A DNA stretch of 40,872 nt from Thalassocella blandensis. GTDB taxonomy: Bacteria; Pseudomonadota; Gammaproteobacteria; Pseudomonadales; Cellvibrionaceae. Shown one piece after another: positions 1 through 40,872 of the stretch; positions within the stretch are counted from its first letter, which is position 1; each line of letters starts with the position of its first letter. The notes under the pieces were generated by a model. That model saw nothing but the letters and a program-made list of their open reading frames with translations, made no database searches and had not been told where the DNA came from. Made by a program: the position numbers and the translations under genes. The stretch lies in assembly GCA_945882995.1 (NCBI GenBank), contig CAMCXE010000008.1, positions 1 through 40,872 of the forward strand, given 5' to 3'.

Positions 1-1688
1 AAGCGAATGGCGGTGCTTACACTCGCAAACACTTCTTTGGCAAATATCCAGAATTGTTGGAGTTGGTTAAGGATCTTAGCGACAGCGATATTATGGCGCT
101 CAATCGCGGTGGTCATGATGCACAAAAAGTTTATGCCGCTTATGCGGCAGCTGTTGGTCATAAAACGCAGCCTACGGTAATTTTGGCGCAAACCGTTAAG
201 GGTTACGCATTGGGGTCTACGGCAGAATCGGCCAACGTGGCGCACTCTGTAAAAAAACTGGATATAGAGAGCCTGAAAAAATTCCGTGACCGTTTTGGTA
301 TTCCCGTCGCCGATGAGGACTTAAAGAATGTTCCTTATTATCGTCCGCCAGCAGACGCGCCAGAAATGCAATACCTGCATAAACGTCGTGCAGAATTGAA
401 TGGTTATGTTCCTTCGCGACAAAAAGACTTTACGGCGCTGGAAATCCCCAGCCTTGAAACCTTTGGCGCTTTGTTGAAATCCACAGGCGAGCGAGAAATT
501 TCCACCACCATGGCGTTTGTGCGGTTTTTATCGGCCTTGGTTAAAGATAAAAATATGGGGGATAAAGTTGTTCCCATCGTGCCGGATGAAGCGCGTACCT
601 TCGGTATGGAGGGTATGTTCCGCCAGTTGGGCATTTATTCGTCGGAAGGCCAGCAATATACGCCTCACGATGCCGACCAGATTATGTTCTACAAAGAGGA
701 CAAAAAAGGTCAAATTCTGGAAGAGGGTATTAACGAAGCTGGTGCCATGTCGGCTTGGATTGCTTGTGCTACAGCTTATTCAACCTATCGTGTGCCCATG
801 GTGCCGTTTTATATTTATTACTCCATGTTTGGGTTTCAACGCATTGGTGATTTGGCTTGGCTTGCCGGTGATATTCAAGCACGTGGCTTTTTGATTGGCG
901 CCACGGCAGGACGCACCACGCTCAACGGCGAAGGCTTGCAGCATCAGGACGGTCACAGCCATATTCTGGCCAACACCATCCCCAACTGTCATACCTATGA
1001 CCCTACTTATGCATTTGAGCTGGCCGTAATTATTCAGGACGGTTTGAAGCGTATGTACCACGACAAAGAGAATTGCTTCTACTACATTACCACCATGAAC
1101 GAAAATTACGCCCATCCGGAAATGCCAGCCGGTGCAGAGGCGGGTATAGTTCGCGGCATCTACAAATTGCAAGAATCCAAAAAGAAGGCCAAGAAAAAAG
1201 TGCAATTAATGGGTGCCGGTACCATTTTGCGTGAAGTGGAAGCGGCGGCTGTTTTGTTGCGCGAGAATCACGGCGTAGAGTCCGATGTGTGGAGCGTGAC
1301 CAGTGTTAATGAGCTTACCCGTGATGCGCAGCGCGCTGAACGTTGGAACCGTTATCACCCCGCAGAAACACCAAAAAAGGCCTATGTCACTAGCGTACTT
1401 GAAAGTGCGGATGGCCCGTTTATTATCTCCACTGACTACATGAAAAATTACAGCGAGCAGCTGCGCCGTTATATTCCCGGTGATTATCATGTATTGGGAA
1501 CCGATGGTTTTGGGCGCAGCGATACGCGCAAAAAATTGCGTCATTTCTTTGAAGTGGACCGATTTTTTGTGGTGATTACAGCCCTGAAGGCGCTTGCCGA
1601 TCAAGGTAAAATTCCTGTGCAAGAGGTGGTAGACGCACAGAAAAAATACGGCCTCGACCCTGAAAAAGTCGACCCAATGTCCTGCTAA
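1..1688 (+). CDS. aceE: Pyruvate dehydrogenase E1 component, C-terminal part (5' end outside window)
   Basis: Homodimeric-type E1 of the pyruvate dehydrogenase complex, which decarboxylates pyruvate with thiamine diphosphate and passes the acetyl group to the lipoyl groups of E2. The reading frame is open from base 3, so the gene begins upstream of the window; about 560 C-terminal residues are present, whereas the family is usually near 890. Visible family features include an HFFGKYPE stretch at the very start, LNRGGHD, a TVKGY segment, YVPSRQ, and the NGEGLQHQDGHS segment typical of AceE. It ends in TAA at 1686-1688, 15 bases before aceF with a GGAGAA ribosome site between, so the two are co-transcribed. 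Assignment to the AceE family rather than the alpha2beta2 E1 type rests on length and these motifs. Confidence 0.96.
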   Translation, partial: ANGGAYTRKHFFGKYPELLELVKDLSDSDIMALNRGGHDAQKVYAAYAAAVGHKTQPTVILAQTVKGYALGSTAESANVAHSVKKLDIESLKKFRDRFGIPVADEDLKNVPYYRPPADAPEMQYLHKRRAELNGYVPSRQKDFTALEIPSLETFGALLKSTGEREISTTMAFVRFLSALVKDKNMGDKVVPIVPDEARTFGMEGMFRQLGIYSSEGQQYTPHDADQIMFYKEDKKGQILEEGINEAGAMSAWIACATAYSTYRVPMVPFYIYYSMFGFQRIGDLAWLAGDIQARGFLIGATAGRTTLNGEGLQHQDGHSHILANTIPNCHTYDPTYAFELAVIIQDGLKRMYHDKENCFYYITTMNENYAHPEMPAGAEAGIVRGIYKLQESKKKAKKKVQLMGAGTILREVEAAAVLLRENHGVESDVWSVTSVNELTRDAQRAERWNRYHPAETPKKAYVTSVLESADGPFIISTDYMKNYSEQLRRYIPGDYHVLGTDGFGRSDTRKKLRHFFEVDRFFVVITALKALADQGKIPVQEVVDAQKKYGLDPEKVDPMSC

Positions 1689-1703
1689 CTGGAGAACGCT
1701 TAA

Positions 1704-3632
1704 GTGGCTATTGAAACTATCAAGGTGCCGGATATTGGCGGTGCCGAAAACGTGGATGTCATCGAAGTTTGTGTCAAAGCGGGCGATGTGATTAGTGCCG
1801 AACAGTCTTTGATTGTGCTGGAGTCCGATAAGGCCTCTATGGAAATTCCTGCGCCTAAAGCCGGCCGTGTGATTAAGGTTTTGTTAAACGTTGGCGACAA
1901 AACTTCTGAAGGTGCCCCGTTAATTGAATTGGAAACTGAAGCTGCGGCAGCACAAAGTGTAGCCGCCCCAGTAGCGGCCGCTGCACCTGCGCCTGTGCCC
2001 AGCGCGCCTGCAGTGGCAGAAGTTAGTGCTGTTGCCGAGTTGCCAGTAGTGGTGCCGGATATTGGTGGTGCCGAGGGTGTGGAGGTTATTGAAATTTGTG
2101 TCAGTGTTGGCGACGACGTTAAAGAAGGCGATTCCTTAATCGTTCTCGAAAGCGACAAAGCCTCTATGGAAATCCCGTCCCCTGCCGCCGGTAAAGTCGT
2201 TAGCATCGCAATTCAGGTGGGTGATAAGGCTTCCGCGGGTACTGCGGTATTGGTGTTGGCAAGTGGTGCCGCGAAGGCTGCTTCAATAGCCGCGGCTCCC
2301 GCAACAGCCGCGCCTGTTGCTGCTGCTCCTGTGGTGCCAGCTGTAGCGCCTTTAGCCGCTGGCCCACTGGCGGTTGCCGTGCCGGATATTGGTGGTGCTG
2401 AGGCCGTTGACGTTATTGAAGTCTTGGTTAAGGTCGGCGATGACGTTAAAGAAGGGGATTCCATTATTGTGTTGGAAAGCGATAAGGCTTCCATGGAAAT
2501 CCCTTCACCAGCCACCGGCAAGGTGCTCAGTTTGGCGATTAAGCCAGGTGACAAAGCCTCTAAGGGCACTGCGATTCTTGAATTATCAGTGGTCGGTGCT
2601 GCGCCGGCGGCGGTGGCCCCTGTGGCCGCGCCCGCGCCAGTGGTCGCGGCTTCACCCGTTGCAGCGGCTCCAACTTCAGTCGCTGCAAGTCCAGTAGTGG
2701 AAACGCGAGCTGCGGGAGGGGATTTTTATGCCGGTCCAGCGGTGCGTCAATTGGCGCGGCAGTTAGGTGTTGGCCTGAATGAAGTGAAAGCTTCTGGCCC
2801 GCGCGGCCGCTTAGTGAAAGATGACGTGCGTCAGTTTGTTAAAGCGATCATGGAAAATCGCGGCAAAACTCCTGCTGCTGCGGTTTCTGTTGGCAGCGGT
2901 ATTCCGCAAGTTCCTGAAATTGATTTCGCGCAGTTTGGCCCAGTGGACATGGTCAAAATGAGTAAAATCAAAAAGTTAACGGCGCTTAACATGACGCGCA
3001 ATTGGCTTAACGTACCGGCGGTTACGCAGTTTGATGACGCGGACATTACCGATATGGAAAATTTCCGTAAGGCGATGAAAGACGAAGCAGACAAAGCTGG
3101 CGTGAAGTTAACACCCATGCCGTTTTTAATTAAAGCCGTAGCCGCAGCGTTGCGTGCGGAGCCGAGTTTTAATGTGTCCATGCATGCTGATGGCGAGCAT
3201 ATTGTGCAAAAAAATTATGTGCACATCGGTATCGCGGTGGATACGCCCAACGGTTTAATGGTGCCAGTGTTACGTGACGCAGATAAAAAAGGCTTGTTTG
3301 AGCTAGCGGCGGAATCTACGGCGCTGGCGAAAAAAGCGCGCGATGGTAAATTGTCCCCTAAAGAAATGCAGGGTGGCTGTTTTACCATTTCAAGTTTGGG
3401 TGCGGTTGGCGGTAAGGGTTTCACCCCAATTGTGAACTGCCCCGAAGTCGCCATTCTTGGTGTGTCACGGGCAGAAATTAAACCCGTTTGGAATGGCAAG
3501 GAATTTGCGCCACGGTTTATGTTGCCCTTGAGTTTAACCTATGATCACCGCGCTATTAATGGCGGCGATGCGGGGCGCTTCTTTACCTATCTTAATTCCG
3601 TTTTGGCAGAAGTTCGGCGTTTATTGCTCTAG
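1704..3632 (+). CDS. aceF: Dihydrolipoamide acetyltransferase (PDH E2) with three lipoyl domains
   Basis: E2 core of the pyruvate dehydrogenase complex; moves the acetyl group from E1 to CoA. The 642-residue protein starts at GTG 1704, 7 bases after GGAGAA. Three lipoyl domains are visible (about residues 3-78, 113-188 and 225-300), each carrying the ESDKASMEIP lipoylation motif (first target Lys43). They are joined by Ala/Pro-rich flexible linkers. An E3/E1-binding domain follows at about 347-385 (AGPAVRQLARQLGV, GPRGRLVKDDV), then the catalytic domain, which ends with DHRAINGGDAGRF (His615 and the Asp of the active site). The three-lipoyl form resembles enteric AceF. No lpdA follows; a terminator and a repeat element come next, so E3 must be encoded elsewhere. 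Confidence 0.97.
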   Translation: MAIETIKVPDIGGAENVDVIEVCVKAGDVISAEQSLIVLESDKASMEIPAPKAGRVIKVLLNVGDKTSEGAPLIELETEAAAAQSVAAPVAAAAPAPVPSAPAVAEVSAVAELPVVVPDIGGAEGVEVIEICVSVGDDVKEGDSLIVLESDKASMEIPSPAAGKVVSIAIQVGDKASAGTAVLVLASGAAKAASIAAAPATAAPVAAAPVVPAVAPLAAGPLAVAVPDIGGAEAVDVIEVLVKVGDDVKEGDSIIVLESDKASMEIPSPATGKVLSLAIKPGDKASKGTAILELSVVGAAPAAVAPVAAPAPVVAASPVAAAPTSVAASPVVETRAAGGDFYAGPAVRQLARQLGVGLNEVKASGPRGRLVKDDVRQFVKAIMENRGKTPAAAVSVGSGIPQVPEIDFAQFGPVDMVKMSKIKKLTALNMTRNWLNVPAVTQFDDADITDMENFRKAMKDEADKAGVKLTPMPFLIKAVAAALRAEPSFNVSMHADGEHIVQKNYVHIGIAVDTPNGLMVPVLRDADKKGLFELAAESTALAKKARDGKLSPKEMQGGCFTISSLGAVGGKGFTPIVNCPEVAILGVSRAEIKPVWNGKEFAPRFMLPLSLTYDHRAINGGDAGRFFTYLNSVLAEVRRLLL

Positions 3633-3652
3633 CCGAATCGGCACCGCTCAAA

Positions 3653-3679
3653 AGCCCCAACCTGTTGGGGCTTTTTTTT
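3653..3679 (+). terminator. Rho-independent terminator of aceEF
   Basis: A perfect inverted repeat, AGCCCCAAC (3653-3661) and GTTGGGGCT (3664-3672), is followed by eight T residues (3672-3679). It starts 20 bases after the aceF stop codon and fits an intrinsic terminator for the aceE-aceF transcript. Confidence 0.9.
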
Positions 3680-3684
3680 GCCTT

Positions 3685-3830
3685 TAAGGGTGCCTTCGGA
3701 AATTTATTTTTCGCACTCTCTGTACGTTATTTTCGTGCTCTGTCGGTCATTTATGCCGCTTGAATCCCCTCCCTCCGCGCGAAAATGCCTTGCGATTATC
3801 GCGAAAATTAAATTTCCGGAGGTGCCCTTA
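3685..3830. repeat. MITE-like element, family B, copy 1
   Basis: A 146-base element with inverted ends: TAAGGGTGCCTTCGGAAATT at the left and the complement of TAAGGGCACCTCCGGAAATT at the right, 3 mismatches over 22. Inside are GCGAAAATGCC and ATCGCGAAAATTAAATTTCC segments. A second copy of exactly the same length lies at 24736-24881. Both copies begin and end with TA, which suggests a TA target as used by IS630/mariner-type elements (inference). No transposase is encoded. It lies between the aceF terminator and the VanZ-like gene. Confidence 0.8.
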
Positions 3831-3887
3831 GATTTCATCCAAAAATTTTTTGCTGGCCTGCATTCTTATGCAAACGGAAATACAGAA

Positions 3888-4799
3888 ATGCGCGTGATAC
3901 AGCTGCGTTGGTCCACTGTGTGTGGTGGTTTACTGGTGTTAATTCTGGTCTGTATACCCATTTTTTTCGATCTGCCGGGTAACCTACTGCTGGTGCGTGC
4001 TTTGCAAAACTCGGGGCATGCTGTGTTGTTTTGTGCGATCGCGGTGCTGGTGTGTGCTTTGGGCCTGCGGCCCTACTTTTTGGTCCTAGTTGCCTGTATT
4101 GCGGTGGGGGCATCAATTGAAGTTATTCAGTCTTTTACGGGGCGTGATTGTAGTTTGGGCGATGTGTATCTGGATGCCCTTGGAGCCATCGCCGGTTTAA
4201 GTTTGTTTGAAGCCGTACAGTCTAGACGGCCTCGCTGGTTAGCGTTGACTACAGCACTACTATTACTGGCACTTTATTTACCGCTACAAATTGCGTGGGC
4301 GTATGTGCAAGCTGCGCGTCAATTCCCTGTGCTTTGCGATTTTGATGGTGTGGGCGTAGCGAAATTAATAGGTTTGAACGAGGGGTTGCGCGTGGCGTTG
4401 GTGCCCGCACCGGCGTCCTGGCAGGGCAATCATTCCCAGGTGGCTAAGTTAACTTTCCCGAGCAGTGGCTGGCCGGGGTTGGTGTTAAGGGATTTGCCTC
4501 GGGACTGGACAGGGTTTCAGACCCTACAGGTGGATGTTTGGTCTGAACAGGCTGAGCCGGTAACCTTAAGTATTGCGTTGCGATCCTGGCAAAATCACAG
4601 CGATCATCAGGATGCGTCGCAGACATTTGTCGTGGCGCCTGGTTTTAACCGAGTGAGTTTGCCCTTGTCGGATTGGCGACTCATTCAAACCGACGGCTAC
4701 GCCTTACTGGCTAATGTTTGGCAGGTGATTCTATTTACTGGCCATTCCCCAAGGGCTCAGCAGCTTTATGTGGATAATTTGCGTTTGTTGAGGGAGTAG
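3888..4799 (+). CDS. VanZ-like membrane protein with C-terminal galactose-binding-like domain
   Basis: A 303-residue protein. The first 130 or so residues hold several hydrophobic segments and the VanZ-family signature SIEVIQSFTGRDCSLGD followed by DALGAIAGL. A further membrane segment lies near residues 115-140 (ALTTALLLLALYLPLQIAWA). The C-terminal half is predicted outside the membrane: it is beta-rich and ends in QLYVDNLRL, a pattern common at the end of galactose-binding-like or CIA30-like carbohydrate-binding folds. ATG 3888 is chosen because the frame upstream runs through the MITE-like repeat at 3685-3830, which would give a non-homologous N-terminus; an ACGGAAA stretch lies about 10 bases before this ATG. 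VanZ itself is linked to glycopeptide resistance, but most chromosomal VanZ-like proteins have no assigned role. The function here is unknown. Confidence 0.75.
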   Translation: MRVIQLRWSTVCGGLLVLILVCIPIFFDLPGNLLLVRALQNSGHAVLFCAIAVLVCALGLRPYFLVLVACIAVGASIEVIQSFTGRDCSLGDVYLDALGAIAGLSLFEAVQSRRPRWLALTTALLLLALYLPLQIAWAYVQAARQFPVLCDFDGVGVAKLIGLNEGLRVALVPAPASWQGNHSQVAKLTFPSSGWPGLVLRDLPRDWTGFQTLQVDVWSEQAEPVTLSIALRSWQNHSDHQDASQTFVVAPGFNRVSLPLSDWRLIQTDGYALLANVWQVILFTGHSPRAQQLYVDNLRLLRE

Positions 4800-4898
4800 C
4801 GGCTCGGCCCTCGTAGTATTTGGACACGTTTGATCGGTGTAGCCTGTTTAGGCCGCACCCTAGCCCAGTCGGCGCAATGTGACTTGCCGGTTAAGGGT

Positions 4899-5051
4899 TT
4901 ATTTTTTCGCAGTGGAGGAGCATTGCCCCGCCGACCCGCAACCGCCGCAAGCCCCCGTGCCGCAGCCGCTGCTGGACTTGCTCCAGTACCGGCGGGTTAC
5001 GAAGACTAAGGCGCTAAGCACGCAGGCTGCCACAATGAGTTCTTGCCACAT
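4899..5051 (-). CDS. FeoB-associated Cys-rich membrane protein (50 aa)
   Basis: A short gene directly downstream of feoB on the same strand, 16 bases after the feoB stop, with a strong AAGGTGGAGG ribosome site before ATG 5051. The translation begins MWQELIVAACVLSALVFVTR, a single membrane helix, followed by a basic RR-Y-W segment and a Gly/Cys-rich tail with four cysteines (GCGTGACGGCG, then QC), ending TAKK. This layout matches the small FeoB-associated Cys-rich proteins that often end feo operons (compare FeoC-like or Pfam FeoB_associated). The cysteines may bind iron or sense redox state; that is inference. It is too short for many gene finders to report. Confidence 0.85.
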   Translation of the reverse strand: MWQELIVAACVLSALVFVTRRYWSKSSSGCGTGACGGCGSAGQCSSTAKK

Positions 5052-5067
5052 GGTCTGAACCTCCACC

Positions 5068-6903
5068 TTAAAACAATGACGCGATGCGAAAGGTTACCCA
5101 AGCGGCGAAATAGGCGAGGGCGAATAAATAGGCTGTAAAAAACGCTGTGGCTTTTATGGAGTTGGTCTCGCGGCGCACCACGGCGATAGTGGATAAACAT
5201 TGAGGGGCGTAAACAAACCAGGCTAGGTACGCCAGTGACACCGCCAGGGACCAGCTGTGACTGAGGGTTTGGCCTAGGGCCGTGTCCGCGGCGTTGGCGC
5301 TGATGGCGTATACCGTGGCTAGGGTGCTCACGGCGATTTCGCGAGCGGCCATGGCGGGTATCAGTGCGATGCACATCTGCCAGTTGAAGCCCAGCGGGGC
5401 GAATAGGGGTTGAATGGCGCGGCCGATGTAACCCGCAAAGCTGTATTCAATAGCTGGTTGAGTGGCGTCGGTGGGAGCACCTGGGAAGCTAGACAAAAAC
5501 CACACAATTACAGTAAGTGACAAAATAATCGTGCCCACCCGGCGCAGGAAAATCCACACGCGTTCACGTAGCCCTATGGCTACATGGTAGGGCATTGGCC
5601 AGCGGAAATTGGGCAGCTCCAGCAACAGGGGGTAGGTGTCACGGGATTCTCTCCAGCGCAGCAGCCAAGCAGCCAGCGCGGCGCTGACCACCCCAGCCAC
5701 ATAGAGTGCAAATAGGGTAAGCCCCTGTAAATTCAAAAAACCCAGCACTTCTCGCTCAGGGATAAAGGCGCCGATGATTAATGCATAGACAGGCAGTCGC
5801 GCGGAACAGGTCATTAAAGGCGCAACCATGATGCTAATAAAACGCTCGCGGGGATCTTGGATAGTGCGGGTGGCCATGATGCCGGGTACAGCACAGGCAA
5901 AACTCGATAACAGCGGGATGAAGGATCGGCCCGATAAGCCGATTCCGCGCATGGGTTTGTCGAGTAAAAAGGCGGCGCGGGCTAAGTAGCCGGAGTCTTC
6001 GAGCACCAGGATAAAAAAGAACAAAATAATAATTTGAGGCAGAAATACTAATACACCGCCAGTACCGGCAATTAATCCCTCCACCAGAAAGTCGCGCAAA
6101 ATACCCACGGGTAGCAGTTCTGTGAAGCCCGCTTTTAGCCAGTCTACACCAGCTTCAATGAGTTCTTTGGGTGGCTCCGCCCAGGCAAATACGGCTTGGA
6201 AAATGACCAGCAACAGGGTAAATAAAATTACTAAACCAATGACCGGGTGCATCACCCAGGTATCGAGGCGATCTTGCCAAACGGGAATCGAGGCGTGTTG
6301 ATGGACGTGAGCATCGAGCAGTTTTTGGATGCGCGCGTAGAGTTGCTCCACTGACTCGGGTTGGCTCAGGTTGATGACTTGGGTGTGGGCTGGTAGGGGT
6401 TGAAATTTGTCGAGGGCATCCAGCAACTCGCTTACGCCGCCGCGCTTGACGGCTACGGTGGAAACCACGGGTATGCCGAGACTGGCGGCCAAACTTGGGA
6501 TGTCGATAATCATGCCGCGCGCTTGTGCGGCGTCCATTTGGTTGAGTACCAGCAGGAGTGGGCGATTGAGGCTTTGCAGCTCCAGTACGAGGCGCAAACC
6601 CAGACGCAAATTGGTGGCGTCAACTACGGCGATTAATAGGTCCGGTGGCGATTCGCCAGCCATATTGCCCAGAATAATGTCTTTGGCAACCTGTTCATCC
6701 AGTGAGGTGGTTTGCAGGCTATAGGTGCCCGGCAAATCGATAAGCTCGGCACTATGAGTTAAGCCTTGAATTTGGCCGCTACGGCGCTCTACTGTCACAC
6801 CGGGGTAATTGGCAACTTTGGCGTTGGCGCCGGTGAGACGGTTGAAGAGTGAGGTTTTACCGCAGTTGGGGTTGCCGACCAGTGCTAGGCGGGGGGTGGT
6901 CAC
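5068..6903 (-). CDS. feoB: Ferrous iron transporter FeoB
   Basis: Inner-membrane Fe(II) transporter with an N-terminal GTPase. Visible G motifs: G1 GNPNCGKT (residues 10-17), G3 DLPGT (56-60) and G4 NQMD (121-124). A helical segment follows, then a long polytopic membrane part with the gate-type sequence FACAVPGIMATRTI and a second related segment near the C-terminus (PAMAAREIAVSTLATVYA). At 611 residues it is shorter than the 773 of E. coli FeoB, as in many proteobacteria, and seems complete. The start is GTG 6903. feoA lies 12 bases upstream and the Cys-rich small protein 16 bases downstream, so the three form one operon. Confidence 0.96.
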   Translation of the reverse strand: MTTPRLALVGNPNCGKTSLFNRLTGANAKVANYPGVTVERRSGQIQGLTHSAELIDLPGTYSLQTTSLDEQVAKDIILGNMAGESPPDLLIAVVDATNLRLGLRLVLELQSLNRPLLLVLNQMDAAQARGMIIDIPSLAASLGIPVVSTVAVKRGGVSELLDALDKFQPLPAHTQVINLSQPESVEQLYARIQKLLDAHVHQHASIPVWQDRLDTWVMHPVIGLVILFTLLLVIFQAVFAWAEPPKELIEAGVDWLKAGFTELLPVGILRDFLVEGLIAGTGGVLVFLPQIIILFFFILVLEDSGYLARAAFLLDKPMRGIGLSGRSFIPLLSSFACAVPGIMATRTIQDPRERFISIMVAPLMTCSARLPVYALIIGAFIPEREVLGFLNLQGLTLFALYVAGVVSAALAAWLLRWRESRDTYPLLLELPNFRWPMPYHVAIGLRERVWIFLRRVGTIILSLTVIVWFLSSFPGAPTDATQPAIEYSFAGYIGRAIQPLFAPLGFNWQMCIALIPAMAAREIAVSTLATVYAISANAADTALGQTLSHSWSLAVSLAYLAWFVYAPQCLSTIAVVRRETNSIKATAFFTAYLFALAYFAAWVTFRIASLF

Positions 6904-6915
6904 AAGTTATTGGCC

Positions 6916-7245
6916 TTATAAAGGAGAAACACTGATTTTGCGAGCTTCAGCGCGGCGTAGGGCGAATTTGGTACCGTTAATTTGCACCGCTAGTGGGTCG
7001 CTACCAAACAAACCATAACCGATGATTTTTAGGCGCGCACCGGGCAGAAAGCCAAGCTCCTTCATGCGCTGCGACACCGCTGGGTCTTGCTCACCGAAGG
7101 CGCTGTTGCTCTGCATTTGCCCTACCGTCACCCAAACGCCTTTAGGGCAGTCTGCCAAGCTGTTGTAGGTGCCGGCGGCAAGTGCTCCGTCAGCCATTAA
7201 TTCAAACGCTGCGTTGGTGAGAATGTTGGTGGAGAGCGCCTTCAT
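6916..7245 (-). CDS. feoA: FeoA, SH3-like accessory protein of ferrous iron transport
   Basis: A 109-residue protein with a FeoA/SH3-like domain over about residues 35-107. The family pattern QRMKELGFLPG followed by a segment ending in LAVQINGTKFALRRAEA is clear. FeoA is a cytoplasmic partner of FeoB. ATG 7245 is preferred over in-frame codons further upstream because it gives a normal FeoA length with AAGG a few bases before it. About 30 residues precede the core domain, a bit longer than the classic 75-residue FeoA. It is the first gene of the feo operon and is divergent from moxR. Confidence 0.93.
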   Translation of the reverse strand: MKALSTNILTNAAFELMADGALAAGTYNSLADCPKGVWVTVGQMQSNSAFGEQDPAVSQRMKELGFLPGARLKIIGYGLFGSDPLAVQINGTKFALRRAEARKISVSPL

Positions 7246-7500
7246 GCGAATTAACCTTAAATGAGATTGATTACTAACAATGCTAATGCGCTTATAGCTG
7301 GACTGCAAGTGGTATCGCACAAAAAACAATCAAAATGTGCTGGGTATCACCCTAAAATCGCCGCCTAAGCCCCTGCTTGGGCGCGCGGCTTCCTTATCCG
7401 TGACAGAATTGGCCATTGGGGCACACTGGCCTCGCATGTGGGCGGAGTAAATCGCGACTTTAGCCTATGCTCTGAATATTGAATTTGACTGAGGTTCGCT

Positions 7501-8412
7501 ATGGATTCGCTTATTTCACGTGTGATTGATCAGGTCGGCCAGGTCTTACTGGGCAAGGAGCACCAAGTGCGTTTGTCACTGGCCTGTTTGTTTGCGCAGG
7601 GGCACTTGCTGATTGAAGATTTGCCGGGGATGGGCAAAACCACCTTGGCCCAATGTTTGGCCAAGGTATTGGGCTTGAAGTTTGAGCGGGTGCAATTCAC
7701 CAGCGACTTATTGCCGGCCGATATCCTGGGTGTGGCTATTTTTGAGCGCGAGCAGGGGGTGTTTAAATTTCATCCTGGGCCGGTGTTTACACAGCTCTTG
7801 TTGGCGGATGAGATCAACCGGTCCACCCCCAAAACGCAAAGTGCGTTATTGGAGGCGATGGAAGAAGGGCAGGTGACCATTGAGGGCAAAACGCGCCCGT
7901 TACCGCGACCCTTTTTTGTGATTGCCACACAAAACCCATTGTCGCAGAGTGGCACCTTTCCGCTGCCGGAATCGCAGTTGGATCGGTTTTTGATGCGTAT
8001 TTCTCTAGGTTATCCCAGTGCCGCTTCGGAGCGTTTGTTGTTTCAAGGCGCTGATCCTCGTGCAACGCTCAAGGCGCTTAAGCCGTTGGTGACGCCGGAG
8101 CAACTCACCGCCATTCAAGCGCAGGTGAGTGCGGTAAAAGCCAGTGACGCCTTGCTCAATTATTTGCAGCGCTTGGTGGAATTCACGCGCACGGATGAGG
8201 CATTCAGCTACGGCCTGTCCCCGCGCGGTGCCTTGGCGCTGTTGCGCGCCGCCAAGGCCTGGGCGCTGCTGCATCGACGCGATTTTGTGTTGCCCGAGGA
8301 TCTGCAAGCGGTATTAGGCCCCGTGGTGGGTCACCGGGTACGCGGACACCTGGCTAAAGGGCCGGAGATGTTGATTGAGCACCTGCGCAGCCGTGTGGCT
8401 GTGGTGGCTTAG
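7501..8412 (+). CDS. MoxR-family AAA+ ATPase
   Basis: A 303-residue AAA+ ATPase. Walker A is GMGKTT (residues 43-48), Walker B is LLLADEINRS (Asp103-Glu104), and the AAA_3-type sequence TQNPLSQSGTFPLPESQLDRF follows, with the arginine-finger region after it. MoxR proteins act as chaperones that help metal insertion or assembly of partner proteins. The next two genes, DUF58 and a transglutaminase-like membrane protein, form the standard MoxR-DUF58-TgpA cluster. ATG 7501 has GAGG nine bases upstream. Confidence 0.93.
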   Translation: MDSLISRVIDQVGQVLLGKEHQVRLSLACLFAQGHLLIEDLPGMGKTTLAQCLAKVLGLKFERVQFTSDLLPADILGVAIFEREQGVFKFHPGPVFTQLLLADEINRSTPKTQSALLEAMEEGQVTIEGKTRPLPRPFFVIATQNPLSQSGTFPLPESQLDRFLMRISLGYPSAASERLLFQGADPRATLKALKPLVTPEQLTAIQAQVSAVKASDALLNYLQRLVEFTRTDEAFSYGLSPRGALALLRAAKAWALLHRRDFVLPEDLQAVLGPVVGHRVRGHLAKGPEMLIEHLRSRVAVVA

Positions 8413-8413
8413 T

Positions 8414-9397
8414 GTGTTGCCGCGCACTGATAGTAGGTCGCAGGCGTTTTGGCAGCGCCAGTGGCACCGCTGGATGGATCAGCGAGCGCCGCGTGCCGCC
8501 AGTTTTCGGCTGAACCGCAAAAATCTCTATACCTTTCCGCACCTCACCGGTTTTGCCTGCTTGGGTTTGATGGCCATTTTGTGGTTGTTGGGCACCAACT
8601 ATCAAAACAACCTGATACTGGCCCTAGCCTACAGTGTGATGAGTATTCTGGTGGTGGCCATTTTGCACGCTTATCTCAACTTGGCGGCTATGGACGTGCG
8701 CTGGTTAGGCGTGCAGCCGACTTTTGCCGGCCAGCCTGTGGAAGCCTCTGTGGAGTTGTGCTCGGCGAATAAACAGGGCTGTGAAAGCGTGGAGCTGCGC
8801 TTTGCTGGCGGTGAGCTTAGGCAGGCGAGTCTGGACAGCGGGGCGCCTCAGTCGGTGACCTTGGTGTGTCCCGCCGCTACACGGGGTTACTGGCGACCCG
8901 GGCGACTGCTGGTACAGAGTTGCTTTCCGCTGGGCATTATTCGCTGTTGGACTTGGCTCAACTTGGATGGCGTTGGGGTTGTTTACCCTGCGCCGCGTGT
9001 GGTCCCTGAGCCTCTTGGGGCTCAGGCGGATAATCTCGCGGACGGGCTGCGGGTAGAAACCGGGGGTGAGGATTTTGCCGGCCTTAGGGTCTACCGGCCA
9101 GGGGACCCTATGCGCCACATGGCGTGGAAAATATTTGCTCAAGACAAGGGGCTGTATTGTAAAGAGTACAGCCAACCCCAAGGTGCGGACACCTGGCTGG
9201 ATTGGCAGAGTATGGCGGTGCAGGATACGGAGCTGCGGTTGTCGGGGCTGTGTTATTGGGCGTTGGCCTATCACGCCCAGCAGCGGCCGTTTGGGCTGCG
9301 GCTGCCGGGTACCGAGGTGCCGATTGATACCGGGGACACTCATCTGCATCAGTGTTTAACGGCGCTGGCACTTTTTCAAGCGGTGAAGCCAGCATGA
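8414..9397 (+). CDS. DUF58 domain-containing membrane protein
   Basis: The middle member of the MoxR-DUF58-TgpA cluster. After a basic N-terminus, two adjacent membrane helices (FACLGLMAILWLLGTNY and LALAYSVMSILVVAILHAY) are followed by a beta-rich region and the DUF58 signature: EDFAGLRVYRPGDPMRHMAW then KIFAQDKGLYCKEY. Start choice is uncertain. GTG 8414, just past the moxR stop, gives about 327 residues; ATG 8474 would also keep both membrane helices. The function of DUF58 is not established; it is presumed to work with the MoxR ATPase. Confidence 0.88.
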   Translation: MLPRTDSRSQAFWQRQWHRWMDQRAPRAASFRLNRKNLYTFPHLTGFACLGLMAILWLLGTNYQNNLILALAYSVMSILVVAILHAYLNLAAMDVRWLGVQPTFAGQPVEASVELCSANKQGCESVELRFAGGELRQASLDSGAPQSVTLVCPAATRGYWRPGRLLVQSCFPLGIIRCWTWLNLDGVGVVYPAPRVVPEPLGAQADNLADGLRVETGGEDFAGLRVYRPGDPMRHMAWKIFAQDKGLYCKEYSQPQGADTWLDWQSMAVQDTELRLSGLCYWALAYHAQQRPFGLRLPGTEVPIDTGDTHLHQCLTALALFQAVKPA

Positions 9398-9398
9398 C

Positions 9399-11393
9399 GT
9401 GTCCGCTATGAGCTCATCCAAGTCGCCGTTGATCCGCCGCGACAACATTGGCTGGTTATTGGCCAGTCAGGCTTTTGCCATTGCGCCGCTGCTGTCGCAC
9501 CTGCCGGCCTGGATTTCGGCGCTGTGGATGCTGGCTGTTCTATGGCGCTGGCTGATCCTCCTACAGCGGGTAGGTGAGCCAAACCTATTCCTCAAGCTAG
9601 TGTTAACCAGCGCCTGCGTGGCCGGTTTGTATTTGTCCTTCCCCCATCAAGCGGGTTTGGATTTCATGGTAGGGCTATTGGTTTGCGCGTTTGTACTCAA
9701 AGTGATTGAGTTAAACACCCGCAAAGATGGCCTGCTGATCATTTTTATTGGGTTTATAGCGGTGGCGGCGCAGTTTCTGTTCGCCCAAAGTTTGTTGGTG
9801 GGTGTTTATGGTTTGTTATGTTGCGCGGTGCTACTCACTGCGTGGCAGACCATTTTTTACTCTAAACCTCACGGAGCTTGGTTTAAGGTGGGGCGCGGCG
9901 GGTTGCTGCTGCTGCACAGCATGCCGTTGATGGTGATTCTGTTTGTGGTCATGCCGCGGCTGGGGCCTTTGTGGACCGTGCCTGTGCCTGACGGCAAAGG
10001 TAAAACCGGCTTCAGCGACACCCTATCGCCTGGCGATATAGGCACATTGGTTAAAAGTGGTGAGCCGGCATTTCGGGTGTCGTTTGTTGGGGCGAACCCG
10101 GTACCCTCGAGTCTTTACTGGCGCGGGCTCGTGCTTGACGACTACGACGGACAAGTCTGGCATTCGCAAGCCTTGGCTTTACCTGAGCCTGATGAACCGG
10201 TTCCAGACCAATTAGAAGATTTGTTGGAGTACTCGGTTATTCTCGAGCCGCACCGACAGGTTTGGCTGTTTAGCCTGCCGCGTGCGGTGTATGTGGCGTC
10301 AACCGGCGGGGAGCTGAGCATAGGCAACGATGGCATAGTCCAGGCGGCTGAGCCGGTGTACCGGCGTCTGCAATACACCATGAGGTCCGCGCGTCAGGCG
10401 CACTTTACGCAGCCGCCCACACTCAGCGCGGTTAGTCGGCGCCTCAACACCCAGCTGCCGCCACAGGGCGACCCCAAAGCCCGGCAGCTCGCCAACCAAT
10501 GGGTGTTAGCGGGGTTGAATGACCAGCAAAAAATTGACCAGGCACTTAAGTTATTTAATGAGTCCTTCACTTACACCTTGCAGCCACCGACCTTGGGACG
10601 CCATGCGGTGGATGATTTTCTGTTTGTTAGCAAACGCGGCTTTTGTGAACATTTCGCCAGCAGTTTCGCCTTTTTGATGCGCGCCGCTGGGGTGCCTGCG
10701 CGGGTACTGGTGGGTTATCAGGGCGGACGCTACAACGATGTGGAAAATTACCTGCTGGTCAGCCAGTCCGACGCCCATGCATGGGTGGAGGTGTGGCTTG
10801 AAGGGAGCGGCTGGACCACCCTAGACCCAACCGCCGCCGTAGCCCCCCAGCGCATTGAGCAAGGGTTGACGGAAGCTCTGTCGCCGCAGGATCGTGATCT
10901 GGTGGGGGGCGATGCATGGCAGCGTAGTGCCTGGTTGTTGCCTTGGCAAAAACGTTGGGATGCCGCCGGCTACGCCTGGCAGCGCTGGGTGCTGAATTAT
11001 GATTCGCATCAACAGCAAGGTTTGTTAGAGCGCCTGCTGGGTGGACGGGACGCTTGGCGTTTGGGTTCGGCTTTGCTGGCACTGGCGGTCGTGTTCGGCG
11101 TTGTGTTTGCCTACTGGCTGCTGCGCCAGCGCCGCAGGCCGCAACTTAGCGCCGAAGCGCGTTTGCTGGCTCCCCTCCTACGGCGCTTGGCGCGCCAAGG
11201 CATGGCGCTGCAGCCCGGTGAAACCTTTGCCCAGTTTTTACAGCGCTTAGGTGAGCAGGAGCCGCGCTACCGTATACCCGCTCGTCACCTCAGTCGGTTA
11301 TTTGAACAGTGGGTGTATCAGGGGGACGTGGCGGTAAAACCTCAGTTACTGCGGCATTTGAAAGCATTTCCCGGGCTGCCATCTAAAACCTAG
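9399..11393 (+). CDS. TgpA-like transglutaminase membrane protein
   Basis: A 664-residue protein with about five or six N-terminal membrane helices (DUF3488-type), a periplasmic transglutaminase-core domain, another membrane helix near residues 550-570 (LGSALLALAVVFGVVFAYWLL) and a C-terminal cytoplasmic tail (DUF4129-like). The papain-like triad is visible: Cys416 in RGFCEHFASSF, His460 in DAHAWVEVW and Asp476 in LDPTAA. It is the orthologue type of P. aeruginosa TgpA, whose true substrate is unclear. GTG 9399 starts two bases after the DUF58 stop; ATG 9408 is an equally good start. Co-transcription with moxR and DUF58 is nearly certain. Confidence 0.92.
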   Translation: MSAMSSSKSPLIRRDNIGWLLASQAFAIAPLLSHLPAWISALWMLAVLWRWLILLQRVGEPNLFLKLVLTSACVAGLYLSFPHQAGLDFMVGLLVCAFVLKVIELNTRKDGLLIIFIGFIAVAAQFLFAQSLLVGVYGLLCCAVLLTAWQTIFYSKPHGAWFKVGRGGLLLLHSMPLMVILFVVMPRLGPLWTVPVPDGKGKTGFSDTLSPGDIGTLVKSGEPAFRVSFVGANPVPSSLYWRGLVLDDYDGQVWHSQALALPEPDEPVPDQLEDLLEYSVILEPHRQVWLFSLPRAVYVASTGGELSIGNDGIVQAAEPVYRRLQYTMRSARQAHFTQPPTLSAVSRRLNTQLPPQGDPKARQLANQWVLAGLNDQQKIDQALKLFNESFTYTLQPPTLGRHAVDDFLFVSKRGFCEHFASSFAFLMRAAGVPARVLVGYQGGRYNDVENYLLVSQSDAHAWVEVWLEGSGWTTLDPTAAVAPQRIEQGLTEALSPQDRDLVGGDAWQRSAWLLPWQKRWDAAGYAWQRWVLNYDSHQQQGLLERLLGGRDAWRLGSALLALAVVFGVVFAYWLLRQRRRPQLSAEARLLAPLLRRLARQGMALQPGETFAQFLQRLGEQEPRYRIPARHLSRLFEQWVYQGDVAVKPQLLRHLKAFPGLPSKT

Positions 11394-11426
11394 CGCCGCC
11401 TGTACCGGGAATCTGGTGAGAATGTA

Positions 11427-11451
11427 CCGAGAAACGTCAGTTGAGCGCCAA
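11427..11451. repeat. End fragment of MITE-like family A
   Basis: CCGAGAAACGTCAGTTGAGC followed by GCCAA matches the right end of the full element at 24889-25051 (read on the minus strand) at 22 of 25 bases. The similarity fades after 11455. It lies in the gap between tgpA and the exported nuclease gene and looks like a degraded end. Confidence 0.5.
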
Positions 11452-11653
11452 GCGCGCAAAAACTGGAGTGAGTCCACCGCCGCTTCTAGGCATATAGGTT
11501 CCGTCAAGGTTACTGGGTTGAAACGGCGGTTAGAGCTGCGTAGGCTTGCAGCCTTCCACGCCCTTAATCTAACTCACCCGCAGGAATCTGTCCTTGCCTT
11601 GGGAAGCAGATCTAGAGAACAACCACACACCGGCTTAACAAAAGGACGGCCCC

Positions 11654-12640
11654 ATGTTGCCAGCCCAACTCCAGCGTCTAATGGTACTGTCGTGCCTCGC
11701 TATTTCCCTTCTGGCCACCGGTGCCCGCGCGCAAGACCTAACCCTAGCCACTTGGAATCTAGAGTGGTTGATGACCAGCCAAACTTACAGCCAGTTGCTG
11801 CCCAGCTGCGATAAAACCGGTCAGCCGCGCAGCCAAGAACACCGCTTCCCCTGCTCGCCCGATCGCCCACCTTTACCCAAGCGCGGCCCGGCCGATTTCA
11901 AAGCTTTGGCGCGAATTGCTGAATCTATCAAGGCAGATTTGGTTGCACTGCAGGAAGTGGATGGCCCCGAAGCCGGCGCTAGGGTGTTTGGCAAAGGCTG
12001 GGTGTTGGACTGTTTTATTCAACGCCTACACCCGCAAAAAGTGGGTTTTGCCATTCGCCAAGGGGTTCCTTACCAGTGCAATGCCGAGCTTGCGGCGCTG
12101 GACATTGACGGCAGCAGCCGCGCCGGTGCGGACATCACGCTTTACCCAGGCACGAAGCAAGCCTTACGCGTGCTGGGTGTGCATCTCAAAAGTGGCTGTT
12201 TTGCAGGCCCACTTTGGAAAAAAGGGCCCTGCCCGCGGCTGCGCGAACAGATCCCCGTGCTGGAGCGCTGGTTAGATGCTCGCGCCCAAGCGGGGGAGGC
12301 ATTTGTGCTGGCCGGTGACTTTAATCGCCGTTTAGAAAAAGACGCGCAATACCCCGCCGGCCCAGACGAGCAAGCCCCCACCTCTATGTTCGCCGCACTC
12401 AGTGATAATCAACCGCAAGGCGCCGAACTGATTCGCGCCACTCAAAATTGGGCGGAAACACCCTGCTCCAGTCAAGACAAGTATTCGCAGGGCGCCATCG
12501 ACAACATTTTAATCAGCACTAGCCTAGCCAAACGCGCCAAAACCTTGGCCGTGCACCGTGTGCCTTTCGCCCATGAAGACGTGGAAAATTTTGTATTGTC
12601 GGACCACTGCCCACTGGTTATGCAGCTGAAGGGGCTTTAA
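11654..12640 (+). CDS. Exported endonuclease/exonuclease/phosphatase family protein
   Basis: A 328-residue protein with a signal peptide (hydrophobic MVLSCLAISLLATGARA, cleavage expected near residue 26), so it is probably periplasmic or secreted. The metal-dependent EEP fold is shown by TWNLEWL near the mature N-terminus, LQEVDGPEA (metal-binding Glu), GVHLKSGC, LAGDFNR (Asp and Asn of the catalytic centre) and the closing SDHCPLVM (Asp-His). Relatives cleave DNA or RNA or dephosphorylate lipids, and the substrate cannot be told from sequence. ATG 11654 follows AAAGGA. The stop codon abuts a MITE-like repeat at 12641. Confidence 0.88.
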   Translation: MLPAQLQRLMVLSCLAISLLATGARAQDLTLATWNLEWLMTSQTYSQLLPSCDKTGQPRSQEHRFPCSPDRPPLPKRGPADFKALARIAESIKADLVALQEVDGPEAGARVFGKGWVLDCFIQRLHPQKVGFAIRQGVPYQCNAELAALDIDGSSRAGADITLYPGTKQALRVLGVHLKSGCFAGPLWKKGPCPRLREQIPVLERWLDARAQAGEAFVLAGDFNRRLEKDAQYPAGPDEQAPTSMFAALSDNQPQGAELIRATQNWAETPCSSQDKYSQGAIDNILISTSLAKRAKTLAVHRVPFAHEDVENFVLSDHCPLVMQLKGL

Positions 12641-12685
12641 CCTAGAAACTTCAGTTGGGCGCCAAAAAGCTGTGTAATCCATTGG
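12641..12685. repeat. Single arm of MITE-like family A
   Basis: CCTAGAAACTTCAGTTGGGC followed by GCCAAAAAGCTGTGTAATCC ATTGG matches the right arm of the element at 24889-25051 on the opposite strand with about three differences. It starts directly after the TAA stop of the EEP gene and covers the first candidate start codons of the next gene. The other arm is missing. Confidence 0.75.
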
Positions 12686-15600
12686 CTTGCCATGGCGTTG
12701 CGCCGATTTTTGCGATCCAACAGGGTTTCTACCCTCAAAACTCACCCACATACCCGCCGCTTAACAACCTCCCGGAGCCCGCTATCAATAATCACCTGCC
12801 CAACGATGCCCCCGCCCGCCAGCGCGCGCTGGACCCTACTGAATCGTTCATTTGTGAAGCGCCGGCTGGCAGCGGTAAAACTGAGCTGCTCACGCAGCGT
12901 ATTTTGTGCCTGCTGGCGCGGGTTACTCAGCCGGAAGCCGTGTTGGCCATCACCTTTACACGCAAAGCCGCCGCCGAAATGCGCGAGCGCCTGTTGCACG
13001 CGTTGCAGAAGGGGCATGGGCCGGAGCCGAGCAGCCCCCATGCACGGCAAACTTGGCAGTTGGCGCGCGCGGTGCTGGCGGTAGATGCACAGTACCAGTG
13101 GCAGTTGCTAACCAACCCCAACCGCTTACAACTGCGCACCTTTGACAGCCTCTGCGCACGCCTAACCCAGGCCCTGCCGCTGCATTCCGCGTTAGGCGCC
13201 CAGTTACGCATCAGCGATGACCCCAGCAGCCTCTATCAATCCGCGGTAGCGGAATTTTTGCGCAGTCTTGACGACGAAAAGCCGTGGGCGCCTGCCCTGC
13301 AGCAACTGCTCGCCCACTTGGACAATCAAGCCAACAAGCTGGCCAAACTGCTACAAAGTTTGCTGCAAAAGCGCGACGCTTGGCTGCCGCTGATACTCGA
13401 CGTGCAGCGCCACCGCCAGCAGCAAGGCCACGGCTTGCGTGACCAGCTGGAGGCCCATTTACAGCAGGTGGCGACGGATCAAGTGGCGTTATTACAAAGC
13501 CTCATCCCCGCGGTGTACACGCCAGCCTTACTGATGATCACCGCTCAAGCGGCACAAACCCTGAACCGATTGGGCGAGACTTCCCCAATTTGTGCCTGTG
13601 CCGATTTGGATTTGACTAGCACACTCCCAGATGCCAGCCCCGAGGGTTTAGCGGCTTGGCGGGGGTTGCGCGCTCTACTGTTGACCAAGGAGGGCACCTG
13701 GCGCAAACAGGTGGATAAGCGCAGCGGCTTTCTGGTTGGAGAAAACGCGGCGGAAAAACGCCTCGCCAAACAGCGTAAAGAGGAGCTGCTGGAACTGATT
13801 GGTTGCTTGGCCCTACGCCCCGGCCTGCTCGATGCCTTGGTTGAACTGGACAGTCTGCCCGCCAATAGTTACAGCGATGCCCAGTGGCAAGCCCTAGAGG
13901 CCATCGGCCAGCTGTTGCCGATTGTGGTGGCCTATTTGCACCTAGAGTTCAGCGCCAAAGGCGAGGTGGATTTTATCGAAATCGCGCAGCGCGCTCGCCA
14001 AGCCTTGGGTGACGATGACGCCCCCACCGACTTAGCGCTGCGTTTGGATCATCAAATTCAGCATATTTTGGTGGACGAATTTCAGGACACCTCAGCCAGT
14101 CAATACAGCCTACTGCGGCGCCTCACGGAGGGTTGGCAACCGAGGGACGGCCGGACCTTATTCTGCGTGGGCGACGCCATGCAATCCATCTATAGTTTCC
14201 GCGCCGCCGATGTGGGCCTGTTTCTCTACGCCAAAGAACAGGGCTTGGGGCATTTGCCGCTGCAGCTCTTGCAGCTGGATACCAACTTCCGCAGTCAAGC
14301 CAAAGTGGTGGACTGGGTGAATCGGGTTTTTGCCCGTGCCTTCCCCGAGCGCAACAACTTCGCCACCGGCGCCGTAGCCTTTGCCCCAGCCGTGGCGTTT
14401 AATCCGGACCTGGGCGAGGCGGGTGTTGTGCTGCATGGTTTTGCCGGCCCCGATGCTCGCGAGCAAGAGGCGCAAGCCGTGGTGGCTTTGGTTCAGCACC
14501 AGCAGGCCGACAACCCCGAGAGCGACATTGCCATATTAGTGCGCAACCGCAGCCAGGGCCGCTTGGTAATGGAGGCACTGAGTTCAGCCGGCTTGCGCCC
14601 CCTTGGCGTAGATATGGCGAGTTTGGCCAGCCACCCAGTGGTGCAGGATTTGGTCAGCCTCGCCTGCGCACTCTTAGACCCCAGCGATACAGTGGCTTGG
14701 TTGGCCATATTGCGCGCCCCTTGGGCGGGGTTGACGCTAAGTGACCTATTGCTGATTCGTCAGCAGCCCGGCGCCGTCGTTGCAGACCAGTTGCACAGCT
14801 TGCTTGCGCTGCCCAGTTTGCCCAGTTCATTCAGCGCCTTGGCCCAACAGCGGCTGCCCAGCTTAGCGCGTCACCTGTTGCGGGCTCTGCATGAGCGCCA
14901 GCGTAAACCGCTACGCCTATGGCTGGAGGGTTTGTGGTTTGATCTAGGTGGGCCCGCTTGTGTGCTCGACAGCCGTGACCTCGGCAGTATCGAGCGCTTT
15001 TGGTTGTGCCTAGAAGCCTTGCAGCAGGGGGGGCAACTGCCGGATCGCAAACGGCTTGAAGTGGCTGTGGCCCAGTTGTTTGCCGCCGCTCCCCCCGATG
15101 CCAACCCCAAGCTACAGGTGATGACCATTCATAAATCGAAAGGCCTAGAGTTCGAGGTGGTGATATTGCCAGGCTTGGATCGCGGCACCCGCAGTAGCGA
15201 CAGCGAGCTAATTCTGTGGCAGCAACGACTGAGCCGCAGCGGCGACGAGCAATTAATTTTGAGTGCGCTGAACCTCAGCAAATCCAGTGACGACAGTATC
15301 TACCAGCACCTCAAACACGAACGCAGTAAACGCGAAAGCTACGAAGTCTGCCGCTTAGTGTATGTGGCGGCTACCCGGGCCAAACGTCATTTACACCTGC
15401 TGGCCGCAGTTAAGCACGACGCCAAACAGCCGAACCAACTCAACACCCCCAAAAAAGGCAGCGCACTTGCGGCGCTTTGGCCGGGTGTAGGCCTTGTGTG
15501 GCCAGTTCCCGCAGAACCGCCTAGTGCGGACGAGGAGGGCGCCGGCATGCCCGTGCTAGCGCCGTTGCAGCGGCTGCCCGCCGGCTGGCAGTTGCCGAGT

Positions 15601-16212
15601 CTGCCGCAGGGGCAGTTGTTGTCCGCTTACTTAGCGCCCCATGAATTTGGCCTAAACCGCCCCGCCGACCTGCTTACCCCCAGCAACCCAGTGCCGCGGG
15701 TAGTTGGCAGCCTCATCCATTTAATACTCGCCGACATGGCTCAAATTGGCATGCCCCAATGGCGGCTAATCCCATGGGACCAACGCCGCCCTATCTGGCG
15801 CGCGCAGCTCACCACCGCTGGGTTACAGCTTCCCCAGTTGGACGCCGCTTGCAGCCTGTTAGAACACCAGTTGCAGTGCATCCTCGGCGATGCCCGCTTA
15901 AATGAATTGCTCAACAACCCCACACACTGTCGCCCTGAATACCCCATCAGCTGGGTGCAAAACCAGCGCCTGGCCCATTTGCGCGTGGATTTACTCTGGG
16001 AAAAACCCGGCGCCACACCTTGGCTCGTGGACTACAAAACCGCCATCCCCGACCCACAGCAAAACCTAGCGGCATTTTTAGCGAAGGAAAAAAGCGCCTA
16101 CAGCCAAACCATGCACAATTACCGGCAAGCGGTTATGGCCTTAGGTAGTCCCGAGTTGCGTATGGGGTTGTATTTTGTGGGGTTGGGGGAGTGGGTGGAG
16201 TATGGGGTCTAG
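12655..16212 (+). CDS. UvrD/AddA-type helicase with C-terminal RecB-like nuclease domain
   Basis: Superfamily 1A DNA helicase fused to a PD-(D/E)XK nuclease, as in AddA/RecB proteins that process double-strand ends. Motifs in order (numbered from 12655): Walker A APAGSGKTELL (Lys75), Ia AITFTRKAAAEMRERLL, II VDEFQDTSASQ (from residue 473), III FCVGDAMQSIYSFR, IV LDTNFRS, V MTIHKSKGLEFEVV, VI RLVYVAATRAKRH. The nuclease shows LRVDLLW near 1111 and WLVDYKTA (Asp1126, Lys1128). The frame is open from 12655, but the first 45 or so codons contain no ATG, and homologues begin shortly before ALDPTESF (residue 59). The only early starts are TTG 12655 and TTG 12682, both inside a MITE-like repeat. The true start is therefore unclear. 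No AddB-type partner is in the window. Confidence 0.88.
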   Translation: MGAKKLCNPLACHGVAPIFAIQQGFYPQNSPTYPPLNNLPEPAINNHLPNDAPARQRALDPTESFICEAPAGSGKTELLTQRILCLLARVTQPEAVLAITFTRKAAAEMRERLLHALQKGHGPEPSSPHARQTWQLARAVLAVDAQYQWQLLTNPNRLQLRTFDSLCARLTQALPLHSALGAQLRISDDPSSLYQSAVAEFLRSLDDEKPWAPALQQLLAHLDNQANKLAKLLQSLLQKRDAWLPLILDVQRHRQQQGHGLRDQLEAHLQQVATDQVALLQSLIPAVYTPALLMITAQAAQTLNRLGETSPICACADLDLTSTLPDASPEGLAAWRGLRALLLTKEGTWRKQVDKRSGFLVGENAAEKRLAKQRKEELLELIGCLALRPGLLDALVELDSLPANSYSDAQWQALEAIGQLLPIVVAYLHLEFSAKGEVDFIEIAQRARQALGDDDAPTDLALRLDHQIQHILVDEFQDTSASQYSLLRRLTEGWQPRDGRTLFCVGDAMQSIYSFRAADVGLFLYAKEQGLGHLPLQLLQLDTNFRSQAKVVDWVNRVFARAFPERNNFATGAVAFAPAVAFNPDLGEAGVVLHGFAGPDAREQEAQAVVALVQHQQADNPESDIAILVRNRSQGRLVMEALSSAGLRPLGVDMASLASHPVVQDLVSLACALLDPSDTVAWLAILRAPWAGLTLSDLLLIRQQPGAVVADQLHSLLALPSLPSSFSALAQQRLPSLARHLLRALHERQRKPLRLWLEGLWFDLGGPACVLDSRDLGSIERFWLCLEALQQGGQLPDRKRLEVAVAQLFAAAPPDANPKLQVMTIHKSKGLEFEVVILPGLDRGTRSSDSELILWQQRLSRSGDEQLILSALNLSKSSDDSIYQHLKHERSKRESYEVCRLVYVAATRAKRHLHLLAAVKHDAKQPNQLNTPKKGSALAALWPGVGLVWPVPAEPPSADEEGAGMPVLAPLQRLPAGWQLPSLPQGQLLSAYLAPHEFGLNRPADLLTPSNPVPRVVGSLIHLILADMAQIGMPQWRLIPWDQRRPIWRAQLTTAGLQLPQLDAACSLLEHQLQCILGDARLNELLNNPTHCRPEYPISWVQNQRLAHLRVDLLWEKPGATPWLVDYKTAIPDPQQNLAAFLAKEKSAYSQTMHNYRQAVMALGSPELRMGLYFVGLGEWVEYGV

Positions 16213-16329
16213 AAATCTTTGCTGAGCGGGTGAAATTGAGAGTGGGGCGCTCGCCGTTAGTGGGCGCGACATCAATGTCATTGTGTTAAGCGCGAAGCTG
16301 ATCTTTTGAGTGATTTTAAGCTTCTATTT

Positions 16330-16820
16330 CGCCCTCCTGGGCGAGTGACTTTTTCTTTCATGAAGGCCATCGTGGCCTTCACCCTTCGGGCAGCTCCGCT
16401 GTGGCAATTTGCTCCCAGCAAATTGCTGCGTGGCCAAAAAATTGCTACGAGCAATTTTTAATCGCGAAGCGATCCGCAGGATCAAGTGCAAGGATGCACT
16501 TGGTAAAGAAAAAGTCACCAAAAAGAAAGGCCACCCGACTTTTTGGTTTTTGCTGCGCAAAAATTCCCTCCCTCAAGCGCCATGGATGGCGCGAATGCAG
16601 AAATTGCAGGAGCAATTTTCTGCCGAGGCAATTTTGAAGGTCGCCGTGGCGTGAGAGGATTCGCCACATCCTTGTGGCTCTGCCCTTCGGGCTGCCTTCG
16701 GCATCAAAAATGGCAATCCTGCCATTTTTTCCTGTCCCGTCACGGCTCAAATGGACGTCCTGTCCATTTGCCCCTCAAAATCACCTCTCCACTCGGCCAA
16801 AAAACGGGCTGGTCCCGTTT
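16330..16820. repeat. Dense array of about 20 short hairpins, partly enclosed by a 14-bp stem
   Basis: This fills most of the 786-base gap between the helicase gene and DUF1348, and I see no credible gene in it. Perfect or near-perfect stems with 2-5 base loops follow one another. Loops are TCCT (16330-16343), TCG (16362-16380), TTC (16382-16390), TCC (16391-16401), CCC (16404-16426, 10-bp stem), ACG (16437-16459, 10-bp stem), GAA (16461-16473), GCA (16471-16483) and AGGA (16484-16501). An outer perfect 14-bp repeat, GTGACTTTTTCTTT at 16345-16358 with its complement at 16505-16518, encloses eight of them. Further stems: 16547-16563, 16577-16592, 16597-16623, 16663-16678, 16682-16692, 16693-16703, 16706-16729, 16748-16770 and 16802-16820. 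Similar intergenic hairpin clusters occur in other gammaproteobacteria, but I know no established function. Confidence 0.85.
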
Positions 16821-16998
16821 CGGCGGGATCGTGGTGGCGCCATTAAAATGTATTTGAGTGGGGCGAAAATCCATTGCTTAATGACATGGGCCTTCACACT
16901 CCTACCCCAATTCACTAGTACTAAGGCCGGTTTGGTTTAACCACCGACGAATGTGCCTCCGGAATGTGCCGCATGGGGCAGGGCTGCGCGCTTCTGCC

Positions 16999-17472
16999 CT
17001 ATAAACCCAGCTCACTCAACCCCGGGTAATCATTGGGCCTCGGCCCCTGTGCCCACAAAAATTTGCGTTGGGCGGCGGTTATGGCTAGGTCATTAATGCT
17101 GGCGTAGCGTTTTTGCATTAACCCCTGCTCGTCAAATTCCCAATTTTCGTTGCCGTAACTGCGCCACCATTGGCCGCTGGCGTCATGCCACTCGTAGGCA
17201 AACCGCACGGCTATACGATTATCCGTAAATGCCCACAATTCTTTGATTAGGCGATATTCGGATTCTGTAGCCCATTTGCGGGTGAGAAATTCCACAATCT
17301 GTGCGCGCCCGATGGGAAATTTATGGCGATTGCGCCACTGGCTGTCTGGGGTATAGGCCAGCGCCACCTTGTGCGGATCGCGATTGTTCCAGCCGTCTTC
17401 AGCGGCGCGTACCTTTTGTATGGCGGTGGCTTGGGTAAACGGTGGAAAAGGTGGGCGCGCTTCATGGCTCAT
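16999..17472 (-). CDS. DUF1348 / nuclear transport factor 2-like protein
   Basis: A 157-residue SnoaL/NTF2-like protein of the DUF1348 family. Conserved family stretches are visible: RPPFPPFT near the start, [45 protein letters not shown], and [12 protein letters not shown]. The fold is a cone-shaped alpha+beta barrel that binds small molecules; no enzymatic role has been fixed for this family. Starting at ATG 17472 (MSHEARPP) gives the usual family length; an upstream in-frame extension of 18 residues is unlikely. It is monocistronic as far as can be seen, downstream of argF on the same strand but 121 bases away. Confidence 0.9.
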
Positions 17473-17551
17473 GGGCTGGGTTCCTGTGTGAAGAATGGAA
17501 ACTTTGAATAGCAGGTTTCGCGCCATAACCGCCAGACTAAACTAGGGTCAA

Positions 17552-17620
17552 GCGTTTAGCTGCTCCATCGCTAGGCGTTTAGCTGCTCCATTGCTAGGCG
17601 TTGAGCTGTTCCAGCAAGAA
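17552..17620. repeat. 23-bp tandem repeat: argF 3' end copied twice downstream
   Basis: Three 23-base units lie head to tail: 17552-17574, 17575-17597 and 17598-17620. Read on the minus strand, the last unit encodes the true C-terminus of ArgF (EQLNA) and the unit boundary carries its stop codon. The other two units repeat the same codons (MEQLNA) beyond the stop. The two downstream units differ from each other at one base and from the coding unit at several. Confidence 0.85.
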
Positions 17621-18511
17621 CAACATCAACGCCTTCTGAGCGTGCAAGCGATTTTCCGCTTCGTCCCAGACCACGGAATAACGAGGGTCTTCGAGCAATT
17701 CGGCACTCACTTCTTCACCGCGATGAGCAGGCAGGCAGTGCATGAACAGGGCATCGGGTTTGGCTAGGCTCATCAGTGTATGGTCCACCTGATAGGCCGC
17801 GAACTGTGCAGCGCGGTGGTTTTGCTCCTCTTCCTGACCCATGCTGGCCCAAACGTCGGTGGCTACCCAGTCGGCGTTGGTGACGGCTTCTTGTGGGTTG
17901 TTGCAAATAGTCACCCGCGCCGAATTGAGTGCGACCAGTTGAGGGTCTGGCTCGTAGCCCGCAGGGCAGGCGATGCGCAATTGGAAGTCACAAAGCCTAG
18001 CCGCGTTAATGTAGGAGTGGCACATGTTATTGCCGTCGCCAATCCATGCCACGGTTTTGCCTTGGGGGCTGCCGCGGTGCTCTACATAGGTTTGAATGTC
18101 GGCGAGCAGCTGGCAGGGGTGAAAGCTGTCGGTGAGGGCGTTGATAACCGGTACGCTGGAATAGGCCGCAAAACGCTCAATATTGCTATGGGCAAAGGTG
18201 CGAATCATGATCATGTCTACCATGCTGGACATAACGCGGGCGGAGTCTTCAATGGGTTCGCCGCGCCCGAGTTGGGTATCTTTTGGTGACAAAAACAGGG
18301 CAGAACCACCCAGTTGGGCCATGCCAGCTTCAAAAGACACCCGTGTGCGGGTGGAGGATTTTTCGAAAATCATGGCCAGCACTTTTTGCTTGAGTGGCTG
18401 TATCACGTCGCCATTTCGCCAAGACTTTTTCAGCGCTATAGCGCGCGCAATAATGCTGTGGAGCTCGCTGGGGCTGAGGTCATTGAGGGTCAAAAAGTGT
18501 CGCAGGGCCAT
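17594..18511 (-). CDS. argF: Ornithine carbamoyltransferase
   Basis: Transfers carbamoyl phosphate to ornithine to make citrulline in arginine biosynthesis. The 305-residue protein has the carbamoyl phosphate-binding STRTR motif (residues 53-57), [11 protein letters not shown], and the ornithine-loop HCLPA near residue 257, followed by [14 protein letters not shown]. Length is normal for the family. ATG 18511 has AAGGA upstream. It lies 10 bases after argD and is certainly co-transcribed with it, the order also found in pseudomonads. The last codons are duplicated downstream as a 23-bp tandem repeat. The anabolic form is inferred from pairing with argD. Confidence 0.96.
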
Positions 18512-18521
18512 GGTGCTGTCC

Positions 18522-19676
18522 TTAAAATGCGTTGATCAGCGCAACAAGTTTGCTGGTAATTTCGTCGGCTTGCTCATCGCTTAAAATGAACGGCGGTAGC
18601 AAACGCAGAGTATTCCCGGCGGTTACATTGATTAATAACCCTTGTTGTTTGGCGGCTTCAACCAGCCCGCCGCAGTCCTCTTTAAGTTCAACGCCAATTA
18701 ACAAGCCGCACCCACGTACTTCTGCCACTTTAGGATTGTTGCGCAGCCCCTCACTGAGGTTATGTTTAATACGCTCGCCTAGGCTGGTGACGCGGGCCAT
18801 GAGGTTGCCTTCGGTCAGTGCCTTAACCACTGCAAGTCCCGCCGCACAGGCTAAGGGATTGCCGCCAAACGTGGTGCCGTGGTTGCCCTGTTGCAACACT
18901 TCAGCAGCCGCGCCCTTGGCTAAACAAGCGCCAATGGGCACACCGTTGCCGAGGCCTTTGGCGGTGGTCACTACGTCTGGCTTAATGCCGGTGTGTTGAA
19001 ACGCGAAGTAGCGCCCAGTACGGCCGTTGCCGGTTTGAATTTCATCGAGCATCAGCAGCCAGCCTTTGGCATCACACAGGGCGCGCAGGGCGGGTAAATA
19101 GTTGGCGTCAGGGATTTTAATGCCGCCTTCACCTTGAATGGGCTCTACCAGCACTGCCACTGTATTGGGGGTGGCAGCGGCTTCAATGGCGGCGATGCTG
19201 TTGTAATCCACATGGGTAAAGGACTCCACTAAAGGGCCAAAACCTTTTTGAATTTTGGTGTTGCCGGACGCTGATAGCGTGGCCATGGTGCGACCATGAA
19301 AACTGTTGTGTGCAGTGATGACGTGGGGCAGGGCTATGCCTTTGTCATTGCCGAATTTGCGGGCGATCTTCAGCGCGGCTTCATTGGCTTCCGCGCCAGA
19401 ATTACAAAAGAACGCTTTGTCCATGCCTGAAACTTCCACCAAGGCTTGCCCCAAAGCAACTTGTTCTTCGATGACGTAGAGGTTGGAACAATGCAGCAGC
19501 TTTTGGCTTTGTGCGCAGATGGCTTGAGTGAGCGCTGGGTAGTTATACCCGAGCCCACAGACCGCAATGCCGGACAGTGCGTCCAAATAGCGGTGGCCTT
19601 CGTTATCCCACAAATAAGGGCCCTCGCCTTTCACTAGGGTGGTGGTGCGTGTGCCGTAGGTGTTCATTAGGGTCAT
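18522..19676 (-). CDS. argD: Acetylornithine aminotransferase
   Basis: Class III PLP-dependent aminotransferase, converting N-acetylglutamate semialdehyde to N-acetylornithine. It may also serve as succinyldiaminopimelate aminotransferase, as in enteric bacteria. The 384-residue protein begins [10 protein letters not shown] and shows [47 protein letters not shown] (PLP Asp) and the Schiff-base lysine in [14 protein letters not shown] (about Lys240). Either ATG 19676 or ATG 19667 could be the start; the difference is three residues. It is the first gene of the argD-argF operon. A terminator-like hairpin sits 45 or so bases before the start. Confidence 0.96.
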
Positions 19677-19710
19677 ATCCAGAACTCAAAAAACCAAAAA
19701 CCGGGGTTCC

Positions 19711-19740
19711 AAAAACAAAACAGGCAGCGAAGGCTGCCTG
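19711..19740 (-). terminator. Terminator-like hairpin in the argD leader (possible attenuator)
   Basis: Read on the minus strand, CAGGCAGC, a 4-base loop (CTTC) and GCTGCCTG form a perfect 8-bp stem (19740 to 19721). TTTTGTTTTT (19720 to 19711) follows at once, which is the form of an intrinsic terminator. It points toward argD and ends about 35 bases before its start codon. No upstream minus-strand gene ends here, since grxD runs the other way, so it would lie inside the argD-argF 5' leader. Attenuation is inference. Confidence 0.6.
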
Positions 19741-19955
19741 GTGAAGGTCCATTCTATAAACATTAATTTGTCTTTTACAACCCTTTTGTGATCACTTTGC
19801 GGCCGCTTAGCCCCAGAGTTTTGGCAAAAGCCGGTACTTAGCTGTGTGAATGCTGGCCGAGAGGAATTTATTGCGGTTAGAATAGGCGCAATACCCTAGC
19901 GCCCCGCTAGCTTTTTACTCTATTCCCTATTGATTCTTACAAAGAGGTGTTGAGC

Positions 19956-20273
19956 GTGGAAATCTTGGAAACCATTAAGCAACAAATTGAACAAAACCCC
20001 GTCATTCTCTACATGAAAGGCTCGCCTGATGCCCCGCAATGCGGATTTTCGCAGCGCACATCCCAAGCCGTAATGGCCTGCGGTAAACGTTTCGCGTTTG
20101 TGGACATATTAACCAACCCCGACATTCGCGCCAACTTGCCTGCCTACGCCAACTGGCCAACGTTCCCACAGCTGTGGGTGAAAGGTGAGCTGGTCGGTGG
20201 TTGTGACATAGTTACTGAGATGCACGCCAAGGGCGAACTGCAACCGCTAATCGACAGTGCAGTGGCGGAATAA
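19956..20273 (+). CDS. grxD: Monothiol glutaredoxin, Grx4 type
   Basis: A 105-residue monothiol glutaredoxin that binds and delivers [2Fe-2S] clusters with glutathione. The active-site CGFS (Cys29) lies in GSPDAPQCGFS; the glutathione-contact WPTFPQLWVKGELVGGCDI segment is also complete. GTG 19956 gives the usual N-terminus (MEILETIKQQ) with AAGAGG eight bases before it; GTG 19947 is an in-frame alternative. It stands alone, divergent from argD. Confidence 0.94.
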   Translation: MEILETIKQQIEQNPVILYMKGSPDAPQCGFSQRTSQAVMACGKRFAFVDILTNPDIRANLPAYANWPTFPQLWVKGELVGGCDIVTEMHAKGELQPLIDSAVAE

Positions 20274-20443
20274 TCGGCAAGTCTGCCCAGTGCTGGCGGC
20301 GGGGGCGAAGGTAGCAAGGTGACGCAGGCGCGGTGCGGGTTTATGATCACCGCCCGTGCTTGCCGCCTAGCCCCGATAATTTTCCACATGCACCCACCCT
20401 CTAAATCTTGTTGTGCTTCGGTGACCGTTCGTTGGGGCCGCCG

Positions 20444-22204
20444 GTGACCCCCGATATTCCCGGCTACCGAATCGTCCGTACCCTCGGCAAGGGCGGTATG
20501 GCAACGGTGTATTTGGCCATCCAGGACATTTTTGAGCGGGAGGTGGCCTTAAAGGTCATGGCCAAGGGCTTGGCGGACGATCCCGCCTTCGGCCAGCGAT
20601 TTTTTCGCGAAGCGCGCATAGTTTCTAAGCTGGTGCACCCGAATATCGTCACCGTGTACGACGTGGGGTTGCATGAGGGCTCCTATTATTTGTCCATGGA
20701 GTATATCGACGGCGAAGATCTCAAACACGCCCGCCATCGTTTGACGCCCCAGCAGCGAATTCAAGTGGTGCAGGACATCGCCCGCGCCTTGGAATTCGCC
20801 GGCGCCAAGGGCTATGTGCACCGCGACATTAAGCCCGAAAACGTCATGCTGTATGCCCAAAACAATCGGGCTGTCCTCATGGATTTTGGCATTGCCCGAG
20901 CTGGCGCCAGTGATGTGAGTGTTACCCAAACCGGTATCGCCATAGGCACGCCACACTACATGAGCCCCGAACAAGCCAAGGGGCAGGTGGTGGACACGCG
21001 TTCCGACCTGTATAGCTTGGGCGTGATGTTTTATTTGTTGTTGACGGGGCGAGTGCCCTTTGAAGGCGATTCAGCGGTATCCATCGGCATTAAACATATC
21101 GTCGACCCAGTGCCCCTGCTCCCTGAGGCCTTGTCCGCCGCGCAGCCCATCATCGACGCCCTTATGGCGAAAGACCCCGCACATCGTTACCAATCGGCCA
21201 GTTTGCTCGTGGAGGCGCTGGAAACCCTTAAATCTCAAGCGTTTTGGTGGCCGGAAGTGGTGACAGGCGAGCAGGACTCCGTTTTCTCGCCTGTCCCCCT
21301 GGTGGGTTCTGCGCAACAGGAAACGCAATTGAGCGGGGCTATTAGCGATGAGCAAATCGGCCGCTTCACGCTATCCTTCGACGCTTTCGCCGAAGGGCGC
21401 AAAAGTTACGCGCCTTGGTTGGCGCTGGGCGTAGTGCTGGGTGTTTCGGCCGTGGTTTTTGGGTATCTGCATTTTGTCCAGCCAACCACTGAGCGACCTT
21501 TTGCTCAGCTTGCCCAGCAGCCATCCACTCCGGCGCCGGGGGCCGGTGTCGGCGTTGATACCGCCACACGACTCGCGCAAGCCGCTGGGTACGTAAAGCA
21601 GGGGCGTTTGTATCACCCCCTGCATGACTCGGCCTACAGTCTGTATCAGCAAGTGTTGACCGCAGAACCCACCCATGCCCTAGCGCGCAAAGGTCAGCTG
21701 GCGTTGCCATTAGAGCTCGACAAGCGTGCCCGTGAGTGGGTGGCGCAGGGCCAGTATTTAGTGGCACGCCAGCAGGTGCTAGCCGCGAATCAGCAGCGTC
21801 TGGGGGACAAAGGGCTGCAATTGCTGCAGCAACAGATAGACGCAGCCATTGCGGAGCATCAGCGCCGTAGCCATCCGGCGATTATGGACTTGCGAGCGGC
21901 CGGCCAGCCCATGGAGCAATTGCCTGAGACACAGCCAGAACAGATAGTGGTAGGTAGCAAGCTGTTTGTGCATTTTCGGATAGGGGCGGGTACTCCGCCT
22001 CAGCGTTTGCAGCTGCGATTGTATCAAGGCGCCCGAGGCCGTCGTGTGGCCACTCTCATCACCACGGCAGTGGAAGGCAACGTCGACCTGGGTATCGACC
22101 CGCCAGTCGGCGGTTTTAGCCCCGGCAGCTATGTGCTGGATATTGTCAGTGGCGCGCAGATTGTGGAGTCTGTGTACTTTACCTTACGCCCAGCGGCGCC
22201 TTAG
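20444..22204 (+). CDS. Hanks-type Ser/Thr protein kinase with one membrane segment
   Basis: Cytoplasmic kinase domain (about residues 5-265) with P-loop GKGGMATVY (from residue 15), VALKVM (ATP-binding Lys near 37), catalytic loop HRDIKPEN (His126, Asp128), DFGIARA (Asp147) and GTPHYMSPEQAKG in the activation segment, so all catalytic residues are present. A single membrane helix follows at about 325-345 (WLALGVVLGVSAVVFGYLHF). The roughly 240-residue C-terminal part is expected in the periplasm. It holds a Leu/Gln-rich helical stretch reminiscent of TPR-type repeats and a final beta-rich domain of unknown kind. GTG 20444 (encoding TPDIPGYRI next) is the most plausible start. No paired phosphatase or FHA gene is nearby, so substrates cannot be guessed. 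Confidence 0.9.
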   Translation: MTPDIPGYRIVRTLGKGGMATVYLAIQDIFEREVALKVMAKGLADDPAFGQRFFREARIVSKLVHPNIVTVYDVGLHEGSYYLSMEYIDGEDLKHARHRLTPQQRIQVVQDIARALEFAGAKGYVHRDIKPENVMLYAQNNRAVLMDFGIARAGASDVSVTQTGIAIGTPHYMSPEQAKGQVVDTRSDLYSLGVMFYLLLTGRVPFEGDSAVSIGIKHIVDPVPLLPEALSAAQPIIDALMAKDPAHRYQSASLLVEALETLKSQAFWWPEVVTGEQDSVFSPVPLVGSAQQETQLSGAISDEQIGRFTLSFDAFAEGRKSYAPWLALGVVLGVSAVVFGYLHFVQPTTERPFAQLAQQPSTPAPGAGVGVDTATRLAQAAGYVKQGRLYHPLHDSAYSLYQQVLTAEPTHALARKGQLALPLELDKRAREWVAQGQYLVARQQVLAANQQRLGDKGLQLLQQQIDAAIAEHQRRSHPAIMDLRAAGQPMEQLPETQPEQIVVGSKLFVHFRIGAGTPPQRLQLRLYQGARGRRVATLITTAVEGNVDLGIDPPVGGFSPGSYVLDIVSGAQIVESVYFTLRPAAP

Positions 22205-22315
22205 CCCGGCAAACCAACCGGTGTTTGCCCGCCGGCAATTTGTCTGCTGCTCACTAGATACTGCGACGACTGAGATACTTCCTATATCTTCACCCGTCAT
22301 TTTTTTGGAGTTTTT

Positions 22316-22771
22316 ATGGATCCTGATGTCGATATTCGCCTAATTCAAAACAGCGAAATTTTTTCCATTATCCCTCTACTGCTGCAGCTGAATCCTGCCC
22401 TTGAGTCAACGGTGTTAAGTCAGCGTTTACGGGAAATGGTCGAGCAGGGTTACTGCTGTGCGGGGGTGTTTGACGCGGACGTGCTAGTGGGGATTTGTGG
22501 TTTTCGGATAATCACCAAATATTATGTAGGTAAACATATTGAGCCAGATAACATGGTGATCCACCCAGCGCATCGCGGCAAAGGCCTTGGCAAACACCTC
22601 TTGGCGTGGGTTAGCGCCTATGGCAAAACCCAAGGCTGTGTGGCTAGCGAGTTAAATTGTTACGTGACGAACACGCAAGGCCAAGCCTTTTGGGTGACAC
22701 AGGGGTACCGTCCTATTGCGTTGCATTATCAGCAGTTGTGGGGTGATGAGTGCGCGCAGCAACAGGGTTGA
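22316..22771 (+). CDS. GNAT family N-acetyltransferase
   Basis: A 151-residue GNAT protein. The acetyl-CoA pyrophosphate-binding motif A is HPAHRGKGLGKHLLAW (Arg/Gly positions 87-92), preceded by the beta4 strand NMVI. The C-terminal motif B region (FWVTQGYRPIALHY) is typical. ATG 22316 has TTGGAG seven bases upstream. The acceptor substrate is unknown; there is no partner gene to suggest one. Confidence 0.88.
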   Translation: MDPDVDIRLIQNSEIFSIIPLLLQLNPALESTVLSQRLREMVEQGYCCAGVFDADVLVGICGFRIITKYYVGKHIEPDNMVIHPAHRGKGLGKHLLAWVSAYGKTQGCVASELNCYVTNTQGQAFWVTQGYRPIALHYQQLWGDECAQQQG

Positions 22772-22993
22772 ATCTAAACGGTGGATTGGTTGAGCTCGGC
22801 GCCGTATTGCGCTTGGCTATAGCGTCGATATAAAAATTTAATCTAACACTGCGCGCGCGCATAGTATTATTGCCGCAAGCTATCAGATTCTACGGCTTCA
22901 TTGACTCCTGGCAGCACTTAGGCGTTAAGTGATTTCAATCCGAGCTTAAAGCCTCACTCTTGGTCATCAACCCACTTTCATTTGGAGAATTTT

Positions 22994-23596
22994 ATGGGCG
23001 TTCTTGTAGGTAAACCTGCACCAGACTTCACTGCACCCGCTGTTTTGGCTAACGGCGACATAGTGGATGCTTTCAACTTTAAAGAAGCCACCAGCGGCAA
23101 AATGGCCGTGGTGTTTTTCTATCCACTGGATTTCACCTTTGTTTGCCCGTCTGAATTATTGGCATTTGACAGCCGCATGAGTGAATTTGCCAAGCGCGGC
23201 GTTGAGGTTATCGGTGTCTCCATCGATTCACATTTCACGCATAACGCCTGGCGCAACACAGCCATCAATGATGGTGGTATTGGGCCGGTTAAATACCCAC
23301 TGATAGCCGATATCACCCACAGCATTGCCAAGGCGTACGACGTCGAATCAGCGGGTGGCGTTGCCTACCGAGGATCCTTCCTGATCGACCAAGCGGGTAT
23401 GGTGCGTCATCAGGTGATCAACGATTTGCCGCTGGGCCGCAACGTAGATGAAATGTTGCGCATGGTGGATGCCCTCGCGTTTCACCAAGAGCACGGCGAA
23501 GTTTGCCCTGCTGGCTGGCAGGAAGGCGATAAAGGCATGACCGCTACTCCGGCGGGTGTTGCAGCCTACCTAGCTGAAAACGCCAGCAAGCTGTAA
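22994..23596 (+). CDS. 2-Cys peroxiredoxin (AhpC/Prx1 type)
   Basis: Thiol peroxidase of about 200 residues. Peroxidatic Cys51 is in YPLDFTFVCPSELLAF and the resolving Cys171 in HGEVCPAGWQ, the typical 2-Cys Prx1/AhpC pattern. The N-terminus GVLVGKPAPDFTAPAV is also standard. ATG 22994 is chosen because TTTGGAGAA sits directly before it and would otherwise be translated. A strong terminator follows at 23611. There is no ahpF-like reductase next to it, so it probably uses thioredoxin (inference). Confidence 0.94.
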   Translation: MGVLVGKPAPDFTAPAVLANGDIVDAFNFKEATSGKMAVVFFYPLDFTFVCPSELLAFDSRMSEFAKRGVEVIGVSIDSHFTHNAWRNTAINDGGIGPVKYPLIADITHSIAKAYDVESAGGVAYRGSFLIDQAGMVRHQVINDLPLGRNVDEMLRMVDALAFHQEHGEVCPAGWQEGDKGMTATPAGVAAYLAENASKL

Positions 23597-23610
23597 GGCT
23601 TAACCTTAGA

Positions 23611-23637
23611 AAAGCCCGGCTCTGCCGGGTTTTTTTT
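23611..23637 (+). terminator. Rho-independent terminator after the peroxiredoxin gene
   Basis: CCCGGC (23615-23620), loop TCT, GCCGGG (23624-23629), followed by eight T residues (23630-23637), 14 bases after the stop codon. Confidence 0.9.
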
Positions 23638-23787
23638 GCGCAACATTTTGTGCGGTTGGCGTTAGCCTGAAGACGCAGCGACGACGTATAACTTTGGTAA
23701 TTGAGCCCTCGTGCCTTGAGGATCTTCGCATCGGCCCAACCGAGGTTTTTAGGTTTAGCTGGGCTAAGTATAAACAGAGGTGACACC

Positions 23788-24738
23788 GTGACAGCAACGA
23801 AAATTCCAGTGGGTATATCGGCCTGTTTGATGGGCGATGAGGTGCGTTATAACGGCGGCCACAAGCGCTCGCTATTGTGTCTGGATACGCTCAGTGAAGC
23901 TTTTGACTTCCAGAAAATTTGCCCCGAAGTGGCGATAGGCTTAGGTGTGCCTAGGCAGACCATTCGGTTAGTGGGCAGTTTTGAAGCGCCTAGGGCTCAA
24001 GGTAGTCAAGATGCCACTGTGGATGTTACCGAGGCTCTAGCCCAATATGGGCAACAGATTGGTCAGCAGGCGCAGGCTTTTAGTGGCTATATCTTGATGA
24101 AAGACTCCCCCAGTTGTGGCCTCACTAGCACCAAGGTGTATACCGAAAATGGCGTTCACCCACGCAAACGCGCGGGGATTTTCGCAGAGGTATTACTCGC
24201 GTTAAATCCTCTATTGCCAATGGAAGAAGAGGCGCGTCTCAATGATGCAAAATTGCGGGAAAATTTTGTGGCCAGAGTATTCATCTATCACGATTGGCGA
24301 GTGAATTTATTGCCCACAGCAAGCCCCGCTGCCTTGGTGGATTTTCACACTCGCTATAAATATTTTGTTATGGCGCACAGCCAAGCGCTCTACAAGCAGC
24401 TGGGGCAACTGGTGGCCAAGGCCGGCTCATTGCCCTTAAACGAATTACTCAACACCTACAGTAGGGAATTGTTTTTGGGCATTGTAAAACCGCCCAGCCG
24501 CCGCAACCACACGAATGTGCTTTACCATTTATTGGGGTATTTAAAACAAACCGTGGGCGGTGAATTGCGCCAAGACTTATTGGAATCTGTGGAGAATTAT
24601 CGGCAGGGCACAGTGCCTTTGATTGTGCCGGTCACACTGCTGAATCATTATTTAGCGCATTACGGGAGCGACTACATTAATCGCCAATTTTACTTGAACC
24701 CTTACCCCGCACGCTGGGGTTTACGTAATGCTATTTAA
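23788..24738 (+). CDS. DUF523-DUF1722 fusion protein (YbgA-like C-terminus)
   Basis: A 316-residue two-domain protein. The N-terminal DUF523 part shows the family start GISACLMGDEVRYNGGHKR, CPEVAIGLGVPRQTIRLV and DSPSCGL, with conserved cysteines that may hold a metal centre. The C-terminal DUF1722 (YbgA) part covers about residues 185-305 and includes FHTRYKYFVMAHS and RNHTNVLYHLLGYL. Such fusions are common in proteobacteria, often near photolyase genes, but no photolyase is seen here and the function is unknown. GTG 23788 follows AGAGG at good spacing. The TAA stop coincides with the first bases of a MITE-like element. Confidence 0.9.
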   Translation: MTATKIPVGISACLMGDEVRYNGGHKRSLLCLDTLSEAFDFQKICPEVAIGLGVPRQTIRLVGSFEAPRAQGSQDATVDVTEALAQYGQQIGQQAQAFSGYILMKDSPSCGLTSTKVYTENGVHPRKRAGIFAEVLLALNPLLPMEEEARLNDAKLRENFVARVFIYHDWRVNLLPTASPAALVDFHTRYKYFVMAHSQALYKQLGQLVAKAGSLPLNELLNTYSRELFLGIVKPPSRRNHTNVLYHLLGYLKQTVGGELRQDLLESVENYRQGTVPLIVPVTLLNHYLAHYGSDYINRQFYLNPYPARWGLRNAI

Positions 24739-24881
24739 TGGCACCTCCGGAAATTCACTTTTCGCGCTCTCGCTGCGTTATTTTCCTGCTCGGTCGGTCA
24801 TTTATACAACATAAACTCCCTCCCACCGCGCGAAAATGCCTTACGATCATCGCGAAAATTTAATTTCCGGAGGCGGCCTTA
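24736..24881. repeat. MITE-like element, family B, copy 2
   Basis: A 146-base element, the same length as copy 1 at 3685-3830 and alike along most of it (for example GTTATTTTC, TCGGTCGGTCATTTAT, CGCGCGAAAATGCCTTACG). Inverted ends are TAATGGCACCTCCGGAAATT and the complement of TAAGGCCGCCTCCGGAAATT. Its first TAA is also the stop codon of the DUF523-DUF1722 gene. Confidence 0.82.
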
Positions 24882-24888
24882 GCATAAA

Positions 24889-25051
24889 CCTAGAAACATC
24901 AGCTGGATCAACAAAGTCTGCGCAACGCCTTGGCGCTCCAAGCAAAAGTTAAAAATCACGAACAACCAACCAGGCCGCCCGTGATTTTTAACTTTCACTA
25001 ATTACACCAATGGATTACACAGCTTTTTGGCGCCCAACTGAGGTTTCTCGG
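24889..25051. repeat. Complete MITE-like element, family A
   Basis: A 163-base element with ends CCTAGAAACATCAG (24889-24902) and the complement of CCGAGAAACCTCAG (25038-25051). Inside is a perfect 16-bp inverted repeat, AAAGTTAAAAATCACG (24945-24960) with its complement at 24980-24995 and a 19-base loop. Partial copies of this family lie at 11427, 12641 and 26692. It starts seven bases after the family B element, so two unrelated elements sit back to back. No transposase is encoded. Confidence 0.82.
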
Positions 25052-25169
25052 ATAAAGGGTGCGCTTAAATGGCGGCGAGCCGATTAATTCGCCTATTTTG
25101 GGGTGTTGGCAGATGCAAATTTCGGGGCTCCCCCGTTTGCCGTGGCTGGCTCATTTCCTACATTGGCGT

Positions 25170-25850
25170 TTAAACACCAGTTTTTAACTGAGTCGCAGTT
25201 TCTTTGAGGCGACTTAACCAGATGTGAAACGCCTGTTTCCAGACGTGGGCGTCTGTGGCTTTGTTGGTCTGGGTCGTACCTGAAATCCCCACAGCCAAAT
25301 CTCTACCATCTTCTATCACCGCTACAAATTCGTTAGTGACAGAGTCGACTAATAAAATTTGTATAGTTAGGGAGCCTAAGCTAATTACCGACTTACGGCC
25401 CGCTGGACCCACGTCTTCGGCCCCATACTTGGCCACCAGCGGGTCCAGTTCAAGCAAGCGTACTTCGGCATAGAGCGTGCGCGTGTCCTTCCCCGCACCC
25501 AAGCCAAATACCTCCGCGGCGTGGCCATCATCGAAAATGCGCAGCACTTCATCTTTAAAATAGCCGTCATAGGCAAATTTATCCGCGGATTCCAACACCC
25601 AGCTTCTATTGATGCGATTGTCCGCGTTAGGTTTTACGGTAAATTTATCGAATTTCAGTGAGCTGAAAATAATTTTGTCGTACTTCGCGAATACATTTTT
25701 ATCGTGGATCACAATCCGATCGAACGAACCATTGTTAATCTGCAGGTATTTGCTACCGGGGATGGCTGTATGCTGCACTGAGCTGCCTTTGCCCGTTGAT
25801 TCGCAAGCAGTTAAGGCGGTGAGCAGAGTAAGAAGCAGTAGTTTTTTCAT
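25170..25850 (-). CDS. Putative lipoprotein, possibly DUF3313
   Basis: A 226-residue protein with a lipoprotein signal peptide: MKKLLLLTLLTALTAC, where LTAC is the lipobox and the Cys is the lipidation site. The mature part contains KYDKIIFSSLKFDKF, a YFKDEVLRIF segment, TLYAEVRLLELDPLVA and a C-terminal amphipathic WLSRLKETATQLK helix. The general pattern resembles DUF3313 lipoproteins, but I am not certain. ATG 25850 is preferred over ATG 25865 because it puts the signal peptide directly at the N-terminus. No operon partners. Confidence 0.7.
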   Translation of the reverse strand: MKKLLLLTLLTALTACESTGKGSSVQHTAIPGSKYLQINNGSFDRIVIHDKNVFAKYDKIIFSSLKFDKFTVKPNADNRINRSWVLESADKFAYDGYFKDEVLRIFDDGHAAEVFGLGAGKDTRTLYAEVRLLELDPLVAKYGAEDVGPAGRKSVISLGSLTIQILLVDSVTNEFVAVIEDGRDLAVGISGTTQTNKATDAHVWKQAFHIWLSRLKETATQLKTGV

Positions 25851-25865
25851 ATTTGCAGTATCCAT

Positions 25866-26399
25866 GTGATTGATCGTTGTTTTGAAATTGTCTTAGGTGG
25901 TAATTGTGGGGCTTTATGTTGGAGTAAAATACCACGATTGTTGGGTGAGGCAACTTGCTGGCAGCGTGACGAACGCCTTTAATTTTGGGCTTGCTGTAAA
26001 TGAAGTGAAGTGCCCAGTCTTGCCAAGCACTCCGACGTTTAGCAAGGCTTGAAACTCGAATCGCCTTTTTAATTATCTATTAAAAAGCTAATGCTCACCT
26101 GAGATTTCGAGCATTATGTCAAATGAGTCCTATATCTAAGTTGCTCATCGGCTAAATTTTACTTGATTACGATCGAATACAGCACAAATGTCAATTTATG
26201 TGTAAATAAATTCTAGTTATATGCTGAGTTACTGAGCTAGCCTTTGCATCTTCGCGGCCCCGACCCGTTGCCCCGCCCATGTACTGGTAGCCTCCATCCA
26301 GATCCTCAGCGGCTTTCTGGTCTTGGCCCTGTAACGCTTGGCCTTACCCATGTTTTCGTTTCATATTGCTCAACAAGCTGTCGGGGTTTCATCCATCCA
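25866..26399. other. Intergenic stretch without a recognisable gene
   Basis: About 530 bases upstream of the lipoprotein gene and downstream of parD. The first 370 bases are AT-rich and hold only a modest inverted repeat (TAATGCTC at about 26087 and GAGCATTA near 26110). The last 160 are more GC-rich and include a 40-codon basic open frame on the minus strand (ATG near 26352). I do not recognise it and do not call it a gene. No toxin gene for the ParD antitoxin is visible where one would be expected. Confidence 0.5.
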
Positions 26400-26612
26400 T
26401 TATGGGGCTATTCTCGCCCGCTTCGAGCTATTTTCGCCCGCTTCGAGCAGTTCTCGCAGTTGCTGCAGCTTAGAGGTTGCCACAGCTTCTTGCCGCAATC
26501 GCAATCTTTCTCGGACTGTTTCGCTTGCCGTTTTATTGTGATCTGACTTTACTAGACCACCAACAATTTCACCGAGCTCGTTGCCGGGGTCAATCGTAAT
26601 GGTGTTCGCCAT
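26400..26612 (-). CDS. Orphan ParD-family antitoxin
   Basis: A 70-residue protein beginning MANTITIDPGNELGEIVGGL, with KTASETVRERLRLRQE as the ribbon-helix-helix part, as in ParD/CopG-type antitoxins. A very strong AAGAGGAGG ribosome site precedes ATG 26612. The C-terminus is unusual: a 20-bp tandem duplication (26411-26430 and 26431-26450) shifts the frame, giving ENSSKRARIAP. A ParE toxin normally overlaps the 3' end, but none is found. This is likely a relic of a toxin-antitoxin pair. Confidence 0.7.
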   Translation of the reverse strand: MANTITIDPGNELGEIVGGLVKSDHNKTASETVRERLRLRQEAVATSKLQQLRELLEAGENSSKRARIAP

Positions 26613-26691
26613 ATGGATTCCTCCTCTTGGAAGTCTTTGTCTTACATTGAGCCTGCCCGAATTGCGCTGTGTATTCAGCGTGTGTCGCTTT

Positions 26692-26777
26692 AACTTAGAA
26701 ACTTCAGTGGATCACCAAAGTCTGCACAACCCCGAGGTGGCGCCCATTGAAAGTCAAAAATGACGAACAGCCAACCC
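26692..26777. repeat. Left half of MITE-like family A, joined to hipA
   Basis: AACTTAGAAACTTCAGTGG, then ATCACCAAAGTCTGCACAAC, and AAAGTCAAAAATGACGAACA match the left arm of the complete element at 24889 (about 80 per cent by eye). The match ends at CCAACC, within what is the loop of the central hairpin in the complete copy. hipA sequence begins right after it. The right half is missing. Confidence 0.75.
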
Positions 26778-26778
26778 C

Positions 26779-27255
26779 AAACCACCGGTAACTTGTCTTG
26801 AGCGCCTGCCAACAAAAGCCGCAGGCCGTCCTTGCCTGCCAGCATGGGGCGACGCGGTAGTTCATCCAGGATGGCAACCACTTCGTCGTCACTCAGCCAT
26901 TGAGCGTCTTCGCTGCCGGTAGGTACAGCAAAGTCTGCCCCAGCTCAATAAACGTCACGGCCCCGGCGCATTCGCCGCCGATGTGGTCCGGCAACGCAAA
27001 GTCGTTCTGGCCAGAAACTTGGAACTGCTGCGCCAGCAGGCGGCGCATCCGCCCTTCAGGCAGCAAGCCAGCAAAGAAGGGGCGCGTTTTACGATCGTCG
27101 AACAACTCCGCTTGCAGAGGTAGCGAGACGGACAGGGCAACAGCGTCTGGCTGCGCCAGCCAGCTAGGTGCGTAACAAAAGCTCAGTCGCCCATCCACGA
27201 GGGCCAGTGTGCCAACGCGATCAGCGAACAGCCAAACATCCAGCTCATGCGCCAT
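26779..27255 (-). pseudogene. hipA: hipA remnant: frameshifted and 3'-truncated
   Basis: HipA is a Ser/Thr kinase toxin; here only the N-terminal domain and the first part of the kinase region remain. ATG 27255 (MAHELDVWLFADRVGTL) overlaps the hipB stop by 11 bases, the usual hipBA arrangement. The frame reads well to FIELGQ, then stops at 26893. A different frame carries on with WLSDDEVVAILDELPRRP and LLLAGAQDKLPVV, both clear HipA sequence. This points to a frameshift near 26940. After QDKLPVV the gene ends at a half MITE-like element, so about 300 residues including the kinase active site are missing. It cannot make an active toxin. Confidence 0.85.
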
Positions 27256-27505
27256 GGTCGCCACCTTCAGGTTGATCGTCGGACGCAACAGATGGCAACC
27301 CGCTCAACTGGATATCCCCACCCAGTGCATCAACAACCCGTAGCACGTTTTCCAGTCGCAGGGTAGGTTTACCCGCCTCAAGATCCACGATGAAGCGCAC
27401 GCCAACCCCAGCTGCCAGCGCCAACTGGGGCTGTGTCAACCCAAGCTGTTTGCGAGCGGCACGCAGTGCGCTCCCGAGTTGTTGAGGTGATTTAATGAAT
27501 GTCAT
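27245..27505 (-). CDS. hipB: HipB-like helix-turn-helix antitoxin/repressor
   Basis: An 86-residue XRE-type DNA-binding protein. The HTH is seen in LGSALRAARKQLGLTQPQLA, with LAAGVGVRFIVDLEAGKPT as the recognition part, and LENVLRVVDALGG following, which is standard for HipB. In an intact system it represses its own promoter and neutralises HipA. Here hipA is broken, yet hipB is intact. Three palindromic sites lie in front of its start codon and are good candidates for its operators. Confidence 0.88.
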   Translation of the reverse strand: MTFIKSPQQLGSALRAARKQLGLTQPQLALAAGVGVRFIVDLEAGKPTLRLENVLRVVDALGGDIQLSGLPSVASDDQPEGGDHGA

Positions 27506-27514
27506 GGTTTGCCC

Positions 27515-27534
27515 AATTTCCCGTTCGGGAAATT
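27515..27534. promoter_or_regulatory. Putative HipB operator O1
   Basis: Perfect palindrome AATTTCCCG-TT-CGGGAAATT, 10 bases upstream of the hipB start codon. Same core as two more sites, with centres 50 and 100 bases further away. Confidence 0.75.
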
Positions 27535-27567
27535 ATCAGCCACAAACTGACTATATTCAAACGATAT

Positions 27568-27581
27568 TTCCCGATCGGGAA
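27568..27581. promoter_or_regulatory. Putative HipB operator O2
   Basis: Perfect 14-base palindrome TTCCCGATCGGGAA, centred exactly 50 bases from the centre of the site at 27515-27534. Confidence 0.75.
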
Positions 27582-27616
27582 TGTTGAGCGTTGTTGAGCC
27601 CTGGATTGGCCAGTTA

Positions 27617-27632
27617 TTTACCGATCGGGAAA
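27617..27632. promoter_or_regulatory. Putative HipB operator O3
   Basis: TTTACCGATCGGGAAA, the same palindrome with one mismatch, centred 50 bases from the site at 27568-27581. The remaining bases to 27834 show nothing I recognise. Confidence 0.65.
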
Positions 27633-27834
27633 GTTCTGAGCGAGTCCAAACACCACTTACCACCCTAGACAAGTCAGCGCGCGATGGCGCCTCACTAGGT
27701 ATAAGCATTCCGGACGTGCTGACCCGCCTTAGCCCACTACCGGCAGAAACGTCTCATTTTTCGACGTTTAAAAGTTGGGTTTCACTGCGCTCGGCTCAAC
27801 CGTGGCTGTTCTGGCACTAGAGCCTAGTGTGTTA

Positions 27835-28347
27835 CTACCTATGGCAACCGAATTTCAAACCGGAATCGGCGACAATAATGGGTGCTTGGTTTGGCGCTAA
27901 AAATTCTTGTAAACTGTTGAGAAAATCATGCTGAACTTGTCGATTACCCAGCTTATTTTGCGGGTACACAATTTCTAATAACATGAAGGCTTGACCGCCC
28001 AGCGGCAGCGAAGCGTGCGACATATGGAATTGTTGATCGGGGCATAAATCCGACCAATCTATGGTAATAATGGGCTGCCCAATATTCTTTAAAATGGCGG
28101 AAGCCATCACGCCGTAAATTGTATGCATTTCATTGTAGAGATTTACGTTGCCCACTAGGCGATCCATGCGTTCTATATTGTGCGTTATATGGGTTGTGCC
28201 GGCCAGCAAACGCCCGAGTTCGGGAATGCACATTTGCGCTCCCGAAAGACCGGCGACTACCGCCGTGCAAAGGGCGGGCAACCGTGTGAGGTACATATTC
28301 AGCAGAACATTAGCGAGCCGGGTGTGTAATACTTTGAAGGCGGACAT
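27835..28347 (-). pseudogene. N-terminal half of an IS4-type transposase
   Basis: About 170 residues starting at ATG 28347 (MSAFKVLHTRLANVLL). Recognisable IS4-family stretches: HITHNIERMDRLVGN, ITIDWSDL (the first catalytic Asp), HASLPLGGQAF, NRQVQHDFLNSLQEFL and PIIVADSG. Right after ADSG the sequence stops matching and ends. The rest of the DDE domain, about 200 residues, is missing. No clear IS ends are seen at either side. It is a dead fragment lying between the hip locus and the restriction operon. Confidence 0.82.
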
Positions 28348-28722
28348 GGGGGCTTCTTGATTGGTGGGATTTTCGGGGTTAGCCATCATGTTCGCACGCT
28401 TTTCGCTATTCTCCCAAAATAAATTATTGTATCTTATTGAATTAATAGGCAATTTTGTTGTGGTACCTTAGGGGCAGAGCCTATCAAAACACGCTGAAAT
28501 TACAGCTTTTTGCGGTATAAGTTCGCAATCTGTTGCCTTTGATGTACTATTTGGCACAATTTTTTAGAATGGCTCAGACAGTGCGAAGTGGCAACAATAG
28601 AGCCACGTATTTTTTGCCATTTCGGCTGGCTGTGCGTATTTACACTGCACAGTATTTCCGCCTGTTTTGAAGACATATGCGTCCAGTACCTATATAAAAA
28701 ATGCCTTGCTACGGATAATTGC
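28348..28722. other. Upstream region of the restriction operon
   Basis: About 375 AT-rich bases between the IS4 fragment and the helicase gene. The helicase frame is open from GTG 28588, but that extension (Cys- and Phe-rich) does not look like part of the protein. Apart from a possible promoter at 28667-28696 I see nothing recognisable. Confidence 0.5.
28667..28696 (+). promoter_or_regulatory. Possible sigma70-type promoter of the restriction operon
   Basis: TTGAAG (28667-28672) and TATATA (28691-28696) are separated by 18 bases, and the start codon ATG 28723 is 27 bases on. Each hexamer has two mismatches to consensus, so this is only a candidate. Confidence 0.3.
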
Positions 28723-31700
28723 ATGAAGCTGATCGACAACATTAATACCCTGCTAGGTGATGACCTCAAAGCTACGCTTACCTTTGGCTCCAAGCTCAAA
28801 ATAGCAGCATCCTGCTTTTCTATTTATGCCTACGAGGCGTTAAAGAATGAACTAGAAAATATAGAGTCATTGGAATTTATATTCACCTCGCCCACATTTG
28901 TACCAGAACAAGCGACCGATAAAATTCGTAAAGAAAAACGTGAATTTTTCATACCAAAAACTGGCCGTGAACGTAATTTGTATGGTTCGGAATTTGAAAT
29001 ACACCTGCGCAACAAATTAACGCAACGCGCAATTGCTCGCGAGTGCGCACAGTGGATGCGCAACAAAGCCGTGTTTCGCTCTAACAACACTCAAGCACCT
29101 ATGCAACAATTTGCCTGTGTAGAGGCGGCGCAGCAAGCTGCGGGTACGGAAGAAAAACAGCAAGCCGCTTATATGCCTTTACATGGTTTTACAGCGGTTG
29201 ATTTGGGGTATCAGCAAGGCAATGCCGTGTCGAATATGGTCAACCGAATAGAAGACCCAACGTTTACCGCCACCTATTTGCAGCTATTCAATCACATTTG
29301 GAGTGACCCTAATAAGTTGTGCGATGTAACCGAAGCAATTTGCGAGCACATAGAAACTATTTACCAAGAAAACTCACCTGAGCGCGTTTATTTTTTAATG
29401 CTCTACAATATTTTTAACGAATTTCTTGAACAATTAGATGATGATGTTTTGCCCAATGACCGTACCGGCTACCAAGACACGCTCATCTGGAACAAGCTTT
29501 TCAATTTTCAAAAAGATGGCGCTACCGGCATCATCAACAAACTTGAAACCTACAATGGTTGCATTCTTGCCGATAGCGTGGGCTTAGGAAAAACATTTAC
29601 CGCCTTAGCCGTGATTAAATATTACGAATTGCGCAACCGCTCCGTGTTATTGCTATGCCCCAAAAAGTTGGCCGACAACTGGCTCAACTACAATCGCAAT
29701 TTAAAAACCAATATTTTTGCCAAAGACCGTTTTAATTACGATGTGCTTTGCCACACAGATTTAGATCGCACCAGTGGCGAATCTTTTGGCACACCGCTTA
29801 ATCGCATTAATTGGGGTAATTATGATTTAGTGGTGATTGACGAGTCGCATAACTTTCGCAATAACGATGCAGTAAAAGATCGTGAAACGCGTTATCACAA
29901 ACTCATGAACAAAGTGATACGTGCCGGCGTAAAAACCAAAGTACTCATGCTCTCGGCCACCCCGGTAAATAATCGCTTTAGCGATTTACGCAACCAGCTG
30001 GCGCTAGCCTATGAAGGCGACTCTAAAAACCTTACCAACAAATTGCGCACCGGAAAAACGGTAGAAGATATTTTTCGTAACGCACAAACTTCGTTCAACG
30101 CTTGGGCAAAATTGCCACCCGAAAACCGCACCGCTAAGGCGATATTAGAATCCTTAGAATTCGATTTTTTTGAATTGCTCGATAGCGTCACCATTGCGCG
30201 TTCACGCAAACATATTCAAACGTTTTACGATACCTCTGAAATAGGCGACTTCCCTGTGCGCCGCAAACCACTCTCGTTTCACTGCCCTCTAACGCAGCGT
30301 ACCGATGTGATGAGCTTGAATGAAATTTTCAACCAACTCAGTTTACTTAAGCTCGCGGTTTATGCACCCATTAGTTACATATTGCCCAGTCGCCTCAAAA
30401 AATATGAAGAGCTTTACGATACCGAAGTAGAAGGCGGGCGCAGTAAATTTAAACAAGTAGACCGAGAACGCAGTTTAGTAGCGTTAATGACCACCAATTT
30501 ACTCAAGCGTTTAGAAAGTTCGGTAGAAGCGTTTCGTATTACGCTGCGCAATTTACACAACAACCATGCCGCCGTTATTAGCAGCATTGATGCATTTTAT
30601 GAAAACAGCGGCGTAACCGAAGTGGCGAGTTTGGTAGAGGCCATGGCTGCACTAGAAGCGGATGATGATGAACTGCCCGCATTTCAGGAGATGGAGATTG
30701 GTAACAAAATAAAAATTAAATTGATGGATATGGATTTGCCCTCATGGCGACAAGATCTAACCGTGGACATGCTCATCATTGCCGAGTTGTTAGCCTCCAT
30801 GAATAAAATCACACCCACTGACGACACCAAATTACAGCACCTTAAAGGGCATATTTTTAATAAAATCGATAACCCAATAAACCTCGGCAACAAAAAAGCC
30901 ATCATCTTTACTGCCTTTGCCGATACCGCTAATTATTTGTACGACAACATTGCGCTAGAGTTAAAACAAAGCCGAGGCATAGACACCGGCAAAGTAACGG
31001 GTAGCGATGCACCCAAAACCACCATTAAAACCAAACGCAATAATTATGACTTTCAAGAAGTGCTCACACTGTTTTCACCGCGCTCCAAAGAAAAGGCCAT
31101 CATTCTGCCTGATGAACTCGCTGAAATAGATTTACTGATCGGTACAGATTGCATTTCAGAAGGGCAAAATTTGCAAGATTGTGATTACCTCATTAATTAC
31201 GATATTCACTGGAACCCCGTGCGCATTATTCAGCGCTTTGGTCGTATTGATCGCATTGGTTCGCCCAACAAAAGTATTCAGTTGGTGAACTATTGGCCGG
31301 ATATTTCGTTGGATGAATACATCAACCTCAAAGAGCGTGTAGAAAGCCGCATGACCATTGTGGATGTAACCGCAACCGGCGACGACAACGTACTCAGCGC
31401 GCAAGCTAACGATGTTTCTTATCGCAAAGAACAGTTGCAGCGGCTACAAGAAGAAGTGATTGAACTAGAAGATTTAAAAACCGGTGTATCCATTACCGAT
31501 TTAGGCCTAAACGAATTTCGCATGGATTTACTCAACTACGTAAAAACCCACGGCGAACCCACAAACTTGCCCAATGGCCTACACGCCGTAGTGCCCGCAC
31601 GCGAAGCCTTAGGTTTAAAACCCGGTGCCATATTTGCCTTAAAAAATATCAACAACAGCCTAAACATCGACCAGCAAAATCGCCTACACCCGTTTTACTT

Positions 31701-32058
31701 GGTCTATATAGGTTGCGATGGCGAAGTCATAGCCAACCACATTGAAGTTAAGCGCCTATTAGACCTAGTGCGCACCAGCTGCAAAGGCCAAGATGCACCC
31801 ATCAACGATATTTGCCGCATATTTAACCAGCAAACTCACGAAGGCCGCGACATGGGCGCTTATTCAGAACTATTAAGCCAAGCCATACGCTCCATGATAG
31901 AAGTGAAAGCCGAAAAAGACATCGATAGCCTTTTCAGTGGCGGCGGTACCACTGCGCTACTAAATAGCATCAATGGTTTGGACGATTTTGAGCTGATTGC
32001 GTTTATTGTCGTGCAAGCGCCAGCGGCAGAAACCACAACACAGCAAGGTGTGCAGTAA
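28723..32058 (+). CDS. SNF2/HepA-type helicase of the Type III-associated operon
   Basis: A 1111-residue superfamily 2 helicase. The N-terminal 250 or so residues resemble the PLD-like region seen in related defence helicases, but I see no HxKxxxxD motif, so nuclease activity is unlikely. Helicase motifs: I SVGLGKTFTAL (about 285), II VIDESHNFRN (DESH, about 373), III LMLSATPVNNR, V IGTDCISEGQNLQDCD, VI QRFGRIDRIGSPN (about 836). A long C-terminal region follows with no clear nuclease motif. ATG 28723 is preferred, with ACGGA nearby, over the open frame upstream. It overlaps the next gene by one base (TAATG), showing tight coupling. Likely role: DNA translocation or remodelling in defence (inference). 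Confidence 0.88.
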   Translation: MKLIDNINTLLGDDLKATLTFGSKLKIAASCFSIYAYEALKNELENIESLEFIFTSPTFVPEQATDKIRKEKREFFIPKTGRERNLYGSEFEIHLRNKLTQRAIARECAQWMRNKAVFRSNNTQAPMQQFACVEAAQQAAGTEEKQQAAYMPLHGFTAVDLGYQQGNAVSNMVNRIEDPTFTATYLQLFNHIWSDPNKLCDVTEAICEHIETIYQENSPERVYFLMLYNIFNEFLEQLDDDVLPNDRTGYQDTLIWNKLFNFQKDGATGIINKLETYNGCILADSVGLGKTFTALAVIKYYELRNRSVLLLCPKKLADNWLNYNRNLKTNIFAKDRFNYDVLCHTDLDRTSGESFGTPLNRINWGNYDLVVIDESHNFRNNDAVKDRETRYHKLMNKVIRAGVKTKVLMLSATPVNNRFSDLRNQLALAYEGDSKNLTNKLRTGKTVEDIFRNAQTSFNAWAKLPPENRTAKAILESLEFDFFELLDSVTIARSRKHIQTFYDTSEIGDFPVRRKPLSFHCPLTQRTDVMSLNEIFNQLSLLKLAVYAPISYILPSRLKKYEELYDTEVEGGRSKFKQVDRERSLVALMTTNLLKRLESSVEAFRITLRNLHNNHAAVISSIDAFYENSGVTEVASLVEAMAALEADDDELPAFQEMEIGNKIKIKLMDMDLPSWRQDLTVDMLIIAELLASMNKITPTDDTKLQHLKGHIFNKIDNPINLGNKKAIIFTAFADTANYLYDNIALELKQSRGIDTGKVTGSDAPKTTIKTKRNNYDFQEVLTLFSPRSKEKAIILPDELAEIDLLIGTDCISEGQNLQDCDYLINYDIHWNPVRIIQRFGRIDRIGSPNKSIQLVNYWPDISLDEYINLKERVESRMTIVDVTATGDDNVLSAQANDVSYRKEQLQRLQEEVIELEDLKTGVSITDLGLNEFRMDLLNYVKTHGEPTNLPNGLHAVVPAREALGLKPGAIFALKNINNSLNIDQQNRLHPFYLVYIGCDGEVIANHIEVKRLLDLVRTSCKGQDAPINDICRIFNQQTHEGRDMGAYSELLSQAIRSMIEVKAEKDIDSLFSGGGTTALLNSINGLDDFELIAFIVVQAPAAETTTQQGVQ

Positions 32059-32786
32059 TGTTGTTTGCTTACCCTCCGGCGAGCGCTTATGGCCGCGTAT
32101 TACCCAAAACCAAAATTTATGAATTTGGCGCACCCAGCAGTGCCATCAAGGCACTATTTGTGCAGCAAGTTGAACAAATTGTGTGGCAATACAAACTCGC
32201 GCCCAGCACCACCAATTTGCCAGCCACCCTTGCGGTGCCCGAAATTCAAATTTTCACCATCCACTTAAAACCCCATGTGCAAGAACTACATGAAGAGGTT
32301 TTACGCTGCATAGATAAGGCAATACCCTTGCCGATTTTGTTTGAGTTGCGCACAGTCTGCACCAACAACCCCAGCAGCCCTGAAGCCCGCAACACCGCTA
32401 ACACAAACACTAAGCAGGGCGATCAGGTTAAAATCACCGCCGCCTACAAACGCCCAAGTGAGGCAGGCTCAAAGCAATGGGTGCTCAGCCACTACCTAAG
32501 CTCAGCATGGCAAGCCGCAGATGCGGCAAAGCAACCATTACCCGTGGCCTTAAATTTAGCCAGCTTGTATCAGCAACTTTTATTGCCGCTTGCGTCACAC
32601 GCACTGCGTAAAAGCGAAAGCTTACAAACGTTTATGGAACGGCTAGTAGTAATATCCATTGCTGAACGCGAATTACAAAAGCTAAACGGCGCATTAAAAA
32701 AAGAAAAACAATTTAACCGCAAGGTGGGTATAAACACGCAAATACGCGCCCTGCAACACAGCCTTGCACAACTGCTTGGCGAATAG
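32058..32786 (+). CDS. DUF4391 domain-containing protein
   Basis: A 242-residue protein that fits the DUF4391 family: the start LFAYPPASAYGRVLPKTKIYEF, the EQIVWQYKLAPSTTNLPAT stretch, then IDKAIPLPILFEL and a KITAAYKRPSE segment near the middle. The C-terminus (ERELQKLNGALKKEKQFNRK) is strongly helical and probably a coiled coil. DUF4391 proteins are usually seen beside Type III-like mod and res genes with a SNF2-type helicase, as here. The biochemical role is unknown; bridging the helicase to the Mod-Res complex is one guess. ATG 32058 overlaps the preceding stop codon. Confidence 0.85.
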   Translation: MLFAYPPASAYGRVLPKTKIYEFGAPSSAIKALFVQQVEQIVWQYKLAPSTTNLPATLAVPEIQIFTIHLKPHVQELHEEVLRCIDKAIPLPILFELRTVCTNNPSSPEARNTANTNTKQGDQVKITAAYKRPSEAGSKQWVLSHYLSSAWQAADAAKQPLPVALNLASLYQQLLLPLASHALRKSESLQTFMERLVVISIAERELQKLNGALKKEKQFNRKVGINTQIRALQHSLAQLLGE

Positions 32787-32820
32787 ATAACAACACAAAA
32801 TTTAAGAAAAGGTTTGCCCC

Positions 32821-34776
32821 ATGGAAAAGCTAAAAATGCACAGCCAAAACCTAACCGACAGCAACATTCAGCGCATTCGCGAACTGTTTCCAAATTGTGT
32901 AACTGAAGCACAAGCGGCCAACGGCACGCTCAAGTTTGCGGTAGATTTTGATCAGCTGCGCCAAGAACTTAGCGACCATATTGTGGAAGGCCCACAAGAG
33001 CGCTATCACTTAAATTGGCCAGGGAAACGCGAAGCGCTACTCACCGCCAATGCACCCATCGCCAAAACCCTGCGACCTTGCCGCGAGGAAAGTGTGGATT
33101 TTGATACCACACAAAATTTGTTTATTGAAGGTGATAATTTAGATGCGTTAAAGCTGTTGCAAGAAACCTATCTTGGTAAAGTGAAAATGATTTATATCGA
33201 CCCGCCGTACAACACGGGTAACGATTTTATTTATGAAGATGATTTTGCAGAAAACTCTGAAGAATTTCTGAAGCGCTCAAATCAAAAGGATGATGAAGGG
33301 AACCGGTTGGTTGCGAATAACGAATCCAATGGCAGGTTTCATTCGGATTGGTTGAGTATGATTTACTCAAGAATGAAATTGGCGAAAAGCTTACTTCATG
33401 ATGAAGGTGTAATTTTTATTAGTATTGACGATGGCGAATTATCAAATTTAATAAAAATATGTGATGAGGTTTTTGGTGCAAACAATTTTGTATCTAGTAT
33501 TTGTTGGAAAAAAAGATCATCTCCTGATGCTAGAGCTACTATTGGCAGCATTCATGACACCATTGTTTGTTACGTAAAAAACAATTTGGTTATTAAAAAT
33601 GCTATCTCGAAAATGCCTCTTAGTGAAAAAAGAAAGCAGGCTTTTACTAATCCAGATAACGATTCAAGGGGAGCTTGGGCGTCTGTTGATATGACTGGCA
33701 TGACCGGCCGAGCTACCAAAGATCAGTATTTCGAAGTTGAATTACCTAGTGGCAGAAAAGTTTTTCCACCTGAGGGCCGCTCATGGGGTATTGCAGCGGC
33801 AACATATGTGGAATTAAAAAATGATAATAGAATTTGGTTTGGCTCTCATGGCGATAATGTACCTCGTATAAAAAGATTTCTGTCTGAGTCGGACGGGCAG
33901 GTTGTTCCTAGCATATGGGATTCAGAGGACTCTGGAAGTAACGATGAGGCAACAAAAGAAGTCTTAGAGTTATTTAAAACACCTACAGTTTTTGACACTC
34001 CAAAACCTACCAAACTTATTAAAAAAATGATTCAAATTGCTACAAAAATCGATAAAGAATATTTAGTTTTAGACTTTTTCGGAGGTTCAGCAACAACCGC
34101 CCACGCAGTAATGCAACTCAACGCAGAAGACAACGGCAACCGTAAATTCATCATGGTGCAGCTACCTGAAATTTGCGATGAAAAATCAGAAGCATTCAAA
34201 GCGGGTTATAAAAATATCGCTGAAATTTCCAAAGAAAGAATTCGCCGTGCCGGAACAAAAATAAAAGCCGAAATAGAACAAGCAAAATTAAAATTACTGG
34301 AAAACCCGAATCAAGATTTATTAGCAAGCGCTTCAGCAAGTGAACCCGCCAGCGATTGGCAGCTTGATGTGGGCTTTCGCGTATTGAAAATCGACAGCTC
34401 TAACATGGCCGATGTGTATTACTCGCCCGACGAGATAAAACAAGACATGTTTGCCGCGCAAGTGGACAACATCAAACCCGGCCGCAATAACCCACACGAT
34501 TTATTATTTCAAGTCTTGCTTGATTGGGGCGTAGAACTTACCTTGCCTATTCGCAGCCAAACCCTGCACGACAAAACCGTTTTGTTTGTGGATGAAAACG
34601 CACTTATCGCCTGTTTTGATAGCGGCATCAGCGAAGCCTTGGTCACCGAACTCGCACACCACAAACCGCTGCGCGTGGTATTCCGCGACAACGGTTTTGA
34701 ATCTGATTCGGTAAAAATAAACGTCGAACAAATCTTTAAACAACTCTCACCCATTACCGACGTGAAAGTCATTTAA
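32821..34776 (+). CDS. mod: Type III restriction-modification methyltransferase (Mod)
   Basis: A 651-residue beta-class adenine-N6 DNA methyltransferase. FIEGDNLDALKLLQETYLGK is followed by catalytic motif IV DPPYNTG (from Asp127). The SAM-binding motif I DFFGGSATTAHAV comes later (from Asp418), the order expected for Type III Mod. Between them lies the target recognition region (about residues 150-415). This middle part is much more AT-rich than its flanks: sampled 60-base windows give 30-37 per cent GC against 55 per cent near 33001 and 43 per cent near 34561, as if exchanged by recombination. ATG 32821 follows AAAAGG. The specificity cannot be read from sequence. Mod both modifies host DNA and supplies sequence recognition for Res. 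Confidence 0.95.
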   Translation: MEKLKMHSQNLTDSNIQRIRELFPNCVTEAQAANGTLKFAVDFDQLRQELSDHIVEGPQERYHLNWPGKREALLTANAPIAKTLRPCREESVDFDTTQNLFIEGDNLDALKLLQETYLGKVKMIYIDPPYNTGNDFIYEDDFAENSEEFLKRSNQKDDEGNRLVANNESNGRFHSDWLSMIYSRMKLAKSLLHDEGVIFISIDDGELSNLIKICDEVFGANNFVSSICWKKRSSPDARATIGSIHDTIVCYVKNNLVIKNAISKMPLSEKRKQAFTNPDNDSRGAWASVDMTGMTGRATKDQYFEVELPSGRKVFPPEGRSWGIAAATYVELKNDNRIWFGSHGDNVPRIKRFLSESDGQVVPSIWDSEDSGSNDEATKEVLELFKTPTVFDTPKPTKLIKKMIQIATKIDKEYLVLDFFGGSATTAHAVMQLNAEDNGNRKFIMVQLPEICDEKSEAFKAGYKNIAEISKERIRRAGTKIKAEIEQAKLKLLENPNQDLLASASASEPASDWQLDVGFRVLKIDSSNMADVYYSPDEIKQDMFAAQVDNIKPGRNNPHDLLFQVLLDWGVELTLPIRSQTLHDKTVLFVDENALIACFDSGISEALVTELAHHKPLRVVFRDNGFESDSVKINVEQIFKQLSPITDVKVI

Positions 34777-34792
34777 GGAATAGGGCGCGCAC

Positions 34793-37700
34793 ATGAAATT
34801 AAAATTTAAAGTTCAACCCTACCAAACTAACGCGGTTGATTCAGTGGTGGATGTTTTTGCAGGCCAAGTTCCCAGCGCAGGTTTTGTTTACCGGATAGAC
34901 CCCGGCATGGCGCCAGCCGATCACCAAGGCATGCGCCAAGCCGCACTCGGTGAAAAAGACGGTTTTAAAAATGCGGACATTCAATTAAGCGCGGCCAAGT
35001 TACTCGAAAACATTCATGCCATTCAGCGCCGCCAAAATTTACCCTTGTCTGAAAAGCTGATCGACAAAACCGGCACAAGCATCAACCTTGATATTGAAAT
35101 GGAAACCGGCACCGGCAAAACCTACTGCTACATAAAATCCATCTTCGAAATGAATAAGCGTTACGGCTGGAGCAAATTTATTATTATGGTGCCGAGCATT
35201 GCCATTCGCGAAGGTGTTGCTAAATCACTGGAAATTACCGCCGAACATTTCACCGAAAGTTACCATAAAAAAGCGCGCTTTTTTATTTACAACTCCAAGC
35301 GCTTGCATGAGCTGGAAAGTTTTTCATCTGACGCGGGCATTAATGTGATGATTATTAATATCCAAGCATTTGCTGCTGCGGGTAAAGATAATCGCCGTAT
35401 TTATGAAGAGCTAGACGATTTTCAATCGCGTCGCCCCATTGACGTTATCAGCAGCAATCGCCCTATTATCATCTTAGATGAACCGCAAAAAATGGAAGGA
35501 CCTGCAACACTAACTGCCTTGCCAAAATTTAACCCTTTAATGATTTTGCGTTATTCCGCCACCCACAAAACCACCCACAATAAAATCCACCGCTTAGACG
35601 CCTTGGATGCCTACAATCAAAAGCTGGTGAAAAAAATTGCCGTGCGCGGTATTAGCGTAAAAGGTTTGGCAGGCACCAATGCTTATTTGTATTTGGAGTC
35701 TATCGAGGTTTCTAAAAAAGCACCGGTAGCGCGCATTGAAATTGAAATGCAACTTAAAACCGGCGCCATAGTGCGTAAGCTGTTACGTTTAAGTGCGGGC
35801 GATAATTTATACGCAGCATCCAATGAGCTAGATCAATACCGTGACTTTATCGTTTCGCAAATTGATTACACGCAAGATTCCGTTGAGTTCACCAACGGCC
35901 ACAAACTGATTGCCGGTGAAGCCACGGGCGATATTACTGAGGCCACCATTCGCCGCATTCAAATTCGCGAAACCATTAAAGCGCACATAGAAAAAGAAAA
36001 ACAATTATTCGCACAAGGCATAAAAGTGCTATCGCTGTTTTTTATCGATGAAGTTGCAAAGTATCGCGATTACAGCCAAGAAAATGCCAACGGCGAATAC
36101 GCCACCATCTTTGAAGAAGAATATCAACAAATCAAACAAGAATATTTAAGTGAACTTGAGCTAGACAACGTAGCCTATCGCGACTATTTACGCCGCGACT
36201 CTGCCTCGAAAGTTCACGAAGGTTATTTTGCCATTGATAAAAATAAAAAAATGGCTAACCCCAGCGTAAAAGCACGCGGTGAAGACGCGGGCTTATCTGA
36301 CGATGTGGATGCCTACGATTTAATTCTAAAAAATAAAGAGCGGCTTTTATCCACCGATGAACCCGTGCGGTTTATTTTTTCGCATTCAGCACTACGCGAA
36401 GGTTGGGACAACCCTAATGTGTTTGTAATGTGTATGCTAAAACACAGCGACAACACCTTGTCGCGCCGTCAAGAAGTAGGCCGTGGTTTGCGTTTGTCGG
36501 TCAATAAAGATGGCGACCGTATGGATCACCCCGCCACAGTGCATGAAATAAATGTGCTAACCGTGGTGGCCAGCGAAAGCTACAAAGATTTTGTAACTAA
36601 CTTGCAGCGCGAAATGAGTGACTCTTTATCGGCGAGGCCAAAACAAGCCAGCAAAGAATATTTTGCTGGCAAGGTATTAAAAACCGCCAACGGCGATGTA
36701 ACCGTCACTGATGATATGGCTACCGATATTGAATTCTATTTAATCCAAAATGGCTATGTGGATAAAAAACGTAACATCACCGACAAATATCACGAACACC
36801 ACAAAGAAAGCACCCTCGCTGAATTGCCAAGCGAACTGGCACCCTACAGCGCTGAAATTATTAAATTAATTAATGGCGTGTTTAGCGAAGCGCAATTAGA
36901 TATGATGGTTGATGATCGCCGCCCTAAAAAGAACCCGCTAAACGCTAACTTTGATAAAAAAGAGTTCCAAGAATTATGGAACCGCATTAACAAAAAAGTT
37001 GTATACAAAGTGGACTTTGATTCAGCTGAGCTGGTGAGAAAAAGTATTTCCGCATTAGATTCGTTACGTGTTACGCCGCTGCAATATACCGTGCAAACCG
37101 GTATTCAAAACACAACTATATCCGATTCAGATTTAAAACAGGGCGATAGCTTCAAACTGAAAAAAACCACTACCGACACTCACAACGCCTCCATTCATTC
37201 TGCGGTGCGTTATGATCTGCTGGCAAAACTTGGCGATAATGCAAAGCTAACACGCAGCACCGTTGCCGCCATCTTAACCGGCATAACGCCTGCGATATTT
37301 GCACAATTCAAACTAAACCCAGAACATTTTATCGCTGAAGCTTCGCGCATTATCAACGAACAAAAAGCCACTATGGTGATTGAAAGTTTGCACTATGACG
37401 AGATTGAAGGTGAATACCATGTGGATATTTTCACCGCCAACCAAAGCAAGCAAGACTTCAGCAACGCCAGCCAAAAACTCAATAACCACATTTACGATTA
37501 CGCCATTACCGACTCAAAAGTCGAACGCGCTTTTGTAACCGAATTAGATACCAGCACCGAAGTTGTCGTTTACGCAAAGTTACCCAAAGGGTTTTTAATT
37601 CCCACGCCCGTGGGCGACTACAACCCCGATTGGGCGATCACCTTTAAAGAAGGCACGGTACAGCATATTTATTTTGTCGCCGAAACCAAAGGCACCATGT

Positions 37701-37864
37701 CAACCATGGAGCTCCGCGAAGTCGAGAAAACAAAAATTCAGTGCGCGAGTAAATTCTTCCATGCAATTAACCAAAAAATTACCCACGAAAAAGTAAAATA
37801 TGACGTGGTGACGGATTTTGGAAAGCTTATGGAAGTAGTGGGGTTAAAAGCGGCGCTGCAATAA
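34793..37864 (+). CDS. res: Type III restriction endonuclease subunit (Res)
   Basis: A 1023-residue SF2 helicase-nuclease. Walker A is [11 protein letters not shown] (Lys109), the DEAD-box equivalent is DEPQK (from Asp229), and motif V/VI sequences are [15 protein letters not shown] and [13 protein letters not shown]. The C-terminal PD-(D/E)XK nuclease shows NPDWA (Asp946) and VAETKG (Glu964, Lys966), the usual Type III Res pattern. All key residues are present and the length is normal, so it should be active. It starts 16 bases after mod. ATP-driven movement from an unmodified site followed by cleavage is established for the family. Confidence 0.95.
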
Positions 37865-37880
37865 AAACAGGGCGAGTGGC

Positions 37881-37907
37881 TAGGGTTTAGGTGCAACCTA
37901 AATCCTA
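37881..37907. other. Stem-loop between res and the surface-protein fragment
   Basis: TAGGGTTTAGGT, loop GCA, ACCTAAATCCTA: a 12-bp stem with a single G-T mismatch. No T-tract follows, so it is not a standard terminator. It starts 17 bases after the res stop and its right arm carries the TAG that closes the frame upstream of the next gene. Confidence 0.6.
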
Positions 37908-37908
37908 G

Positions 37909-40275
37909 TTGCAGGTGTTAGGGGACAATGTAAAAGCCATTGATTCAACGATCACCTTGGCCACGCCACCCGATTTGCAAGTGTCTGCCGTTACCGCACA
38001 GGACCATGTGCTGGCGGGGCAGAACATGACGGTGAATTACCGTGTGGCGAACACCGGCGGTACCTACAGCTATACACCAGCGAAGGATTACAACGGCGCA
38101 GATAGCTTCACCTACAAAGTGAATGACGGAACGCTGGATTCCAACATCGTGATCGTCAACTTGACCGTCACGCCAGTGAACGATGCTCCCGTCTTAACCG
38201 GCCGCAACGCGGTAACCGCCGAAGACACCGCCCTGATCCTTGAGCTGCGCAACACGGCTACAGATGTGGACAACAGCACGCTCACTCCGATCATCGTGAC
38301 GCAACCCGCCCATGGCACCTTGGTGAAAAACACCGACGGCACCTACAGCTACACACCCGCCAGCAACTACAACGGAACAGATAGCTTCACCTACAAAGTG
38401 AACGACGGCTCGCTGGATTCCAACGAAGTGACAGTCAGTCTGACCGTTACCGCCGTTAACGACGCCCCCGTGTTAACCGGCCGCAACGCCTCGACGGCGG
38501 AAGACACCGCCTTGATCCTCGAGCTGCGCAACACGGCCACGGATGTGGACAGCACCACGCTCACACCAGTCATCGTCACCCAGCCAGCCCACGGCACTTT
38601 GGTGAAAAACACCGACGGCCGCTACACCTACAGGCCCGCGAAGGACTACAACGGCACAGATAGCTTCACTTACAAAGTGAACGACGGACTGTTGAATTCC
38701 AATACGGTAACAGTCAACTTAACGGTAACCCCCGTTAACGACGCCCCCGTGTTAACCGGCCGGAACGTGTCAACAGCGGAAGACGCCCAGCTGGTCCTCG
38801 AGCTGCGTAACACCGCCGCGGATGTAGACAGCGCCACGCTCACTCCCGTCATCGTCACGCAACCGGCTCACGGCACCTTGGTGAAAAACACCGATGGTAC
38901 CTACAGCTACACACCGGCCAGCAACTTCAACGGTGCAGATATCTTCAGCTACAAAGTGAACGATGGTCAGCTGAACTCCAATACGGTAGTCGTCAACCTC
39001 ACCGTTACACCCGTCAACGACGCCCCCGTGCTGAATGCACTGGCACCGCAACAACTGGACGAAGACACTAGCCTCACGCTGAACCTGTTGGCTGGCGGCA
39101 ACGATGTCGACGCTGATGCCTTAACGGTGGTTATCGTCACCCAACCGGCCCAGGGCACCTTGGTGCAAAACGCCGACGGTACCTACACCTATACCCCGGC
39201 CAGCAACTACAACGGCGCAGATAGCTTCACCTACAAAGTGAACGACGGCACGCTGGATTCCAACGAAGTGACAGTCAACCTCACCGTCACCCCAGTGAAC
39301 GACGCCCCAGTGCTGAACGCCATCACCGACCAAAGCGTAAAAGAAGGCACCACCCTGCGCGTAAAGCACACCGCGTATGACCTATACGTGGGCGACACGC
39401 TCACCTACAGCTTGGTTAGCGCCCCCGCCGGTGCCAGCATCGACTTGGTCACCAAAGAAGTGGTGTGGGCCAACCCCACAGGCCCGCGGGTGGTCAACTT
39501 CATTGTGAAAGTCACGGATGCTTCGGGTGCCAGCTTTAGTCGCAGCTTCAACGTAGCCGTGCAGGATGTGCCGCCCAGCTTAACGGTGACCGGCAGCGCC
39601 ACCGCCAAAGTGGGCACCGCTTTTACCTTGAACCTAGGCGCCAGCAGTGCCAGTGACGACAAGGTGGCTGGCTGGACGGTAGATTGGGGTGACGGCATTG
39701 TGGAAGTGCTCAACACCAACCCCGCCAACGTCAAACATAACTACATGGCGCCGGGCAACTTCACCGTGCGCGCCAGTGCTAGGGATCAAGACGGCAACTA
39801 CGCGGCCTCACCGCTGCTGGTTAAAGTGGCACAGCTGACGGATATAGAACTGCGCACCCTAAAGGTTACCCTGCCTGCGGGTAGCACCTTGGGAACAAGC
39901 GGTGTTGGCCTGCCCATTTTGCTGGACAGCGCCTACCCACTTAAAGCCATCAGCTTCATGATGAACTTCGACCCCACCGTGGTGAAATTCACCGGTGTAG
40001 TGGCCGGGGCGAACTTGCCCGCGGATGCGCAGATCGACTACGTCATCGAAGCCAATGGCTTAGTGCGCGTTACCATCAACTGCCGCAGCCAAAACATTGC
40101 GGCGGGGCAGGGGCTGGAGCTGATCAAGCTAAAAGGCAGTGTGCTGAGTAATGCCACCCCGGGTAAAACCAGCGTGTTGGATTTAACCATCGCCAACGTG
40201 ACGGGCCTTATGGGGCAGTCTTACTCTGACAAGTTGTCCGCCATTGACGGCGCTTTGAAGGTGGGGACGGTTTGA
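37909..40275 (+). pseudogene. 5'-truncated surface protein with cadherin-like, PKD and cohesin-like domains
   Basis: An open frame of 788 codons with no signal peptide. A TAG lies just before the first TTG codon and no ATG or good ribosome site is near, so this looks like the 3' part of a larger extracellular protein. Order: a CARDB-type beta domain cut short (residues 20-50, ending YRVANTGG); a partial, then four complete 93-residue cadherin-like repeats (about 50-460) containing FTYKVNDG and VNDAPVL; an Ig/cadherin-like domain (about 465-555); a PKD domain (about 558-645, VDWGDG); and a cohesin-like beta domain to the end (VTLPAGSTLGTSGVGLPILL). Such proteins act in adhesion or polysaccharide binding. 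The junction at 38052 looks like a deletion. It could be a real gene with a rare start, but I think not. Confidence 0.7.
38059..39310 (+). repeat. Tandem 279-bp coding repeats (cadherin-like units)
   Basis: The sequence encoding YNGADSFTYKVNDG recurs at about 38090, 38369, 38648, 38927 and 39209, spaced by 279, 279, 279 and 282 bases. Units are very alike at the DNA level, which favours unequal recombination. Confidence 0.88.
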
Positions 40276-40387
40276 TGGTTTGAGCGAGGGGGTTCGAGCT
40301 ATTGTCCAGCGAACTCCCTTGCATCCAGAAATCCCTCCCCAGCCCTCCCCTTGACAAGGTGAGGGAGCAACACGTAACCCGCACCAA

Positions 40388-40464
40388 CCGTAGGGCGCAC
40401 TTCAGTGCGCCGCTGTGGGTGTGTCGGAGTTTCCCAGGCGGCGCGCCCAGGCGACGCCCTACGG
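40388..40464. repeat. Short palindromic element with CCGTAGGGCG ends
   Basis: A 77-base element with perfect 10-bp inverted ends, CCGTAGGGCG (40388-40397) and CGCCCTACGG (40455-40464). An inner hairpin has GGCGCAC (40394-40400) and GTGCGCC (40405-40411) around a TTCA loop. Its form is that of a small non-coding mobile element or REP-like unit, of the type widespread in proteobacteria. Confidence 0.75.
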
Positions 40465-40584
40465 AGAATGGTTATTTTGATGCGGGTTACCCTTATTGCT
40501 AGGCGCCGCATGGATGCAGGAAATAGAGCGACGCAGGAGGCAGAACCGGACGATGGCGGGCGAGAATGAAAAAACCTAAATCCC

Positions 40585-40872
40585 CCTAGCCCCCTTTTAC
40601 AAAGGGGGGGATGACTCCCTTCTTGTTGCAAAGCAAGGCGCAACCCCTCCCTTTGAAAAAGGGAGGGCTGGGGAGGGATTTTTGGGCAAGCGAAAATTAC
40701 TTGCAAAAATAGCTCGCAACCCTCAACTGAATGACATTGCCCTAGCCCCCTTTTACAAAGGGGGAATGACTCCCTTCTTGTTGCAAAGCGACGCGCAACA
40801 CCCTCCCTTTGAAAAAGGGAGGGCTGGGGAGGGATTTTTGGGCAAGCGAAAATTACTTGCAAAAATAGCTCG
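40585..40872. repeat. Two 132-bp direct repeats, 156 bases apart, reaching the window end
   Basis: Units 40585-40716 and 40741-40872 are nearly identical, separated by 24 bases. Each contains the hairpin CCCCCTTTTACAAAGGGGG and a second one, CCCTCCCTTTGAAAAAGGGA with GGG following. A related CCCTCCCCAGCCCTCCCC segment occurs inverted at about 40330. The array may go on past the window. No gene is seen in 40276-40872. Confidence 0.88.

Follow-up and report, generated by a model that had tools for sequence, protein, structure and literature searches.

The hairpin cluster at positions 16330-16820 of the window (the whole 40,872-nucleotide stretch of Thalassocella blandensis DNA that we analyzed) forms the inside of a non-autonomous MITE of the IS4 type, whose framework consists of hairpins. 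At fixed points of this frame, some copies carry compact multi-hairpin modules and others do not, and the frame sequence stays intact. The most regular part of the cluster, a wheel of hairpins, consists of two such modules (quartets) in a mirror-image layout on either side of the original loop of a frame hairpin. The modules fall into two families, Type A and Type B, which are dispersed in their own right and also occur outside this MITE. We consider it probable that hairpin modules with a preference for loops spread separately into the IS4-type frame and were reshuffled by exchange between MITE copies. The features of the window copy are as follows:

16273-16889, plus strand: MITE copy of 617 bp, comprising four hairpin modules added to the bare 357-bp form (from the TIR pair and alignment to a 358-bp base copy)
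16273-16290, plus strand: left TIR, CAATGTCATTGTGTTAAG, with 2 mismatches to CAATGTCATTAAGTTAAG
16345-16358, plus strand: outer 14-bp stem of the frame hairpin, 5' arm
16359-16427, minus strand: left wheel quartet, an inverted Type-B four-hairpin module (69-bp insertion at base 85; core match 16358-16403)
16428-16435, plus strand: GCGTGGCC, loop of the frame hairpin in bare copies, retained mid-wheel (compared with bare copies such as L125, L101, and L127)
16436-16504, plus strand: right wheel quartet, with Type-B hairpin order (69-bp insertion at base 94)
16505-16518, plus strand: outer 14-bp stem of the frame hairpin, 3' arm
16575-16624, minus strand: Type-A double-hairpin module (covariance model R1, 73.5 bits, E 3e-21; 49-bp insertion at base 163)
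16657-16729, minus strand: second Type-B module, 73 bp (covariance model R2, 51.5 bits, E 1.6e-21; insertion at base 197)
16748-16770, plus strand: hairpin CAAATGGAC-GTCCT-GTCCATTTG, its loop empty in this copy
16872-16889, minus strand: right TIR, degenerate, with 4 mismatches

The original prediction described about 20 consecutive hairpins, eight of them enclosed by a 14-bp stem, in a pattern too regular for chance. The cluster is real, but the number was slightly high: we counted 16 perfect, non-overlapping hairpins with stems of at least 4 bp and loops of 3-5 bases in 16330-16820 (mean 6.1 and maximum 11 in 300 dinucleotide shuffles), and 13 when stems of at least 5 bp were required (shuffle mean 2.05, maximum 6), a count that upholds the claim of non-randomness. 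The bin containing the wheel is the peak of the whole window for such hairpins, with 10 of them where 491-nt bins average 1.7. The flanking 14-bp inverted repeat is exact, and the array of eight lies within it, although one hairpin (CCC-TTC-GGG) has a stem of only 3 bp and another (GATCCGCAGGATC) shares 3 bases with its neighbor. Both strands fold well beyond shuffles, with RNA z-scores for 16330-16860 of -10.3 (plus strand) and -9.2 (minus strand) and a z-score of -9.8 for single-stranded DNA at 16330-16530; in the minimum-energy structure the 14-bp stem closes a multi-branched wheel, as had been anticipated. The segment 16345-16518 shows 67% identity when compared with its reverse complement. 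It had been proposed as the unit; its outer stem is as described, but the true unit is the larger element at 16273-16889.

This element lies between convergent genes for a RecB-like helicase (ending at 16212) and a DUF1348 protein (16999-17526, minus strand). Across the genome, the TIR pattern CAATGTCATTAAGTTAAG has 247 matches at up to 3 mismatches, compared to a single match when the pattern is reversed. The MITE ends also occur on L091, a 1407-bp IS whose 18-bp TIR is identical to that of many MITE copies; its transposase, of 421 aa, matches the NF033592 IS4 family (E 6e-59). Target-site duplications of 10 bp flank six sister copies (L094, L095, L097, L098, L125, and L129). Because the MITE shares its ends with this IS, we infer that an IS4-type transposase moved the MITE as a whole. 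The window copy is probably old, since its ends are degenerate and no target-site duplication was found around it.

We compared about 50 MITE copies, with a bare 358-bp base copy as the reference. Twenty of the 50 have the bare form of about 357 bp, in which the outer hairpin carries a plain loop, and the 50 copies display 18 module combinations. The extra blocks occur at fixed points of the base copy (69-bp quartets at 85 and 94, others at 115, 163, 197, and 224), and no base-copy sequence has been lost at these sites. All four combinations of presence and absence were observed for nine of 10 module pairs. Insertions at site 224 measure 48, 96, and 192 bp, that is, one, two, and four times a nested 48-bp unit, and nested modules elsewhere give insertions of 49+47, 51+49, and 69+47 bp. 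The CAAATGGAC-GTCCT-GTCCATTTG loop holds Type A in other copies, either once or nested up to four times, and the modules of the window MITE face both orientations. Because the repeat is seen both with and without its inserts, the suggestion of a nest of hairpin insertions proves right; the idea of a movable block applies to the whole MITE, whereas the wheel alone recurs only as a part of it. Nor is the wheel confined to one locus, as its motif is found in 27 distinct sequences in the genome.

The outer-stem motif has 116 genomic matches at up to 2 mismatches, compared to 12 for a reversed control, and it often takes the form of a plain hairpin with a six-base loop. The left quartet matches the Type-B model R2 (57.1 bits, E 4e-24); because R2 gives no match on the right quartet, that quartet is provisionally assigned to Type B by its hairpin order only. 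In 23 copies, 95.4% of the wheel-stem cells are paired (at most 48% when the alignment is slid), and 16 double-change cells in 5 pairs indicate modest covariation. Conserved wheel stems are allowed by either model, insertion into hairpin loops or template switching. An AU test (p 0.075) does not reject a wheel that arose once and then recombined, so the wheel need not reflect two separate insertions; the tree of MITE copies is poorly resolved and does not establish a single origin either. The frame hairpin GTNACTTTTCTTTG-N6-CAAAGAAAAGTNAC itself is found in 22 of 274 genomes of the class, with paired changes at the base of its stem (GTTAC/GTAAC, GGTAC/GTACC, and GATAC/GTATC).

Type A is a double hairpin of about 49 bp (consensus GRC...GGTC/CTT) in which the loops and the linker are conserved and the stems compensate. 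The loops contain invariant bases and are its most conserved part. Stem covariation, raised as a diagnostic in the original prediction and weak in the wheel, is strong here: 11 of 17 pairs are altered on both sides, and 91.1% of pairs are maintained vs 71.4% after shuffling. By covariance model, 46 of the 61 family (Cellvibrionaceae) genomes and 65 of 274 across the class contain Type A, and a pattern scan located it in Microbulbifer, Thalassolituus, Methylobacter, Shewanella, Marinobacter, Kangiella, Bowmanella, and others. Type B, of about 70 bp with four hairpins, occurs in 36 of 58 relatives, including as head-to-tail triples. Type A nests in its own loop at GCTCC^TGC. In Methylotuvimicrobium buryatense, an unrelated MITE bears Type A in a hairpin loop as a single element, as two or three tandem units, or in nested form, where GCTCC^TGC is once more the position of the inner element. 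In Pleionea mediterranea (L351), Type A occupies the loop of a hairpin resembling the frame hairpin of the window, and at L167 it interrupts a Type-B hairpin, the R2 match spanning the inserted Type A. For the modules, we found neither a constant target duplication nor a carrier enzyme. A search for carriers gave two viral contigs and one plasmid record, with none in E. coli, and a role for phages or plasmids in carrying the modules is not evident. In several genera, Type A sits within another frame that recurs, GGACxGT...GGCxGC-(Type A)-GCxGCC...CGAGCCTACAGGGATGTATTCACGGCGTGTCC (L312, L316, L327, L360, L367, and similar loci); this GGACxGT...CGAGCCTACAGGGATGTATTCACGGCGTGTCC frame may be a further dispersed palindrome family.

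Hairpin loops are a preferred site of insertion. When a perfect stem of at least 7 bp was required at both insertion edges, 15 of 172 insertions lay in such tight loops, compared to 0.7 after permutation (at most 4 in 100 permutations), an approximately twenty-fold enrichment. By minimum-energy folding, 34% of insertions fell in a hairpin loop vs 18%, and testing 93 copies for flank pairing (30-nt window) gave a weak signal. Within the fold of the base copy, sites 85, 94, 197, and 224 are in an apical loop or no more than 2 bases from one (22% of positions qualify); the remaining two of the six sites, 115 and 163, are not apical loops. The majority of Type-A insertions outside MITEs are not within a detectable hairpin loop. 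Because most insertions lack such a stem, loops are a preference rather than a rule. A broad regular expression for nested insertions was discarded as evidence of nesting, its matches being mostly due to chance.

Insertion of the modules into single-stranded hairpin loops is our best inference from these data. The IS transposase that shares the MITE ends would copy the whole MITE, and the modules would spread by a separate activity acting on single-stranded or extruded DNA, one that would favor hairpin loops and, for self-nesting, GCTCC^TGC. Exchange between MITE copies would subsequently reshuffle the modules. The earlier reading of the cluster as a single-stranded DNA substrate for a transposase may hold. 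The main rival, to which we assign a limited but real chance, is replication error: the fork would stall at palindromes, and neighboring hairpins would be copied into loops through template switching or slippage, with stems repaired until perfectly palindromic. No mobilizing enzyme would then be required, and exchange between MITE copies would spread the product. Consistent with replication error, palindromy is kept on both strands and in both orientations, the number of tandem units varies between near-identical copies, one locus (L018) shows tandem growth of the GGGAAGCGCA type, and the modules are strongly assorted among MITE copies. However, Type A of the same length and with the same loops recurs at unrelated sites in distant orders, for which local slippage is inadequate, and its loops are the best conserved part even though palindrome repair would not preserve them.

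We think it unlikely that the modules are functional RNA elements under selection, for example CsrA/RsmA-binding hairpins (loop GGA) or stabilizers and terminators 3' of stable RNAs. The covarying stems with conserved loops would suit such a role, as would the fact that most hairpin loops read TCC or GGA. So would their neighborhood: a stable RNA gene (tRNA, 5S, 23S, or tmRNA) lies within 300 bp of 12 of 28 best-per-genome Type-A loci, a count that best-hit selection may bias, and within about 410 bp of 8 of 11 Type-B loci, compared to a chance proximity of about 1% by a rough estimate from assumed gene numbers. Such proximity is much less common among lower-scoring loci, where at least 6 of 80 lie no more than 200 bp away. 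Against function, orientation is variable, and the modules of the window face both ways within one element. Each module has GGA on one strand and module orientation is mixed; we read 10 of 13 Type-A modules near stable RNA genes as TCC-sense, whereas CsrA would need GGA. An Rfam scan of the window and related loci at the gathering score left the modules unmatched and returned only tRNA, rRNA, tmRNA, and GOLLD, with no match in the window. A promoter search found none, and terminator-like sites (a GC stem plus a T-run) number 1 vs 2.3 expected by chance, in line with the earlier statement that the cluster does not look like a terminator. Because the modules lack an Rfam match and face both orientations, the suggestion of a structured RNA is left without support.

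Two further observations concern stable RNA loci. At L134/L166 (G034:C1:2755469), Type A lies within a 23S-5S rRNA spacer. In tRNA arrays with GOLLD RNA, at L137/L161 (G007:C1, about 4264000) and L181 (G059:C53), Type A and B-like hairpins are inside tRNA-like sequence. Interruption of a tRNA at L137 and L181 was considered and rejected; because ARAGORN recovers no tRNA there, even from the joined flanks, we call these tRNA-like sequences relics only.

Mobilization as REP/REPIN-type elements by RAYT (Y1 HUH) transposases is very improbable: although such elements are likewise small, clustered or paired palindromic repeats of Gammaproteobacteria, one genome with 25 Type-A copies (G005) has zero Y1_Tnp, another with 121 matches (G059) has one Y1 fragment, and none of 23 Y1 loci examined has a significant Type-A match. 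Since no Y1/RAYT gene accompanies the modules, we rejected such an enzyme as their mobilizer and regard its involvement as unlikely. Tagged REPs are defined by a GTAG or CGTC tag at the stem foot (PMC3733652), which Type A does not have. Our modules resemble REPs, BIMEs, and REPINs in being extragenic, clustered, mosaic palindromes of variable copy number; they differ in having neither this tag nor a linked RAYT, as the view that they are not ordinary REPs implied, and in forming two- or four-hairpin units that nest in their own loops.

MITEs and hairpin repeats are both already known kinds. As in IS4-derived MITEs, the present element is short, shares its inverted ends with an IS in the same genome, and has 10-bp duplications in several copies; unlike them, its interior is a nested-palindrome frame enlarged by separate hairpin modules, and its length ranges from about 357 bp to more than 700 bp. 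The SDR5 repeats of Nostoc are very small mobile repeats and, to our knowledge, have no known enzyme; the modules are similar in both respects, the comparison being by description only. Tiny dispersed double-hairpin elements occur in fungal mitochondrial DNA. Sponge mitochondrial DNA contains RHEs, tiny dispersed units of 1-3 hairpins in intergenic, rRNA, and some coding sequence, with conserved stems and variable loops (PMC2800124). The likeness, dispersed two-hairpin units of tens of base pairs, is an analogy of layout only: Type A, unlike the sponge RHEs, has conserved loops and covarying stems and, unlike the mitochondrial double-hairpin elements, is bacterial and class-wide.

A search of the open-access literature by sequence string or topic (subscription literature lay outside it) revealed nothing that describes a double hairpin with fixed loops and self-nesting. 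Tentatively, Type A (and B) could be an undescribed, class-wide minimal mobile element of 49-75 bp, made of fixed-loop covarying hairpins that enter single-stranded loops, including their own. If so, palindromes would grow into nested trees within MITEs and beside tRNA, 5S, and tmRNA genes. The modules offer a concrete, countable system for the open question of how tiny, gene-less palindromic repeats spread in bacteria. As the same 49-bp double hairpin sits in MITEs of different orders with the same nesting position, its mode of insertion could be tested in a cultured methanotroph. A caution follows for candidate structured RNAs proposed from covariation near tRNA and rRNA genes, which may be mobile DNA.

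Elsewhere in the window, another MITE, distinct from the first but with TIRs of the same family, is located at 40280-40872 (TIR 40722-40739, minus strand). It again has nested palindromes and matches Type A weakly at 40503-40541; after the MITE comes part of its own end, repeated in tandem. The region 28588-37864 encodes an SNF2/DEAD-type helicase and then the N6_N4 methylase (32821-34776) and Res subunit (34793-37864) of a Type III restriction-modification pair.
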